Source of the DNA: Desulfocapsa sp.
GTDB taxonomy: Bacteria > Desulfobacterota > Desulfobulbia > Desulfobulbales > Desulfocapsaceae
NCBI GenBank assembly: GCA_022712895.1
Contig: JAFLJS010000037.1
Coordinates: 62,001 to 126,000, forward strand
DNA: 64,000 bases
Direction of reading: 5' to 3'
The translations under genes and the position numbers were made by a program. The notes below the pieces were generated by a model. It had not been told where the DNA came from. It searched no databases and saw only the letters and a list, made by a program, of their open reading frames with translations. Shown piece after piece: positions 1-64,000 of this stretch (its first letter is position 1; every line of letters begins with the position of its first letter).

Positions 1-48
1 AAAGAGAACTGCTGTCAGCAGGTAGAGTAGATATTTGCACTTCGTCAT
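1..48 (-). CDS. Start of an unidentified exported protein, cut by window edge
   Basis: Only the first 16 codons are visible, reading MTKCKYLLYLLTAVLF. A lysine followed by a hydrophobic run looks like the beginning of a signal peptide or membrane anchor. A GGGAG ribosome-binding site lies 9 nt before the ATG. It follows the secretin gene on the same strand after an 81-nt gap and could be a further pilus operon gene. The function cannot be named from so little sequence. Confidence 0.55.
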   Translation of the reverse strand, partial: MTKCKYLLYLLTAVLF

Positions 49-129
49 GATTAATTCTCCCTGAAATTCTGTTTAATTCTTGCAGGTAATTAGTGGTTAT
101 TAGGCGATTATTTTTTAACTGAAAATAGG

Positions 130-1932
130 CTAATTAATAATCCGTGGTCTTAAGAGTATGATTAATTCTCGTTTACGGCTGACTTTTTCTTCATACCCAA
201 AGAGATACTTAAAAAAACCGAGGTTACTGGTTCCAGGGATAAATGTTCCTTCTTCCTGCTCGACATTGCTGATGAGTCCACCGATTACCAGCATTTCACC
301 GTCTCTTACCTTAACGGTAGTACTCATTTCTCTTACATTAATAATGGGTAGGCCAATAGTTCCTAACCCAACATCCCTATATTCAATCGGTTCTTCAAGC
401 TCAGAGGTGACAGGAACAAGATTTAAAATGATTTGATCATCATCAAGAATGTTAGCTGTTAAAGCCATGCCTACTCCAGAAAGAACACGCTCAGTTTCTA
501 CAGTGTAGGATATTGTGCCAGTCTCATTGTTAACATCAGATTCAATGGAGTCTATGTAGGTAACATTTCGTCCAACGGTTATAAGTGCAGGCTGTCCGTT
601 TAACACACTCAGTTTAGGGTTAGAAAGAATAGTAGTCTGGCCTTGCTCTTTTACAGCATTTATAAATGAGTCGAAGGTAAAGGCAGCTAGGGAGATAGCA
701 GCACCACCAGCACTGGTGATGAGTTTTCCAACAGTAGCGCCTGCCGTAGTAGCAGCGTTCACGGTGTCAAGTGCGGTTAGTACAGTATTTGTTGTTCTGT
801 CATCACCGGAAAGAGAGTCGGCTGCGGTATAATCGAAGGTCCGATCTCGGATGTCCGTGGTCTGGTATGAACGGTTATTTACTGTATTATTATTGCTTGT
901 ATTATCATATGTTTTATCTTGCCCTTCGTAAAACTGATATCCCCCACTTGAAACCGACAAACTCTTAAGAAGCAAATTCCAGTTGAGTCCTATTGAAGAA
1001 CTATCATTCAAATGAACTTCAATTATTTTAGCTTCGATGGAAATTTGTTTATACAATTCTCTTTTAAGATTCTTGAAATACATCTCAAGCTTATTGAGCA
1101 GTGGTCGTGGAGCGTGGACAGTAATAAGTCCAACAGGTTTATCGATGGTGTACCTATTACCAGATGCTGAAACCTGTCTGGTGACAGTCGCTGTTGAGTT
1201 GCTTGTATCGTTGTCTGAGCTAGCTGTAGCAGGTGATGCAGAGGTCGCTGCAGTTGACCAGGTATCAAGAATAGCGTCCATATTATCTTGAATATTTTGC
1301 CAGATATTAAACTCATTTTCTCTGGAATCAAGTCGTATTGTTCCTTCAATATTAGCTGATGCATCGTTACTGCCTAAAACATTGCCACCTACTGCTGTTT
1401 CGTAGAGTGATTTAGTGAACGGCATTGCGACATGAAACTGTCTGGTCTCTTTGTACCGGACAACAATGGTAGAACCTTCCATCTCGTGATAAAAGTCAAC
1501 TTGGCGAAGTAGATTTTTTACTGCATCATAAAAATCATCATCAGCATTAATATCAACATCAACAAGTACATTTTGATCAACATCACTTGCCCAGGAGACA
1601 CTCATTTTTTTGAGTGCAGCTAAACGTTTGAGGATATCCCAAAGTGGTTGTGGGCCCTGTGTCGAACGAATGGACGCACCTACCTTGATTGCGACATCGG
1701 CAGCGACTTCGTCAAGGCTGTCATTACTGGCACTGCCTACTTGATACGATGGTTTTCGATACTGAACAGGAAGTTGAATCTGTTTTTCAACTTTTTCAAC
1801 TTTTTCAACAGGAGCAACATGTTCAGCAACTGGATCAATTTCAGTTTCAGTCTCCTGGGGAACACAGGAAACGAAAAACAACAGAAAAATAGATAGGCAG
1901 CTTAACGTAGCACCTGAGATTGGTCGTTTCAT
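130..1932 (-). CDS. Lipoprotein secretin, PilQ/MshL type
   Basis: A 600-residue outer-membrane secretin that would form the gated ring through which a type IV pilus leaves the cell. The start is the ATG at 1932, preceded by AAGGGGTG; it opens a lipoprotein signal ending in FVSC with Cys23. Next come an N0/STN-like domain (roughly residues 95-175), an N1-like domain and a C-terminal secretin domain that includes ISIEAKIIEVHLND, the VLNGQPALITVG stretch and a terminal IILLRPRI strand. The arrangement resembles MshL more than classical PilQ because AMIN domains are absent. It is the last complete gene of the pilMNOP operon. A tandem VEKVEKVEK run follows the lipid anchor. Confidence 0.88.
   Translation of the reverse strand: MKRPISGATLSCLSIFLLFFVSCVPQETETEIDPVAEHVAPVEKVEKVEKQIQLPVQYRKPSYQVGSASNDSLDEVAADVAIKVGASIRSTQGPQPLWDILKRLAALKKMSVSWASDVDQNVLVDVDINADDDFYDAVKNLLRQVDFYHEMEGSTIVVRYKETRQFHVAMPFTKSLYETAVGGNVLGSNDASANIEGTIRLDSRENEFNIWQNIQDNMDAILDTWSTAATSASPATASSDNDTSNSTATVTRQVSASGNRYTIDKPVGLITVHAPRPLLNKLEMYFKNLKRELYKQISIEAKIIEVHLNDSSSIGLNWNLLLKSLSVSSGGYQFYEGQDKTYDNTSNNNTVNNRSYQTTDIRDRTFDYTAADSLSGDDRTTNTVLTALDTVNAATTAGATVGKLITSAGGAAISLAAFTFDSFINAVKEQGQTTILSNPKLSVLNGQPALITVGRNVTYIDSIESDVNNETGTISYTVETERVLSGVGMALTANILDDDQIILNLVPVTSELEEPIEYRDVGLGTIGLPIINVREMSTTVKVRDGEMLVIGGLISNVEQEEGTFIPGTSNLGFFKYLFGYEEKVSRKRELIILLRPRIIN
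1783..1809. repeat. Three tandem 9-bp units in the secretin gene
   Basis: TTTTTCAAC occurs three times in a row on the plus strand, encoding VEKVEKVEK just after the lipid anchor of the secretin. Unit-length slippage would keep the frame, so the linker length could vary between strains. Confidence 0.8.
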
Positions 1933-1978
1933 GAAACACCCCTTGGGCAATGAAAAAAATAGCATGTTTATTTGTCAG

Positions 1979-3820
1979 TTAATTGTTGTTCATGGTCAGT
2001 CGGCCACGAATGTATTTTTTCAGACCGGGACCCAACTGATAACCAGAGTAAAGTAGTGTCTTGTACTGCTCAGTTGCTTTTGCTGTGAGGCCCATTGTAT
2101 CGTAAAGGCGAGCTCTGGATATCATGGTGTCGACGGTATCACTGTAAACATTAGTATATCGGTCGAGCAATTTTAAAGCGGCTTCTGGCTGGTTTTTTTC
2201 TTCGCTGAATGCAGCGTAGCTGATTAACGCCTCTTTCAGTGGTGGTTCTCCATTGATACTCTGAGAGAAAAATTCCATGGCGTCTGAAACGTTATCCATA
2301 TTCGCAGAAGCAATCGCTGCATAAAGAGCAGCATGATAGTCCTGTTTTTTCAGCTTCAGTGTTTCTTTGGCAAAATGTACTGCTTTGGCATTGTTGCTTA
2401 GATTAACAAGATAGAGGGCGGCAAGTTTGTTAGAGATCTTTTCATTTTTTGGCCAAAGTTCGAATGCTTTTTCGTACATGGCCGCAGCATCTTCAATGTC
2501 GTTATTTTTCTCTTCGATTTTTGCTCTACGCAAGAATTCTTTGGCCTGCATAACCTCGGCAGGAAGGCTTGCGGACTGCTGTATGATCATTGCTTCCTGT
2601 TGGATAACTTCAATATCTGCCTCAAAAGTAAGATTATCACTGGCACTCTCTGGCCAGTCGAAATTGTTTTTGGCAGGATAGATAACAATCGTGTTGTGGC
2701 GTTCTTCTTTTTTGAGGTTTTTCAGATTGAGAATGATATCGAGTGCAAAATCCCAAGGAACATCATTTAAGGCAAGGGTGAGGGAGCCGCTCACAGCGTC
2801 ATCTACAATCAGGTTAATATCACTTATTTGACGAAACAGTCTGAAGACATTGTGTAGATCAATTTTGTAAAAATCAACACTTATTCTTTTTGCCTTATAG
2901 CCAGAGAAACCAAATGAGTCCTGTAACTCTTCAGCCGCAATGGAGGCCATTGCAGCATTGGAAGATTTGCCAGTGATGGCAGCCTCTGAGGATTCAATGA
3001 GTGCATCAAGGGTAGGGTCAGAGGTCGTGGCTACGGAGTTAGTTTCTGCAACTGTTACTAAGAGTCCTTGTGGTACAGTTTTAACAGTATAAGAGAAAAG
3101 GTCTTGTTGCTCTGAGTCAAAGACAATACGTACACCAGAGCCTCTGGTTGCAACTCTAATTCTGTCGATACTTGATGAGCCAATGACTTTTTCACGGACA
3201 AGTTCAGAGCCGTCAATATCATTAATATCTATAAACATAGAGTCATTAATATTAGCTCGTCCAGTTACCGTATCCTCTCTGAATTGCTTTATTGGTATGC
3301 TGGCCTGAAAGAGGATTTCCGTTTGCTTTTCACTCCTACGGACAGTAATATCGCGCAACACAGCGGATTCCGATTTTTGTGAAATAGGTGCTTTTATCTC
3401 ATCTTTTGGAAAGATTTGGATCGCCAGATTGTTGTCAATTTTGTCGACTTTGTATGTGTGGCTTTCTGCAAGGGTAATCTCAAATCGTGTAATCTGGGGT
3501 GATTTATCTCTCAACAATGTGACGTTCAGAGTAGCAAAACCATTTTTAGGGAGTACTGTTGCAATATCAATATTCCCTGCCAGTTCAGCACCGGCTATAT
3601 CAATCACCAAACGAGTGGGAGAAAATAGCTCGTATTGAGTATAGGCTGGTGCAGTGTCACCCTGAAGTACCACAAGTAGACTGTCATTTTGCAGATTTGC
3701 CTCAATAGTCTGCACAGTATACGTTCCTGCGTTTCCATCTATTGCCTGGCCGATGGTTGCAAGAAACAGGAAAAAAGACAGGACAATAGCCAGAGAACAT
3801 TTGGAGTGCTTGTTATACAT
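1979..3820 (-). CDS. PilQ-like AMIN-N0 protein with C-terminal TPRs, no secretin domain
   Basis: A 613-residue exported protein. A signal peptide (cleavage near IGQA-IDG) is followed by two AMIN domains (roughly residues 32-138 and 150-262), which in PilQ bind peptidoglycan. Then comes an STN/N0 domain (about 305-385, with VDFYKIDLHNVFRLFRQISD and the PWDFALDIILNL helix). In PilQ a secretin barrel would follow; here TPR-like helical repeats occupy about 420-600. It lies between pilP and a separate secretin gene, 3 nt after the pilP stop. The likely role, by inference, is the periplasmic half of a split PilQ, with the TPRs replacing a pilotin-type function. A fixed gene symbol is avoided because the pore domain is missing. 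Confidence 0.8.
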   Translation of the reverse strand: MYNKHSKCSLAIVLSFFLFLATIGQAIDGNAGTYTVQTIEANLQNDSLLVVLQGDTAPAYTQYELFSPTRLVIDIAGAELAGNIDIATVLPKNGFATLNVTLLRDKSPQITRFEITLAESHTYKVDKIDNNLAIQIFPKDEIKAPISQKSESAVLRDITVRRSEKQTEILFQASIPIKQFREDTVTGRANINDSMFIDINDIDGSELVREKVIGSSSIDRIRVATRGSGVRIVFDSEQQDLFSYTVKTVPQGLLVTVAETNSVATTSDPTLDALIESSEAAITGKSSNAAMASIAAEELQDSFGFSGYKAKRISVDFYKIDLHNVFRLFRQISDINLIVDDAVSGSLTLALNDVPWDFALDIILNLKNLKKEERHNTIVIYPAKNNFDWPESASDNLTFEADIEVIQQEAMIIQQSASLPAEVMQAKEFLRRAKIEEKNNDIEDAAAMYEKAFELWPKNEKISNKLAALYLVNLSNNAKAVHFAKETLKLKKQDYHAALYAAIASANMDNVSDAMEFFSQSINGEPPLKEALISYAAFSEEKNQPEAALKLLDRYTNVYSDTVDTMISRARLYDTMGLTAKATEQYKTLLYSGYQLGPGLKKYIRGRLTMNNN

Positions 3821-3823
3821 TGT

Positions 3824-4348
3824 TTATTCTTCACCCTCTTTCTTTAGGAGCATAACGATATTGCTTGTTAGTTTTTTACCGGCTCGGGTAAAAGCGGTTT
3901 CTTCAATTGTAACTTTATTTGATTGGATAGAGGTAACGATCCCTCGTCGCCCTATTTCCATGCCAGTTTGAAGGATATACCCCTTTCCAGTGGTATCCTC
4001 AACCATGGCAAAATCATTCTCGTCAGCCATAACTATAGCCACAAGATTTAATTGGCCTGGTTCAAAAAGCTGCATTCCTGTGAGTTGGTCTTCTACGGGA
4101 AGGATTTCATCTATCTTTGCCGCTTGAGATTTCTCAGATATAAAAGGAACAAAAGGGTCATTTCGACCTTCAATCAAATACTCAAAAAGTACCGGGTCGG
4201 AAGCTTCTGCACTTACTTGTGCCCCCTCTATTTGATTCGTACTTTCCAAGCAAAATGCATTCTGGTAGAAACCCATAAGCCCGCAAAATATTATAGCTGA
4301 GAGAGTCAGGCTCTTTTGTTGCCTTTTTAGTATGGTTGGTATTTGCAT
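3824..4348 (-). CDS. pilP: Type IV pilus assembly protein PilP
   Basis: A 174-residue protein with an N-terminal signal or anchor segment (ending near NAFCLES) and a C-terminal beta-domain containing the pattern GQLNLVAIVMADENDFAMVEDTTGKGY, written here only as its landmarks GQLNLVAIV and FAMVEDTTGKGY. That is the PilP homology region, which binds the N0 domain of the secretin and couples it to PilN/PilO. PilP is normally an inner-membrane lipoprotein; the only Cys here (FCLES) may be the lipidated residue but the lipobox is poor. It sits 14 nt after pilO and 3 nt before the PilQ-like gene. Confidence 0.88.
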   Translation of the reverse strand: MQIPTILKRQQKSLTLSAIIFCGLMGFYQNAFCLESTNQIEGAQVSAEASDPVLFEYLIEGRNDPFVPFISEKSQAAKIDEILPVEDQLTGMQLFEPGQLNLVAIVMADENDFAMVEDTTGKGYILQTGMEIGRRGIVTSIQSNKVTIEETAFTRAGKKLTSNIVMLLKKEGEE

Positions 4349-4362
4349 ATGGTTGGCTTACT

Positions 4363-4980
4363 CTATTTTTTCTTCTTGGGTTGTGCCAGTTTCTTGTTAG
4401 TGAACCTGTATGTGACCAGGCGACAGCTGGAGTTTAAGAGCATTTCTCCAGATTCTTTTTTGGGACCACCCATGGTTATGTTTGAGACGGTTACAATACG
4501 ATCCAATTTTGAGATCTGATCCAGGAAAATTCCCATATTATGGTATGGTCCTCGTACTTTAATCTCCACCGGAATCTCAGAATAAAAATCTTTAGGTACA
4601 TCAGACTGCGGCTTAAATGTGAGAAAATCAAGGCCTGCGCCACGACCAAGGGCTGAAATATTTGTTAACAATGTGGGGATTTCTTTCTCTTTTGGCAACA
4701 ATAGTGATGCTTCTGCAAAGCGTTCTTCAGTGGCATTTAATTCAGCTTGGAGTTTACCTCGATTTGCTGCTTTGGCTTTAGCTTTTTGCAGGTCACGTTT
4801 AAGTGTGGTGCGCTGACTTACCAGTTGGCTGTTCTTCTCCTGTTGCGGTTGGAACCAAAAGAAGTAGAAGAGAACTACTGGCAGAAGAAAAAGTAGTGCA
4901 GCAATTGCCACCTTGAACTTTTTTTCAAGAGGGATGTATTTATCATCTATGAATGTCGCAAAAGCGTTATTCTTTTTCAT
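4363..4980 (-). CDS. pilO: Type IV pilus inner-membrane protein PilO
   Basis: A 205-residue bitopic inner-membrane protein. One transmembrane helix (about residues 24-45, rich in L, F and V) is followed by a periplasmic coiled coil and a ferredoxin-like domain (PVEIKVRGPYHNMGIFLDQI), the typical PilO build. With PilN it forms the periplasmic heterodimer linking cytoplasmic PilM to PilP and the secretin. The lysine-rich tail (QPKKKK) is unusual only in composition. The gene lies 15 nt after pilN. Confidence 0.92.
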   Translation of the reverse strand: MKKNNAFATFIDDKYIPLEKKFKVAIAALLFLLPVVLFYFFWFQPQQEKNSQLVSQRTTLKRDLQKAKAKAANRGKLQAELNATEERFAEASLLLPKEKEIPTLLTNISALGRGAGLDFLTFKPQSDVPKDFYSEIPVEIKVRGPYHNMGIFLDQISKLDRIVTVSNITMGGPKKESGEMLLNSSCRLVTYRFTNKKLAQPKKKK

Positions 4981-4995
4981 ATGCTGGAGCGCTGT

Positions 4996-5568
4996 CTATT
5001 TTTTAGTTTCCGGAGTCTCTTCTTTGGGGCTTACGATCGAACAGGCCAAAGAAAAGCTCTTTAAATTTCTTCCTGATACTTTAGTTAGAGACGCATTGGA
5101 AAGGTTTACTCCACTAATATACGGAGATTCTTTTAATGAATCCATAAACTGGGCAATTGTCCTATTATCGAGGGCTACTCCAGTTAATGAAAGACTGGTA
5201 CCCTGCTGCTTCAGTGACTTCAGCCACATCCGCTTTGAATCGACTTTATTTGCAACTGCATCGAGGATGTGAACAGTAGTGGCAGAGTCTCGTTTTAACT
5301 TTTTGATTATTCCGATTTTATTTTCAAGGTCTTTTTTTGCTGTCTCTAACCGTTTCATTTCCTTCAGAATAGGCGCATATTTTTTCTTTTCTACTTTTAG
5401 TTGAGCGATTTGCGACTCAATGGTATTGATTTTTGTCGACTGTAAAAAGGCGACAGTACCCAGAATAAGAAGTAGAAAAACTACTAAAGTAGTAAAGCTG
5501 ACTATCTGATTACGTGCGTTTGCACGTTTTTTCAGCTGACGTATGGGAAGGAGATTAATTCTTAGCAT
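4996..5568 (-). CDS. pilN: Type IV pilus assembly protein PilN
   Basis: A 190-residue PilN. The N-terminal MLRINLLPIR is the conserved cytoplasmic motif that docks into PilM. A transmembrane segment (about residues 22-45), a coiled coil and a periplasmic ferredoxin-like domain follow (MWLKSLKQQGTSLSLTGVA). It starts 9 nt after the pilM stop, consistent with co-translation and with a stable PilM-PilN pair. Confidence 0.93.
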   Translation of the reverse strand: MLRINLLPIRQLKKRANARNQIVSFTTLVVFLLLILGTVAFLQSTKINTIESQIAQLKVEKKKYAPILKEMKRLETAKKDLENKIGIIKKLKRDSATTVHILDAVANKVDSKRMWLKSLKQQGTSLSLTGVALDNRTIAQFMDSLKESPYISGVNLSNASLTKVSGRNLKSFSLACSIVSPKEETPETKK

Positions 5569-5577
5569 ATTGGCAGC

Positions 5578-6636
5578 CTATATCACCGATGGACGGATGG
5601 CAATGCCAGTGGCAATGGCCATTTCCGGTCCAACACTTTTCAGATAATCAGGGTCGATTTTCTTTGAATTTACGGTCATGTTGCTAAATGGGTTAAAAAG
5701 TTCTACTGGTAATTCGGTCTCGTTTGCAAGAAACTCAAGTAAACCCGTAACCTTGGAGCCACCACCACTCAATACAAGGCGATGAAGTGGTGCTTCCTGG
5801 TGGTTGGCATGATAGAGATCGATAGCTTTTTTTATCTCAAGAACCCATTGGGTACAGGTTGAAGTGAAAATTTCTTCTATTTCAGCCTGTTTCTCTTCGG
5901 CTGGAATGTGGCCAAGTTTCAGGGCTTCGGCATCTTCATAACTAATATCAAAAGTTGCTTCTATCTGCTCTGTCAACTGCTGACTCCCAACAACTATGTC
6001 GCGGGCAACGACGGAAACACCTTCAGAAATGATGTTAATGTTCATTTTGGCTGCGCCAATATCCACCAGAGCAACATTCTCGTCTTTAGGGTAGTTGTAC
6101 TCGTAAGTGTTTTCTAGTGCAAAACCGTCGACATCGACGATAACAGGTTTAAGGTCAAGACCTTCGAACATTTCAAGATATTCGTCAACAATGTCTTTTT
6201 TTGCAGCCACCAGCATAACATCTGTTCTTTCTTCATCACCTTGATTTGTCTTCAGATCCTGAAAGTCTAAATACACATCTTCAATATCAAAAGGAATATA
6301 CTGCTCTGCTTCAGACTGGATATGTTCTTCCAGCTCTTCATCACTCATGACCTGAAGGTTTACTTTCTTCACAATCACTGAGTATCCAGAGATGGAAAAA
6401 CCAATTTTCTTCTTCTTGATTTTAAGGTTTTTAAAGAGTTCTTTAATCTTGTCGGCTACAACATCGGGATCAATCAAGGTTCCATCGTCCACTGCCCCTT
6501 CAGGAAGGGTAGCACTGCCAAGATTGACAACAGCATAGGCCTTGTCAGTTCGTTTGAGCTGGCAGACTTTGACGGCATGGGAACCAATATCTATACCGAT
6601 AACAAGGTCTTCTCTTGAAAGGAAGGGCAGGTTCAT
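5578..6636 (-). CDS. pilM: Type IV pilus actin-like ATPase PilM
   Basis: A 352-residue cytoplasmic FtsA/actin-fold protein. The phosphate-1 loop is VIGIDIGSHAVK near the N terminus. The SHS2-like insertion and the second phosphate loop (ALVDIGAAKMNINII) are clear, and LVLSGGGSKVTGL is the adenosine motif. PilM recruits PilN and passes the motor-ATPase signal to the trans-envelope complex. It is the first gene of the pilus operon (pilM-N-O-P-AMIN/TPR-secretin), with the major pilin and the motor ATPases not in this window. Confidence 0.95.
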   Translation of the reverse strand: MNLPFLSREDLVIGIDIGSHAVKVCQLKRTDKAYAVVNLGSATLPEGAVDDGTLIDPDVVADKIKELFKNLKIKKKKIGFSISGYSVIVKKVNLQVMSDEELEEHIQSEAEQYIPFDIEDVYLDFQDLKTNQGDEERTDVMLVAAKKDIVDEYLEMFEGLDLKPVIVDVDGFALENTYEYNYPKDENVALVDIGAAKMNINIISEGVSVVARDIVVGSQQLTEQIEATFDISYEDAEALKLGHIPAEEKQAEIEEIFTSTCTQWVLEIKKAIDLYHANHQEAPLHRLVLSGGGSKVTGLLEFLANETELPVELFNPFSNMTVNSKKIDPDYLKSVGPEMAIATGIAIRPSVI

Positions 6637-7104
6637 TAGTTTTTTTATCTATGCTTGAGAACAAAATTTGTCGCCTGTAACGTTTATTTCATCGAAAATT
6701 ACAGACATTAAACTGCTAGCTCATATTAAGGACACAAAAAAAAACGTTTGTCAAGGAGATGGCCCGTAATATTAGATTTTTCTTGTTGCTAAAACAGGCG
6801 GTTAAGAAGTGTCTGGAAAGCTGTGGGCTTGGCGCTGCACTATATGTAGGACATGTTGGTATATACTCCCCGCTATATAGTATAGGTACCCAAGGCAGGG
6901 GGGTGGTGCTGAAAGTCTTGGTTTTATTTTGTTTCCTTATCGTTTTCGATGATGTGCACTCTCCATATATTGCATTGAATGGCAGGTTTTTGTTCGTTTG
7001 TGGGAGTTGGTTGCAGGAGGCTAAGTGCAATTTCGAGGTTGTGAAAGTGACCATCAAACCCGTAAGCTGATTCAAAAAATGCTTATCGTAGAGTGCCCGA
7101 GAAG
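6637..7104. other. Intergenic region upstream of the pil operon
   Basis: 468 bases without a gene I can support. It is AT-rich next to pilM and contains short TATA-rich stretches around 6850-6895. Open frames exist on both strands (for example 6759-7070 plus) but have no usable ribosome-binding site and no recognisable protein. It probably holds the pil promoter and the end of the upstream minus-strand transcript. Confidence 0.5.
6724..6754 (-). promoter_or_regulatory. Possible sigma-70-type promoter for pilM
   Basis: On the minus strand a perfect TTGACA (6754-6749) is followed after 19 bases by TTAATA (6729-6724), about 90 bases before the pilM ATG. The -35 is ideal but the spacing is 1-2 bases long and the -10 weak, so this is a candidate only. 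Confidence 0.3.
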
Positions 7105-8013
7105 CTATTTAGGTTTGGTTTGTCTCTGGTTAATAAGATAGATACCTGAGAAAACCAATGTTCCTCCAATAATAAGAGAGCGTTCCAATTGTTCGCCTAG
7201 CAGGAGAGTGCCAAATAGAATACCACTTACTGGAACCAGATTGACGTACATGACTGCCCGGCTGGCACCGAGTTTTTTTACACCATCATAAAACCAGATA
7301 AATCCTAGAGTTGTCCCGAAAAATGCAAAGTAGAAGAGACACCCGATACCGACTGTGCTAAGACCCTCGATTTCAAACAGGTGGCCACTGAAAAGAGCTG
7401 TGATGAGAAGAAAAAATGCGCCTACAGAGCATGAGTAAGCCACTGCAACCAGAGGAGCGATATCTTTCAGGAGCTTTTTGCCGATGAGAGTGTACGCAGA
7501 CCAACTGATTACGCAACCAACTATGTAGAGTTCTCCTACGCCTCCAATATTGCCCTGAAAAAAAGTTGCAGGATGCCCCCTTGAAATAACAACCAGCGCT
7601 CCACTGACGGAGAGTATCATGCCAATGCTTCGACGAAGGTTGCTTCGTTCGCCAAACATAAGTATGGCAAAAAACGTCGTGATAACCGGGTTGACTGCAA
7701 TGATTAGGGATGCACGTCCTGCTTCTACTGTTTGCAGGCCAGTAAAAAAGAAAATGTTGTAGGCAAAAACACCGGTCATCCCCAGTAATGCCATAGCTCC
7801 CCACTGTTTTTTTGTTAAGCTTGGTAGCTTTTTGTCACGGATCAAAATTGCGCTCAAAAGCATTGCTGAAGCTAAAACAAAACGAAATGTTGAGGCAGTT
7901 ATCGGGTGTAGCTCTTCGGCCAGCAGGCGTCCGGCCACAAATGTTCCACCCCAGAATATCATGGTCAGGACAAGGCGGATATGGACGCTTGCAGAAAAAG
8001 TGGGTTCAGTCAT
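7105..8013 (-). CDS. EamA/DMT-family transporter
   Basis: A 302-residue integral membrane protein with about ten hydrophobic segments in two EamA repeats. Landmarks are FWGGTFVAGRLL in the first helix, the ALLGMTGVFAYNIFFFTGL segment, and FAFFGTTLGFIWFYDGVKKLG in the second repeat. The family exports small metabolites such as amino acids, but the substrate cannot be told from sequence. No good ribosome-binding site precedes the chosen ATG, so the exact start is uncertain. It follows the WYL regulator gene on the same strand after 91 nt and could be its target, which is an inference from position only. Confidence 0.85.
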   Translation of the reverse strand: MTEPTFSASVHIRLVLTMIFWGGTFVAGRLLAEELHPITASTFRFVLASAMLLSAILIRDKKLPSLTKKQWGAMALLGMTGVFAYNIFFFTGLQTVEAGRASLIIAVNPVITTFFAILMFGERSNLRRSIGMILSVSGALVVISRGHPATFFQGNIGGVGELYIVGCVISWSAYTLIGKKLLKDIAPLVAVAYSCSVGAFFLLITALFSGHLFEIEGLSTVGIGCLFYFAFFGTTLGFIWFYDGVKKLGASRAVMYVNLVPVSGILFGTLLLGEQLERSLIIGGTLVFSGIYLINQRQTKPK

Positions 8014-8104
8014 GGAGGGGACACTGTATAGAAAGGTTAGAAATAATAATATGAGTATTAGTCAAAAATGTTTTTATTGTCTTTTGGCAATTTTCTGAAT
8101 GCGT

Positions 8105-9037
8105 TTAATGGTATAGCTTCACCATCTTTTTTGCTTCGTCAGCGATACGCTTCTGAAGGCTAGCCGGTTCCAGCACCTTGGCCATGGAACCATACTGCAA
8201 GATTTTCATCGTTATTTCCCGGTCATCGGCCACTGGTAGTGCTAAAATAATACCATTATTACAATGTTCAATCGTCTGGTTCCTGTGCCAGTGTTGTCTG
8301 CGAACCATCTCTGCTGCTGTGCCAGTGAATAAGATTTTGGCGTGGTAACGTGTCATTCCTGTAAATATTCCAAAGGCATCATCGAGGTATGCTTTTGGAA
8401 CAGGGTGAGATCGTTTTCCGAGCTTGCCTCCAGTTGTTGCGTTGGTTATTCGTGCCATATGAAATAGGCGATGGTCTTTTCGCAAATAGCAGTATGCCAG
8501 CAGGTACCAGCTTCCCTGGTAGTTGACGAGTTGTAAGGGCTCAAGGGTGCGGATGCTTTGTCGGGCATTGGCGGAGGTGTATCGAATCACAAGAAGTTTT
8601 TCCTGTAGTAGTGCCTCGATAATAGATTCAAAAATTGCTGGTTCGAGGTTTTCGACTTCTATCCATTGGCAGAGGATATTCTCCATTAAACGTTCATAGC
8701 CCGGTGCAATCAGTTGGCTCAGCCGGTTTTCCAGTTTTTTCATTTCCGGTAAATTAGCAAGGCCTGCTTCATCTGCCATTTTTTTGAGTAGCCCCATGAG
8801 GAAGAGGAGTTTGGGACTATCTTCGAAGGGCAGGGTGAAATCATTATCGGTGTAGTAGTAGCCGTTGTGAACGGAATTAAAGGCAAGAGGTGCCAGTAGT
8901 CGATCGCGCAGGTAGCTGATATCCCGGTGGGCAGTGGCGCGGGAAAGCTCAAACTCTTCAACCAGGGTTCTGGCATTTGGGAAACGATTGTTTTTGAGCT
9001 TTTGGTGGAAGGCGTAGATGCGTTCGAGCTGGCTCAT
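8105..9037 (-). CDS. HTH-WYL transcriptional regulator
   Basis: A 310-residue cytoplasmic regulator. The N-terminal winged helix (about residues 1-65, FELSRATAHRDISYLRDRL as recognition region) is followed by a WYL domain (about 150-230) with the diagnostic GSWYLLAYC and downstream RLFHMARI. WYL domains sense a ligand, often nucleotide or single-stranded nucleic acid. The gene starts at the base after the rpoN stop, so it is translationally coupled to sigma-54. The position normally taken by hpf or ptsN next to rpoN is here occupied by this regulator. Confidence 0.88.
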   Translation of the reverse strand: MSQLERIYAFHQKLKNNRFPNARTLVEEFELSRATAHRDISYLRDRLLAPLAFNSVHNGYYYTDNDFTLPFEDSPKLLFLMGLLKKMADEAGLANLPEMKKLENRLSQLIAPGYERLMENILCQWIEVENLEPAIFESIIEALLQEKLLVIRYTSANARQSIRTLEPLQLVNYQGSWYLLAYCYLRKDHRLFHMARITNATTGGKLGKRSHPVPKAYLDDAFGIFTGMTRYHAKILFTGTAAEMVRRQHWHRNQTIEHCNNGIILALPVADDREITMKILQYGSMAKVLEPASLQKRIADEAKKMVKLYH

Positions 9038-10501
9038 TTATCGTGGTTTACGTCTGTGCTTCACTGGCAGAATTTTCATCTGCTCTCTATACTTGGCAAC
9101 AGTACGTCTCGCGAGTTTGATACCGTCTGCATCGAGTTTCTTGGAGATGGCATTGTCGCTGAGAGGTTTGTAGGGATCTTCGTCCCGTATCATTTTGCGG
9201 ATACGTTCCCGGATGGATTCAGCTGCCAGTGCTTCTTTGCCACGAATGGGGATGGCTGTAGAAAAGAAATACTTCAGTTCGTAAATTCCCAACGGTGTGT
9301 GGACATATTTGTTGGAGGTAACTCGGCTGATGGTAGATTCGTGCATTTCGATGTCTTCGGCTACGTCGCGCAAGATCAGAGGGCGCAGGTGGGTGGGTCC
9401 ATGCTGGAAGAATTCGCTCTGAAATTTGAGAATGGAGTCCATCACTTTGAAAATCGTCGCCTGGCGCTGGTGTAAAGATTTGATGAACCAGCCGGCATCC
9501 TTTAACTTTTCCCGAATGTATTTCTTGGAGTCTTTTCCCATATCCTCTCCAGACTGCAGGAGCTTCTGCAGGTCAGAAGAAAGTTTCAGGTTTGGAATAT
9601 CATCTTCGTTGAGGTGGATGACGAATTTGCCATCTATTTTCCTGACATACACATCTGGGATAACGTAGTTGGTGGCTTCATTGTTGTATGGCAGTCCTGG
9701 GTATGGTGTGAGTTCGGAAGTGATGAATTCAATTGCTCTCACAACATCTGTACGTTTTTTGCCTGTGGCCCGGGAAATTGCCTTATAATTTCTGGTCTGC
9801 ATGAGGTTGAGATGTTCAGTGACAATTTTTGCGGCCAGAGATTTCTCTTTACCCATACGTTCAAGTTGCAGAAACAGGGACTCACTCACGTTTCTTGCGG
9901 CAATGCCTGGTGGATCAAGGTCTTGAATTGTCTCCAAAATATACTCGGCAGAATCCTCATCACAATGAGTCGCTTCCACAATTTCTGCAATATTACACTC
10001 CAGGAACCCGTAACGATTAAGGTTGCCGGCTATGAAAAGGGCGGTCTCCCACTCGTCAGGTTCAAGATTTGCATGGGCGAGCTGCCATTGCAAATATGCC
10101 AGCAAGCTTGGTTTTTCAGAAATGAAATCAAACTGACTGGGAGCGTCAGCTGGTGGAGTTTCACGAGAAAAGGAAACGTTTGAATCAAAAGTGTTGGCGT
10201 AATCTTCCCAGTTTGTTTCGGGAACATTGTCTTCCATCCTCACCTGTTCTGTATGATCCTGTTCTTTTTTGTCACTGGCCTTGGGCGCTTCTTCAGTAGA
10301 AGAGAGGCTTTGCTGGTTTTTGGGGTGCGGGTCGGTAAGGTTGGTGTCTTCTTCCAGGCCAGGATTTTGTTCAATCTCTGCCTGTAGAGCATCGCCGAGC
10401 TCCAGACGATTCATCTGTAACAGTTTAATGGCTAGACGCAATTGTGGCGTCATCACCAGTTTTTGGCTGAGCTTGAGCTGTTGTCTGAGTTCTAGGGCCA
10501 T
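9038..10501 (-). CDS. rpoN: RNA polymerase sigma-54 factor
   Basis: A 487-residue sigma-54. Region I is the Gln/Leu-rich start (LRQQLKLSQKLVMTPQLRL), which contacts enhancer-binding ATPases. An acidic linker (about residues 50-125) precedes the core-binding domain, and the C-terminal RpoN box ARRTVAKYRE, which reads the -24 element, is intact. Length and domain order are normal. It is 9 nt downstream of lptB in the classical lptA-lptB-rpoN arrangement. In this lineage sigma-54 commonly drives pili, nitrogen and formate genes. Confidence 0.97.
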   Translation of the reverse strand: MALELRQQLKLSQKLVMTPQLRLAIKLLQMNRLELGDALQAEIEQNPGLEEDTNLTDPHPKNQQSLSSTEEAPKASDKKEQDHTEQVRMEDNVPETNWEDYANTFDSNVSFSRETPPADAPSQFDFISEKPSLLAYLQWQLAHANLEPDEWETALFIAGNLNRYGFLECNIAEIVEATHCDEDSAEYILETIQDLDPPGIAARNVSESLFLQLERMGKEKSLAAKIVTEHLNLMQTRNYKAISRATGKKRTDVVRAIEFITSELTPYPGLPYNNEATNYVIPDVYVRKIDGKFVIHLNEDDIPNLKLSSDLQKLLQSGEDMGKDSKKYIREKLKDAGWFIKSLHQRQATIFKVMDSILKFQSEFFQHGPTHLRPLILRDVAEDIEMHESTISRVTSNKYVHTPLGIYELKYFFSTAIPIRGKEALAAESIRERIRKMIRDEDPYKPLSDNAISKKLDADGIKLARRTVAKYREQMKILPVKHRRKPR

Positions 10502-10510
10502 TGTCAGTAG

Positions 10511-11233
10511 TTACATTGAAAAATTTTCGCCAAGGTACATCTTTCTGGCAACTTCACTCTCGATGATGTCGTCAGCCACACCACTGGTTAAGATCTGTCC
10601 GGCATTCATTATGTAGGCAAAGTCACACACTTGTAGGGTCTCCCGGACGTTGTGGTCAGAGATGAGGACTCCAAGTCCTTTAGCTTTCAGTCCTATGATC
10701 AGTTTTTGCAGATCGGCAACAGCCAGGGGGTCAATGCCGGCAAAAGGCTCATCGAGTAGGATAAAATCAGGCTTCGTTGAAAGGGCACGCATTATTTCCA
10801 CACGTCTGCGTTCGCCGCCCGACAGGGCATGGCCTTTATTCTCACGCAGGTAATCAATTTTGAGATCGCTCATCAACTCGTCAATGCGGTTGGTGATCTC
10901 ATTTTTAGCTAGTCCCAGTGCTTCCAGGACAATACGTACATTTTCCTCAACAGTGAGCTTTTTAAAAACCGAGGGTTCCTGAGCAAGATAGGAAATCCCT
11001 TTTTGCGCTCGCATGTGGATAGGAAGATTAGTGATTTCCTCATTGTTCAGAAGAATTCTGCCACCGTCAGGCCGGATAAAACCGGCGATGGAGTAAAAAG
11101 AGGTGGTTTTGCCGGCACCATTTGGCCCCAGAAGTCCCACGACTGCGCCTGTGTTAACCTGAAGACTTACCCCGTCAACCACTGTGCGATTTCTGTAACG
11201 TTTAACTATTTTGTCTACTTCAAGTTGTGCCAT
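10511..11233 (-). CDS. lptB: LPS export ABC transporter ATP-binding protein LptB
   Basis: A 240-residue ABC ATPase. It shows Walker A GPNGAGKTT, the Q-loop in SYLAQEPSVFKKL (the LptB-specific form), signature LSGGERRR, Walker B FILLDEPFAGIDP and the switch histidine in ISDHNVRET. LptB powers the LptFG extraction of lipopolysaccharide from the inner membrane toward LptA. It lies between lptA and rpoN. The permeases lptF and lptG are not in this window. Confidence 0.96.
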   Translation of the reverse strand: MAQLEVDKIVKRYRNRTVVDGVSLQVNTGAVVGLLGPNGAGKTTSFYSIAGFIRPDGGRILLNNEEITNLPIHMRAQKGISYLAQEPSVFKKLTVEENVRIVLEALGLAKNEITNRIDELMSDLKIDYLRENKGHALSGGERRRVEIMRALSTKPDFILLDEPFAGIDPLAVADLQKLIIGLKAKGLGVLISDHNVRETLQVCDFAYIMNAGQILTSGVADDIIESEVARKMYLGENFSM

Positions 11234-11278
11234 TGCAAACCCATGGTTTCGGAATGGTTCCGAACGGTATATGTGTTT

Positions 11279-11797
11279 TTATTGTGGGGTGAGGGTGGCT
11301 TTCACTCGTCCGGATTTCTTTTCGCCAGTTTTGCCATCGACCGTGGCTGCGGGGCGTCCACCAATAACTTCAGAGCGGCCTTCGTCAAGGTAATAAATAA
11401 TGGTATTCCCTGTGATAAGGTTTGTCCCCTGCCAGGCTTTGGCGTCACCGCTGAGGATCACTTTTCTTTCCTTGGCAAGGTAGTTCATGGTTTTGCCAGT
11501 TCCCAGCCACTCACCTTTGGTAATTTCAACATTGCCTTCGCATCGCAAACGTTTTACCTCCTGCTTTTTTCCTTCGTCGGCTGAAGTGTAATAGACAGTC
11601 AGTTTGTCGGCTCGTATTCGAACATCTGCTTGGCTGGCGTCAACATTTCCAGAAAAAAGGACATTACTATCCTCTTCCAAAGATGTCATATGATCTGCTT
11701 CGATATTAATTGGTGCGCCAGCAGCAAAAAGTTGTGTGCTGATGCAAAGCGAAATTATAGTTAACAGTGTGGTATAAAATGATTTTCTTCGTTTCAT
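11279..11797 (-). CDS. lptA: LPS transport periplasmic protein LptA
   Basis: A 172-residue periplasmic protein with a cleavable signal peptide (cleavage near LFAAG-APINIEAD). The beta-jellyroll of the OstA family is shown by INIEADHMTSLEEDSNVLFSG landmarks (INIEADHM, VLFSGNV) and the RLRCEGNVEITKGEWLGTG stretch. LptA oligomers bridge the inner and outer membrane for LPS. The start is supported by CAGGGA ahead of the ATG. The usual upstream partners lptC and kdsC are not here; the gene begins its operon facing argB. Confidence 0.92.
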   Translation of the reverse strand: MKRRKSFYTTLLTIISLCISTQLFAAGAPINIEADHMTSLEEDSNVLFSGNVDASQADVRIRADKLTVYYTSADEGKKQEVKRLRCEGNVEITKGEWLGTGKTMNYLAKERKVILSGDAKAWQGTNLITGNTIIYYLDEGRSEVIGGRPAATVDGKTGEKKSGRVKATLTPQ

Positions 11798-11829
11798 ACA
11801 TTCCCTGGGAAAAGTGGAAAATATTTATT

Positions 11830-11855
11830 GCAAGTATCAAGCCTAATATACTTGC
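11830..11855. repeat. 8-bp inverted repeat upstream of lptA
   Basis: GCAAGTAT (11830-11837) and ATACTTGC (11848-11855) are perfect inverted repeats separated by 10 bases, about 33 bases before the lptA ATG. It could be an operator or a leader hairpin of the lptA transcript. Confidence 0.5.
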
Positions 11856-11868
11856 GGAGTGAATAAAA

Positions 11869-11911
11869 GTAAAGAAATCCACAGCGGAATTGAAAATAAA
11901 GATTTCTTTAC
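11869..11911. repeat. 11-bp inverted repeat upstream of lptA
   Basis: GTAAAGAAATC (11869-11879) and GATTTCTTTAC (11901-11911) are perfect inverted repeats with a 21-base spacer. Its place between two divergent operons suggests a regulator site, but no regulator can be named. Confidence 0.5.
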
Positions 11912-12192
11912 TTCATTGATCTGAGTCTGTAAAATAATAACGATATTGTAGTAGTAGTTGTATCTGGTTGATTTGATATGTTTTATTAAGTGTATCTTTT
12001 TTTATGCAGTAAACTCGAATAGAGAAAAATTGAGATGACTAAGTGAAAAACCTCATGTAAAAGGCGCGTTTGTAACCGTCTTATGGTGTATCTTTTCCAT
12101 TATATCGGCATACTAAGGTATGTAGTGAAGGTAGGAAAGTTGCAGCAACGAAGCGGGTGAATTTTTTTTTATTTAGCCATCGGGGAATAAAT

Positions 12193-13080
12193 ATGCAGGA
12201 AAGTATAGACAGAGCCAAAGGCCTTATTGAATCGCTGCCCTACATGCAGCAATTTCGTCATAAAACTGTGGTCATTAAATATGGCGGTCATGCCATGGTG
12301 GATGAGAATCTCAAGAAACAGTTTGCTCTTGATATGATTTTGCTGAAGCAGATCGGCATCAATCCGGTCATTGTGCATGGCGGTGGTCCACAGATCAACC
12401 AACTGCTTGATCGTCTACAGATTAAGCCAAGTTATGTCCAGGGGATGCGTGTTACTGATGGCGAAACCATGAGTGTGGTGGAAATGGTACTGGTTGGCAA
12501 GGTCAATAAGGAAATTGTTGGCAATATTAATCATTGTGGTGGTCGGGCTGTTGGCCTTTCAGGTCGGGATGGTGATCTGGTTTGTGCGGAAAAACTACAA
12601 GTGAGTAAGAAAAATGATGCAGCATTACAGGATGCACCGCCTGAACTCATTGACCTTGGTCGGGTGGGGCGGGTCACACAGGTGAATGTGGAGATTCTAC
12701 AGGCTTTGGATGATAATGATTTTATTCCGGTTATTGCTCCCGTTGGTGTCGGAGAAGACGGCCAGGCTTTTAACATCAACGCAGATCTTGTGGCAGGAGC
12801 TGTTGCAGAGGCCTTAAAGGCGGCCAAGCTGATTCTGCTGACCGATGTGGCAGGGGTGCAGGATGGTGAGGGAACATTGCTGCGATCGTTACAGAAAACA
12901 GATCTGGAAGGATTGATTGACAAAGAAACCATCGCTGGCGGTATGATCCCAAAAGTGCGGTGTTGTGCAGATGCCTTGAATAATGGAGTGACTAAAACCC
13001 ATATTCTTGACGGTAGAATCGAACACGCCATTTTACTTGAAATGTTTACCAAAGAAGGAATCGGAACGGAGATTGTCTAA
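12193..13080 (+). CDS. argB: Acetylglutamate kinase
   Basis: A 295-residue amino-acid kinase that phosphorylates N-acetylglutamate, the second step of arginine synthesis. Landmarks are [12 protein letters not shown] (phosphate-binding glycine loop), [14 protein letters not shown], and the C-terminal [14 protein letters not shown] and GGMIPKV motifs. The ATG at 12193 is chosen over an upstream in-frame ATG because it matches the family start ([19 protein letters not shown]) and has GGGGAA ahead of it. It overlaps argD by one base. It opens the arginine-lysine gene run. Confidence 0.96.
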
Positions 13081-14285
13081 TGAGTGAAGAAAATAAAATC
13101 TGGGCTGAAAAGGCTGAGAAGGTATTTATGGGAACCTATGCAAGATATCCGGCGGTCATGGTAAAGGGAGAAGGATGTACACTCACAGACGCAGACGGAA
13201 AAAAATACCTGGATTGTCTCGCAGGAATTGCAGTTTGCAGTCTTGGTCACTGTCATCCTGTTATAACTGAAGCCGTCTGTGCGCAGGCTGCGGAGCTTAT
13301 GCATGTTTCCAATCTCTATTACACCAAGCCGCAAACTGAACTAGCTGCGTTGCTGGTTGAGCATTCTTTTGCCGATCAGGTCTTTATGGCAAATAGTGGC
13401 GCAGAGGCAAATGAAGCGGCTATAAAACTAGCCAGAATTTTTGCAGGGCCCGAACGGTATGGAATCATATCTCTTACCGGGTCGTTCCATGGCAGAACAT
13501 TGGCAACAGTGGCGGCAACAGGTCAGCCAAAGCTCCAGAAAGGGTTTGAGCCAATGCCTGAGGGCTTTTCTCATGCACCTTTTGGCAATCTGAATGTACT
13601 GGAAGCCATGATAACCGATCAGACTTGTGCCATTATGTGTGAACCTTTGCAGGGTGAAGGTGGCGTGCGGCCTCTGGACGTTGAATATCTGCAAGGCGTT
13701 GAAAAGTTGTGTAATGATCATAATCTTCTACTGATATTTGATGAGATTCAGACTGGAATGGGGCGTACAGGAACTCTTTTTGCCTATGAGCAGATTGGCA
13801 TCGTACCGGACATTATGACACTGGCCAAAGCTCTGGGTAATGGTATGCCCATCGGTGCCATGCTCACCAGGAAAGAGATTGCAGCCTCTTTTGTACCTGG
13901 TGCCCATGGTTCCACGTTTGGCGGTAATCCTGTTGCTTGTGCTGCCGCTGTTGCCACCATGAACATCATGCTTGAAAGTGGCTTCTTAGAAGAGGTGCAG
14001 GAAAAAGGAGAGTATTTACAAAAAGGACTCAAGGATATTGCTGCCCGTTTTCCTAATCTTGCCTGTGGTGCCAGGGGAATGGGGCTTATTCGTGGCTTAG
14101 TACTCACTGATGTCGGAATAGAGCAGGGTGCTGATATTGTAAAAAGGCTTTTTGAGAATGGTGTCCTTATCAACTTTGCCGGTAATGCTGTACTGCGTTT
14201 TCTGCCACCACTGATAATTACAAAGAAAGAAATAGATACGCTTCTTACCGCTGTCGCTGATGTGTTAGCTGAGTGCAAAAAATAA
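13080..14285 (+). CDS. argD: Acetylornithine aminotransferase
   Basis: A 401-residue class-III PLP aminotransferase making N-acetylornithine; such enzymes often also serve as the succinyldiaminopimelate aminotransferase of lysine synthesis, which fits the neighbouring dap genes. The PLP lysine is in TLAKALGNGMPIGAM, the cofactor aspartate in LLIFDEIQTGMGRTG, and FHGRTLATVAATGQPK is the substrate-side motif. Coupled to argB by a TAATG overlap. The next gene downstream is a selenoprotein rather than an arg gene. Confidence 0.94.
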   Translation: MSEENKIWAEKAEKVFMGTYARYPAVMVKGEGCTLTDADGKKYLDCLAGIAVCSLGHCHPVITEAVCAQAAELMHVSNLYYTKPQTELAALLVEHSFADQVFMANSGAEANEAAIKLARIFAGPERYGIISLTGSFHGRTLATVAATGQPKLQKGFEPMPEGFSHAPFGNLNVLEAMITDQTCAIMCEPLQGEGGVRPLDVEYLQGVEKLCNDHNLLLIFDEIQTGMGRTGTLFAYEQIGIVPDIMTLAKALGNGMPIGAMLTRKEIAASFVPGAHGSTFGGNPVACAAAVATMNIMLESGFLEEVQEKGEYLQKGLKDIAARFPNLACGARGMGLIRGLVLTDVGIEQGADIVKRLFENGVLINFAGNAVLRFLPPLIITKKEIDTLLTAVADVLAECKK

Positions 14286-14305
14286 GTATTTCTCTGGAGG
14301 ATAAA

Positions 14306-14644
14306 ATGAAAATTGACTGGTTATATCTACGAAAAGGCTGAAAATCCTGTACTAAAGCTCAGGAGGCTCTTGAGCAAGGAAGTATAGTGGCGGACGAAAT
14401 CGAAGATGCACGGAAAAATGTGATTAAAGCAGATGGCGCATGGGAGATGATTGTAAAAGCCAAATCACTTTCTGTCGGGCGAGGCAAGAAGGTGCAGATA
14501 TTTGTCCCGGACAATGGCAACAAAGAGGAAATTCTGAAAGTCTGCCTTGGCCGAACTGGAAACCTGCGTGCGCCAACAGCTCGTAGCGGAAAACAGTTGT
14601 ATGTTGGTTTCAATGAAGAGATGTACAAGGAGTTGACCACATGA
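14306..14644 (+). CDS. ArsC/thioredoxin-fold selenoprotein with a UxxC motif
   Basis: Reading through an in-frame TGA at 14339-14341 gives a 112-residue protein that begins MKIDWLYLRKGU and continues KSCTKAQEAL. Sec12 and Cys15 form a UxxC redox motif directly after the first beta strand, as in thioredoxin and ArsC/Spx folds. The C-terminal part (LRAPTARSGKQLYVGFNEEMY) resembles the cis-proline and final strand of ArsC-like proteins. A strong GGAGG ribosome-binding site (14297-14300 region) precedes this ATG; starting after the TGA would delete the active site. A SECIS-like hairpin follows. It overlaps the next selenoprotein gene by ATGA. The partner and substrate are unknown; a thiol-disulfide or persulfide reductase role is inferred. 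Confidence 0.85.
14357..14375 (+). promoter_or_regulatory. Candidate bacterial SECIS for the ArsC-like selenoprotein
   Basis: GCTCA (14357-14361) pairs with TGAGC (14371-14375), extended by G62-T70 and G63-C69, leaving the loop AGGCT. The loop begins 22 nt after the UGA, within the range of SelB-bound bacterial SECIS hairpins, which carry a G at the start of a small apical loop. The same AGGC occurs in the loop behind the next UGA. Confidence 0.6.
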
Positions 14645-15444
14645 TTCAGGGTGATCTGTTTCCGGTGGGTGAAAATATCAGCCCCGTTGATGTGAAAACA
14701 TATATGGCTGAACATGAGCCGGAATCTTATCAGCTACTGGACGTTCGGCAGCCAAAAGAATTTGCAGAAAGTCACCTTCCCGGTGCGGTCCTGATTCCCG
14801 TGAAAGAATTACAGGACAGGTTAAACGAAGTGGACAGACATAAACCAACTTTTGTCTACTGACGCTCAGGGGTGCGCAGCAAGGCTGCTGCCGGTTTACT
14901 GAATTCTGCAGGGTTTACCAATATTCTCAATATGAGTGGAGGGATTCTTGCCTATGATGGCGGAAAGGCCATGGGAACCGAAGCCTTTGGTGTGGATCAA
15001 TTTCTCGGACAGGAATTCCCTGATATGTTTCGTTTGAGTTATGCCATGGAAGAGGGGATGAGGCAACTGTACATTGCACTGCAGGAGTGTACTGACGATC
15101 CTCAAACTGTGGAAATGTTAGACCGATTTGCCAGGTATGAAGATGGGCATAAGGCCAAACTGCTTGCTTCTTTTCCCGGCAATGAGGGTGAAGAGTCACA
15201 GGATGTCAGCAAGCTTGAGGGCGGCTTTGATAAACAGCAATTTCTCGATCATTACCGAGTGCATTTGCCGGAAAAAAGAGACATGATTGAACTTGGGATG
15301 ATGCTGGAAACGCAGGCCCTTGATCTGTATAGTCGTCTCAGCAGAGAGACAGAAGATCAGCAGAGTAACGCATTGTTTACATTCCTTGCCAGCGAGGAAA
15401 AGATGCATTTACAGGTTTTGAGTCGTGAATTGGATATGCTCTAG
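14641..15444 (+). CDS. Rhodanese selenoprotein fused to a ferritin-like domain
   Basis: Reading through TGA at 14860-14862 gives 267 residues. The rhodanese domain (about 10-105) has YQLLDVRQPKEFAESHLPGA and then FVY-Sec74-RSGVRSKAAAGLL, where Sec occupies the catalytic cysteine of the CRSGxRS loop. A ferritin/rubrerythrin-like four-helix domain follows (about 125-267) with two helix pairs carrying E and ExxH ligands: MEEGMRQLY with YEDGHKAKLL, and MLETQALDLY with SEEKMHLQVL. Sulfur transfer or persulfide chemistry joined to a di-iron site is suggested. The ATG overlaps the stop of the preceding selenoprotein gene, so both are probably made together. Without readthrough the protein would be cut in the active-site loop. 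Confidence 0.87.
14876..14891 (+). promoter_or_regulatory. Candidate bacterial SECIS for the rhodanese selenoprotein
   Basis: GCAGCA (14876-14881) pairs perfectly with TGCTGC (14886-14891) around the tetraloop AGGC. The loop starts 19 nt after the UGA. Position and the G-rich loop agree with a SelB-binding hairpin and match the loop in the preceding gene. Confidence 0.6.
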
Positions 15445-15842
15445 AGTCCTTTAGTGCTTTGTAAATTTTTTTCGTGTTTTTTTGAAAAGAATTTGGTGAA
15501 GGTGCTTACACCCCTTGAGGGGTGCTGTGCTGAGTGTCGGCTATCCATCCATCGCCAGTGTTAGTTCTCTGAAACCGTGGGGTTGCAACGGTTCACCTGC
15601 AAACGTCCACGCTCGTTCCTCGCTGCGGTATTGTTTGCAGGTGAACCGTTACGCTCCTCGCTACCGGGTAATTTGTAAAGTGGTGTTGGAAATCTGCTAA
15701 CAAAATTTCCAAAAAACTTTGCAAAACCCTCTCCTTTTATGTAAATATGATTCTTTTCCCCTTATAAATACAGCAATTGTGCTTGGGGGATGTATCTGAA
15801 AAGGATGGTATCTTTTACAACATCCGTGAGCCAATAAGAGTC
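15445..15842. other. Intergenic region between the selenoprotein pair and argF
   Basis: 398 bases with no supportable gene. It holds a small hairpin (CACCCC-TTGA-GGGGTG, 15509-15524) and a large 18-bp inverted repeat listed separately. The stretch 15540-15665 is more GC-rich than its surroundings and could be an inserted repeat unit. The argF promoter should lie in the AT-rich part after 15690. Confidence 0.5.
15587..15650. repeat. Large hairpin: perfect 18-bp inverted repeat with 28-bp loop
   Basis: AACGGTTCACCTGCAAAC (15587-15604) is exactly complementary to 15633-15650. The loop contains CGCTCGTTCCTCGCTGCGG, and CGCTCCTCGCTACC follows the right arm, so the motif CTCGCT recurs. It could be a dispersed repetitive extragenic element or a small-RNA hairpin; no T-run follows, so it is not a standard terminator. 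Confidence 0.8.
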
Positions 15843-16757
15843 ATGTTACACCATTTAGAATCATTACAAGAGTTTAGCGAAGATGAGCTGCTGGCATTTG
15901 TCAATCGTGCCATCACCTTGAAAGAAGAACGTCTAACCGGTGCACAGCACCAGCAACTTGCCGGTAAAACGGTGGGGCTGATATTCGAAAAGGTTTCGAC
16001 TCGTACTCGAGTTTCCTTTGAATCGGCCATGTATGGCCTTGGCGGACAGGTGATTTTCCTTTCCGGACGCGATACGCAGCTTGCCAGATCGGAGCCTTTG
16101 AAAGACATGGCACGGGTTATGTCCCGTTACGTAGATGGTCTGGTGGTGCGAACATTTGGCCAAGAAGTGGTTACTGAACTGGCAAAATATGCTTCAGTTC
16201 CGGTGATCAATGCTTTGACTGATTTGCATCATCCCTGTCAGATTTTAAGTGATATCATGACAGTGGTGGAAAAAAAAGGTGATATCCAGAGTCTGAAAGT
16301 AGCTTGGATAGGAGATGGCAACAACATGGCCAATTCCTGGATTCAGGCAGCAGCCACTCTTGGTTTTGAGTTGGTGTTGGCCTGTCCTGAAGGCTATGCT
16401 CCTGATTCTGAGATATTTGAAGAAGCGTTAGGAAGAGCTGTAAAGCCAATCACCCTTCTGCGTAATCCAGAAGAGGCCGTGGCTGGTGCCGATGTAATAA
16501 ACACTGATGTCTGGGCTTCTATGGGACAGGAAGAGGAGCAGGAAGCGCGGGCGAAGATCTTTGCTCCCTATCAGGTAAATAGCGAACTTATGGCCAAGGC
16601 GCCTGCTGATGCCATTGTGCTTCATTGCTTGCCTGCGCACCGTGAAGAAGAAATTACAGAAACCGTTTTAGAATCTGCGCAGTGCGTGGCCTTCGATCAG
16701 GCCGAGAATAAAATGCACATGCATAAAGCAATACTCGAAAAGCTTTTAATGCCTTAG
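15843..16757 (+). CDS. argF: Ornithine carbamoyltransferase
   Basis: A 304-residue transcarbamylase making citrulline. The carbamoyl-phosphate motif is STRTRVSFESAM, the ornithine side shows HCLPAHREEEI (catalytic Cys in HCLP) and the second-domain motif WIGDGNNMANSW. The ATG at 15843 (MLHHLESLQEFS) fits the family; a longer frame upstream adds residues not seen in the family. It is followed by argG after 117 nt. The gene is separated from argD by the two selenoprotein genes. Confidence 0.95.
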   Translation: MLHHLESLQEFSEDELLAFVNRAITLKEERLTGAQHQQLAGKTVGLIFEKVSTRTRVSFESAMYGLGGQVIFLSGRDTQLARSEPLKDMARVMSRYVDGLVVRTFGQEVVTELAKYASVPVINALTDLHHPCQILSDIMTVVEKKGDIQSLKVAWIGDGNNMANSWIQAAATLGFELVLACPEGYAPDSEIFEEALGRAVKPITLLRNPEEAVAGADVINTDVWASMGQEEEQEARAKIFAPYQVNSELMAKAPADAIVLHCLPAHREEEITETVLESAQCVAFDQAENKMHMHKAILEKLLMP

Positions 16758-16769
16758 GCATTAAAAGCT
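16741..16769. terminator. Strong hairpin across the argF stop codon
   Basis: AGCTTTTAATGCC (16741-16753) pairs with GGCATTAAAAGCT (16757-16769) around a TTA loop, so the stop codon is in the hairpin. No T-run follows on either strand, so it may stabilise the mRNA end or weakly terminate, rather than act as a full intrinsic terminator. Confidence 0.45.
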
Positions 16770-16874
16770 GTAATAAAAAATATAATCTGAAGTTCTATTT
16801 AATACAATTGGTTGATAATGGCACCAAGGCACTTATGCTGGCTTGTCGTTCATCACCGGTGCTAGGATAAAATA

Positions 16875-18074
16875 ATGGATGTGAAAAAAATAGTTCTCGC
16901 TTATTCCGGCGGTCTTGATACCTCGGTAATATTGAAATGGCTTGCTGAAGAATATGAATGTCCGATTGTCGCTTACGCTGCCGATGTCGGTCAAACTGAA
17001 GACTGGGATGCCATCCGTGAAAAAGGAATGGCCACCGGTGCTGAAAAGGTGATTATTTCTGATCTGCGAGAAGAGTTTGTCAAAGATTATATCTTTCCTG
17101 CATTTCGTTGTAATGCGATTTATGAGGGGAAATATCTCCTGGGAACCTCTCTTGCCCGTCCGATTATCGGCAAGGAGCAGGTTCGTATAGCACACGAGGA
17201 AGGTGCCGATGCTGTAAGCCATGGTGCCACCGGGAAAGGAAACGATCAGGTACGTTTTGAGCTCTCTTATTTGGGGATTGACCCAAGTCTCAAAATTATT
17301 GCACCCTGGCGGATCTGGGATCTGAACTCGAGAACAAAGCTTGAAGAGTTTGCTAAGAAGCATAAAATTCCGGTACCAACCAGTAAGAAAAACCCATACA
17401 GTTCTGATGAAAATATTCTCCATATCAGTTTTGAAGGTGGATTGCTGGAAAACCCCTGGAATGAGCCGGATGAGGATATGTACAAGCTCTCTGTTTCCCC
17501 TGAAAATGCACCGGATAAACCTACCTATATCGAGATTGATTTTGAAAAAGGAGATCCCGTTGCTATAAATGGTGAACGCATGGCTCCTCTTCCTCTTTTG
17601 GAAGCTTTGAATAAAGTAGCAGGGAAAAATGGAATCGGGCGTTTAGATCTCCTTGAGAATCGTTTTGTGGGTATGAAGTCCCGCGGAGTGTATGAAACTC
17701 CAGGTGGCACGCTGCTTCGTGAAGCCCATATGGATCTTGAGACGCTTACCATGGATCGTGAGGTGATGAGGATTCGTGATTCTTTAATCCCTCAGTATGC
17801 ATTGATGGTTTATAACGGATTTTGGTTTTCGCCAGAGCGTGAATTGCTACAGGTAACCATGGATGAGAGCCAGAAAACAGTAAATGGTACTGTTCGAATG
17901 AAACTTTACAAGGGCAACTGCTTTGCCGTTGGAAAAAAATCTGACAACTCGCTTTACCAGGAAAGTTTTGCCACTTTTGAAGAAGATGACGTGTACAACC
18001 AGGCTGATGCCGGTGGTTTTATCCGTTTGAACGGATTACGTCTGCAAATTGCGGCCATGCAAAACAAAGGGTAA
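16875..18074 (+). CDS. argG: Argininosuccinate synthase
   Basis: A 399-residue synthase joining citrulline and aspartate with ATP. The PP-loop [11 protein letters not shown] is at the N terminus, [16 protein letters not shown] binds citrulline/aspartate, and the C-terminal [17 protein letters not shown] segment is typical. AGGA precedes the ATG. argH begins 9 nt downstream of its stop. Confidence 0.97.
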
Positions 18075-18083
18075 AAGATACAA

Positions 18084-19478
18084 ATGGAATCAAATACTAA
18101 GAAACTCTGGGGTGGACGATTTTCCGGCAGCACTGCTGCTTCTGTTGAGGCTTTTACCGAGTCCATTAGCTACGACAGCCGGTTGTCTACGTATGATATT
18201 GCCGGTAGTAAGGCGCACGCCACGATGCTTGCGGCCAATGGATTGTTGTCAAAAGACGAACTGGTCAGCATCACCGAGGGGCTGACGGCCATTAAAACAA
18301 AAATTGATGAGGGGACTTTTCCTTTCAAGAGTGAGCTTGAAGATATTCATATGAATATTGAAAAGGCACTCATTGATGCCATTGGTCCAGCAGGTGCTAA
18401 ACTGCACAGTGCCCGGAGTCGTAACGATCAGATAGCTCTTGATTTTCGCATGTATCTGCGTGACCAGTGCGACATTTTTGTGGAACTGCTGGATGATCTT
18501 CGGCGTGCTTTTGCGCTTCTTGCAAAAGAGTACATGGGGAAAATGATGCCGGGTTATACGCATATGCAGCGAGCGCAGCCGGTGCTTGTTTCCCATCATA
18601 TGATGGCCTATTTTGAGATGTTTGGTCGGGATCGCGAGCGGATTATTGATTGCAGAAAGCGAATTAATATCTGTCCTCTTGGGGCTGCCGCCATGGCCGG
18701 AAGCGGCCTTCCCATCGATAGGGAAATGGTTGCAGAGATTCTTGGTTTTGATGGGGTGACAGCAAATTCTATGGATACCGCAGGAGATCGTGATTTTGCT
18801 TTGGAATTCACCTCCTGTTGCACCATGATTCAGCTCCACCTCTCTCGTCTTTCAGAGGAGTTGGTGCTCTGGTCCAGCCAGGAATTTTCTTTCGTGCAGA
18901 TTTCAGATAAATTCTGCACCGGTTCATCCATTATGCCGCAGAAGAAAAACCCAGATATTCCTGAGCTTATTCGTGGAAAGTCGGGGCGTGTGGTGGGTAG
19001 CTTGATGTCCCTGATCACTCTTATGAAGGGGTTGCCACTTACCTATAACCGGGATTTGCAGGAAGACAAAGAGCCTGTATTTGATGCGGTGGATACCGTA
19101 TCTGCCTCCATGGCTATTATGGCGGAGATGCTTGGTAATCTCACGTTCAATACCGAACGTATGGAAGATGCCACCAAAACAGGATTTATGACGGCCACAG
19201 ATCTTGCAGATTATCTCGTGTTGCACGATGTACCTTTTCGTGAAGCACACGGTATTGTAGGCAGGGCTGTTGCCACCTGCATAGAGAAAGGATGTGAGTT
19301 GACAGATCTTAGCCTTGCCGAGATGCGAGAGTTTTCCGATGTAATCGATAAGGATATATTTGAAGTCTTGAGTGTTGAGGGTTCTGTAAATTCCAGGATA
19401 TCCACTGGCGGAACAGCAATACAGCGTGTTGAAGAGGCAGTTGCAGCTGCCGGAAAACTGATGGGAATTGGAGAATAA
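18084..19478 (+). CDS. argH: Argininosuccinate lyase
   Basis: A 464-residue fumarase-superfamily lyase producing arginine and fumarate. Signature GSSIMPQKKNPD is intact, with the catalytic serine, and HSARSRNDQIALDFRMYL and GYTHMQRAQPVLVSHH are the other two conserved regions (catalytic His in YTHMQ). Short 9-nt spacing to argG and 2-nt spacing to the following lipoprotein gene indicate one transcript. Confidence 0.97.
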   Translation: MESNTKKLWGGRFSGSTAASVEAFTESISYDSRLSTYDIAGSKAHATMLAANGLLSKDELVSITEGLTAIKTKIDEGTFPFKSELEDIHMNIEKALIDAIGPAGAKLHSARSRNDQIALDFRMYLRDQCDIFVELLDDLRRAFALLAKEYMGKMMPGYTHMQRAQPVLVSHHMMAYFEMFGRDRERIIDCRKRINICPLGAAAMAGSGLPIDREMVAEILGFDGVTANSMDTAGDRDFALEFTSCCTMIQLHLSRLSEELVLWSSQEFSFVQISDKFCTGSSIMPQKKNPDIPELIRGKSGRVVGSLMSLITLMKGLPLTYNRDLQEDKEPVFDAVDTVSASMAIMAEMLGNLTFNTERMEDATKTGFMTATDLADYLVLHDVPFREAHGIVGRAVATCIEKGCELTDLSLAEMREFSDVIDKDIFEVLSVEGSVNSRISTGGTAIQRVEEAVAAAGKLMGIGE

Positions 19479-19480
19479 CA

Positions 19481-20533
19481 ATGTTGAAAAAAACGCAGTT
19501 GGCAGGAGCCTTACTTCTCACAGGAACTTTGTTTCTGGTGGGCGGATGTGGATATAAAACCGATCCGGTTCCACCGGATAGTATTGTCCCCAAGGCCATT
19601 AATGATCTGCGTTATTCTGCCAGTGAAAAAGGTGTTATCCTGAACTGGACATTCCCCAAAGAGACTATCAGAGGGTCTGATCTCACGGATATCAGCACCT
19701 TCGATGTGTACCGGGCTGTGGTTCCTCTTAATGATTATTGCCCCACTTGTCCCATCCCCTTTAATGAACCCATTCAGGTTGCCGGTGGTCTCGTTGATCC
19801 GGAAAGCAATCGCCAGGGAACATACGAAACATCCTTACTTCGTTCGGGACATAAATATTTCTTTAAAGTACATGCCAGGACCAGTTGGTGGGCGGCCAGT
19901 GCGGATTCAAATATTGTTTCATTTATCTGGCATACTCCAGCAAAAGGACCTGAAGGTGTGAGTGTTAAAGCTGCTGATAACAGTGCTACCATAAGCTGGC
20001 AGCCTGTCGTCACTCTGATGGATGGTCAGCAAACGGATTACCCACTTTCCTATCAGGTGTTACGCAGTAAGGATAATAAGGATTTTGCAGCGATTGGAAA
20101 TAGTACCAGTAAGACACAGTATGTTGATACCAGTCTTCTAAATGGTGAGACCTACTATTTTAAAGTGCAATCCATCCTCAATGTGGATAAAAATGATATA
20201 AGTGGTGGAATTTCTAGAAGTGTTAGTGCAGTTCCAATTGATCTGACACCACCTTCTGCGCCTGCTGGAGTCACCGCTGTACAGACAGGTGCTGGTATAA
20301 AGATTTTCTGGGATAAATCCCGGGATGCAGATGTGCAGGGGTACCGTATTTACAGACGTGGTGGTAAAGATGGTGTTGCTGAAAAAATTGGTGAAGTACC
20401 GGCAGTATACGCCATTTTTGAAGACACAGCTGTCGATGCAAACACAAGCTACTACTACACTGTTACCGCCTATGATAAGGCAGATAAGCCAAATGAAAGT
20501 GTGAAATCCCGTGAGGCTTCAATAAGACATTAA
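19481..20533 (+). CDS. Fibronectin-type-III lipoprotein next to lysA
   Basis: A 350-residue lipoprotein. The signal ends in LVGGC with the lipidated Cys at about residue 23, followed by GYKTDPVPPDS. Two to three FN3-like beta domains follow, seen in NLRY/ILNWTFP near the start, the ATISWQPV strand, and IKIFWDKSRDADVQGYRIYR near the end. The short Cys-Gly-x-Lys start resembles LptM/YifL lipoproteins, which lie beside lysA/dapF in many Gram-negatives, but this protein is far longer. The role is unknown; a surface or periplasmic scaffolding function is a guess. Confidence 0.8.
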   Translation: MLKKTQLAGALLLTGTLFLVGGCGYKTDPVPPDSIVPKAINDLRYSASEKGVILNWTFPKETIRGSDLTDISTFDVYRAVVPLNDYCPTCPIPFNEPIQVAGGLVDPESNRQGTYETSLLRSGHKYFFKVHARTSWWAASADSNIVSFIWHTPAKGPEGVSVKAADNSATISWQPVVTLMDGQQTDYPLSYQVLRSKDNKDFAAIGNSTSKTQYVDTSLLNGETYYFKVQSILNVDKNDISGGISRSVSAVPIDLTPPSAPAGVTAVQTGAGIKIFWDKSRDADVQGYRIYRRGGKDGVAEKIGEVPAVYAIFEDTAVDANTSYYYTVTAYDKADKPNESVKSREASIRH

Positions 20534-20537
20534 ACAA

Positions 20538-21806
20538 ATGAATCATTTTGACTATAAAAACGGAGAACTCTTTTGTGAAGACGTTGCAGTTGCTGATATA
20601 GCAAAAGTGGTGGGAACCCCCTTTTATCTCTACTCAAAAGCGACGCTGACCCGACATTTTCAGGCCTTTGACTCCGGCTTTAGTATGATAGACCACATTA
20701 CCTGTTTTGCCGTGAAGAGTTGTTCAAATATCGGTATCCTTTCACTCTTTTCAGGCCTTGGTGGTGGCGCTGATATAGTTTCCGGCGGCGAGTTGTACCG
20801 TGCTTTGACTGCTGGCATTGATCCGAAAAAAATAATCTATTCAGGAGTCGGCAAGACAGAAGAAGAGCTGCGTTATGGGCTTGAGTCAGGAATTCTGCTC
20901 TTTAATGTGGAATCTGAACAGGAGTTGCAACGTTTAGATGCTGTGGCTGCTGAAATGAAAATGAAAGCACCCATAGCTTTTCGGGTGAATCCTGATGTCG
21001 ATCCAAAAACCCACGCCTACATTTCAACGGGGCTAGCCAAAAACAAGTTCGGTATCCCCATTCAGGATGCGTTGGATTTATATATTCAGGCTAATGAAAT
21101 GGAGAATATTGATGTGCAGGGAATCAGTTGCCATATTGGCTCGCAGCTCACCCTTATCTCTCCTTTTGTGGAGACTTTGCGCAAGTTAAAAGTGTTCACA
21201 GAACTTCTTGTTGAGAAAGGGATAGCCATCAAATATCTTGACCTTGGTGGTGGTGTGGGCATAACCTATGATGATGAGGAACCTCCCCATCCGCAAGAGT
21301 ATGCCAAGGCTATTCAGGAAGAATTGGAAGGGCTGCAGGTTACACTGATTCTTGAACCGGGCCGGGTAATTGTGGGAAATGCCGGAATCATGGTTACGAA
21401 GGTGCAGTATACCAAAACCAACCATGGCGGGGAAAAGCCAAAACATTTTGTGGTAGTGGATGCGGGCATGAATGATCTTACCCGGCCAAGCCTCTACGGA
21501 GCGTTTCATTCGATTGCTGTGGTACGGCAAAAAGACACTCCTTTGCAAACCGTTGATATCGTAGGCCCCATATGCGAGACCGGTGATTTCTTGGGAAAAG
21601 ACAGAGACTTCCCACTGGTTGAGCAAGGAGATTTGCTGGCTGTGGAAAGTGCTGGTGCGTATGGATTTACCATGGCCTCAAATTACAATTCGAGACCACG
21701 GGTAGCTGAAGTAATGGTTTCAGGAAGTCAGTTTCAGGTGATACGTGCGCGTGAGACACGAGAAAGCCTGATTCAGGGTGAAATAATCCCTCAATTTGAT
21801 GAGTAA
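20538..21806 (+). CDS. lysA: Diaminopimelate decarboxylase
   Basis: A 422-residue fold-III PLP decarboxylase that makes lysine from meso-diaminopimelate. The PLP lysine lies in CFAVKSCSNIGIL, with HIGSQLT, the glycine loop LDLGGGVGITY, EPGRVIVGNAG for phosphate binding and the active-site GPICETGDF cysteine. Length is normal. It overlaps or abuts dapF at its stop. Confidence 0.96.
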   Translation: MNHFDYKNGELFCEDVAVADIAKVVGTPFYLYSKATLTRHFQAFDSGFSMIDHITCFAVKSCSNIGILSLFSGLGGGADIVSGGELYRALTAGIDPKKIIYSGVGKTEEELRYGLESGILLFNVESEQELQRLDAVAAEMKMKAPIAFRVNPDVDPKTHAYISTGLAKNKFGIPIQDALDLYIQANEMENIDVQGISCHIGSQLTLISPFVETLRKLKVFTELLVEKGIAIKYLDLGGGVGITYDDEEPPHPQEYAKAIQEELEGLQVTLILEPGRVIVGNAGIMVTKVQYTKTNHGGEKPKHFVVVDAGMNDLTRPSLYGAFHSIAVVRQKDTPLQTVDIVGPICETGDFLGKDRDFPLVEQGDLLAVESAGAYGFTMASNYNSRPRVAEVMVSGSQFQVIRARETRESLIQGEIIPQFDE

Positions 21807-21810
21807 TGAG

Positions 21811-22650
21811 ATGAATATAGAATTTCCGGTTTCATTTGCCAAGATGAGTGGTTCCGGTAACGATTTTATCGTGATTGACCATCGTCGTACACTGGTTCCA
21901 GAAACAGATCAGGCAGAATTTGTACGCAAGGTCTGTCGACGCATGTTTTCCATTGGGGCTGATGGGGTGATCCTCATAGAAAACTCCGAAACGGCTGATT
22001 TCTCCTGGCAGTTTTATAACGGAGACGGTTCAGTTGCTGAAATGTGTGGTAATGGTGCCCGTTGTGCTGCTCGTTTTGCTTATGCACGGGGTATTGCCGG
22101 TAAAACGATGAAGTTTGAAACGCTGGCTGGCATTATAGAAGCAGAGATCCTTGAAGATGATGACGTAAGTCTCCTGATGACAACACCAGTCGAGTATAAA
22201 AAAGGTCTGTCGGTAGAGCTTTCAGGGATTGAAATAGAAATATCTTTTATGAATTCAGGTGTTCCCCATGCCGTCCTCTTCATGGAAAATGATATGGATA
22301 TTCCAGTGAAAGAGTGGGGCAATAGCATCCGCTTTCATGAGATGTTTGAGCCAGCTGGCACCAACGTGAATTTTGTGCAAACGCTTGAAAATGATGGAAT
22401 ACGTGTCCGCACCTACGAACGTGGTGTAGAGGATGAAACCATGGCTTGTGGTACCGGAGCAGTTGCTGCGGCCATTTTTGCTGCAGAAAAAGGAGTATGC
22501 TCTTCGCCGGTATGTGTCACCACTTCCGGTGGGGAGCGCTTAAAAATTGTGTTTGATATGCAGAGTGATGGGCGTGCAGAAAACGTATATCTGCAAGGGC
22601 CAGCAAGAATAATATATATCGGTCAATTAACGGCTGAAGCATTACTATAA
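21811..22650 (+). CDS. dapF: Diaminopimelate epimerase
   Basis: A 279-residue cofactor-independent epimerase converting LL- to meso-diaminopimelate. Both catalytic cysteines are present: AEMCGNGARC and ETMACGTGAVA. The N-terminal motif is FAKMSGSGNDFIVID. The ATG at 21811 is preferred, with GATGAG 7 nt ahead; ATG 21799 and TTG 21796 are in-frame alternatives overlapping lysA. It belongs to the lysine/peptidoglycan precursor block. Confidence 0.93.
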   Translation: MNIEFPVSFAKMSGSGNDFIVIDHRRTLVPETDQAEFVRKVCRRMFSIGADGVILIENSETADFSWQFYNGDGSVAEMCGNGARCAARFAYARGIAGKTMKFETLAGIIEAEILEDDDVSLLMTTPVEYKKGLSVELSGIEIEISFMNSGVPHAVLFMENDMDIPVKEWGNSIRFHEMFEPAGTNVNFVQTLENDGIRVRTYERGVEDETMACGTGAVAAAIFAAEKGVCSSPVCVTTSGGERLKIVFDMQSDGRAENVYLQGPARIIYIGQLTAEALL

Positions 22651-22667
22651 ATGAGTTTGGAGACATC

Positions 22668-23549
22668 ATGGAAAAGTATCATGGCGCAATAGTAGCAATC
22701 GTTACCCCTTTTATCAATAACGAAATTGATGAGCAGGGGCTGGTAGATCTCATCAATTTTCAGATCGAAAATGGAACCCATGGAATTGTCCCATGTGGTA
22801 CAACAGGTGAATCTGCAACCGTCAGTTTTGACGAGCATAAACGGATCATTGAGCTTACCGTGAAGACCGTTGCCGGCCGTGTTCCTGTAATTGCGGGAAC
22901 TGGTGCCAATTCCACAGCAGAATCCATTGATCTTGCCAGAAGTGCAAAGGCAAGTGGAGTAGATGCCACCCTGTCTGTAGTCCCTTACTACAATAAGCCC
23001 AATCAAGAAGGCTTGTATCAGCATTTCAAGGCAATTACCGAGGCTGTTGATATTCCGATAATTCTTTATAATGTTCCCAGCAGAACTGTTACCAATATGC
23101 TGCCGGAGACTGTTGCTCGTTTGGCAAAATTTGATAATATTATCGGTATTAAGGAGGCCACCGCCTCCCTGCAGCAGATCACAGAAGTGATTCGTCAATG
23201 TCCTGATGATTTTATCGTACTTTCGGGAGATGATTTTACCTGTATGCCAACAGTTTTTATCGGTGGCAAAGGTGTTATTTCAGTAACATCCAATGTGCAC
23301 CCCCGGGGAATGGCAGATCTTATGGAAGCCGCCCTTGCAGGTGATCTCAAAAAGGCCAATGAAATCCATTACAGCCTTTATCCATTGATGACCTCCATGT
23401 TTTCAGCTCCCAATCCAGTACCTGCCAAAAAAGGTGCGGAACTGCTTGGTAAAATAAAGGATGGTGCACCACGTCTGCCATTGAGCGAAATTGATGATAA
23501 ATCTCTTGAAACTGTTACTGCCGCCATGAAAGGCTTAGGAATATTATAG
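22668..23549 (+). CDS. dapA: 4-hydroxy-tetrahydrodipicolinate synthase
   Basis: A 293-residue class I aldolase condensing pyruvate with aspartate semialdehyde. The Schiff-base lysine is in NIIGIKEATA, the substrate motif is CGTTGESATVSFDEH, and YNVPSRTVTNM carries the catalytic tyrosine. ATG follows GGAGACATC. The downstream spacer to dapB contains a short ACTGAAA repeat. Confidence 0.96.
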   Translation: MEKYHGAIVAIVTPFINNEIDEQGLVDLINFQIENGTHGIVPCGTTGESATVSFDEHKRIIELTVKTVAGRVPVIAGTGANSTAESIDLARSAKASGVDATLSVVPYYNKPNQEGLYQHFKAITEAVDIPIILYNVPSRTVTNMLPETVARLAKFDNIIGIKEATASLQQITEVIRQCPDDFIVLSGDDFTCMPTVFIGGKGVISVTSNVHPRGMADLMEAALAGDLKKANEIHYSLYPLMTSMFSAPNPVPAKKGAELLGKIKDGAPRLPLSEIDDKSLETVTAAMKGLGIL

Positions 23550-23557
23550 CGGTAGAT

Positions 23558-23578
23558 ACTGAAAACTGAAAACTGAAA
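23558..23578 (+). repeat. Three tandem ACTGAAA units before dapB
   Basis: ACTGAAA is repeated three times immediately before dapB, and no Shine-Dalgarno sequence is visible in the ten bases ahead of its ATG. Slippage here would change the dapA-dapB spacing. Confidence 0.7.
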
Positions 23579-23587
23579 ATTAAGAAA

Positions 23588-24397
23588 ATGATAAACGTAA
23601 TAGTAGCAGGCGCTGCTGGAAGAATGGGGCAGCGCATCGGATATATGGTCAGTCAGCATCCAGAGCTTAATTATGCTGCCGCATTTGAAGCACCCGGTAG
23701 TCCCGCAATCGGAAATGACCCTGGTGTAATGGGTGGTTGGGGTGAGGCTGGAATTACAATAGAAGAGGGCCTTGAAGCCGTTGTTGATAAGGGGGATGTC
23801 ATTATTGATTTCACCTTTCATAAGGCCACCATGGAATTTGCCAAAATTGCATCGGTCCACAAGCGAGCCATGGTTATTGGTACCACCGGACTCAGTGTTG
23901 AAGAGCTTGCAGAACTGAAAACTTTAGCTGCCAATTTCCCCTGTGTCCAGGCTCCTAATATGGCGGTTGGTGTCAATGTGCTGTTCAAACTGGCCGAAAA
24001 GACCGCTTCAATTTTAGGCGATGACTATAATATTGAGATTGTTGAGTTGCATCATAATAAGAAAAAAGATGCACCTTCCGGGACCGCGCTGAAACTTGCT
24101 GAAATGGCAGCGTCAGGCGTAAATCGTGATCTTGAAAAAGTTGGAGTTTACGAGCGAAATGGAATAATCGGCGAACGCACAGTGGAAGAAATCGGTGTGC
24201 AGACGGTTCGTGGTGGCGATATTATTGGTGAACATACCATTTATTTCGCAGGCCCTGGCGAACGTATCGAAATAACACACCGCGCCCATAGTCGTGATAA
24301 CTTTGCTCAGGGTGCAGCAAAGGCGGCTGCTTGGGTGGCAGATAAAGAACCCGGCATGTATAGCATGTTTGACGTTCTTGACCTTCAGGATCTGTAA
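23588..24397 (+). CDS. dapB: 4-hydroxy-tetrahydrodipicolinate reductase
   Basis: A 269-residue NAD(P)H-dependent reductase. The Rossmann start is VIVAGAAGRMGQRIG, and the diagnostic ELHHNKKKDAPSGTALKLAE contains the catalytic His and Lys. The C-terminal RAHSRDNFAQGA is typical. It follows dapA after 38 nt; the ATG lacks a clear ribosome-binding site. Confidence 0.96.
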   Translation: MINVIVAGAAGRMGQRIGYMVSQHPELNYAAAFEAPGSPAIGNDPGVMGGWGEAGITIEEGLEAVVDKGDVIIDFTFHKATMEFAKIASVHKRAMVIGTTGLSVEELAELKTLAANFPCVQAPNMAVGVNVLFKLAEKTASILGDDYNIEIVELHHNKKKDAPSGTALKLAEMAASGVNRDLEKVGVYERNGIIGERTVEEIGVQTVRGGDIIGEHTIYFAGPGERIEITHRAHSRDNFAQGAAKAAAWVADKEPGMYSMFDVLDLQDL

Positions 24398-24405
24398 ATA
24401 AAGCA

Positions 24406-24939
24406 ATGGAAAAAGTATGGCTGGGGTTAGGGTCAAATCTTGGTGACAGCCGACAGATTCTGCAAAGGGCCTGGAAAACACTTGGCAACGATCAAGACGT
24501 TACCCTGGTCGTGCTCTCATCCCCATACACTTCATCCCCTGTGGGAATGACGAGTGATAATTGTTTTGTGAATGCCGTGGGCATTATCGAGACAAGGCGT
24601 GATCCTTTGTCTCTGTTACGTCTGTTGCAGCAGGTAGAAAAAGGTTTTGGTCGCGATAAGAAAACAGGAAGTGCAGGGTATCAGGACAGGCTGCTGGATC
24701 TGGATATACTCTATTTCGGTAATACTCAGAACAGTACTAGGGAACTGCGACTCCCCCATCCGCAGATTGCTAATCGCCTCTTTGTCCTGGCCCCTCTTAT
24801 GGAGTTAGACCCGCTGCACAGAAATCCTTCTACCCGAAAAACAGTTGCACAAATGCACAGTGAGTTGTTGTTGCAAATTGAAAACGATGAAACGATTTTT
24901 CAGGAAATTAAACGTAGTTCATGGAACGTAAAAGAGTGA
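24406..24939 (+). CDS. folK: 2-amino-4-hydroxy-6-hydroxymethyldihydropteridine pyrophosphokinase
   Basis: A 177-residue HPPK of the folate pathway. Landmarks: WLGLGSNLGDSRQIL, the PVGMTSDNCFVNAV segment, and RLLDLDILYFG with the two metal-binding aspartates, then LPHPQIANRLFVLAPL. The C terminus (last 20 residues) extends a little beyond the minimal fold. It is 8 nt after dapB, and the next gene starts 4 nt after its stop. Confidence 0.93.
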   Translation: MEKVWLGLGSNLGDSRQILQRAWKTLGNDQDVTLVVLSSPYTSSPVGMTSDNCFVNAVGIIETRRDPLSLLRLLQQVEKGFGRDKKTGSAGYQDRLLDLDILYFGNTQNSTRELRLPHPQIANRLFVLAPLMELDPLHRNPSTRKTVAQMHSELLLQIENDETIFQEIKRSSWNVKE

Positions 24940-24943
24940 CAAC

Positions 24944-25231
24944 GTGAGCCCAATAAAGATAGTAATCATAGCTGGCCTTCTCTATTTCGGTTATCGCCTG
25001 TTAATCAGTGACTGGAAAAAAAAACGGGGGAAAGGTGAGGAAAACCCCAGCAAAGAAATGCCGCAGGATGGTCAGGTTGAAGATGTGCTCGTTGAAGATC
25101 CCATCTGTCATAAACTTGTTCCCAAACAACAGGCTATTCGTCTGAAACAAAGGGGAGCAGAAGGATATAATTATTTTTGCAGCGAAGAGTGCTGCAACCT
25201 ATTCGTTAGTCAAACAGGAGAAAAGGAATGA
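24944..25231 (+). CDS. Small membrane-anchored YHS/TRASH-like protein
   Basis: A 95-residue protein starting at GTG 24944. One N-terminal hydrophobic helix (residues 5-20) is followed by a charged linker and a C-terminal cysteine motif, [14 protein letters not shown] and then [11 protein letters not shown]. DPxCxxxV with FCSxxC is the YHS/TRASH pattern, which probably binds a metal. The stop overlaps the next start (ATGA). The metal and the partner are unknown. Confidence 0.75.
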
Positions 25232-25872
25232 AATTTTTTATAGATACCGCCAACCTTGAGCAGATTAAAAAAGGTGTGGAGATGGGAATGGTTGATGGTG
25301 TGACCACGAACCCTTCGCTCATTGCTAAAGAGGATAAACCTTTTGAAGAGATCTTAAAAGATATCCTTGCTGTGGTAGATGGCCCTGTGAGTGCTGAAGT
25401 CGTTAGCCTGGAAGCGGATGGAATGGTGAAAGAGGCAAAGGTGCTGGCTGCCATGTCTGATAATATCGTCATTAAAATCCCCATGATCATTGAAGGGATC
25501 AAGGCTGTAAAACAACTCACAGCTCTTGGTATTAATACAAATGTGACCCTTGTTTTTTCTGCTGCCCAGGCCTTGCTTGCTGCCAAAGCAGGAGCTACTT
25601 ATGTAAGTCCTTTTGTCGGACGCCTTGACGATATCGGAACACCTGGAATGGATGTGGTAGCCGAGATTATGTCTATTTTCAGGAACTACGGTATAACCAC
25701 AGAAGTGATTGTAGCAAGTGTGAGAAGTCCGCAGCATGTGATGGAGTCTGCAGCCATTGGTGCAGATATTGCCACCATTCCTTTGAAAGTAATTGAACAG
25801 CTGGCTAAACATCCCCTCACTGATATTGGTGTAGAGCAGTTTCTGGCTGATTGGGAAAATAGAAAACAGTAA
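25228..25872 (+). CDS. Fructose-6-phosphate aldolase/transaldolase, small TalC type
   Basis: A 214-residue TalC-type aldolase. [16 protein letters not shown] and [13 protein letters not shown] are the N-terminal motifs, the Schiff-base lysine is in NIVIKIPM, and [18 protein letters not shown] with [11 protein letters not shown] is the phosphate-side signature. Family members either transfer dihydroxyacetone in the non-oxidative pentose pathway or cleave fructose 6-phosphate; sequence alone does not settle which, so no symbol is given. Confidence 0.92.
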
Positions 25873-25890
25873 TTGCGTATGGGGTGAGCC

Positions 25891-26535
25891 ATGAGAAGAA
25901 CATGTTGGTGTCTGTTTACTCTTTTAACCGCTTTGTTGGTGCAAGTTCCTCAGCAAGCCGGTGCGCAGATGTATGTTTGTGTGGACAGCAGTGGGAAAGA
26001 GCAATACACCAACATGAATTCTTCAGGTAGTTGCCGCCCGTTACAAAACAGGATCAGTATCACAAGACCTCCTGGAACTGGTGGCAGTTATTTTCGGAGA
26101 GTATCCACTTACCAACCGCCCTCCCGTACTGATGCATCCAGTTATGATCATCATATAAGGAAGAGCAGCCGTCGATACAATGTAGATCCCTTTTTAATTA
26201 AGGCCGTGATCAAAACCGAATCGGATTTTGATCGATATGCCTTGTCAAAAAAAGGGGCACAGGGATTGATGCAGCTCATGCCTGGGACTGCGAGGGAACT
26301 GAATGTTCGTAACCCTTTCAATCCTTACGAGAACATTGATGGTGGAACCAGATATTTAAAGAGTATGTTGCAGCTCTTTGATGGTGATGTCGTCTTAAGT
26401 TTAGCGGCATATAATGCGGGGCCCACGCTGGTGAAACGTTTGCAAAAAGTTCCGAAAAATACTGAAACCCGAAGATATATAAAGAAGGTACTGGCTTACT
26501 ACAAGGACTATCGCGGCCACCTGCCAAAGGATTGA
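25891..26535 (+). CDS. Periplasmic lytic transglycosylase (DUF4124 + SLT)
   Basis: A 214-residue exported enzyme. A signal peptide (cleavage near QAGAQ-MYVC) precedes a short DUF4124-like segment (MYVCVDSSGKEQYTN). The SLT domain spans about 85-205 with catalytic Glu in VIKTESDFDRYA, followed by GAQGLMQLMPGTA and LAAYNAGPTLV. It cleaves the glycan strands of peptidoglycan. GGGGTGAG precedes the ATG. Confidence 0.9.
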   Translation: MRRTCWCLFTLLTALLVQVPQQAGAQMYVCVDSSGKEQYTNMNSSGSCRPLQNRISITRPPGTGGSYFRRVSTYQPPSRTDASSYDHHIRKSSRRYNVDPFLIKAVIKTESDFDRYALSKKGAQGLMQLMPGTARELNVRNPFNPYENIDGGTRYLKSMLQLFDGDVVLSLAAYNAGPTLVKRLQKVPKNTETRRYIKKVLAYYKDYRGHLPKD

Positions 26536-26583
26536 TTAGATGATTGTCAGTAATAAAAGAATTGCACAAGGCAGAAATATACA

Positions 26584-27144
26584 ATGAGTAACCGGAAATT
26601 CTGGCCAAATATTCTCACTGGCCTGCGCTTTGCGCTGATCCCTTTACTGATGGTGTTGCTCTCCCTGGAGCAGACAACATGGATAGCATTCTGGGCATGG
26701 TTTGTTTTTGCTTTTGCAGCTTTTACTGATTGGCTGGATGGTTATTTGGCCCGTAAGTTCGATTGCGAAACAGTTATTGGTAAATTGATGGATCCGCTGG
26801 CAGATAAGCTACTGGTGACTGCTGCTCTACTTATGTTGATTCCAATGGGTCGCATTGCCGCCTGGGTCTGTTTGCTGGTGATCAGTCGTGAGATCTTTAT
26901 TACAGGTGTTCGGGGGCTGGCTGCTTCCAAAAATAAAGTTGTTGCTGCAGATAATCTTGGGAAAATTAAAGCGAATTTTCAGTATTACGGCATTGGTTTT
27001 CTGATATTTCCTGTGGGGCTCCTGCCGATTCCTTACCAATTTGAGTTTGCAATAGTACTTATCTGGATTTCCATTGTGTTGAGTTACTGGTCAGCTGCCC
27101 AGTATATGTATAATCTTCGGGATATCTTCATTGAAGAATCCTGA
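26584..27144 (+). CDS. pgsA: CDP-diacylglycerol-glycerol-3-phosphate 3-phosphatidyltransferase
   Basis: A 186-residue inner-membrane CDP-alcohol phosphotransferase making phosphatidylglycerophosphate. The catalytic motif is complete: DWLDGYLAR, then G and the two aspartates in LMDPLADKL. NILTGLRFALIPLLM is the first membrane helix and several more follow. It overlaps the next gene by 14 bases. Confidence 0.92.
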   Translation: MSNRKFWPNILTGLRFALIPLLMVLLSLEQTTWIAFWAWFVFAFAAFTDWLDGYLARKFDCETVIGKLMDPLADKLLVTAALLMLIPMGRIAAWVCLLVISREIFITGVRGLAASKNKVVAADNLGKIKANFQYYGIGFLIFPVGLLPIPYQFEFAIVLIWISIVLSYWSAAQYMYNLRDIFIEES

Positions 27145-27415
27145 CCGGGAAACAGTTACAGAACTCACCGAACTTCCTAATATTGGGCCTGCCATGGCAG
27201 AAGATCTACGACTTGTTGGAATCAGACAAGCAAAAGATCTGATTGATAAAGATCCTTACCAGCTATATGACTCATTATGTCAAAAGACTGCAACAAGACA
27301 TGATCCTTGTGTGATCGATGTGTTTCTGGCAGTAGTAGACTTTATGGAAGGAGGCAAAGCTTCACCTTGGTGGAACTTTACAGCAGAGCGGAAAAAATAT
27401 CTTTCTGTCAGGTAG
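27131..27415 (+). CDS. Helix-hairpin-helix protein, Cdd1 'pathogenicity locus' family
   Basis: A 94-residue protein starting at TTG 27131 inside the end of pgsA. LPNIGPAMAEDLRLVGI is a helix-hairpin-helix motif, and the second half (TRHDPCVIDVFLAVVDF, then SPWWNFTAERK) matches the small Cdd1 family named after a Clostridium locus. HhH motifs usually bind DNA without sequence specificity. The start codon is inferred from the overlap; no strong ribosome-binding site is seen. Confidence 0.85.
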   Translation: MKNPDRETVTELTELPNIGPAMAEDLRLVGIRQAKDLIDKDPYQLYDSLCQKTATRHDPCVIDVFLAVVDFMEGGKASPWWNFTAERKKYLSVR

Positions 27416-27420
27416 AATGC

Positions 27421-27615
27421 TTATTCTGTCTCAAGCATATCCATTAACTCTTCCTGGAATGCGGTGTCTTCCATGAGCTTGTTGGCAATAACCTGACACA
27501 GTGCCGCAGGCAAGCTGTCGATATCTCCAGCAGCAACATTGATTGATATTTCACCATGCTCATCGGCTTCAAGGATTAGTGCTGATTGGTTTTCGTTGAG
27601 TTGTAATGTATTCAT
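27421..27615 (-). CDS. Small acidic protein of unknown function
   Basis: A 64-residue acidic protein (MNTLQLNENQSALILEADE) with a helical C terminus (IANKLMEDTAFQEELMDML). The ATG at 27615 has AAAGGGAAA ahead of it; a longer frame to 27693 looks spurious. No cysteines or metal motifs. It faces the preceding plus-strand operon with a 5-bp gap. I do not recognise it. Confidence 0.6.
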   Translation of the reverse strand: MNTLQLNENQSALILEADEHGEISINVAAGDIDSLPAALCQVIANKLMEDTAFQEELMDMLETE

Positions 27616-27722
27616 TGTTCTGGATTTCCCTTTGCTTTGAAATATCTGATCTGTTTTTTGTTGTATTTGATATCTACTTCCAGTCTTCCACACATTCGAA
27701 AGGAAAGCCAGTTCATTTCTCC

Positions 27723-27752
27723 TTGACAGTTCACTGGCAGGTACGGTATTAA
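27723..27752 (+). promoter_or_regulatory. Sigma-70-type promoter of tRNA-Leu
   Basis: TTGACA (27723-27728), an 18-base spacer and TATTAA (27747-27752), placing transcription start about 10 bases before the mature tRNA. Perfect -35 and good position support it. Confidence 0.6.
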
Positions 27753-27770
27753 TTCCTCAGCATTTTTAAT

Positions 27771-27857
27771 GCCAGAGTGGTGAAACTGGTAGACGCACTG
27801 GACTCAAAATCCAGCGGGGGCAACTCCGTGTCGGTTCGATTCCGACCTCTGGTACCA
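27771..27857 (+). tRNA. tRNA-Leu (anticodon CAA)
   Basis: An 87-base class II tRNA with a long variable arm and encoded CCA (27855-27857). The acceptor GCCAGAG pairs with CTCTGGT (one G-U). The anticodon stem CTGGA/TCCAG encloses CTCAAAA with CAA at 27805-27807, and the T-arm is GTCGG-TTCGATT-CCGAC. It reads UUG leucine codons. Confidence 0.96.
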
Positions 27858-27867
27858 GAAAGACGCT

Positions 27868-27913
27868 AAGGTGTAACTTTATGAATATCATGGAGTTACA
27901 CCTTTGTTGTTTC
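27868..27913 (+). terminator. Intrinsic terminator after tRNA-Leu
   Basis: AAGGTGTAACT (27868-27878) pairs with AGTTACACCTT (27894-27904), an 11-bp stem, followed by TGTTGTTT. It lies 11 bases past the tRNA end. Confidence 0.75.
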
Positions 27914-28009
27914 TAGTACGTTTATTTGCTCTATCTTTATGTTTTAGTGTAGGTTGTGATGCTTACGAATAGATTGTTTTAGATGCTCAATTATCAAAGA
28001 GGGATATCC

Positions 28010-28972
28010 ATGAAAAATATTCATTTTTTTTGTTGTGCGTTACTTGTGCTGCTTGTGAGCACAAATATCGCCTCTGCTAAAACCTATAAAGTTGCCGTAT
28101 CACAGATTGTTGAACATCCTGCATTGGATGCCACCCGCCAAGGGCTTCTAGACGGTCTAAAAGCAAAGGGATATGAGCAGGGTGAAAACCTCGATTTTGT
28201 CTATCAGACTGCCCAGGGAAACCCTGCTATTGCAGTGCAGATTGCCAAGCAGTTTGTTGGAGAAAAACCTGATGTGCTGGTCGGTATTGCCACTCCCACT
28301 GCCCAGGCACTTGCCGCCTCAACCCGTACGATTCCAGTTGTTTTTACAGCCGTAACCGATCCACTGGGGGCAAAGCTTGTGAAAAGTCTGGAACATCCCG
28401 GAGCAAACGTAACCGGCCTTTCCGATCTTACTCCAGTGGCACAGCATGTGGATTTGATGCAGGAGCTTGTTCCTGGATTGAAGGCAATTGGTGTGGTGTA
28501 TAATCCAGGCGAGGCAAATGGTGTAACTCTGGTTGAACTGTTAAAGAAAGCGGCCAAAGCAAAAAACATAAAAGTAGTGGAAGGGAGTGCGCTTAAAAGT
28601 GCTGATGTACAATTCGCCGCCCGTATCATTGCCTCTAAGGTGCAGGTGATTTATGCTCCCACAGATAATACAGTTGCCAGTGCAATTGACGCGTTGATTG
28701 GTGTTGCTAATCAGGCGAAGATTCCTGTTGTTGGTGGCTCCACCTCTTTTGTTGCAAATGGTGCCGTGGCTTCTCTTGGTTTTGATTATTATCAGGTTGG
28801 CGTGCAGACCGCTGATTATGTGGATGCTGTGTTAAAAGGAAAGAATCCTGGTGATATGGCGGTGGGATTTGCCAAAGGGTCCGATCTCTTTCTGAATATG
28901 AAAGTGGCAGATAAACTTGGTATCAGCATCTCAGATGAGTTACTAAAGCGCGCATCAAATATTATTAAATAA
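28010..28972 (+). CDS. ABC transporter substrate-binding protein, TrpX-like
   Basis: A 320-residue periplasmic binding protein of the ABC_sub_bind family (two Rossmann-like lobes). The signal peptide ends near NIASA-KTYKVAV. TYKVAVSQIVEHPALDA and VFTAVTDPLGAKLV are the family's binding-site strands. Homologues in Firmicutes carry tryptophan or tyrosine, so an aromatic amino acid is possible, but the ligand is inferred. The ATG at 28010 follows GAGGG. It starts a three-gene transporter operon. Confidence 0.87.
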   Translation: MKNIHFFCCALLVLLVSTNIASAKTYKVAVSQIVEHPALDATRQGLLDGLKAKGYEQGENLDFVYQTAQGNPAIAVQIAKQFVGEKPDVLVGIATPTAQALAASTRTIPVVFTAVTDPLGAKLVKSLEHPGANVTGLSDLTPVAQHVDLMQELVPGLKAIGVVYNPGEANGVTLVELLKKAAKAKNIKVVEGSALKSADVQFAARIIASKVQVIYAPTDNTVASAIDALIGVANQAKIPVVGGSTSFVANGAVASLGFDYYQVGVQTADYVDAVLKGKNPGDMAVGFAKGSDLFLNMKVADKLGISISDELLKRASNIIK

Positions 28973-28986
28973 CACAGAAAACGAAG

Positions 28987-29889
28987 ATGTCTTTGTTCGC
29001 CTTTTTAGGCACCCTTGAAATTGGTTTGATTTATGGCCTTGTGGCACTTGGGGTCTATCTAACCTTTCGTGTCCTGGATTTTCCGGATCTCACCGTTGAT
29101 GGCAGTTTTCCAATGGGTGGCGCAGTTGCCGCCACTGCTATTGTTGCCGGAGTTAACCCCTGGCTGGCCACCGGATTTGCAATACTTGCCGGTGCTGCCT
29201 GCGGACTGGTTACTGCCTTTCTTGCCGTTCGTTGCGGTATCTTACATCTTCTAGCATCGATCCTGACCATGATCGCCGCCTTTTCCATTAATATTCGGAT
29301 TATGGGCAGACCCAATATCGCTCTGCTGGGCGAGAATACTATTTTTACGTCCATTGAGAAATTTGGCATCGATCCTCTTTACGGGAATCTGGGGATGGTT
29401 TTTGTCATTGTTCTACTGGTGGCATTTTTGATCCTCAGGCTGCTGTCCAGTGATTTCGGGTTAGCCCTGCGAGCCACTGGAGTGAATGATGCTATGGTCG
29501 CTGCTCAGGGCGGTAGTGTCGGATATTATACCTATGTTGGTCTGGCGCTATCCAATGGCCTTGTGGGACTTGCCGGAGCCCTTTTTACCATGAGTAATTC
29601 TTTCGCCGATGTGACATCTGGTGTGGGGACAATTGTTGTAGGACTCGCTGCGGTGATTTTGGGCCAAACCCTGCTCTCTGGGCGTCAACTATGGGTGGCG
29701 GTTATTGCTGTTATTCTTGGTTCTATCCTCTACCGACTGGCAGTGGCTTTTGCTCTTAGTACAGGAATGTTTGGCATGCAGGCATCGGATCTTAATTTGA
29801 TTACAGCAGTTCTTGTGGCTGCTGCGTTGATTGTCCCAAAAATGAAAAGCAAGGTGCGTGCCAAAATTTCAAGGCGGAAGACAAAGTGA
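28987..29889 (+). CDS. ABC transporter permease, TrpY-like
   Basis: A 300-residue permease with about eight membrane segments in the branched-chain amino-acid permease fold (PF02653 type). FPDLTVDGSFPMGGAV in the first loop and the DFGLALRATGVNDAM EAA-like loop are typical of permeases paired with TrpX-like binding proteins. It begins 15 nt after the binding-protein gene, and its stop overlaps the next GTG start. Confidence 0.88.
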   Translation: MSLFAFLGTLEIGLIYGLVALGVYLTFRVLDFPDLTVDGSFPMGGAVAATAIVAGVNPWLATGFAILAGAACGLVTAFLAVRCGILHLLASILTMIAAFSINIRIMGRPNIALLGENTIFTSIEKFGIDPLYGNLGMVFVIVLLVAFLILRLLSSDFGLALRATGVNDAMVAAQGGSVGYYTYVGLALSNGLVGLAGALFTMSNSFADVTSGVGTIVVGLAAVILGQTLLSGRQLWVAVIAVILGSILYRLAVAFALSTGMFGMQASDLNLITAVLVAAALIVPKMKSKVRAKISRRKTK

Positions 29890-30680
29890 TAGAGTTAACT
29901 GATATCCGCATCACCTTTAATGAGGGAACAGTCCTTGAGAATAAGGCCTTGCGGGGAGTCAGCCTCAATATCCCGGAACATGAATTTGTAACCATCATTG
30001 GTTCAAATGGTGCAGGTAAGTCTACTCTTCTTGGAGCTGTGAGCGGCGAGGCCACAATTAGTGATGGCATGGTGAAGATTGATGGCGCGGAGGTGACTAG
30101 CTGGCCGGTATATAAACGCGCAAAATATGCCGCTCGTGTTTTTCAAAATCCACTGGCTGGAACGTGTGCAACACTTACCATTGAAGAAAATATGGCCCTT
30201 GCATACAGTCGAGGGAAAAAAAGAGGTTGGCAACTAGCTCTTTCTGGTAAGCGCCGGCAGCTTTTTCGGGAACGTATAGCAATGTTAAAACTTGGCCTGG
30301 AGGATCGGCTTGGGGACTCTATTGGGCTGCTATCGGGTGGGCAGCGTCAGGCGGTGAGTCTGATTATGGCAACATTGTCTGATAGTCACCTCCTGCTTCT
30401 CGATGAGCACACAGCGGCGCTTGATCCTCGTATGGCCGCTTTTATCCTTGATCTCACAAGCAGGGTGGTTAAGGAATTCGGGCTCACTGTGATGATGGTC
30501 ACCCATTCCATGAAAGATGCTTTGGCCAGTGGTCAGCGTACAGTGATGCTTCATCAGGGGCAGATTGTACTGGATGTCTCAGGGGCTGAGCGGGATAAAC
30601 TTGATGTGGCGCATCTGCTTGAGATGTTTAATCGCGTAAGAGGCGAAGAACTGGCTGACGATAGCCTCCTTTTGGCTTGA
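29886..30680 (+). CDS. ABC transporter ATP-binding protein, TrpZ-like
   Basis: A 264-residue ATPase. Walker A GSNGAGKSTL, signature LSGGQRQAVSL, Walker B LLLLDEHTAALDP and switch His in MVTHSMKDAL are all present; the Walker B is followed by H rather than the usual P, as in this subfamily. The start is GTG overlapping the permease stop (GTGA). It completes the importer. Confidence 0.92.
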   Translation: MIELTDIRITFNEGTVLENKALRGVSLNIPEHEFVTIIGSNGAGKSTLLGAVSGEATISDGMVKIDGAEVTSWPVYKRAKYAARVFQNPLAGTCATLTIEENMALAYSRGKKRGWQLALSGKRRQLFRERIAMLKLGLEDRLGDSIGLLSGGQRQAVSLIMATLSDSHLLLLDEHTAALDPRMAAFILDLTSRVVKEFGLTVMMVTHSMKDALASGQRTVMLHQGQIVLDVSGAERDKLDVAHLLEMFNRVRGEELADDSLLLA

Positions 30681-30696
30681 ACCGGGACGAAAATCG

Positions 30697-31299
30697 ATGG
30701 ATATCAGTGTTTTTCTGCATGGGCTGACCTCTTATTTTGTAATCATAGATCCAATCGGTGCAGCTCTTATCTTTAACGCTCTTATGACGGGAGAAGAGAA
30801 CTCCGTTCGGCGCAAACGGATGGCGTTGAAGACCTGTCTTATTTCCACCATTATTGTACTGACATTTGCTTTTCTGGGAGAGGCACTACTTAGCCGACTT
30901 GGTATTTCCATTGAGGCCTTAAGAGTCTCAGGTGGTATTTTACTTTTTGTCACTGCTTTTGGCCTTATCACCCGTGAAACTGGGTATGCAGTAGCTGGGA
31001 AAAGCAGCGATATATCTGTGTTCCCCATGTCCATTCCATTGATTGCAGGCCCTGGTTGTCTTACTCTAACCATTCTTCTTTTTTCGAACAGAGAAGTACC
31101 AGGTGCTACATTAGCATTGGTTTTAGCGGTACTGCTAAATTACGGAATAGCATTTTTTGCACTCCTGTTTTCTGATAAAGTGAAAAAAATTGTGGGGCGA
31201 ACTGGAGATGATATTCTACGGCGATTGCTGGGAGTTATACTGGCTGCCCTTGCGGTGCAATTTATCAGTGATGGTGTGATTCAATTGCTTCGTAGTTGA
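30697..31299 (+). CDS. MarC/NAAT family membrane protein
   Basis: A 200-residue protein with about six hydrophobic helices. FVIIDPIGAALIFNALM at the N terminus and the central FPMSIPLIAGPGCLTL motif define the MarC family, whose real function is unsettled (multidrug-resistance naming is historical; some are neutral amino-acid transporters). It starts 16 nt after the ABC ATPase gene. Confidence 0.9.
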   Translation: MDISVFLHGLTSYFVIIDPIGAALIFNALMTGEENSVRRKRMALKTCLISTIIVLTFAFLGEALLSRLGISIEALRVSGGILLFVTAFGLITRETGYAVAGKSSDISVFPMSIPLIAGPGCLTLTILLFSNREVPGATLALVLAVLLNYGIAFFALLFSDKVKKIVGRTGDDILRRLLGVILAALAVQFISDGVIQLLRS

Positions 31300-31372
31300 T
31301 TGCTGGTAAAAATCTTTGTACACTTGCAGGTGTGCCGACTAAACAAACAGCAACATTTATTGGAATCATTTT

Positions 31373-32164
31373 ATGAATCAGGAAAACATTCTTAAACTTC
31401 TTCAAAATGTGCAACGGGGAGTGAGTTCCGTTGAGCAGGCCATGGAGACCTTGCGTCATTTGCCGGGACAATATATCAAGGATGCCTGTATCGATCACCA
31501 TCGGAGCCTGCGTACCGGGATTCCTGAAGTGATTTTTGGAGAGGGGAAAACAGCCGAGCAGATTATTGAAATCGCAAAAACTTTTATAGCGCAGAAGACT
31601 CTTTTTCTTGCGACCAGGGTTGATGCGTTAAAGGCTGAATCTGTTCTCGATAAATTACCGGAGCTACAGTTTCATAAAGTTGCAGGAATTCTTTCGTCTG
31701 TTCTGGTAAAACCGGATTTAGAAAAGGTAAGAGGGAATATTCTTATTCTTTGTGCTGGAACATCTGACATCCCGGTTGCCGAAGAGGCACGTATAACAGC
31801 TCTTGCTTTTGGGAATCCTGTTACCACGCATTACGACGCCGGGGTCGCAGGGCTGCATCGTCTGTTTGACAGACAGCAGGATATCCTGTCTGCTTCAGTA
31901 ATCATTGTGGTGGCGGGCATGGAAGGTGCTTTGCCAAGTGTTGTCAGTGGTATCTGCTCTGCCCCCGTCGTGGCGGTTCCAACGTCCATTGGTTATGGCA
32001 CTAGTTTTGGCGGTATAACGGCTCTTTTGGGCATGTTAAACAGTTGTGCACCAGGCCTTGCCGTGGTGAATATTGACAATGGGTTTGGTGCTGCCTGTCA
32101 CGCATCTGCCATCAATAGAAAAAATAGTCCCGCAAGCTTGCAAGAATCAGGCAGTACAGTATAA
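31373..32164 (+). CDS. larB: Nickel pincer cofactor biosynthesis protein LarB
   Basis: A 263-residue LarB, the carboxylase/hydrolase that adds the first carboxylate to nicotinate adenine dinucleotide for the nickel-pincer cofactor of lactate racemase. An N-terminal helical part (QNVQRGVSSVEQAMETL) precedes a PurE-like domain with LILCAGTSDIPVAEEAR and the active-site GIPEVIFGEGKT. The partners larC and larE are not in this window, so the cofactor pathway is split or the cofactor is used elsewhere. Confidence 0.9.
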   Translation: MNQENILKLLQNVQRGVSSVEQAMETLRHLPGQYIKDACIDHHRSLRTGIPEVIFGEGKTAEQIIEIAKTFIAQKTLFLATRVDALKAESVLDKLPELQFHKVAGILSSVLVKPDLEKVRGNILILCAGTSDIPVAEEARITALAFGNPVTTHYDAGVAGLHRLFDRQQDILSASVIIVVAGMEGALPSVVSGICSAPVVAVPTSIGYGTSFGGITALLGMLNSCAPGLAVVNIDNGFGAACHASAINRKNSPASLQESGSTV

Positions 32165-32214
32165 TCACGCATCTCTCTTACTTAAACACTTTAACCATAG
32201 TTCCAGGAACCTGA

Positions 32215-34794
32215 ATGAATACATCAATCAAGCTGAAACTTTCTGTGCTTTTCTTTTTTGTTATAATGTCCGTCGTCACCATTGTCCCTTCTTTTTACGA
32301 GGACACTCCTGACTGGTGGCAGAAGTATATGGCACCGGAAGGCTTGCGTTTAGGGCTTGATCTTCAGGGTGGTATGCATCTTGTCCTGCAGGTAAACCTA
32401 GATAAGGCTGAAGAAGATTCTTTAGAGCTTGCCGCCAACGAACTGAAAGACAGTCTCCGGGAAGAGGGAATCAGTGCCGTTCGCACAAAATCAGATCCGG
32501 GTGTTGTGCTCTTTACCCTGCCAAACTCCGGTGCTGTTGATACCGTCAAACGGTTGGCAAAAGATCGTTTAAAAGAAATCAATGTGAAGGTGGATGCCAA
32601 AGAAGGATCTTTCCCCAAGATTACGGTCACCTTAAAGCAATCAGAAATTGACTTTATCCGTACCCATGCCGTCGAGCAGTCCCTTGAGATTATCCGGAAT
32701 CGAATTGATCAGTTTGGTGTGGCAGAGCCTGTTATTATCCGTCAGGGCGAGGCGGAAATTGTTGTACAGCTTCCCGGTGTAAAAGATCCAAAACGTGCCT
32801 TAAAGTTGTTGGGTGAAACTGCCCAGCTTGAATTTAAACGAGTGGCCGATACTGCAGGGATCAATCTTTTTCAACTTGCCGACGAATCACTCAAAGCAGA
32901 GCAGTGGAATGGAGTGTGGACGGATCATGCAGAGGTGGTGAAGTTGAACCGTGCCCTACAGAATCGTCTGCCTGAAAATACCAGAATATATATCGAAAAA
33001 GATACCGACACCGAAACGGGTAGAGAAGTTATCCGACCTATCCTCCTCGATGAGCAGATCCTGATGACAGGGGAGATGGTGAAGAATGCACAGGTACGGA
33101 TCTCCAATCAATTTAATGAGCCATACGTTTCCATCGACTTTACCTCACGTGGAGGGCGGGTTTTTGCCAAACTCACCGAAGATAATGTAGGAAAACGTAT
33201 GGCTATTGTGTTGGATGATATCGTTCGTTCAGCACCGGTTATCCGAGAAAAAATCCTTGGTGGGTCGGCCCAGATAAGCGGAAGTTTTACCCATGAAGAT
33301 GCTGCGGATCTGGCCATTGTTCTACGTGTTGGTGCCCTTCCTGCACCCGTTGATATTATTCAGAATATGACAGTCGGTGCCAGTCTTGGACAGGATTCAA
33401 TCAACAAGGGCATGACTGCTGGTGTCTTTGGTGCTCTGATTGTCCTTGGCTTTATGGGTATCTATTACCGCTTATCCGGATTCATCGCCAACAGTGCACT
33501 TATCTTAAATATTCTCTTCCTTTTCACAGGGCTTGCCATTCTTAATGCGACTCTGACACTGCCGGGTATTGCCGGTATCATTCTTTCCATCGGTATGGCT
33601 GTTGATGCTAATGTGCTTATATTTGAACGAATGCGTGAAGAGTATGCTCTTGGCAAATCTGTAAAATCCAGTGTCGATGGAGGTTTTGGAAAAGCATTCT
33701 GGACCATTGTCGATTCCCAGGTAACAACTCTGATTACTGCCATGGCGCTCTTTATGTTTGGTACCGGCCCCATTAAGGGCTTTGCCATTACCCTTTCCTT
33801 AGGTATCATTTTTAACCTCTTCACCGCTCTTTTCTGTTCGCGACTGATGTTTGAGACCCTTTACTCTTTCCGTGTTTTGAAAAAGCTTAACTTCATGCAG
33901 TTTGTGAAGAAGCCAAGTATTGATTTTATGCGTCTTCGCAATATTGCTTTTGGAGTATCTGCTGTTCTGGTTACCATAGGGCTCATCGCCTCTATTCAGA
34001 TTGTCAGAGGCAAGGCCAATATGGGGGTTGATTTTACAGGTGGTTCTTTGCTGCAGTACAAGGCAAGTGAAGATTTTACCATGGAAGAGGTGCGAAGGGC
34101 TTTTGCTGCTGGCGGAATGAAACAGATGAACCTCCAGGAGGTTGAGGGAGAACATCGTCTGATAGTGAAGGTGAAAAAAGCATCCCATGTGGTGGTAGGT
34201 CTTGATGAGCAGATCAATAGTCTGCTTGCCAGTGAGCTGCCGGATAAAGGTTTTGTGCTTGAGAGCCAGTCTGAAATCGGCTCTTCTGTAAGTAAAGTAT
34301 TACGTAATAAAGCTATTCAAGCCGTTTTTATCTCGCTCTTTGGTGTCATTGTTTATCTGGCCATGCGTTTTGATATTCGCTTTGGACTGGCGGCTGCCGT
34401 TGCCACCTTCCACGATGTTATTGTAGTGCTTGGTATCTGTTGGCTTCTCAATGTGGAGATTACGCTGCTTATCGTAACAGCGCTTCTGACACTCGCTGGA
34501 TATTCGTTGAATGACTCAGTTGTTGTTTTTGATAGAATTCGGGAGAATATGCAAAAGGATGAGCACCATTCACTGCTTGACCAAATTAATAAAAGTATCA
34601 ATCAGGTTATGAGCCGTACCTTTGTAACATCTCTGACCACTGGCATGGTGTTGCTTGCTCTGTTCTTCCTTGGTGGCTCAGTTATCCATAACTTTTCTCT
34701 GGCACTGCTTCTCGGTGTGATAGTTGGTACCTATTCGTCCATCTTTATTGCAAGCCCGGTACTGAGTTTGTGGCCAGCTAAAAAAAATGCGTAA
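32215..34794 (+). CDS. secDF: Protein translocase SecDF fusion
   Basis: An 859-residue fusion. The SecD half (1-530) has the first membrane helix, GLRLGLDLQGGMHLVLQV, the large periplasmic domain and the GMAVDANVLIFERMREE segment; the SecF half (530-859) has NMGVDFTGGSLLQY and the matching YSLNDSVVVFDRIRENM motif. It uses the proton gradient to pull proteins through SecYEG. AGGA precedes the ATG. Its usual neighbour yajC is 22 kb away beside tgt. Confidence 0.93.
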   Translation: MNTSIKLKLSVLFFFVIMSVVTIVPSFYEDTPDWWQKYMAPEGLRLGLDLQGGMHLVLQVNLDKAEEDSLELAANELKDSLREEGISAVRTKSDPGVVLFTLPNSGAVDTVKRLAKDRLKEINVKVDAKEGSFPKITVTLKQSEIDFIRTHAVEQSLEIIRNRIDQFGVAEPVIIRQGEAEIVVQLPGVKDPKRALKLLGETAQLEFKRVADTAGINLFQLADESLKAEQWNGVWTDHAEVVKLNRALQNRLPENTRIYIEKDTDTETGREVIRPILLDEQILMTGEMVKNAQVRISNQFNEPYVSIDFTSRGGRVFAKLTEDNVGKRMAIVLDDIVRSAPVIREKILGGSAQISGSFTHEDAADLAIVLRVGALPAPVDIIQNMTVGASLGQDSINKGMTAGVFGALIVLGFMGIYYRLSGFIANSALILNILFLFTGLAILNATLTLPGIAGIILSIGMAVDANVLIFERMREEYALGKSVKSSVDGGFGKAFWTIVDSQVTTLITAMALFMFGTGPIKGFAITLSLGIIFNLFTALFCSRLMFETLYSFRVLKKLNFMQFVKKPSIDFMRLRNIAFGVSAVLVTIGLIASIQIVRGKANMGVDFTGGSLLQYKASEDFTMEEVRRAFAAGGMKQMNLQEVEGEHRLIVKVKKASHVVVGLDEQINSLLASELPDKGFVLESQSEIGSSVSKVLRNKAIQAVFISLFGVIVYLAMRFDIRFGLAAAVATFHDVIVVLGICWLLNVEITLLIVTALLTLAGYSLNDSVVVFDRIRENMQKDEHHSLLDQINKSINQVMSRTFVTSLTTGMVLLALFFLGGSVIHNFSLALLLGVIVGTYSSIFIASPVLSLWPAKKNA

Positions 34795-34803
34795 CGTAAC
34801 ATA

Positions 34804-35529
34804 ATGGAACAGGAACAACTTCCCAAAAATGTGAATCGTATTGAGGCGGGAGAGATCTTTTCTTTCGCCTGTCATCCGGGTGTTACCTGCTTCACTGCCT
34901 GTTGCCGACAGTTGGAGCTGGCGCTTACCCCATATGATATTTTGCGATTAAAAAGAGAAACAAAACTCGATTCTACGGCGTTTCTTGAACAGTATGTCAT
35001 TCAGGAGCAGGAGGCCGAAGATGTTTTCCCTCGCTTCTATCTGACCATGGTGGATGACGGACAGGCTTCCTGCGTTTTTGTCTCAGACAAAGGTTGTACG
35101 GTATACAGTGGAAGGCCCGGTGCATGTCGTGCTTACCCTATGGGGCGTGCCGCAATTCGCCAGGATGACCACTCCATTGATGAGTTTTTTGTGTTACTGA
35201 AAGAGTCCCATTGCCATGGTTTTGAAGAAGCGGAAGAGCAAAATAGCGAGAAGTATTCTGCAAGTCAGGGGCTGACTCTGTATAACGAATTCAATGATGC
35301 TGTGGCCGCGGTATTGCAACATACAAAAATCAGGCAGGGCTTGCGTTTGGGGCCAAAGCAGATTGAGTATTTTGTACTGGCTCTGTACGATCTTGATTCT
35401 TTTAGAAAACAGCTGGAAGAGGGAAGTCTACCTGGAAGTGAAAAGTTTGATGCAGCTACCCATAAAGAAGATGAACAGCTTTTGTTGTTTGGCGTGGAAT
35501 GGTTGCGCGGGGAGTTATTTGGCCAATGA
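34804..35529 (+). CDS. YkgJ-family cysteine-cluster protein
   Basis: A 241-residue cytoplasmic protein with the zinc/iron-chelate-binding cysteine pattern: FACHPGVTCFTACCRQLEL near residue 20, then SCVFVSDKGCTVYSGRPGACRAYPMG. YkgJ-like proteins are proposed to bind a Zn or Fe-S cluster, and their function is not established. It begins 9 nt after secDF and shares ATGA with the HAD gene. Confidence 0.85.
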   Translation: MEQEQLPKNVNRIEAGEIFSFACHPGVTCFTACCRQLELALTPYDILRLKRETKLDSTAFLEQYVIQEQEAEDVFPRFYLTMVDDGQASCVFVSDKGCTVYSGRPGACRAYPMGRAAIRQDDHSIDEFFVLLKESHCHGFEEAEEQNSEKYSASQGLTLYNEFNDAVAAVLQHTKIRQGLRLGPKQIEYFVLALYDLDSFRKQLEEGSLPGSEKFDAATHKEDEQLLLFGVEWLRGELFGQ

Positions 35530-36161
35530 AACTCAAGCTCGTTATTTTTGACTGTGATGGGGTGATGTTTGACTCCAAATTTGCCAACCAGACATACTAC
35601 AACCATCTTCTTCAGCACTTCGACTACCCGAAGATGGATGAGGAAGAAGTGGAGTACGTGCATATTCATAATGTGATGGAATCCACCCGTCATATCTTTC
35701 GCCATTATCCAGATCAAAGTTTAGCAGATGTTGATACATTTCGGCAGGAGACCGGATATGCTTCATTTCTGCAATATATGAAAATGGAAAAGGATCTTAT
35801 CCCGTTCCTTGATATTTGTAAGCAGCAATATCAACTGGCTGTTTCCACCAATCGTACCAATACCATGGAGCCGATTCTGGATATCTTTAAGTTGGGAGAT
35901 TATTTTACAAAGGTGATGACGGCAGAGAATGCAAAACGTCCAAAACCGGCACCGGATGCTTTGCTCGAAATTCTAGAGCATTGTAATTGTGAGGTAGGTG
36001 AGGCGATCTATATTGGCGATTCCATAATCGACCGTCAACATTCAGATGGTTGTGGCATGCGTCTTATTGCCTTTCGAAACAAAGAACTGGCAGCAGAGTA
36101 TCATGTGACAAGTTTTCTGGAAATCCTTGATTTGCCACCATTCCAGGAGGCCGCCAAATAA
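35526..36161 (+). CDS. HAD-superfamily hydrolase
   Basis: A 211-residue HAD phosphatase. Motif I is VIFDCDGVMFD, motif II STNRTN, motif III the lysine in AKRPKPAPD, and motif IV IYIGDSIIDRQ, as in the phosphoglycolate-phosphatase class with a cap domain. The ATG at 35526 overlaps the preceding stop, so the longer upstream frame is not used. The substrate is unknown. It meets the next minus-strand gene with 2 bases between stops. Confidence 0.87.
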   Translation: MKLKLVIFDCDGVMFDSKFANQTYYNHLLQHFDYPKMDEEEVEYVHIHNVMESTRHIFRHYPDQSLADVDTFRQETGYASFLQYMKMEKDLIPFLDICKQQYQLAVSTNRTNTMEPILDIFKLGDYFTKVMTAENAKRPKPAPDALLEILEHCNCEVGEAIYIGDSIIDRQHSDGCGMRLIAFRNKELAAEYHVTSFLEILDLPPFQEAAK

Positions 36162-36163
36162 GC

Positions 36164-37219
36164 TTACTCCTCGCGCCCTTCATCCACTCGTTTAATTCCT
36201 TCCATTAAGAGCATCATAAAATCCCCGATTTCTGCTGCTTTCATTTCGTCAGGGCTTAATCCTGTGGTAAAGGTGTAACGCCCTTCTTTTTCTTTCAGCA
36301 TGTCAAAAATTGCAGCCTGATTAGTCACATCGTGATACTGGGCATTGATTACACAGCCCTCACGGAAAGAGACTTTGGCGTTGCCATTGGGCAGCTCAAG
36401 AGAAAGAATGCCGGTTTTCTGGTTCATGTGAAAAATCTGGAAAAGCTCAGCCGGTGGCATTTCATGAATCCAGCCGCTCATGCACGCGTCAAATATTCTA
36501 GAGCGGTGACTATTGGATACGCTTAAACGTTGTACAAGAACCTTGGCCATAAACAGTTGAAGTTCTGGGATACGATCAATGAGTCGGCAGAAAGCATCAC
36601 CCGCGATGGATAACACCTCAGTTTCCTCTATGGTTTTGACATCTGCTCCAGCTACATCTTTTCCAAGATAGCTCATCTCACCACAAATATCACCGGGTTT
36701 GAGAGTGGCGATGACAAGCGAATTGTCACTGACCACAAGTTCACCGGAAAGAATGAGGTAGAGGTAGAGCGAACTCTGCCCTTTGGTGATAAGGGTCGCG
36801 TTAGCTGTTACTTTTTCCTTTCTAAAGCATCGAACTGCTGAAGCAATTTCAGTGTCTGGGATGGCCTTGATAAGGGGGTAATCTTGAATCTCTTTCAGGA
36901 GTGCGGCATCCTCGGAATCAAGGGGGCTGACAACGGCATCAATCAATCCTTCATCGTTTGCTTTTTCTTCTGAAATCTTGGTGAATTTAATAAGTCCACT
37001 GCACCCACTACAGTTATACACTTTGTCGTCATTATCGCTGTTTGCGTTATCAAGATACTCAAAAAGTAAATTCGTCATTTCTCTAACAAGAATAAGGCAA
37101 GTAGGCTTGTTTCCAGGGCAGGAAAGTGCTTTCTCTGAGAGGGTTAGCAACTCTCCTTTAGCGTAAAGGGGACAATTGTTGTCTACCGTGATTTTGAAAT
37201 AGAGTTTAAATGAATTCAT
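36164..37219 (-). CDS. Cyclic-nucleotide-binding + DUF4388 protein
   Basis: A 351-residue soluble protein. The N-terminal 100 residues carry four or more cysteines (NCPLYAKGE, SCPGNKPTC, YNCSGCSGL) that could bind a metal. A cNMP-binding beta-barrel follows (about 125-240, with YLYLILSGELVVSD and LKPGDICGEMSYLG), then a C-terminal DUF4388/PATAN-like domain (AELFQIFHMNQKTGILSLEL). Such proteins act in two-component or gliding/pilus signalling. The start at ATG 37219 is chosen, with GTG 37237 as the alternative; neither has a good ribosome-binding site. It is divergent from the E2-like gene. Confidence 0.8.
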   Translation of the reverse strand: MNSFKLYFKITVDNNCPLYAKGELLTLSEKALSCPGNKPTCLILVREMTNLLFEYLDNANSDNDDKVYNCSGCSGLIKFTKISEEKANDEGLIDAVVSPLDSEDAALLKEIQDYPLIKAIPDTEIASAVRCFRKEKVTANATLITKGQSSLYLYLILSGELVVSDNSLVIATLKPGDICGEMSYLGKDVAGADVKTIEETEVLSIAGDAFCRLIDRIPELQLFMAKVLVQRLSVSNSHRSRIFDACMSGWIHEMPPAELFQIFHMNQKTGILSLELPNGNAKVSFREGCVINAQYHDVTNQAAIFDMLKEKEGRYTFTTGLSPDEMKAAEIGDFMMLLMEGIKRVDEGREE

Positions 37220-37368
37220 TGCGCCATAATATATCACAAAACACGTACCGTTGTAGGAGAAAGTTTTTTTTTATCTTAAGATTAAAAAAAAATTTTGAAT
37301 TCCCAGAAGTTACTGCTATACTTCATCTATCTAACCCTACACACTAGTCTATTAGAAAATGATTTACT

Positions 37369-39798
37369 ATGAGCAAAACCACGAATCAACTCGAAGATGT
37401 TTTTCAAGAAGTCAGTGATTACTTTGCCTCCGTCTCAGGGGTGACTGTCACTCCCGGTGAGGGCTCTCCTCCTGAACAATATACCATTACATATAAATTG
37501 AGTGGTGTCTGCAAGGAAAATAATGGGGAGGTATACAGCTGTGATACTCATGTGATCTCCCTTTCTCTCCCTTTCGGGTTCCCTCACTTCCCGCCAAACT
37601 GCCTTCCGGAGAGTCCCACATTTCATCCCGATTTTGACTCATCTGCCATCTGCATTGGTGATGTGTGGGAGAAAGACAAATCCGTTGTTCAGTTGATCCT
37701 TCATATTGGTCGTATGGTTGCGGGTGAAACATTTTCTGAATCCAACGTATTTAATGAAGAGGCGGCAGAATGGTATAAAGCAAATAGTGATAAGTTGCCA
37801 TTTGACAGTGCAGATTTTCAACATATTTCGCCTCCTCTGGTAGAAGAGGATGACGAAGATTTTGATACCATTGATACGCTGGATGATGATGCCTTTGGCG
37901 AACCTTTTTCTCTGGAAACAGATGAGCCGCAAGAAGCGTCGGTGGATGTTGACCGTTTACAGCTCATGGCAAAGCAGAAACGCTTTAATACCCTTTACAG
38001 AGAGCTTGGTAAGATAACGAAACAGTTTCCAGGGCGTGAAACACTCGAAGCAGATACTCGGAATGCAATCGATATCAGTACAAACCTCTTCCGTGAAGGA
38101 GAAGAGCTGGAGTACCAGGGAAAACTAAGAGAAGCTCTGGAGAAATTTGACGCTATTGAAAACATGGTTTCTGATTACCCTCAGATTCAAGAAGCAAAGA
38201 GTAGAGTCCAGCAGGCGTTTGATCTTCTAGGCGATTGGGTGAATGGTGGGCCGGATTCCAGTGAGAATCTGATTGTAGAAGATACCTTTGTTGATTCAGC
38301 TGCCGTAACAGATAACGACGAGGCTATAGAAAATAGCGAAGGGAAGCGGACTTTTTTTGAAGATAAAAAGGCCGCAAGTAAGAAATGGATCGTTACGGCT
38401 CTGGGTCTTGGAGTCGTAGCCTTGTTTGTAACCTTGATTATTTCCTATTTTTCACTTAGTTCAAGCCTTGAGAAAGCAGAGCAGCGTTATGGAGAGTGCC
38501 AGGTTTTGCTGGACAAAAATAATTTTATTGTTGCCCAACGAAAATGTGAGGAAGCCCTGGTTCTGATTTCTGAAGTACGATTGGTCAAGCAGAATGCAAA
38601 AGAGCAGCTTACCGCTAAAATTCAGTCTATTCTCCAGTCACCTAAGCTCAAGCAAGGATTGGATGGCAAGGTGAAGTTCGAAGGGGTGTATATCACCAGA
38701 TCTGCCAAAGAGTTAATTATTACGTTTAAAGAGACAAAAACATATGGAGATGCATTCTTTGAAGAACAGCGCTGGGATGAAGCAGCGCTCAGCTATACAA
38801 AAGCCTTAATGACGGCAAAAAGTTCTGATGCCATAGACGATAGCTTGTTGGCAGAAATCAGGAAACGGATGCCGCGGGCGCAGTTTAATGGGATTATGCT
38901 GTCTGGTGAAAAGGCACTGGCAAGCTCAGACTGGTATGGAGCCACAGAGCATTTCGGCTCAGCCCTTCAGTTAGCCAAAGAAAACCCAAATGTTTTGCCT
39001 GAAGATATTACACAGCTGGAGTTGCTCTCAAATCAGGCTGAATTCAATGTGTTGCGTGATGAAGGGCATTCGGCTTTCAAGGCTGGTAACTGGGCTGTTG
39101 CACTAACACGTTATCAAGGTGCACTGGAATTGGTTAAGAAACTCGGTCTGGCAAAGTCGGATACTATAACCAGTCTTCGTGAAAATATTGTTAGAACAAA
39201 TATCTACATGGCAATTGAGAAGGGGAAGAAAGCATTTTCTGCCTCAAACTGGGATGAAGTTATTGGCCAGTATGAAAAGGCTATTGTTTTACTGGAGGAG
39301 AATTCGGAACTGTTAAGCAGTATTAACACCCAGGCAAGTGGTGAAAAGCTCTCCCGAATAATGCTCCATGCTGAAATTATTCAGGGTAAACAGTCGCTGG
39401 CTAAATTTCTGAAGGATGAAGGGCTTGAGCAGGCAGTGGGTAAGATGCAGGAAATTCATCAAATAATATCCCGTAGCAAGTTTGCTGATATTTCAGAATT
39501 TCGAATTCTTATGGATGAGTTAACTGTTGATATCGACGCAACCAGAGAGAAGATACAGATCCGTAAACAGTCGGCATACCTGACTGAAAATTACGAGAAA
39601 CTTTTTCTTGCGCATTATCCAGCTACATCAGGTTCGATACTGAGTTCTCCGAAGGTGGAATACCTTAAGAACGTAGGCAATAAACTGTTGTTCAGAATGC
39701 AGTGTACGGAAAAGGCCGGTGGCAGGCCCCTTCGTTTACAGATGGATTATCTCTATTCTCCTGCCAGTGGGACTTGGCAGTTCTATACTGGTAACTAG
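37369..39798 (+). CDS. Membrane protein with ubiquitin-E2-like domain and TPR-like repeats
   Basis: An 809-residue protein. Residues 1-140 match the E2 ubiquitin-conjugating fold: LPFGFPHFPPNCLP (the PxxYPxxPP-like motif), FHPDFD at 85-90 (HPN position, here HPD), SSAICIGDVW with the candidate catalytic Cys95 seven residues after HPD, and VFNEEAAEWYKAN at the C-terminal helices. An acidic linker (about 159-190), a helical region, a single transmembrane helix (about 340-362) and a C-terminal region with TPR-like repeats (for example WDEAALSYTKAL and WAVALTRYQGAL) follow. Topology would put the E2 part in the cytoplasm. No E1, JAB peptidase or ubiquitin-like protein is nearby. Whether it conjugates anything is unknown. 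Confidence 0.8.
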   Translation: MSKTTNQLEDVFQEVSDYFASVSGVTVTPGEGSPPEQYTITYKLSGVCKENNGEVYSCDTHVISLSLPFGFPHFPPNCLPESPTFHPDFDSSAICIGDVWEKDKSVVQLILHIGRMVAGETFSESNVFNEEAAEWYKANSDKLPFDSADFQHISPPLVEEDDEDFDTIDTLDDDAFGEPFSLETDEPQEASVDVDRLQLMAKQKRFNTLYRELGKITKQFPGRETLEADTRNAIDISTNLFREGEELEYQGKLREALEKFDAIENMVSDYPQIQEAKSRVQQAFDLLGDWVNGGPDSSENLIVEDTFVDSAAVTDNDEAIENSEGKRTFFEDKKAASKKWIVTALGLGVVALFVTLIISYFSLSSSLEKAEQRYGECQVLLDKNNFIVAQRKCEEALVLISEVRLVKQNAKEQLTAKIQSILQSPKLKQGLDGKVKFEGVYITRSAKELIITFKETKTYGDAFFEEQRWDEAALSYTKALMTAKSSDAIDDSLLAEIRKRMPRAQFNGIMLSGEKALASSDWYGATEHFGSALQLAKENPNVLPEDITQLELLSNQAEFNVLRDEGHSAFKAGNWAVALTRYQGALELVKKLGLAKSDTITSLRENIVRTNIYMAIEKGKKAFSASNWDEVIGQYEKAIVLLEENSELLSSINTQASGEKLSRIMLHAEIIQGKQSLAKFLKDEGLEQAVGKMQEIHQIISRSKFADISEFRILMDELTVDIDATREKIQIRKQSAYLTENYEKLFLAHYPATSGSILSSPKVEYLKNVGNKLLFRMQCTEKAGGRPLRLQMDYLYSPASGTWQFYTGN

Positions 39799-39862
39799 GA
39801 AACAAGCTTTCTGGAAATGCCCACCCTCAGAAAGGCTCCCTGGTCGTCATTGCATGGCTTTT

Positions 39863-40111
39863 TCAGTGGTGATGATGGTGGTGCCCGTGTGTGTCGTCTG
39901 TTGCAGCGCCGCCTGCGGCAGTAAGCGCTTTTTCCAGATACTTGCTCACTTCTTCCATGGCTGTAACAGCAGCCTTTAGATTAGCTTCCACCTCTTTGGC
40001 GCCATTTTCCTGGCCAGCAAGTGTCGCCCATTTGTTGCACTCTTCTGCGTGGCCACGATTGTGCTCAATCCAGTGGGGTAACAGTACCCGTAACTTTTCC
40101 AGTTCGTTCAT
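39863..40111 (-). CDS. Small protein with a natural C-terminal six-histidine tail
   Basis: An 82-residue protein starting at the ATG 40111, with AGGAG upstream. MNELEKLRVLLPHWIEHNRGHAEECNKW, cut here as LLPHWIEHN and HAEECNKW, is a His/Cys-rich segment, a helix follows, and the sequence ends THGHHHHHH. The tail and the neighbouring CooT suggest a nickel or cobalt store or carrier. It is the last gene of the kdsD-cooT-this operon, 22 nt after cooT. The tail would bind nickel resin, so it must not be confused with an engineered tag. Confidence 0.8.
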   Translation of the reverse strand: MNELEKLRVLLPHWIEHNRGHAEECNKWATLAGQENGAKEVEANLKAAVTAMEEVSKYLEKALTAAGGAATDDTHGHHHHHH

Positions 40112-40133
40112 GTTTGTTCTCCTGCTATGGAAA

Positions 40134-40319
40134 TTAACCCAGAATGACTTTGCCACCCAGGAAATCTATGGATTGCACGCTTACATTCGGAACAAATTTG
40201 GGATCTTCAAAAAAAGTGCTTACTTCAACCCCATTCTCTTTCACATCGAGTCGGGTAACGCTTTCCATTACCAACTCTTCCTGATCGTTCTCAGTTTTTA
40301 CAACGCTCATTTGACACAT
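40134..40319 (-). CDS. CooT-family nickel-binding protein
   Basis: A 61-residue protein starting MCQMSVV, where the second-residue cysteine is the CooT nickel ligand. The remaining small beta-fold (LVMESVTRLDVKENGVEV, SVQSIDFLGGKVIL) matches the CooT family, first known as a nickel accessory factor of CO dehydrogenase. No CO dehydrogenase lies in this window, so it probably serves another nickel enzyme. It is 9 nt after the KdsD-type gene, and no symbol is given because the pathway is not shown here. Confidence 0.85.
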   Translation of the reverse strand: MCQMSVVKTENDQEELVMESVTRLDVKENGVEVSTFFEDPKFVPNVSVQSIDFLGGKVILG

Positions 40320-40328
40320 GATTTCACC

Positions 40329-41300
40329 TTATACCAGAAGACGGAATTCACCCTTACCAAGTAAGTTGTGGAGGTGTAATATTCCAACCAGTTTTTTGTC
40401 CTCTCCAACAATGGGGAGGATTGTTATCTCATGTTGCTGCAGTATGCTCAAGGCATCAACTGCTTGAATATTTGCCTCACTTGAAACAGGATCAGCAGTC
40501 ATGAAATTCTCCACAGAGATAGTTGTGATATCTCTGGATTCTGCAACGGCACGTCGTACATCACCGTCTGTTATGATACCTAACAGTTTGTTTTTCTGGT
40601 CAATTATCAGGACAGCGCCAAGATTTTTACTGTTCAGCACTGTGACCGCATCTATTGCGAGGGTTCCTGCCAAAACACAGGGGATAGAGTCGCCCTGTTG
40701 CATCACTTCACTGACATTTACTTTTAACCGTTCACCAAGACTGCCGCCAGGGTGGTTTTTACGGAAATCGGTGGCTCGAAACTGTTTTCGGTTCAAAAGA
40801 ACAACGGCCAGGGCATCGCCCATGGCAAGGGTTGCTGTGGTGGAGGCTGTGGGGGCAAGGCCTAAGGGACATGCTTCTTTAGGCACATGGATATCAAGAA
40901 CTATATCACAGGCTCTGGCCAGAGCAGATGTTTTTCCGCCAGTCATGGCAATGATTGTGTTTCCCCTTTTTTTCAGGCTGATGAGCAGTGCATTCAGTTC
41001 TGTACTTTCGCCGGAGTAAGAGATGGCGAGAACCACATCCGAAGAAGCCACCATGCCAAGATCTCCATGCATGGCTTCAACGGGATGGAGAAAAAAGGAA
41101 GGAGTACCGGTGGAGTTAAGGGTTGCTGAAATCTTTTGACCGACTAGGCCTGATTTGCCGATTCCTGTAATCACTAGGCGACTGGGGCAGGTGAAAATAA
41201 TTTCCACAGCCTCATTAAACTCTTCTCCAATTCGGGAGCGAACAGCGGCTAAGCCCTGTTCTTCAATTTCAAGGACTTTCCTGGCTTCTTCTATTGACAT
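40329..41300 (-). CDS. Arabinose-5-phosphate isomerase (KpsF/GutQ/KdsD family)
   Basis: A 323-residue sugar isomerase. The N-terminal SIS domain contains VITGIGKSGLVGQKIS and LAISYSGESTELNALL; the central segment TLAMGDALAVVLLNRK is followed by two CBS domains (about 205-323). It converts ribulose 5-phosphate to arabinose 5-phosphate for Kdo in LPS, or is the kpsF/gutQ paralogue; KdsD cannot be told apart from these by motif. It heads an operon with cooT and the His6-tail gene. Confidence 0.93.
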   Translation of the reverse strand: MSIEEARKVLEIEEQGLAAVRSRIGEEFNEAVEIIFTCPSRLVITGIGKSGLVGQKISATLNSTGTPSFFLHPVEAMHGDLGMVASSDVVLAISYSGESTELNALLISLKKRGNTIIAMTGGKTSALARACDIVLDIHVPKEACPLGLAPTASTTATLAMGDALAVVLLNRKQFRATDFRKNHPGGSLGERLKVNVSEVMQQGDSIPCVLAGTLAIDAVTVLNSKNLGAVLIIDQKNKLLGIITDGDVRRAVAESRDITTISVENFMTADPVSSEANIQAVDALSILQQHEITILPIVGEDKKLVGILHLHNLLGKGEFRLLV

Positions 41301-41453
41301 GATTGCATTCCTTTGGTGGGCTGTGGTAACACCCTGTTCACTGCTAAAATATGAATTCTGTAATGTGTCGGCAACATATAAATGCTGTATAGTAATCTTA
41401 TGTATGATTTTATGGGTATCATAGTAAGCAAATATAATAGAGAACCCGTCAGG

Positions 41454-42599
41454 ATGTCATTAAAAAAACGTCTAAACAAAATCGTGTCATGTATCTGTTT
41501 GCTGATTTCTTTGTCGTTTGCCTGTAGTGCTGACGCTCTTGAACCACAGGAGATCCTTGTCCTCGCCAATGGTCAGGAAAGAGCCGGGGTGGCGCTGGCA
41601 CGTTTTTATATGCAGCAGCGAAACATTCCTCCTGAAAATCTATTGCTCATTCAAACTGCGGTCAATGAAGAGATTCCCCGTTATTATTATGACGATGAAA
41701 TAGCCGGGCCAGTACGCAATTTTTTGGCAGACAATCCTACCATCAGTTGTCTGCTCCTCTTTTACGGTATACCATTGCGAATCGACGGGCATGCGCTGAC
41801 AAATGAAAATCTTAAGGAGAAAAAGAGTCATGTCGCTCGTCGTCAACAAGATCCCATGGCTTCTGTTGATTCAGAGTTAAGCCTGGTACGAGTACCGGGG
41901 CATCCCATAGCAGGCTGGGTGCAAAACCCATATTTTCTGCAATTTCAAACACAAAAAACAGAATACAGAAAAGCACAGGTACTGATGGTTGCTCGGCTTG
42001 ACGGACCGGATGAGCAGACGGTGCGTCGTTTGATTGTTGACAGTATCGAGGTTGAAAAAAAAGGCCTGACTGGCACTGCCTATTTTGATGCTCGCTGGCC
42101 ACAACCGGAAAATACGAAAAAACTGCAGGGGTATGCATTATATGATAATGCTATTCATGAAGCGGCAAGAATCACGAAAAAAGTGGTGCCCACGATTATC
42201 GACGAGCAGTCGAGTTTGTTTCAGGCAGGCGATGCTGCCGATGCTATTCTCTATTGCGGCTGGTATAGCCATGCCAAATATGTAGATGCTTTTGACTGGC
42301 AACAGGGAGCAGTCGCTTACCATATTGCCAGTAGTGAATGTACCACACTTAAAAAAGAGGGAAGTCAGGTCTGGTGCAAGCGTCTACTGGAGGAAGGGGT
42401 GGCCGCCACCATCGGTCCGGTCGGAGAACCCTATGTGCAGGCATTTCCGTTTCCACAGCTTTTTTTCGGTCTGCTCCTCGATGGTGATTTTACTCTGGCT
42501 GAGGCATACTTTTTAAGCCTTCCGTATATCTCCTGGAAAATGGTGCTGATTGGTGATCCACTCTATCAACCGTTTCGGGCGCGTGGCATATTGCCCTAA
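41454..42599 (+). CDS. Exported TIGR03790-family protein of unknown function
   Basis: A 381-residue protein with a signal peptide (cleavage near ACSADA-LEPQ). The N-terminal IPPENLLLIQTAVNEEI and CLLLFYGIPLRID segments and the C-terminal KMVLIGDPLYQPF match the TIGR03790 family, whose role is unknown. The ATG at 41454 is chosen because it opens the signal peptide; upstream in-frame ATGs lack support and its ribosome-binding site is weak. Its stop overlaps the stop of the convergent selenoprotein gene by four bases. Confidence 0.8.
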   Translation: MSLKKRLNKIVSCICLLISLSFACSADALEPQEILVLANGQERAGVALARFYMQQRNIPPENLLLIQTAVNEEIPRYYYDDEIAGPVRNFLADNPTISCLLLFYGIPLRIDGHALTNENLKEKKSHVARRQQDPMASVDSELSLVRVPGHPIAGWVQNPYFLQFQTQKTEYRKAQVLMVARLDGPDEQTVRRLIVDSIEVEKKGLTGTAYFDARWPQPENTKKLQGYALYDNAIHEAARITKKVVPTIIDEQSSLFQAGDAADAILYCGWYSHAKYVDAFDWQQGAVAYHIASSECTTLKKEGSQVWCKRLLEEGVAATIGPVGEPYVQAFPFPQLFFGLLLDGDFTLAEAYFLSLPYISWKMVLIGDPLYQPFRARGILP

Positions 42600-43090
42600 A
42601 GCGGTTTCCTAGCATTGCCCAACCGTTTTTGTTCCTTCTCAAGAATTTCGCCAAGGATAAAAGCAAGATCGCCGATCAGCTGGATGCAATGCTTGCGACT
42701 GCTGTCGGGATTGGAATAATATTCTTTTACGGCATCCCGATCACTCCACTCCATGCCCGTGATCTCCTGGCAGGTGTTGCCGCCGAATGTCTCGGTGAGT
42801 TTGTCGAATTCCTTGGTGAGCCTGTGGCCAGCACTCCACATTCTGGGATTTTCTCTTTCCTTGAGGTTTCCTCTGCCGTGCAGGGTAGAAACTGCAGCCA
42901 CTGCGCCGAGAAGTGTCCCGCAAACTGATCCGGAACCGGCGATTCCACCAGCAAATGCACCCACGGCTTTGATGGTTTTTTCATCTTCCTGTTGTATCTT
43001 TTCCAGACCCACGGCCAGGATAGCTTGGCTTCAATGGAACCGTTTTTTGAAAAGATCCATCGCCTTTTCTCGCATATCTTCTGGAGTCAT
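42596..43090 (-). CDS. C_GCAxxG_C_C-family selenoprotein
   Basis: Reading through TGA at 43033-43031 gives a 164-residue protein: MTPEDMREKA then KKRFH-Sec20-SQAILAVGL. In the family the first conserved cysteine stands here. The others are C57 in GSGSVCGTLLGAV, C107 in GGNTCQEITG and C135 in RKHCIQLIG, so all four redox positions are kept. The family is linked to redox or electron-transfer clusters in anaerobes, but its function is not established. Reading from the TGA onward would leave only the V27 frame and lose the first redox position. It faces TIGR03790 and is divergent from tatD. Confidence 0.88.
42995..43022 (-). promoter_or_regulatory. Candidate SECIS for the C_GCAxxG_C_C selenoprotein
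   Basis: In the mRNA sense, GGCC pairs with GGTC around the three-base loop GTG, with flanking CC/GG beyond a T-T mismatch and a lower TAT/ATA. The loop starts 18 nt after the UGA. The stem is less regular than in the arg-cluster selenoprotein genes, so this is a weaker candidate. Confidence 0.4.
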
Positions 43091-43169
43091 GGTATTTTCC
43101 CTGTTGACTGGTCGTTTTTAAATTTAATTTTCTTTCGTCTCTTTTTACTCTTTCTGTGGGAAAATTCCA

Positions 43170-43928
43170 GTGATAGATACGCATTGTCATATTGATTTGC
43201 CAGTGTTTGCCGCTGTGTTTGAGAAAGTGCTAGCACGTGCTAGAAAGGCGGGTGTGACGGCTCAAGTGCTTCCTGGCGTTGTGCGTGCAGGTTGGCAAAG
43301 GATTTTACATCTGTCGGCTGTAGAGCAGGATCTTTTTCCAGCCATAGGTCTACACCCAATGTATTTATCCCAGCATGGGAAAAATGATCTTGAGGAGTTG
43401 AGGCGGCTGGCTTTATCTGGACATCTGGTAGCGATTGGTGAAATTGGGCTCGATTATTACCTGAAAGAAAACAATCGTTCCATGCAACAGGAACTTTTCG
43501 AAGCACAACTTGTCATTGCAGCAGAGGCAGATTTGCCGATATTGCTCCATGTACGAAAAGCCCACGATCAGGTGCAGGCTACTATTCGCCGGCTCAATTT
43601 TACTGGAGGTGGTATTGTTCATGCCTATAGTGGAAGTTTGCAACAAGCTGAACAATACGTAAGACTTGGATTTCTGATCAGTATCTGTGGTACCGTAACC
43701 TATGATCGTGCTTCCAGGATTCGAACAGTTGCAAAGACACTGCCCCTCACATCACTGGTTATTGAAACAGACTCCCCTGATATCCCGCCATCTGCTTACC
43801 ATGGAGAGTGCAATTACCCAGAGTATTTGCCTACGATTTTATCGGCTCTTGTCCGTTTGCGCGCTGAGCCCTACCAGCAGATAGCGGCGCAGATAGAAAA
43901 AAATAGTCGTGTTCTGCTTTTTCAATGA
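43170..43928 (+). CDS. tatD: TatD-family metal-dependent hydrolase
   Basis: A 252-residue TIM-barrel deoxyribonuclease. The metal ligands are in DTHCHIDLP, GEIGLDYY, HVRKAHDQ, HAYSGS and ETDSPDIPP, all intact. The start is GTG at 43170, placing DTHCHID close to the N terminus as in the family. TatD proteins cleave DNA in repair and degradation; they have no role in Tat export despite the name. Confidence 0.93.
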   Translation: MIDTHCHIDLPVFAAVFEKVLARARKAGVTAQVLPGVVRAGWQRILHLSAVEQDLFPAIGLHPMYLSQHGKNDLEELRRLALSGHLVAIGEIGLDYYLKENNRSMQQELFEAQLVIAAEADLPILLHVRKAHDQVQATIRRLNFTGGGIVHAYSGSLQQAEQYVRLGFLISICGTVTYDRASRIRTVAKTLPLTSLVIETDSPDIPPSAYHGECNYPEYLPTILSALVRLRAEPYQQIAAQIEKNSRVLLFQ

Positions 43929-44100
43929 GTTCAGTTTGTTTATTATAAGTTTTTGTGATAGTTCTGTTAAGCCCTACTGGGATATTTGCTTCAATCATTA
44001 CGTGACAAAGAATTTCATCTTGTGTAAAAATCCGTAGTTCCAACGGTAGTAAGCTATTCCCCCTAATACTATCTCTGACTTACAGGGAAAGGAGAACAAT

Positions 44101-45648
44101 ATGAAAGGTTTTAAAATTATTTCATTGCTGCTGATGTTGCTTATTGCAAGCACTGCAGGAGCAAAAACGCTGAAGCTGGCCATGGATGCCGATCCGGTAT
44201 CCCTTGATCCCCACGTGCAACTCTCCGGCGGAATGCTTCAGTATTCCCATACGGTTTTCGATCCTCTGGTTCGCTGGACTCAGGATATGAAGTTTGAACC
44301 TCGTCTTGCTGAAAAGTGGGAGCGAATCGATGCTAATACCATGCGTTTTCATCTGCGTAAGGGTGTGAAATTTCATAGTGGTAATCCTTTTACAGCAAAA
44401 GATATTGTATGGACCATTGACCGTCTGAAAAAGAGCCAGGATTTTAAAGGCCTTTTTGAGCCATTTACCAGCGCAGTTGCCGTTGACGATTTCACCGTTG
44501 ATGTGAAAACTACAAAACCTTATGCTCTCCTTTTGAATATGGCGACCTATGTTTTTGCTATGGATTCAGTTTTCTATACCGGCACAGATGCAAACGGTCA
44601 GGAGAAGGATATCATTCTGAAAACCGGTGCTTCTTTTGCCCTTGATAATGAGTCTGGAACCGGCCCTTTCATCGTTGCAGAACGTGAGCAAGGTGTGAAA
44701 ATGGTATACAAGCGTTTCGCCGCATACTGGGATACCAAGTCTCCGGGTAATGTGGACGAGGTTGTACTCACTCCTATCAAGAAAGACCCCACCCGTGTGG
44801 CTGCTCTTCTTTCCGGTGATGTCGATTTCATCATGCCTGTTTCTCCCCAGGATTTTAAAATAGTGGGGAATGCCAAAGGTATAAACCTTGTCACCATGTC
44901 CGGTGGCCGTGTGATTACTTTCCAGCTGAATCAGGAAAGTCGTCCTGAATTTAAGGATGTCCGTGTGCGTCAGGCCATCGCTTATGCCGTAAACAATGAA
45001 GGAATTGTGAAGAAGATCATGAAAGGAACTGCTACCACCGCTGGTCAGCAGGGTCCTAAAGGTTATGTCGGATATAAAGAGAGTCTTACACCTCGTTACG
45101 ATATTGCCAAGGCTAAAGAGCTGATGAAAGCTGCCGGATTCGAGAAAGGTTTTGAAGTTTCCATGATGGCACCAAATAATCGTTATGTAAGTGATGAGAA
45201 AATTGCTGAGGCTGTTGCTTCCATGCTTTCCAAGATTGGCATAAAAGTTAATCTGAAGACTATGCCTAAAGCGCAATACTGGCCAGAGTTTGATAACCGT
45301 GCAGCAGACATCATGATGATCGGCTGGCATTCAGACACTGAGGATTCAGGAAATTTCTCCGAGTTCCTGGCCATGTGTTTTGATAAAGATGCTGGTTACG
45401 GACAGTATAACGCCGGTAATTACTGCAATGAGAAAGTTGATGCTCTGGTACTTGGTGCCCAGGTTGAAACCGATCTTGCTAAGCGTGCAATTATGCTTCA
45501 GGAAGTTGAGCAGATTCTTTACGATGATGCTGCATTTATTCCAATGCATTGGCAGCATCTTTCCTGGGCTGCAAAAAATAACGTGAAGCTTGAAGCCATC
45601 GTTAATGCTCAGAATTTCCCCTACTTTGGTGACCTTGTAGTAGAATAA
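44101..45648 (+). CDS. Peptide ABC transporter substrate-binding protein, DppA/OppA type
   Basis: A 515-residue periplasmic protein of the SBP_bac_5 family. The signal peptide ends near STAGA-KTLKLAM. DADPVSLDPHVQL, LAEKWERIDANTMRFHLRKGVKFH and the GTGPFIVAEREQG loop are family hallmarks. AAAGGAGA precedes the ATG. A strong terminator separates it from the permease genes, so it can be made in excess. The peptide or nickel ligand is not determined. Confidence 0.92.
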   Translation: MKGFKIISLLLMLLIASTAGAKTLKLAMDADPVSLDPHVQLSGGMLQYSHTVFDPLVRWTQDMKFEPRLAEKWERIDANTMRFHLRKGVKFHSGNPFTAKDIVWTIDRLKKSQDFKGLFEPFTSAVAVDDFTVDVKTTKPYALLLNMATYVFAMDSVFYTGTDANGQEKDIILKTGASFALDNESGTGPFIVAEREQGVKMVYKRFAAYWDTKSPGNVDEVVLTPIKKDPTRVAALLSGDVDFIMPVSPQDFKIVGNAKGINLVTMSGGRVITFQLNQESRPEFKDVRVRQAIAYAVNNEGIVKKIMKGTATTAGQQGPKGYVGYKESLTPRYDIAKAKELMKAAGFEKGFEVSMMAPNNRYVSDEKIAEAVASMLSKIGIKVNLKTMPKAQYWPEFDNRAADIMMIGWHSDTEDSGNFSEFLAMCFDKDAGYGQYNAGNYCNEKVDALVLGAQVETDLAKRAIMLQEVEQILYDDAAFIPMHWQHLSWAAKNNVKLEAIVNAQNFPYFGDLVVE

Positions 45649-45676
45649 GTGAGAGAATAGCGTCCTGTCAAATAAG

Positions 45677-45717
45677 AAGGGCTGCCTGCACTGTCTGTGC
45701 GGGCAGCCCTTTTTTTG
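45677..45717 (+). terminator. Strong intrinsic terminator between dppA-like and dppB-like genes
   Basis: AAGGGCTGCC (45677-45686) pairs with GGCAGCCCTT (45702-45711), an inner GCAC/GTGC pairs as well, and a run of T follows to 45716. It would let the binding protein be expressed above the membrane components. Confidence 0.9.
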
Positions 45718-45804
45718 TTGTGGATTGTTGTTTAAAGTTGCAGCTCCATCTGGTATGTTGCCGCCACATTCATTTTTCACGTAAACCCTTAACCCATTGA
45801 GCAA

Positions 45805-46776
45805 ATGTTCGCATTTATTGTCCGTAGAATAATCCAGGCTACCGTGGTCATGCTGGTCATTGGTTTTATTGGCTTTTCGGTAAAACATCAATTAGGTGAT
45901 CCCGTTCGTGATCTGGTGGGTATCTCCGTTTCTATCGAGGAGCGTGAAGCACTCAGGCAGGAACTGGGGTTGAATGATTCTTTTCTGGTGCAGTATGGCA
46001 GGTTCTTGAAAAACGCCATGCATGGTGATCTGGGCTATTCTTTCTTTTATAAACGTCCGGCCCTCGATGTGATTTTTGATAAAGCTCCAGCCACCATCGA
46101 GCTGGTTTTTGCGGCAAGTTTAATTATCTTGCTGATTTCTGTCCCTGTTGGTTTGTACTCGGCCATCTATCCTAAACGATTCTTCTCGAAATTTGCAATG
46201 GGAGTGTCCATTGTTGGTGTTTCTATTCCGGTTTTCCTGACAGCCATCGTTCTTATTTATGTTTTTGCAGTGCAACTGCACTGGTTGCCGTCTTATGGGC
46301 GTGGGGAAACGGTCGACGTTTTTGGCTGGGAGAGTGGCTTACTTACCATTGATGGTTTAAGACATCTGGTATTGCCCTCCATTGCTCTGTCTTCCATTAT
46401 GCTGCCGCTCTTTATTCGTCTTATACGTTCTGAGATGATGGAAGTGCTTGAAACCGAATATATCAAATATGCCTGGGCCAAGGGATTATCCAGAAGGCGC
46501 ATCTGGATGGTACACGCCTTCAAAAATACTTTGTTACCTGTTATTACAGTGGGTGGCGTACAGCTCGGAATTCTGATCGCTTTTACCATCCTCACCGAAA
46601 CGGTTTTTCAGTGGCAGGGCATGGGCTTTATGTTTCTGGAAGCTGTGGAACGCTCCGATACTGCTCTTCTCGTTGCGTACCTGGTTGTGGTCGGTGCGCT
46701 TTTTGTGGTCGTAAATACAGTGGTTGATATTATTTACGGTTTGATCAATCCAACAGTAACTGTGGCCTCACGCTGA
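45805..46776 (+). CDS. Peptide ABC transporter permease, DppB type
   Basis: A 323-residue permease with six membrane helices. FIGFSVKHQLGDPVRDLVG is the large N-terminal loop start; EYIKYAWAKGLSRRRIWM is the EAA coupling loop, and ILTETVFQWQGMGFM is a family motif. It follows the terminator after 90 nt and overlaps dppC by one base. Confidence 0.92.
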   Translation: MFAFIVRRIIQATVVMLVIGFIGFSVKHQLGDPVRDLVGISVSIEEREALRQELGLNDSFLVQYGRFLKNAMHGDLGYSFFYKRPALDVIFDKAPATIELVFAASLIILLISVPVGLYSAIYPKRFFSKFAMGVSIVGVSIPVFLTAIVLIYVFAVQLHWLPSYGRGETVDVFGWESGLLTIDGLRHLVLPSIALSSIMLPLFIRLIRSEMMEVLETEYIKYAWAKGLSRRRIWMVHAFKNTLLPVITVGGVQLGILIAFTILTETVFQWQGMGFMFLEAVERSDTALLVAYLVVVGALFVVVNTVVDIIYGLINPTVTVASR

Positions 46777-47696
46777 TGCAGACTAAACGACAAAAATTCA
46801 AAGAGTCCTACCTGCTATACAGTTTTAAACGCGATAAAGTTGCCATGGTCAGTTTTACTATTCTGACGATTTTTCTTTTGGCAGCATTATTTGCCCCGGT
46901 TCTTGCGCCTTATGATCCTTACGATACTGCCTCCATAGATATTATGGATTCTGAAATTCCACCTTCCTGGGTGGCAGATGGTGACTCACGTTTTTTCCTG
47001 GGCACTGATATTATGGGACGAGACCTGCTTTCCACCATGTTGTACGGCCTGCGGATTTCGGTGATGATTGGTATTGGTGCTGTGATTTTGCAGGCCATAA
47101 TCGGTATTGGTGTGGGGCTTGTGTCCGGATATATGGGAGGCAAGGTCGACGCCATACTTATGCGGATAGCAGATGTTCAGCTCTCTTTTTCAACACTGAT
47201 GGTGGCCATTATCGTCAGCGCCATTGTGCAGTTGACATTTGGTGTAGGGCGTTATGAACAACTTGCTGTACCTCTTCTTGTTGTAATTATTGGCATTGCA
47301 GAATGGCCGCAATATGCGCGTACCGTTCGTGCTTCAGTACTTGGTGAAAAAAACAAGGAATATGTGGAAGCCGCTCGTGTCATTGGTCTTGATTCCAAGC
47401 GGATTATGTTTTCTCATATCCTGCCCAACTCTCTTTCTCCCGTGCTTGTTATCTCAACAGTACAGGTGGCAAATGCAGTTATGAGTGAAGCAGCACTTTC
47501 TTTTCTTGGTTTGGGGATGCCCGTTTCAAGACCTTCCATTGGATCGTTGATTAATGCCGGGTTTGAGTATATTTTCTCCGGTGCCTGGTGGCTCACCTTC
47601 TTTCCCGCCATTTTGCTTATCATTTTTATTCTGGTAATCAATCTTCTGGGCGACTGGCTGCGCGATGTCCTTAATCCCAAACTTTACAAAGGTTGA
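46776..47696 (+). CDS. Peptide ABC transporter permease, DppC type
   Basis: A 306-residue second permease. LGTDIMGRDLLSTMLYG is the OppC/DppC motif and YVEAARVIGLDSKRIMFSHILPNSL the EAA loop, shortened here to its key part EAARVIGLD. The N-terminal cytoplasmic leader (KRDKVAMVSF) is typical. dppD starts 4 nt after the stop. Confidence 0.92.
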   Translation: MQTKRQKFKESYLLYSFKRDKVAMVSFTILTIFLLAALFAPVLAPYDPYDTASIDIMDSEIPPSWVADGDSRFFLGTDIMGRDLLSTMLYGLRISVMIGIGAVILQAIIGIGVGLVSGYMGGKVDAILMRIADVQLSFSTLMVAIIVSAIVQLTFGVGRYEQLAVPLLVVIIGIAEWPQYARTVRASVLGEKNKEYVEAARVIGLDSKRIMFSHILPNSLSPVLVISTVQVANAVMSEAALSFLGLGMPVSRPSIGSLINAGFEYIFSGAWWLTFFPAILLIIFILVINLLGDWLRDVLNPKLYKG

Positions 47697-47699
47697 TCA

Positions 47700-48683
47700 A
47701 TGGCACTGCTTGAAGTGAAAAATCTTGAAGTCAGCTTTGCTCTTCGTCATGGTGATCTGGTTGCCCTGAATGATGTTTCCTTTACCTTGGATAAACGTGA
47801 GCGTTTGGGTGTGGTTGGCGAATCTGGAGCGGGTAAATCCGTTACCGGTTTTGCGGTTATTAATCTGATTTCAAAACCAGGTCGAATCACTAAAGGTGAG
47901 ATCCTCTTTGATGGCAAACGACTGGATCAGTTCTCAGAACATGAAATGCGGAGTATTCGTGGAAATCATATTTCCATGATTTTTCAGGATCCAATGATGA
48001 CCCTGAACCCGGTCCTCACTGTTGGTACCCAAATGGTGGAGACGTTAAGGGCCCATCGTAAAATCAGCAAAGCGGAAGCTGAAAAAATTGCCATCAAAAA
48101 GCTTGAGCTTGTGCATATTCCCTCTCCTGAGCGAAGGTTATCGCAGTACCCCCACGAGTTTTCAGGGGGCATGCGTCAGCGTATTATTATTGCCATTGCC
48201 CTCCTTACTGATCCCGCAATTATCATAGCCGATGAACCAACGACAGCTCTCGATGTTACTATCCAAGCTGAGATTATGGATTTGTTGCTTGAACTCTGTG
48301 ATGCACAAGATATGGCCCTTATGCTGATTACCCATGATCTTGGTGTGGTTGCTGAGGTGACAGAACGGGTGATGGTGATGTACGCCGGTAAAGTTATCGA
48401 GACTGCCAAAACAATTGATCTGGTAAGAAACCCCAGGCATCCCTACACTAAAGGGCTTATTAATGCCTTGCCGGGACACGGTGAATGTGATCAGGAAAAC
48501 CGTTTGCAACAGATTCCAGGCACCATGCCGAACCTGACTGAGATAGCGCCGGGTTGCTCTTTCCATCCCCGTTGCGATTATTGCCAGGATATTTGCAGAA
48601 GTACAGTTCCGGAATTGCGACAAATTGGAGAGAGCAAAGAGCGCTGGGTGAGTTGCCATCTCGTAGGAAAGGGACAGCTGTGA
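47700..48683 (+). CDS. Peptide ABC transporter ATP-binding protein, DppD type
   Basis: A 327-residue ATPase. Walker [12 protein letters not shown], signature [12 protein letters not shown], Walker [13 protein letters not shown] and [10 protein letters not shown] are intact. The C terminus has the cysteines [11 protein letters not shown] that occur in OppD/DppD. It overlaps dppF at its stop. Confidence 0.94.
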
Positions 48684-49699
48684 TGAATGACTCAATTGTA
48701 CGAATAGAAAATCTTGTGAAGTATTTTGATATTTCCGGAGGATTTCTTGAACAACTCCAGATTCGTTCCGGGAAAGTAAGACTCCATAAAACAGAGGTTA
48801 AAGCTGTCAACGGGGTAAGTTTTGAAATCGCAGTAGGAGAGACCCTGGCAGTTGTTGGTGAATCTGGTTGCGGCAAATCTACCCTTGCCAGAACAGTGAT
48901 GGGACTCTATCCGCCGACATCGGGCAAGGTATTCTATCGTGGGGAACGTATTGACAATCTCTCGTCAAAGCAGATGCTGCCATATCGTCAGCGTATGCAG
49001 ATGATTTTTCAGGATCCTTATGCGTCGTTAAATCCAAGAAAAAGTGTGCGTCAGACCCTTGAAGAACCTTTGCGTTTTCACAGAGGAAAAATTTCCGCAG
49101 CCGAAGTCAACGAACGAATGGCCGAGGTCATGGAACAGGTTGGCGTAAACCCGGCATGGCAGGATCGTTTTCCCCATGAATTCTCAGGAGGCCAGCGGCA
49201 ACGTATTGCCATTGCCAGGGCTCTGGTGATTGATCCAGAATTTATTGTTGCCGATGAACCCGTTTCTGCACTGGACGTTTCCATTCAGGCACAGATCCTC
49301 AACCTTATGATGGATGCACAGGATCAGCGTGGGCTGACCTATCTCTTTATTACCCATGACCTGTCAGTGGTTCGTCATGTTGCCACCAGGGTTGCTGTAA
49401 TGTATCTTGGAACATTGTGTGAACTGGCGACTACTGCAGAGTTGTACGACACTCCGTACCATCCCTACACCCAAGCCTTACTTTCTGCTATTCCCCGGGT
49501 GGATGGGACAAAACAGAAACATATTAAGTTGGCCGGTGAAATTCCCACTCCCATAAATCTACCCACAGGTTGTGTTTTTCATAGCCGTTGTATTCATGCT
49601 GATGAGCGTTGCAGGAATGAAATCCCTGAATTACTCTCCGTTTCTGATACTTCGGGTAGTCTCGTTGCCTGCCATGCGGTAGCAGAAGGAAGATTATAA
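48683..49699 (+). CDS. Peptide ABC transporter ATP-binding protein, DppF type
   Basis: A 338-residue ATPase. Walker A GESGCGKSTLARTVMG, signature FSGGQRQRIAIARA, Walker B IVADEPVSALDVS and the C-terminal FHSRCIHADERC cysteine segment are typical. The ATG at 48683 overlaps the dppD stop; an upstream in-frame extension is not used. With dppD it energises the importer. Confidence 0.94.
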   Translation: MNDSIVRIENLVKYFDISGGFLEQLQIRSGKVRLHKTEVKAVNGVSFEIAVGETLAVVGESGCGKSTLARTVMGLYPPTSGKVFYRGERIDNLSSKQMLPYRQRMQMIFQDPYASLNPRKSVRQTLEEPLRFHRGKISAAEVNERMAEVMEQVGVNPAWQDRFPHEFSGGQRQRIAIARALVIDPEFIVADEPVSALDVSIQAQILNLMMDAQDQRGLTYLFITHDLSVVRHVATRVAVMYLGTLCELATTAELYDTPYHPYTQALLSAIPRVDGTKQKHIKLAGEIPTPINLPTGCVFHSRCIHADERCRNEIPELLSVSDTSGSLVACHAVAEGRL

Positions 49700-49849
49700 A
49701 TCTCACTGTATACACACTTTCCTGACGTTACAAAAGTAATAATATTCCCTTGAATAGTTGTCGTTGCTTGTGATAGCTTTCCCAGATTCAGCCCAGAACA
49801 TTGACTGTAAACTTTTTTGAATTTTACTCTCTTTAGCAAAGGATTTCCG

Positions 49850-50833
49850 ATGAATACTAATAAACGGTTTTACTTGTGTCTTTCACTGGCTGTTGCCGTG
49901 TTATGTACCTGTATATTCTCATGGAGTGCCTTTGCTGTAGATACCGCTGTTGCAGTCGAACAGGCAACTGAACAAGTCGCAAAGGTGACGTCTCCCGTTG
50001 ATTACGTGAGTCCGGATACCTATATGAAAATATTGAATATGGCAAAAGAGTGGATTCTGGCCAATTTACCCCATCTGATTGTTGCCCTGCTTGTATTTGT
50101 GATTGGTCGCATGATCGTCAACTGGATTACGGCACTGGTGCACAAAACTTTTAAAAAGGCTGGTGTTGAGCCGACTTTGCGACGTTTTCTCTGTAAAATT
50201 ATTTATTACATTTTACTGACTGGTGTCATTATGGCAGCTGCTGGTGAGTTGGGGATTAAGACCACCTCGTTTCTGGCAATTATTGGTGCTGCTGGTCTGG
50301 CCATTGGACTTGCCCTTAAAGACTCCCTGTCTAATTTCGCCTCCGGTGTAATGCTTATTCTGTTTCGTCCCTTTAAGGTTGGTGATGTGATTACTGCCGC
50401 TGGTATTACCGGAACAGTTTCCCAAGTGGATATCTTCAGTACTGTGATTTATACAGGGGACAATCGGAAGCAGATTATTCCTAACTCGATCATTACTGCA
50501 TCAGTAATTACTAACATAAATGCGGAAGAAACCAGACGGATTGATCTTGTTGTGGGGATTGGCTATGACGATGATATCAAACTTGCCAAAACAACCTTGG
50601 AGGATCTGATGGCTACTGATTCAAGAATCTTAACCGATCCTGCAGCAGGAGTAGCCGTGGTTGAACTTGGAGCATCCAGTGTTGATCTCAATGTCCGTCC
50701 ATGGGTGAAAACAGAAGATTACTGGAAGGTGCGTAACGATCTTACGGAAGCTATAAAAGTTACTTTTGATGAGAAGGGCATCTCCTTTCCATATCCGCAA
50801 CAGGATGTTCATATGTTTCAGGCTGGTAAGTAG
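49850..50833 (+). CDS. MscS-family mechanosensitive channel
   Basis: A 327-residue small-conductance mechanosensitive channel. A signal-like N terminus (about residues 1-25) and three membrane helices lead to the pore helix (LAIIGAAGLAIGLALKDSLSNFASG landmarks AAGLAIGLALKD and FASG) and the beta domain FRPFKVGDVI. The ATG at 49850 follows AAAGGATT. It releases solutes during osmotic downshock. It follows the dpp genes but has its own upstream space. Confidence 0.9.
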   Translation: MNTNKRFYLCLSLAVAVLCTCIFSWSAFAVDTAVAVEQATEQVAKVTSPVDYVSPDTYMKILNMAKEWILANLPHLIVALLVFVIGRMIVNWITALVHKTFKKAGVEPTLRRFLCKIIYYILLTGVIMAAAGELGIKTTSFLAIIGAAGLAIGLALKDSLSNFASGVMLILFRPFKVGDVITAAGITGTVSQVDIFSTVIYTGDNRKQIIPNSIITASVITNINAEETRRIDLVVGIGYDDDIKLAKTTLEDLMATDSRILTDPAAGVAVVELGASSVDLNVRPWVKTEDYWKVRNDLTEAIKVTFDEKGISFPYPQQDVHMFQAGK

Positions 50834-51031
50834 GCTTCTGTTGTCTTATAGTTTGTTCCCCCCCCCTGGGAGCGTCGCTGGGGGATGTGTATTGTAGCCA
50901 TCTTTTTCTACTCTGGGCAGTGCCTTTTCGTGGGGGGAAGAAAAACGAAAACAATTTACAAAGTACTAAATATCCTTAATTTACGGTTAGTCGTTGACTC
51001 GGAAATGGCTGTTCTGTATTCTTGATAGTCT
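50834..51031. other. GC-rich spacer after mscS
   Basis: 198 bases. A run of nine C at 50858-50866 and a GGGGGA at 50880-50885 flank an AGCGTCGCT palindrome, so a hairpin is likely and could end the mscS transcript, though it is not followed by a T-run. No gene is visible. Confidence 0.4.
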
Positions 51032-51892
51032 ATGGAGACGATCAACAAAAATAAACAGAACGCATCATATTGGCAAATTCTTAGTTTGGCAGGTTTGTTG
51101 CTTGTAATACTTCTTGTAACAGCCCCTCTCTCAGGTTGTAGTAAAATTGGTCTTTCCATTCAGCAACCACCGCGCAGTAGATCCCTTGGAGAATGTGTGG
51201 TGCTTGTCCATGGCATGGCGCGCACTCTCCATTCCATGGATGAGATGCAGCAACGACTAGTTGCTGAGGGGTATCATACGGTGAGTTTAGGGTATCCTTC
51301 TACCCACGCTACCATTGAAGAAATCGCCAACGAACATTTTCCCGCAGCTCTTGCACAGTGTCAGCAATTTAATCCATCAACCATCCACTTCGTCAGCCAC
51401 TCTCTTGGTGGTATTGTGCTGCGTGCTATTTTCAAGAAGATGAAACCTGAGAATATGGGAAGAGTAGTGATGCTCAGCCCTCCCAACCATGGAAGTGAGG
51501 CAGCTGATATTCTTAAGGACTGGTGGTTGTATCAATGGATTAATGGTCCTGCTGGTCAGCAGCTAACCACCGATGAGAACTCCTTTCCCAACCAGCTTGG
51601 TCCTGTGGATTATCCGGTGGGAGTCATAACAGGAGATCGTTACTTTTTCTTTGACTATTACCTCTCAACGATTATCCCTGGTCAAGATGACGGAAAGGTA
51701 TCTGTTGCCAGTAGTCGTCTGGAGGGGATGCAGGATTTTCTGGTGGTACATGCTACTCACCCTTTTATAATGGATGATGAGTATGTGCAGGCTGAAGTGC
51801 TCTATTTTCTGCAAAATGGATTCTTTAAACATAAGGAAAACCCACTCCTGCCGATAACTGGCGATGACTGGTTTTCTTTTCCCAGCCAGTAG
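51032..51892 (+). CDS. Alpha/beta-hydrolase lipoprotein, lipase-like
   Basis: A 286-residue lipoprotein. The signal ends in PLSGC (about Cys38). VVLVHGMARTLHSMDEM carries the oxyanion HG motif, HFVSHSLGGIVLRA holds the nucleophile serine and SLGYPSTHATIEEI follows, as in bacterial lipases and esterases. A late HATHPFIM supplies a plausible catalytic histidine. The ribosome-binding site is weak. It starts a four-gene envelope operon. Confidence 0.82.
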   Translation: METINKNKQNASYWQILSLAGLLLVILLVTAPLSGCSKIGLSIQQPPRSRSLGECVVLVHGMARTLHSMDEMQQRLVAEGYHTVSLGYPSTHATIEEIANEHFPAALAQCQQFNPSTIHFVSHSLGGIVLRAIFKKMKPENMGRVVMLSPPNHGSEAADILKDWWLYQWINGPAGQQLTTDENSFPNQLGPVDYPVGVITGDRYFFFDYYLSTIIPGQDDGKVSVASSRLEGMQDFLVVHATHPFIMDDEYVQAEVLYFLQNGFFKHKENPLLPITGDDWFSFPSQ

Positions 51893-51907
51893 TAGGCAGG
51901 TATAGTT

Positions 51908-53218
51908 ATGGTGCATTCAACATTCAAAACGATTCTGCCTCTGCTGCTGCTGATTTTTCTGAATGGTTGCCAACCAAAAGTCTATCTTATGCCAGCACCT
52001 GTTGGGATTGCAGGCAACAGTCAGTTCTTCCTGCTGTCCGAAGAAAATATTGACGAAAACTTACTCTACACTCTGTATGCCACCAATCGAATTCCATTCG
52101 AGAAAATTAATAATTCCACTGGTTATACTATATTCCCCTCGGATACACTTGAACTTGGATTCCTGGTCCATAGCGTAGGTGAAGATGGGATGAGCTGGAA
52201 TGATCTCTATGGCGAATCGTTGAGTAGAGAACGTAAAAAAAATCTGCTCCTCACGCAACAATTTGTGAAACCCATGGCCATGTATCATAAAAAGGATGAT
52301 TTAACAAAGACTTCAGACAAGGCAAAAGGGTTTTTCTATCAGATCAATGAAGCACTGGCTCGGAGTTTTATCAAAGAAATAACTGTTTATGTACACGGTG
52401 CGAATTCCAACTTTTATCGTGCAACAGCTCAGGGGGCACAACTCTTTCATTATACTGGTCACAATGCGCTGGTTCTTACTTTTTCCTGGCCATCAGCGGA
52501 AAATCTGTTCAAATATAAGGTGGATGTGCTGCATGCTAAAAAGACGATCCCGGCATTTGCTCATTTGTTAGAGGTTCTAGCGCTACATACAAAAGCGAAA
52601 CGTATTAACATAATAGCTTACAGTGCAGGAGCTCAGGTTGTAGCTCCCGGACTTGCCTATATCTCTGAACAGTACCCCGATCTCTCCGCAGTGGACTTGA
52701 AACAGCGGTTACGCATAGGGGAGGTTTATTTTGCTGCGCCGGATACAGCTTTTAAAGCATTTGTTGATCGCTATTTGAAGTTCAGAAACATAGTTGATCG
52801 TACCACCATTGTTCTCAATGCAAGTGATAAAATTTTACTGTTTGCGGCTATGCAAAATGGTGTGTCACGGTTGGGCAGGCCTGATATCATGGAGTTGGAT
52901 GATAGCCAAAAACAAATAATGATTGAGGTTATGAATGCTCCAGATCTCGATGTTATTGATGTCGGCGGTTCAAAGGCTATAAAACTTGGGGGGGGGCATA
53001 ATTATTGGTACAGTAATACCTGGGTGAGTACTGATCTGCTGATGTTACTGTTTTTTAATGCCAGCCCTGAAGAGCGTGGTCTTATAGGAGTGACAAGCAA
53101 AGACGGTGCGGATCTATTTATTTTTCCAGACAATTATAGTGATATTATCCCCTCTCTTATGCAAAAACAGAAAAAGAAGATATTGCGGTTACGCTCTGAA
53201 TCGAGAGAAGAGGAATGA
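51908..53218 (+). CDS. DUF900-type alpha/beta-hydrolase lipoprotein
   Basis: A 436-residue lipoprotein with a lipobox ending LNGC (Cys20). The DUF900 hydrolase part shows ITVYVHGANSNFYR, VLTFSWPSAENLFKY and NIIAYSAGAQVVA, where the serine takes the nucleophile-elbow position but the preceding residue is Tyr rather than the common His. FAAPD and a late GGGHNYWYSNTW, with a possible catalytic histidine, follow. The gene starts 15 nt after the previous stop (AGGCAGG ahead) and overlaps the next start by ATGA. Substrate unknown. Confidence 0.82.
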   Translation: MVHSTFKTILPLLLLIFLNGCQPKVYLMPAPVGIAGNSQFFLLSEENIDENLLYTLYATNRIPFEKINNSTGYTIFPSDTLELGFLVHSVGEDGMSWNDLYGESLSRERKKNLLLTQQFVKPMAMYHKKDDLTKTSDKAKGFFYQINEALARSFIKEITVYVHGANSNFYRATAQGAQLFHYTGHNALVLTFSWPSAENLFKYKVDVLHAKKTIPAFAHLLEVLALHTKAKRINIIAYSAGAQVVAPGLAYISEQYPDLSAVDLKQRLRIGEVYFAAPDTAFKAFVDRYLKFRNIVDRTTIVLNASDKILLFAAMQNGVSRLGRPDIMELDDSQKQIMIEVMNAPDLDVIDVGGSKAIKLGGGHNYWYSNTWVSTDLLMLLFFNASPEERGLIGVTSKDGADLFIFPDNYSDIIPSLMQKQKKKILRLRSESREEE

Positions 53219-56200
53219 AACGTCTATTATTTATCCTCTTTCTTCTTCTGGCTCTGTCAATTGTCGGTGGAGGTTTTTTCCTTAAGCGTGGACTCCATAT
53301 AGAGCACCTGGTTACAAATTCTGCAACGCTACACAATGTTTCGCTTCAGTGGAATACTAAACTTGAATTGCAGATTGAAAGTATTGTGCTGGATATAAAG
53401 GAGAGTGGAGCTGAAAAGCAGCCCCTGAATTTAAGTGGTGTCGAAAAGATTATTCCCCTCATGCGTTGGGTAAACCGTCTGTTTGCAACGATTGATATCC
53501 AGGAAATTGTCATGGGAGAAATACGTGGGGGATTTCTATATAGTGCTTCAGCAGGACGTTTCGATCTAAGCTCTGCCTATGTTGATCTACATTCAACCCT
53601 CACCTTGGATGGCGGTGAATTAGTCGTTGCAATAGAAGAGTTGAGCAGTGAACAGTTCCAGTCTCAGGCGACAGGAGAAGTGCGTTTTGATTTAGCACAG
53701 AAGTCCGCTACGGGTCATCTAAATGCTGATTTTGCCTCCTCGTTACCTGTGACCTTCACATTCCAGGCAGATCAGGAGCAGTTCTCTTTTCAAGGGAAAG
53801 AAAATGGAAACATCACTACTATCACTCCTTTTGTTAATCTCTTTGGCCTTAGCGATAACATTCAGTGCTGGATAACCGAGTACCTCTCTGGCAGTCGCTA
53901 TATACTGAAAAGCGTAGCAGGGGATTTTCGCTGGGATAATCCCCTGCATCTCTACGAAAGTTTTTCCGCAGAGGTACGAGTAGAAGATTGTCAGTACACA
54001 TTTGCTCCAGGTCTTGAGGCAATTAAGACAGACTATACGGATGTCTTTTTCAAGAATGGTGTTCTAGCAATTATTCCGCATGATTCTACTTTCTATGGCC
54101 AGAATGGTGAGGACTCCTGGCTGGATATCAATTTTACTGATTTTGATAATATTTTACTCACGGCCTATATCTTGACCCATGCAGTTGGTAACTCAGACAT
54201 TATAAACCTTTTGGAATACTACGATATTCCACTCCCATTTGTGCAAACTGAAGGGAAAACGAAAACAGAACTGACTCTTGCCATCAACCTGAAAACTGAG
54301 GAGATCATTGCAACTGGAAATTTTCAAATCACTGAGGGAGTCATTGAGTATGACATGAGCTCATACAGCATCAAAGATGCTGAGATAATCCTAAATAACA
54401 ATCATATTCGTATAAAAAGTCTCGATCTCAACCACGGTGAGGTGTTGCATGCGGGGATCAGTGGCTTTTTTGATACAGCTACCCAGAAGAGTGATATTGA
54501 TATCGTCCTGCATCATCTGGATATACCAGTGGGAGCCTCTATGCTGAGGCTGGATACGTCAACGTTGCATCCAAAGTTGCAATGTCAAATCAGACCCGAA
54601 GGGATCAAAATTGAGAGTGGCGAGTCATTCTGGACCTTGAATAGAATGTCACTTCATTTTGGATCTTTTTCAACACCATTTTCCTTTAGTGATTATTCAG
54701 GTGTTCTGCCTCCTACAAAAATATCTGTGAAAGATGATGCTGACATTGAAGTTGTTCGGGCAGAATTGAGCGGAACATTTGTGGGCAAGAAGAAAAAAGT
54801 GGATCTTCATGCTCTGTTGCAGGCATTTCATTTTAAGGGACTGGATTTAATAAGTGATAATACACCTGTCCAGATAACATATACGGATGGTTTGAGCATT
54901 GAACAAACGGCAGAATCCCGATGGACTTTAAATCAGGTTCCTGTGACACTCTACCCAACAAAAGGTGGCTATAAGAATAGTGTGCTCTCTGTTAGCAGTG
55001 ATAAAGTAACGTATGGGGATTTTTTTGAAGGGGATATTAGTGGATCGTATGATACTGCTCTCCAGAAGGGAGAATATACCATTGCAGAACCGCATCTTGG
55101 AATGGAAGCACTTGATAAGTTCCTTGGTAGAGAGCCCCTTACTTTGCAGGTGGATGGCTCGGGGCAGTATCTGAAACTGTTGGTTCCAGAGTTTAATCTG
55201 AGTATCACTACTGGCGAGAATAAACAGTGGACAGCCCTCGTGAGTGATTTGAAAGTTATTCATGACCGCTCGCCATTGCTGCAACAGTTTAAGATCGATG
55301 CCGGGGAGCTGACTGTAAGCTCGGCAGATGGTGGAGTACCTTATCTCTTCACTGCCACAATCCCCTGGCAATATCCTCTTCTGGTTTTTGACAATAAACC
55401 CATTGAACTCTACCAGATAACTGGAGTTGTCAAAAATGGAAGCGTGCAGGCTGCGATTAACGACAAGCTACAGTTGCATTATGCAGAGAAACTTGAGATT
55501 AGCTCAGAGCATATTTTGTATAATATCCCTGCAATTTCAAAATTTTATAAAGAGTGTGTTTTGTCTTTGGATGACAAAAAAGAGAAGGAAGTGACCTTCT
55601 CTACAATTCTCACCGCAACGGATTCCGGCCTCTATCTCTCTCCAAACAGTCAGGTTATTGCTGAAACTCTAACCCTTAGTTCCGTAAATAAAAAAATCGA
55701 TATGGAGCTTATTTCGGGTTCAGGAAAAATCATAATTGTCATGGAAGGCGAGAATTTTTCTCTCCATGGTAATGATTTAAACGATACGTTTATGAATGCA
55801 CTGAGCCCTGATGCACACCTCCGTAATGGGAAGATGTCTGTTGCAGGTAAAGGAAAATTTGATGACTTCTCAGTAGTTCTTGAGATTGAGAAAACGGTAC
55901 TGGAGGATTTTAAAACGCTCAATAATATCCTGGCATTAGTGAATACCATCCCAGCTCTTATCACTTTCAGTCTGCCCAGTTATAGCAGTAGTGGGTTGCA
56001 TTTGTCTTCAGCAGTGTTGGGGATGAAGGTTGTGGATGGTGTTGCTGTAATCGAGTCAATGGTGATTGAGTCGCCGGAACTGAGTATCATAGGAAAGGGG
56101 TGGCTTGACTTTATTGAGAAAAAAATCGATATGCGTTTGAACTTGATTACGCAGTCAAAGAAAAATATGCGTAAAATTCCATTGGTAGGCTATATCCTCG

Positions 56201-56421
56201 CTGGCAAAAAGAAACAACCTTCCATCACAGTGACGGTGTCAGGTGATTTGGAAAATCCTGAGGTGGAGCACAAAACATTTAAAGAAGTAGCAACGATACC
56301 TTTCAGTATACTCTACCGGACACTGGCATTACCGGCACATCTTGTGTCGCCTTTGCTTGATAATGATGACGCCAAAGTGCCAGAGAATAATGACATAGAA
56401 CAGGACGAGAATGCAAAATAA
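53215..56421 (+). CDS. AsmA/YhdP-like envelope protein
   Basis: A 1068-residue protein with an N-terminal membrane anchor (LLFILFLLLALSIVGGG) and a long beta-rich periplasmic body. The last 250 residues (LSSAVLGMKVVDGVAVIESM, RKIPLVGYILAGKKKQPSITV landmarks) match the AsmA_2/YhdP C-terminal domain. AsmA-like proteins form bridging grooves that move phospholipids between membranes. The N-terminal repeat region is weakly conserved. It is in one operon with two lipoprotein hydrolases and DUF4105. Confidence 0.78.
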   Translation: MKRLLFILFLLLALSIVGGGFFLKRGLHIEHLVTNSATLHNVSLQWNTKLELQIESIVLDIKESGAEKQPLNLSGVEKIIPLMRWVNRLFATIDIQEIVMGEIRGGFLYSASAGRFDLSSAYVDLHSTLTLDGGELVVAIEELSSEQFQSQATGEVRFDLAQKSATGHLNADFASSLPVTFTFQADQEQFSFQGKENGNITTITPFVNLFGLSDNIQCWITEYLSGSRYILKSVAGDFRWDNPLHLYESFSAEVRVEDCQYTFAPGLEAIKTDYTDVFFKNGVLAIIPHDSTFYGQNGEDSWLDINFTDFDNILLTAYILTHAVGNSDIINLLEYYDIPLPFVQTEGKTKTELTLAINLKTEEIIATGNFQITEGVIEYDMSSYSIKDAEIILNNNHIRIKSLDLNHGEVLHAGISGFFDTATQKSDIDIVLHHLDIPVGASMLRLDTSTLHPKLQCQIRPEGIKIESGESFWTLNRMSLHFGSFSTPFSFSDYSGVLPPTKISVKDDADIEVVRAELSGTFVGKKKKVDLHALLQAFHFKGLDLISDNTPVQITYTDGLSIEQTAESRWTLNQVPVTLYPTKGGYKNSVLSVSSDKVTYGDFFEGDISGSYDTALQKGEYTIAEPHLGMEALDKFLGREPLTLQVDGSGQYLKLLVPEFNLSITTGENKQWTALVSDLKVIHDRSPLLQQFKIDAGELTVSSADGGVPYLFTATIPWQYPLLVFDNKPIELYQITGVVKNGSVQAAINDKLQLHYAEKLEISSEHILYNIPAISKFYKECVLSLDDKKEKEVTFSTILTATDSGLYLSPNSQVIAETLTLSSVNKKIDMELISGSGKIIIVMEGENFSLHGNDLNDTFMNALSPDAHLRNGKMSVAGKGKFDDFSVVLEIEKTVLEDFKTLNNILALVNTIPALITFSLPSYSSSGLHLSSAVLGMKVVDGVAVIESMVIESPELSIIGKGWLDFIEKKIDMRLNLITQSKKNMRKIPLVGYILAGKKKQPSITVTVSGDLENPEVEHKTFKEVATIPFSILYRTLALPAHLVSPLLDNDDAKVPENNDIEQDENAK

Positions 56422-57415
56422 AGTCGGAAGAGTGGTCAAAAGTGTAATTGTTTTTTGCCTGATTTTGGTATGGGCATGGGGCAGTATGGCACTCTTTTTT
56501 GCTTTTCCTGGCGCGGTATTGTTGCGTGGAGGACTGGCTCTGGTTTTTGCAGGTATGTTGCCCACGTTTTTTTACTTTTTCCGTTCCTTTCGCAAGAGCT
56601 TGCTTCTCAGCCTTCTTTTTCTGGCACCATTATTGTTTTGGTGGCAAACACTGCAACCGACGAATGAGAAAGAGTGGGCACACGATGTGGCCCGTATCGC
56701 CCATGGTGAAATTACAGGAGAGAGACTGCTTCTCCACAATGTTCGAAATTTTCGCTATTACAGAAATGATACAACAACAGAAGAATGGCAAGAGGAAGAA
56801 CGGTGGGAGTCAAGAGAGTATAATCTGGATGAAATACAGGGCTTGGATCTGTTCCTCTCTTACTGGGCATCTGAGCATATTGCCCATGTAATCATGAGTT
56901 GGGATTTCGGTGAGGATAAGCATCTGGCCATTTCCATAGAAACCCGTAAGGATATCCATCAGGAATATTCTACTCTACAGGGATTTTTCAAGCAGTTTGA
57001 GCTGAGTTACGTGGCTGCCGATGAAAAAGATCTTATCCGTCTACGGACAAATTTTAGAAAAGAGCAAGTCTATGCCTATCGGCTTGAGGTCTCGCAAGAG
57101 AAGGCACGTGCCTTGCTGGAAGCATATGTCATTGAGATGAACAGTATGGTCTCGGCTCCGCAATTTTATGACGCTCTAACACGCAATTGCACAACAGCTA
57201 TTTTTCTGCACACAAAAGCCATTAATCCCGACGCCCCACCGCCTATGGATTGGCGAATAGTTGTCAGTGGTCACCTGGATGAACTTCTTTATGAGCGGGA
57301 TATGCTAAGCCAGCAGCTTCCTTTTGCCGAACTCAGGAAACAAAGCCGGATAGATTTGCATATGCAAGCACAGGGTGAAAAAAACTTTTCAAGGCTGCTA
57401 AGAACTCTTCAGTGA
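56411..57415 (+). CDS. DUF4105 (Lnb N-terminal) family membrane protein
   Basis: A 334-residue protein with several N-terminal membrane helices (about residues 10-70), then an exterior domain. DVARIAHGEITGERLLLHNVRNFRYY and the cysteine motif ALTRNCTTAIFLHT are DUF4105 landmarks, with NCTT carrying the candidate nucleophile. Its start overlaps the preceding gene by 11 bases. A peptidase-like role at the envelope is suspected but unproved. Confidence 0.82.
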   Translation: MQNKVGRVVKSVIVFCLILVWAWGSMALFFAFPGAVLLRGGLALVFAGMLPTFFYFFRSFRKSLLLSLLFLAPLLFWWQTLQPTNEKEWAHDVARIAHGEITGERLLLHNVRNFRYYRNDTTTEEWQEEERWESREYNLDEIQGLDLFLSYWASEHIAHVIMSWDFGEDKHLAISIETRKDIHQEYSTLQGFFKQFELSYVAADEKDLIRLRTNFRKEQVYAYRLEVSQEKARALLEAYVIEMNSMVSAPQFYDALTRNCTTAIFLHTKAINPDAPPPMDWRIVVSGHLDELLYERDMLSQQLPFAELRKQSRIDLHMQAQGEKNFSRLLRTLQ

Positions 57416-57425
57416 AGGACAGCAT

Positions 57426-57459
57426 AAAAAAAAGCAGAATTCCCAGAAGGAATCCTGCT
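57426..57459 (-). terminator. Intrinsic terminator of the yajC/tgt transcript
   Basis: On the minus strand AGCAG-G-ATTCC pairs with GGAAT-T-CTGCT (one mismatch), followed by seven T (57432-57426). It lies between the convergent DUF4105 and yajC genes. Confidence 0.7.
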
Positions 57460-57502
57460 CTAAATTTCTACAACCTGCAGAATATCAGCAGCCGCCGATT
57501 CC

Positions 57503-57847
57503 TCAACTGCCCGCTTTTTTCTCTGGAACAGGTACGGAGCCGTCTTTATTAATGGGTCCGTTAATGGAGCTACGTGAGACCTTAATACGTACCTTTTCGG
57601 CAATTTCAAGGGTGACTACGGTGTCAGTGAGTCCGGTGATGGTTCCGTGGATACCGCCAGAAGTCACAACCTTATGACCGTTTTTCATATCCTCTAAAAA
57701 TTGCCGCTTCAGTTTAGCCTGCTTCTGTTGTGGCCTGATAAGCATGAAATAAAAAACACCAAAAATAAGGATCAGGGGGATAAATGATGCAATTCCACCA
57801 GCTCCACCAGCTCCACCAGCTCCTGCTGCGTATGCGACTCCAGTCAT
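57503..57847 (-). CDS. yajC: Preprotein translocase subunit YajC
   Basis: A 114-residue inner-membrane protein. One transmembrane helix (SFIPLILIFGVFYFMLI) is followed by RPQQKQAKLKRQFLEDM and GHKVVTSGGIHGTITGL, the YajC hallmark. The N terminus is a Gly/Ala-rich run from three tandem 9-base repeats (57794-57820). It is downstream of tgt as usual, but secD/secF are not adjacent. Confidence 0.93.
   Translation of the reverse strand: MTGVAYAAGAGGAGGAGGIASFIPLILIFGVFYFMLIRPQQKQAKLKRQFLEDMKNGHKVVTSGGIHGTITGLTDTVVTLEIAEKVRIKVSRSSINGPINKDGSVPVPEKKAGS
57794..57820. repeat. Three tandem 9-bp units in yajC
   Basis: TCCACCAGC occurs three times on the plus strand, encoding the GAGGAGG-type start of YajC. 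In-frame slippage could change its length. Confidence 0.75.
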
Positions 57848-58043
57848 GGTAACTCCTCCATATTAGTTTGGAAAATGTTTATTGATTTTCTTTTGCGAGA
57901 CCCGGTGCCGGTTGGCCTGCTTTTTTGTACTTCACGGAAACTTCTTCGAATACGCTTACGAAAGAAGGAACTTGGTGTTATGCAGGGCACAATCGTTAAA
58001 AATCTTCACAAATTACGTTTTTACAAGAACGGTACAATCGTAA

Positions 58044-59744
<1,701 letters not shown>

Positions 59745-59804
59745 ATTGAGATTCTGTTGCTATGAAGAAAATAATTCTACAATGATTGATAAAAGGATAC
59801 CCTA

Positions 59805-60884
59805 TCAGTTTGAATATTCGGAAATAAGGGAACGAATGTGGAATTCCTTTTCCGAAATGTCCTGGAGCAGTGTGAATTGAGTGAGAGCTTTTTGTAGATT
59901 GGTTTCAGGGGTACTGCATTTAAAATAAACATTTCCCTGTAGGTAATCTGTGAAAAAACGAAGTCCCAGTTCAAAGGTGATGGCTCGTATGCCGTCATAT
60001 ATGTATTCTAAGTCCACTGCAGTGAGCAAGTTTGCAGCCTCCCCCAGATAACCTTTTAACGTAGCCTGGCAGAACACCATATCAAATTCTGTGGTGCTTG
60101 CCGGGTTCGATTCTCCACCTCTGTTACAAACGGATCGCAGGCAGTCTCCGATATCATGCTGGAAGAAACCGGGCCCTATTGTGTCAAGGTCGATGATGCT
60201 TAACGCCTTTCCGGTTTTTTTATCAAAGAGGATGTTGCCGATTTTCGGGTCTCCGTGGATGATTGCTGTGGAGATGCTGCCGTTGTTTGCAGCCCGTTCC
60301 AGTGACAGTGCTGCCATCCTGTTACTAGCAATACTCTCTCTGCAACGTTGAATATTTTTTGAGCTACTTGACCGGTGGTTAAGGGCATCGTACTTGTCCA
60401 GATAGGAAGACAGAAGATGGAATCCTGGCAAGGGGATCTCTAACAATTGGACGTTAAGGCCTGCAAGTTTTTTATGGAATCGGCCCAGTGCCCATCCGGT
60501 CTGGTTCGCCTGGAGCGTGTTTTGTACTTCGGCGATGGAAATACTTTTGTCGATATAGGACAATGCACGCCACAGGTTGTTTTCTTCATCCTTAACTGAT
60601 CCTTCTCCTGCAAGAGTTGGAATCAGAACAGTATCCTGCCAGCGCTGTTTTTCCTGTCCTGTGTATGATTGTAAATACTCGCTTACAATTTGTAGATTAT
60701 GAATCAGTCGCTCAGGCTGAGGAAAGACCAGCGAGTTGATACGTTGCAGGACAAGAGTCTGTTCCGGTGAACTGGCGAGGAACGTATCATTGATATTTCC
60801 CTCTCCAAGGACACGTATGTTTACTTCAGCTGGGTTTGTAAAATAGTGAATAAGAATATGTCGCATTGGTGGCACCATTTTCAT
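59805..60884 (-). CDS. APH/choline-kinase-like phosphotransferase
   Basis: A 359-residue small-molecule kinase. The catalytic motif HGDPKIGNILFDKK and the metal-binding SIIDLDTIGPG are intact; the NILF form with IDLDT resembles N-acetylhexosamine 1-kinase and its relatives. Early LVLQRIN is the ATP-binding lysine-type strand. The start ATG overlaps the stop of the acyltransferase gene, so the two are coupled. The sugar or antibiotic substrate is unknown. Confidence 0.83.
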   Translation of the reverse strand: MKMVPPMRHILIHYFTNPAEVNIRVLGEGNINDTFLASSPEQTLVLQRINSLVFPQPERLIHNLQIVSEYLQSYTGQEKQRWQDTVLIPTLAGEGSVKDEENNLWRALSYIDKSISIAEVQNTLQANQTGWALGRFHKKLAGLNVQLLEIPLPGFHLLSSYLDKYDALNHRSSSSKNIQRCRESIASNRMAALSLERAANNGSISTAIIHGDPKIGNILFDKKTGKALSIIDLDTIGPGFFQHDIGDCLRSVCNRGGESNPASTTEFDMVFCQATLKGYLGEAANLLTAVDLEYIYDGIRAITFELGLRFFTDYLQGNVYFKCSTPETNLQKALTQFTLLQDISEKEFHIRSLISEYSN

Positions 60885-61963
60885 TGTGGCTTCACACGTT
60901 CTTCGGCTTGCCGATAGTGAGAACTGCGTTTCAGAAATGGGCGTTCAATATAGCGGTAGGAAAGGAAGGAAGTAAGCAGGATAACAGCAAGCAGAGCGAA
61001 GAAAACCAGCCAAGGATGTGTATCAAAGAGGGAAAGGGTTGTGAAGATTTGGATAATGGGGAAGTGATAAATATATACGCCATACGACATATCTCCAAAT
61101 TTCCCCCAGTTGCCGAGATATGGAAAAATAAGTGTCACAGTAATGACAAGGATGGCGAGCGATAAGGGATAAAAGAGCTGAGCTGTGATGCTGTGTTGTG
61201 AGGAAACGATAAGAATGGCGATTGCCCCGGTAAGCATAATTTGCCAATATCTTTTAAAGAAGGAGTAGTAGAGATACAGGCCTCCACCACTCAGGAAAAA
61301 AGAAAGCTGGCCGGGAAGTTGTTTTTCAAGTTTAAGGTATATCTCCAATCCATTGCTGGCATGCATCGATAGAAACCAGAACGAATAGGCAATGGAGGCA
61401 GCATATAAACAACAGAGTGGTAGCCACTGTCTTTTGCTTTTTAAGAGTAGAAAAATAAGGGGCACGGATAGGTAAAACATCACCTCTATCTTGATGGTCC
61501 ATAGCGGTGGATTGATAACCTGTAAAGGATTACTGCTGAATATTCCGGCTATATCAGGTTGTAAAAAATTTAAAAAAGCAAGGTTGGAAAAAAGGTAACG
61601 AAACCATTCCCTGCTGAATAGGATGTCTACAGCCGTATCAGAGAAGAGTAACGGCAGAAATATGGCAGCGATCAACACCACCGTCAGATAAGCCGGATAA
61701 ATACGCCTTACGCGTTTGTTCAGGTAAGAAAGGACGGAAGATGAGCGATCAAAACTTCTGAAGATAAGAAATCCGCTGACCACGAAAAAACAGTCAACGG
61801 CGATTCCTGAATAGAAATAATTGGCCAGAGGCAGAAATGCTGAAACACCACTGACCTCGCCAAGATGGGCAAAGCAGACACTGAATGCCAGAAACAGACG
61901 AAGAATGTCAAAGTTGTTTTTATTCGGGATATCTGTCCCTGTTGTCTGGCGCTTGGATTGCAA
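60881..61963 (-). CDS. Acyltransferase-3 family membrane protein
   Basis: A 360-residue OafA-type acyltransferase with about ten membrane helices. NFDILRLFLAFSVCFAHLGEV with the conserved His of the family opens the protein, FFVVSGFLIFRSF and SYLNKRVRRIYPAY follow, and YRYIERPFL ends it. It probably acylates surface polysaccharide or lipid. It shares an ATGA junction with the kinase gene. Confidence 0.9.
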   Translation of the reverse strand: MQSKRQTTGTDIPNKNNFDILRLFLAFSVCFAHLGEVSGVSAFLPLANYFYSGIAVDCFFVVSGFLIFRSFDRSSSVLSYLNKRVRRIYPAYLTVVLIAAIFLPLLFSDTAVDILFSREWFRYLFSNLAFLNFLQPDIAGIFSSNPLQVINPPLWTIKIEVMFYLSVPLIFLLLKSKRQWLPLCCLYAASIAYSFWFLSMHASNGLEIYLKLEKQLPGQLSFFLSGGGLYLYYSFFKRYWQIMLTGAIAILIVSSQHSITAQLFYPLSLAILVITVTLIFPYLGNWGKFGDMSYGVYIYHFPIIQIFTTLSLFDTHPWLVFFALLAVILLTSFLSYRYIERPFLKRSSHYRQAEERVKPQ

Positions 61964-62121
61964 AATACGATTTCCTGGGTATCAGTGGTCAAGTGGGGCG
62001 CAGTAAGTGGCCATTTTATTTTGCTTTACGGAAAGTGCAATAGAAAATGGCGTTTGGCATACACTGCATTACAGGTGTGGGAAGAGAAGATACTGCTCGG
62101 AATGTGTTTATTGCAGCTCTG

Positions 62122-63570
62122 CTACAGGGAATGCAACCAGTCAGTCAACGGTACTGGATGGAAAACACAGCTTTTTGGCGCATGCCAGGCACACTGGCCA
62201 TTCACCTCAATACCGTTTCTGATCACAGAAACCGGTCTGTCCGAAGAAACCACAATGACAATGACATGTTTATGCTCTTTTGAAAACCGAAGTGCTGAAT
62301 TATAGCGGGCTCCCCGAGCCAGATCTTCACCAGGAATGGTAAGCCCATCCAGAAGACAGGAGAAGCCATGCAAATGGCAATCCTTGCCAATATGGAGTGC
62401 ACCGTCAACGGCTGAGAAAGAAGCAGCCAGCGCGAGAATGTTTTTCTTTGACAAAGCAATGGGCGTATGGAATGTCTGGCCTGGAATCTTCAACGGAGGA
62501 CTGTTTAAATCCAGAACCAGTGTGCAGCCATGACAGGATCGTTCGGCGTTATGGACGAGCGTTTTAATGATTTGAAACAGTTTGTGGGTGGTGTCGGTAT
62601 TAACAGATTCTGCCTCAAATAATGCTTCTTCTACTTCCACAAGTTTTGCTTTGTTGGTGGTGGAGTGGAATCTGCCGTCGGAAAAACTGCAAACTTTATT
62701 TTCGCATGTTTTGATAAATCCGTATCTGCCGTGAAACTCTACGAGGAATGAAAAGTCAGGTTTTTTAGCATCGCAGATACCGACGATGGTTGACCCGTCA
62801 GAGACAAGATGGTTACTGCTGTCCTCCACGCTTTGCAGTAATTTTCGCACATGTTTGGAGTTGTCCAGTTGCGGTCGTTTATTTTCGTGGAACTGTGCCA
62901 GGAAAGAGACTTGTTGCATATATCGCGGCTCCACGAAGAGCAGTTGTCCCTGAGGCAATGCCCCCTCCTCCATAGTTTTGGAAATACCCAGCAATGCTTT
63001 CAGCACAGGATAGATACGGATGGTTGAGTCCAGTCCAAGGTGCAGGTTACATTCATCAACAAGGTGGTCGCGGACGGCATGGGTTGCGTATTCTTTTAGA
63101 AAACTCCCTGATATTCCCGAGTACAGTTCCTGTTCATTGGCAACATCATGGGAGAAGCGGAGAACGGTATGCTCCAGCCAACGTTCGGTGGGGCCGAGGG
63201 AACAGATATTGGGATGATGTTCTGTGAACCACGTTTGATAAAAAACAGACCCTGAGTGGCCGCCATAGGTGATGAGGCCATCGAGGTCGAGATTCTTTTC
63301 CGGAAGGATATGACTGAAGCGGGCCTTGTCGTTTTGTAATTCACCATCCGTACGCCATGTCGAATTTTTAATGAACAGATTCGTAAGAGCCGGGTCATAT
63401 CCTCGTAACAGACTTTGGGGATCACAGATAAAGAGTGGGGACTTTGGGGTGAGACTGTAAATTACCGCAGCCCGGCTTGGTCCGGAGAATTCAGACAACC
63501 CTTCCTGTAGACCGTGTAAAATATCACTAATACACCGGTGAATAAAATGTTCATGTGTGTTTGTTAACAT
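62122..63570 (-). CDS. Unknown protein with a C-terminal divergent diadenylate-cyclase (DAC) domain
   Basis: A 482-residue soluble protein. The first 370 residues are not recognised. The last 110 resemble the DisA_N/DAC domain: DGALHIG at 389-395 has the nucleotide-binding DGA motif, and GARYNSALRFS at about 420 occupies the catalytic GTRHR site, here RYN rather than RHR. VVSSDRPVSVIRNG is the following strand. DAC enzymes make cyclic di-AMP, but with RHR changed, activity is doubtful; a c-di-AMP sensor is an alternative. Confidence 0.72.
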   Translation of the reverse strand: MLTNTHEHFIHRCISDILHGLQEGLSEFSGPSRAAVIYSLTPKSPLFICDPQSLLRGYDPALTNLFIKNSTWRTDGELQNDKARFSHILPEKNLDLDGLITYGGHSGSVFYQTWFTEHHPNICSLGPTERWLEHTVLRFSHDVANEQELYSGISGSFLKEYATHAVRDHLVDECNLHLGLDSTIRIYPVLKALLGISKTMEEGALPQGQLLFVEPRYMQQVSFLAQFHENKRPQLDNSKHVRKLLQSVEDSSNHLVSDGSTIVGICDAKKPDFSFLVEFHGRYGFIKTCENKVCSFSDGRFHSTTNKAKLVEVEEALFEAESVNTDTTHKLFQIIKTLVHNAERSCHGCTLVLDLNSPPLKIPGQTFHTPIALSKKNILALAASFSAVDGALHIGKDCHLHGFSCLLDGLTIPGEDLARGARYNSALRFSKEHKHVIVIVVSSDRPVSVIRNGIEVNGQCAWHAPKSCVFHPVPLTDWLHSL

Positions 63571-63773
63571 GGATCGTATGGGCCGTTATCAGGTTGACTA
63601 AAAATGATGTAATGGAATTATGCTTATAAATTTGTATTTTAAGGATACAGAATGCATTGTTTTCCGTACGTGTAAAGGGGATTTGATCCGTAACAAAACC
63701 CACATCTAAAAAAGTGTATCACAAAACCCTGGTAAAAGTGAAATCGGTAGTATCTTTTTATTTTCGATTTTTT
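63571..63773. other. Spacer between the DAC-like gene and an oxidoreductase
   Basis: 203 AT-rich bases. No gene, tRNA, strong hairpin or clear promoter is visible; the DAC-like gene probably starts transcription here. Confidence 0.4.
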
Positions 63774-64000
63774 CTAAACACCTTGTAATGAAAAGAGTAG
63801 CCTCAAAGTTTTTTTAATTTTTGGTGAAAATATTTTAGGAGAAATGTAGGAACCGGCAACACGTTTATTTATCTCTGCAAGCGTTGGATAGGGGTGGATG
63901 GTTCCGGCAAGGGATGAGAGTTTCATGCCGCCATTTAATATGGCCACCCATTCACCGATGAGATCACCTGCTCGTGGACCTAAAATTTGTACTCCCAAGG
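63774..64000 (-). CDS. C-terminal end of a pyridine nucleotide-disulfide oxidoreductase
   Basis: The C-terminal 74 codons run off the window. LGVQILGPRAGDLIGEW, then HPYPTLAEINKR, is the dimerisation-domain end of flavoprotein reductases such as dihydrolipoamide dehydrogenase or mercuric reductase (the HPYPT form, rather than HAHPT, is common in the mercuric-reductase-like group). The active-site region is not visible, so the substrate cannot be assigned. Confidence 0.8.
   Translation of the reverse strand, partial: LGVQILGPRAGDLIGEWVAILNGGMKLSSLAGTIHPYPTLAEINKRVAGSYISPKIFSPKIKKTLRLLFSLQGV

Follow-up and report, generated by a model that had tools for sequence, protein, structure and literature searches.

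The window, a stretch of 64,000 nucleotides from a Desulfocapsa sp. genome of 3.68 Mb, contains a gene for an 809-aa protein in which an E2-like (UBC) fold is joined to a membrane helix and a TPR domain. A second gene, referred to here as the partner gene, lies just upstream and is transcribed divergently. The nearest named relatives of the source genome are Desulfocapsa species and other Desulfobulbales, which are sulfur-cycling bacteria. The features of the two genes are given below, and counts out of 165 refer throughout to a fetched set of rows rather than to all matches, namely the 809-aa protein, the 80 best named loci and 84 unnamed ones, with some organisms present twice.

36164..37222, minus strand: partner gene, encoding 352 aa when read from the conserved start (an ORF called mechanically extends to 37237), with a four-Cys N-terminal domain, a cNMP-binding domain and DUF4388
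36179..36478, minus strand: partner DUF4388 domain, from a domain match
36572..36817, minus strand: partner cNMP-binding domain, missing from short partners (about 210 aa)
36953..37222, minus strand: partner N-terminal four-Cys domain, with C19, C44, C73 and C76 of alignment A4 invariant in 28 rows, which were picked by a C[PA][LIV]Y pattern that favours the first Cys
37223..37368, no strand: stretch between the two divergent genes, from the ORF bounds
37369..39798, plus strand: gene of the E2-fold/TM/TPR protein, 809 aa, ATG start, from the ORF and matches in relatives
37369..37806, plus strand: E2 (UBC) fold domain, residues 1-146, from an AlphaFold model (pLDDT 87.6), Foldseek/VIA and Pfam UQ_con
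37624..37632, plus strand: HPD motif, residues 86-88 (H and P in 165/165 rows, D in 158/165)
37651..37653, plus strand: Cys95, the E2 active-site position (Cys in 92/165 rows)
37822..37938, plus strand: acidic linker, predicted to be disordered, residues 152-190 (model pLDDT <50)
37948..38229, plus strand: putative cytoplasmic helical, TPR-like stretch, residues 194-287, from the full-length model
38386..38454, plus strand: membrane helix, approximately residues 340-362, N-terminus probably inside by the positive-inside rule, from hydrophobicity, charge and the model
38455..39588, plus strand: far-side helical TPR domain, residues 363-740, from TPR_2 and the helices in the model
39652..39783, plus strand: small C-terminal beta domain, residues 762-805, from the full-length model

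An E2 fold on a membrane-anchored TPR protein

The predicted structure shows that the N-terminus of the 809-aa protein adopts a UBC fold. The AlphaFold model of the E2 domain, built with 54 sequences, has a pLDDT of 87.6 and a pTM of 0.83, and consists of a helix at residues 3-19, four strands and helices at 97-103, 106-117 and 130-138. The first-pass annotation had recognized E2-like motifs in this region, and HPD (86-88), Cys95 and Trp100 are all at the places it named. Its expectation that a fold prediction would agree with E2 was also borne out. All 50 of the Foldseek matches listed are entries with E2 enzymes (best E 4.2e-6), and the best PDB match by VIA, UBE2S, has a Z of 13.9 and an rmsd of 2.4 over 128 residues. 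Identity to the PDB E2s is 12-21% among the 50 structural alignments listed, and a phmmer comparison with PDB sequences matched UBE2C with an E of 1.7e-4.

In the sequence comparison, Pfam UQ_con matches residues 42-141 of the whole protein with E 7e-5 (22.9 bits) and the E2 domain alone with E 8.7e-6 (25.8 bits), both under the curated cut-off of 27 bits. Two distant relatives pass this cut-off with 30.4 and 29.1 bits, and UQ_con matches 53 of the 54 rows of alignment A2 when they are tested singly, including the 809-aa protein (best E 1.3e-8). No other Pfam family was found on the E2 domain at E <=0.01, and the 809-aa protein is the sole UQ_con match in its own genome. Among the 30 closest loci, the E2 motifs are the most conserved part of the protein. 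The first helix of the domain is acidic, with a mean net charge of -1.7 over the 165 rows; in active E2s the E1-binding helix is basic.

The rest of the protein is built around one membrane helix. There is a single hydrophobic peak in 30/30 full-length rows, including the 809-aa protein, where it covers residues 341-359. Lys and Arg are commoner before this peak than after it in 28 of the 30 rows, with one tie and one opposite case. Because of this excess on the N-terminal side of the membrane helix, the E2 domain is most likely on the cytoplasmic side. The TPR_2 match (1.6e-8) scores 34.4 bits versus a cut-off of 27. Thus, the picture drawn in the first-pass annotation, of a cytoplasmic E2 anchored by a membrane helix beyond which the TPRs lie, holds, the cytoplasmic placement being the most likely one by charge. 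In the full-length model (pLDDT 82.0), the helices at 194-287 are followed by a disordered stretch up to about 342, a helix at 340-382 within which the membrane segment lies, further helical repeats up to 740 and then the small beta domain; the mutual placing of the domains is unreliable because the pTM is 0.46. Several relatives are about 900 aa long and have a further match to residues 724-808 after the first one. When the full-length fold was searched, the matches were taken up by the E2 domain, and the TPR and C-terminal parts were barely covered.

The protein is conserved across the order. Some part of it is matched in 85 of the 93 genomes of its own family, in 18/18 genera, and by hand count 83 of these 93 genomes, as well as 70 genomes of a second family, have the E2 domain. 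Over the order Desulfobulbales the E2 domain is present in 170 of 257 genomes, and a class-level search covers the same 257 genomes. A phylum sample of 395 genomes gave 12 with a match, two of which are outside the order. One of these two (G281), the sole genome of its order, encodes a 1061-aa protein that has repeats and a hydrophobic segment besides an E2 domain without the Cys. The other (G585) encodes a 367-aa E2 protein with the Cys and a zinc-ribbon-like stretch, and with no TPR match; it is itself the single match among the 46 genomes of its order. A plasmid gene was considered and rejected, since the E2 domain had no tblastn match in 72,556 plasmid records.

Position 95 and the conjugation machinery

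Across the 165 fetched rows, P72, P76, H86 and P87 are invariant and W100 is present in 164. Position 95 is different. It is Cys in 92 rows, Arg in 55, Lys in 7, Pro in 3, Ser, His and Ala in 2 each, and Tyr and Asp in 1 each, and so Cys95 is absent from 73/165 rows while the fold motifs stay. At position 88, which is the oxyanion Asn in the HPN motif of active E2s, there is Asp in 158 rows, Glu in 3, Ala in 2 and Asn in 2, and the 809-aa protein has HPD where an active E2 has HPN. The catalytic cysteine of active E2s is likewise not conserved across the family, though it is present in the 809-aa protein. Cys78 is found in 91 of the 92 rows that have Cys95, and also in 17 rows without it.

The first-pass annotation had held that a Cys95 not conserved in close homologues would speak against its proposal. 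All of the 30 closest loci have Cys95, and in the same genus it is present in 18/18 loci (L005-L022, own genome included), so at this range the objection does not arise. It does arise elsewhere, in four branches of the Cys-bearing family f1 and in family f6, where 0/50 fetched rows have Cys at 95; in family f13, Cys is found in 7 of 16 fetched rows. A quick tree was made from 154 rows with the position-95 column left out and with identical rows and rows of <120 residues dropped. It implies at least 7 changes between Cys and non-Cys and 11 letter changes at position 95, gain and loss being indistinguishable by count, and contains a clade of 63 rows that are all non-Cys. The four non-Cys branches inside f1 are L099+L224, L113, L106 and L070, with joining-node values of 96, 56, 78 and 81 and with Ser/Arg, Ser, His or Tyr at position 95. 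The first three of these branches include named strains, L224 and L109 being one contig as judged by length. We rejected an assembly error as the reason for the missing Cys, because the Cys-less L106 (Desulforhopalus vacuolatus DSM 9700), L109 (Desulfoprunum benzoelyticum DSM 28570) and L113 (Desulfopila aestuarii DSM 18488) all come from records of named strains; L070 and other Cys-less rows are from metagenomes.

In the source genome there are three ThiF homologues, all on contigs other than that of the E2-fold gene. By eye, one is beside an aldehyde-ferredoxin-oxidoreductase-like ORF and a MoaD-like ORF, one is inside a TcdA-like ORF and one is beside ThiS/ThiG-like ORFs. Two MoaD/ThiS-like ORFs are therefore seen, again by eye, next to ThiF homologues. 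No dedicated E1 was found in the genome, the three ThiF homologues sitting by eye in cofactor or tRNA contexts, and Prok-JAB gave 0 matches in a search that was positive in 8/14 control genomes. The earlier remark that there is no E1 or JAB nearby thus extends to the whole genome. The 809-aa protein has no PADLOC match. A CBASS/Bil-type E2 was rejected on the grounds that there is no operon, no Prok-JAB in the genome and no PADLOC match.

We consider it unlikely that conjugating activity is conserved across the family, because the Cys is replaced, the ThiF homologues have other contexts, Prok-JAB was not found and the first helix is acidic. For the Cys-bearing members, including the 809-aa protein, such an activity is possible as far as sequence can indicate, and it is possible that one of the three ThiF homologues also serves the 809-aa protein.

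The divergent partner gene

The usual gene order at these loci is secDF, a CxxCxxCC protein, a HAD phosphatase, the partner, the E2 gene and a SIS/CBS gene. The first-pass annotation had raised the conservation of neighbours and of domain order in relatives, and the domain order and one neighbour, the partner, are indeed conserved. The partner is adjacent, divergent and just upstream of the E2 gene in 76 of 99 loci, where the 99 include two loci on one contig (L104 and L159) and two in one genome (L042 and L043), and the 76 are what is left of 79 initial partner sequences after removal of the Sua5-like L148, L149 and L153. In 10 loci (L104 and L159 being one contig) the partner is kept where six other common clusters are absent within six genes. 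There are also 20 of the 99 loci that have enough upstream sequence and no adjacent partner, of which L160 and L161 are paralogue loci, and in L148, L149 and L153 the E2 domain is intact, by eye, beside the Sua5-like gene. The source genome has three more partner paralogues with the same layout by eye.

The N-terminal domain of the partner carries the four cysteines. A relationship of this domain to TIGR04076 was considered, and in an NCBIfam search TIGR04076 was not reported at E <=1. Of the 76 partner sequences, 13 do not follow the C[PA][LIV]Y pattern and were left out of alignment A4 (28 rows used), and by eye the first Cys is still there in these. The partners of f6 and of part of f13 are approximately 200-240 aa long and have no cNMP domain. 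Compared with PADLOC effector models, the partner gave a best value of 3e-14, to TIR and Pycsar-type models. Since the match is only over the cNMP-binding domain (residues 110-248), we do not read the partner as a defence protein.

By hand count over the 257 genomes, both domains are present in 164, the E2 domain only in 6, the partner domain only in 13 and neither in 74. These counts overstate the link between E2 and partner, because paralogues are counted, absence follows whole families and the E-value limits differ (0.001 for the E2 domain and 1e-5 for the partner domain). One genome (G004) has neither domain by these searches. Its locus has the order SIS/CBS gene, a 503-aa ORF and then the HAD phosphatase, CxxCxxCC and secDF genes, and the 503-aa ORF consists of the membrane helix, repeats and C-terminal domain only. 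Thus, the far-side half appears able to exist without the E2 half. The losses of the E2 half and of the partner may be a single deletion, since the missing parts are adjacent.

Cys95 shows a suggestive raw association with the type of partner. In a table of the 99 loci, with 6 set aside, it is present in 61/62 loci with a long partner, in 2/11 with a short partner (L104 and L159, one contig) and in 10/20 with no adjacent partner. When corrected for the tree, the association is not significant: among 8 independent pairs, 3.1 on average go the same way and 0.1 the opposite way, with a median p of 0.25. Outside the table, the partner frames of two genomes (G226 and G227) are 359 and 356 aa long, yet position 95 is Arg there (L175 and L174, respectively). 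Within family f1, L113 has a long partner and Ser at 95.

Comparison with known E2 folds and the proposed role

The protein resembles E2 enzymes (PF00179; nearest solved folds UBE2S, UBE2C and Ubc9) in its UBC fold, its PP and HP motifs, its Trp and, in the 809-aa protein, the Cys at the active site. It differs from them in having HPD for HPN, a replaceable Cys, a fusion to a membrane helix and TPRs, and no dedicated E1 or JAB that we could find. As a family, it is filed as an E2-fold protein outside the active E2 enzymes. UEV and RWD domains, such as those of Mms2/Ube2V2 and TSG101, are non-catalytic E2 folds. They are similar to the present family in that the E2 fold is kept and the catalytic Cys is dispensable. 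However, the UEV description, a UBC fold without the catalytic Cys, suits 73/165 rows and not the 809-aa protein, which still has Cys95, and no ubiquitin system was found in its genome for it to bind.

There are also E2 folds in other bacterial systems. CBASS E2s have a bacterial E2 fold with the Cys and are encoded beside E1, Ubl or JAB. In BilABCD (PMC11354881), BilB is likewise a bacterial E2 with a catalytic Cys. The 809-aa protein shares this fold and Cys with BilB and the CBASS E2s, but these are encoded with E1, Ubl or JAB, and the 809-aa protein has no PADLOC match. Bacterial polyUbl operons have inactive Cys-less E2/RWD-like folds beside polyUbl, E1 and JAB genes (Iyer et al. 2006, PMC1779556). 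These are comparable as bacterial Cys-less E2-like folds; they differ in that no such genes adjoin the 809-aa protein and in the TM and TPR architecture found here. Instead of the genes of a Bil, CBASS or polyUbl operon, the neighbours are secDF, CxxCxxCC, HAD, SIS/CBS and the DUF4388 partner. Our searches of open-licence PMC papers turned up no account of an E2 fold that sits on a membrane-TPR protein and is not part of a Ubl operon.

We suggest, with about even confidence, that the E2 fold is a non-catalytic cytoplasmic dock on a membrane-TPR protein, which binds the divergent partner or a paralogue of it and couples an internal signal to a periplasmic TPR assembly. The UBC fold would act as a docking module on the cytoplasmic face of the inner membrane, with a role like that of eukaryotic UEV or RWD domains. 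The flexible acidic linker and the one membrane helix would tether it to the large periplasmic TPR domain, which would do the main structural work. The E2 fold would most likely bind the cytoplasmic four-Cys/cNMP/DUF4388 protein or a paralogue, and docking may then couple an internal signal, such as a cyclic nucleotide or a redox/metal state, to the periplasmic TPR assembly. We favor a docking part over an enzyme because we found no ubiquitin machinery to match it and the working cysteine is absent from many relatives. In favor of the partner as the bound protein are its position beside the E2 gene in 76/99 loci, its retention in 10 loci without the six other common clusters, and its absence together with the E2 half in G004, although the two may have gone in one deletion. 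In the first-pass annotation the protein was called a transmembrane modification or signalling device. The modification half of that proposal is not supported, as Cys95 is found in only 92/165 rows and the tree implies 7 or more changes; signalling is the likelier half, and it is in this direction that we infer a role.

Two observations run against docking. Cys95 is kept in 18/18 loci of the genus and in 61/62 long-partner loci, which suggests that the Cys may do something there. In addition, an adjacent partner is not needed for the E2 domain to be retained, as seen in the 20/99 loci without one and in L148, L149 and L153.

The retained cysteine could mean that the protein is an active E2-like enzyme, in which a MoeB/ThiF-type enzyme charges a MoaD/ThiS-type Ubl and Cys95 carries the Ubl to the partner or to membrane targets, the Cys-less relatives being degenerate or UEV partners. 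The canonical spacing of Cys95 and the HP motif, the presence of Cys in 92/165 rows and 61/62 long-partner loci, and the three ThiF homologues and two MoaD/ThiS-like ORFs (by eye) would all fit such an enzyme. We nevertheless regard it as highly improbable, for in 50/50 fetched f6 rows the Cys is missing from an otherwise intact domain, the ThiF homologues sit by eye in other gene contexts, no Prok-JAB was found in the genome, the domain begins with an acidic helix, and Asp takes the place of the Asn of HPN in 158/165 rows. Less improbable, but still unlikely, is that Cys95, together with the four-Cys domain of the partner, serves thiol redox or metal chemistry and not Ubl transfer. The protein would then be a redox-sensing dock, and the Cys would be lost where the partner or its cNMP domain is lost. 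The raw association of Cys95 with the long partner (61/62 versus 2/11 for short and 10/20 for none), the four cysteines invariant in the 28 pattern-picked partner rows and the occurrence of Cys78 with Cys95 in 91/92 rows are in line with this. However, the association is not significant on the tree (median p 0.25), long partner frames occur with Arg in G226 and G227 and with Ser in L113, and Cys78 stays in 17 rows that have no Cys95.

The E2 fold could also be mainly structural, for example in an RWD-like dimerisation, with the partner staying adjacent by chance or through nothing more than a shared promoter, and with the TPR domain serving as the scaffold of an envelope machine. G004, which keeps the membrane-TPR half without E2, and the persistence of E2 domains without an adjacent partner in several lineages both agree with this. 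We find it doubtful, since the partner is adjacent in 10 loci without the six other common neighbours and conservation across the 30 loci is highest in the E2 motifs. A bolder proposal, to which we attach little probability, is that of an order-wide E2-fold transmembrane receptor head working independently of ubiquitin systems. Here Cys95, where kept, would form a regulated disulfide or thioester with the partner in an E1-free relay that passes a cyclic-nucleotide or redox signal from inside the cell across the membrane to the TPR domain, and the lineages with Arg or Lys would use a charge-based, non-covalent dock. The non-catalytic dock is the reading that we prefer.

As a rule, an E2 fold is read as a sign of ubiquitin-type conjugation. 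In this case the fold is kept in 83/93 and 70 genomes of two families, and we found no dedicated conjugation partners in the single genome that was examined for them. This is a warning against annotating such proteins as ubiquitin-conjugating enzymes. The findings also connect a membrane TPR protein with the four-Cys domain and DUF4388, both of them uncharacterised. Since natural replacements of the catalytic Cys are found in close relatives, some of which are cultured, the function of an E2 fold without ubiquitin is directly testable in this family.

Genes around the E2 gene

Further genes in the window include the following:
32215-34794 (+), SecD-SecF fusion, a single 859-aa protein (domain matches)
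39863-40156 (-), 97-aa open reading frame with the C-terminus DDTHGHHHHHH (ORF call)
41382-42599 (+), TIGR03790 family protein (E 1.6e-85)

The secDF gene cluster lies no more than six genes from the E2 gene in 71 of the 99 loci whose neighbourhoods were examined. The 97-aa frame, which closes with a natural six-histidine tail, found no match in Pfam and NCBIfam searches.

Paralogues and context of the partner gene

The partner, the divergent neighbour of the E2 gene at 36164-37222 (-), has three paralogues in its own genome (L232, L233 and L234), and by eye these share its four-Cys / cNMP / DUF4388 layout. A CxxCH-rich ORF adjoins the paralogue at L233. In another genome, G031, the partner gene is adjoined by the following:
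L238, 5101-5439 (-), PilZ-like ORF (by eye)

A search of G031 for an E2 domain found none.

Variation among E2-fold relatives

Groups g6 and g7 include genomes with shorter paralogues of the E2-fold protein (L160, L161 and L220-L223); their open frames span 533-553 aa and carry Pro or Arg at the position of Cys95, the E2 active-site position. From outside the order Desulfobulbales comes a further form, in which we found no TPR match:
L165 (genome G585), 8436-9536 (-), E2-fold protein with the Cys and a zinc-ribbon-like stretch

In several relatives about 900 aa long, among them L058, L060 and L063, the main match is followed by extra matches to query residues 724-808, an apparent duplication of the C-terminal domain.
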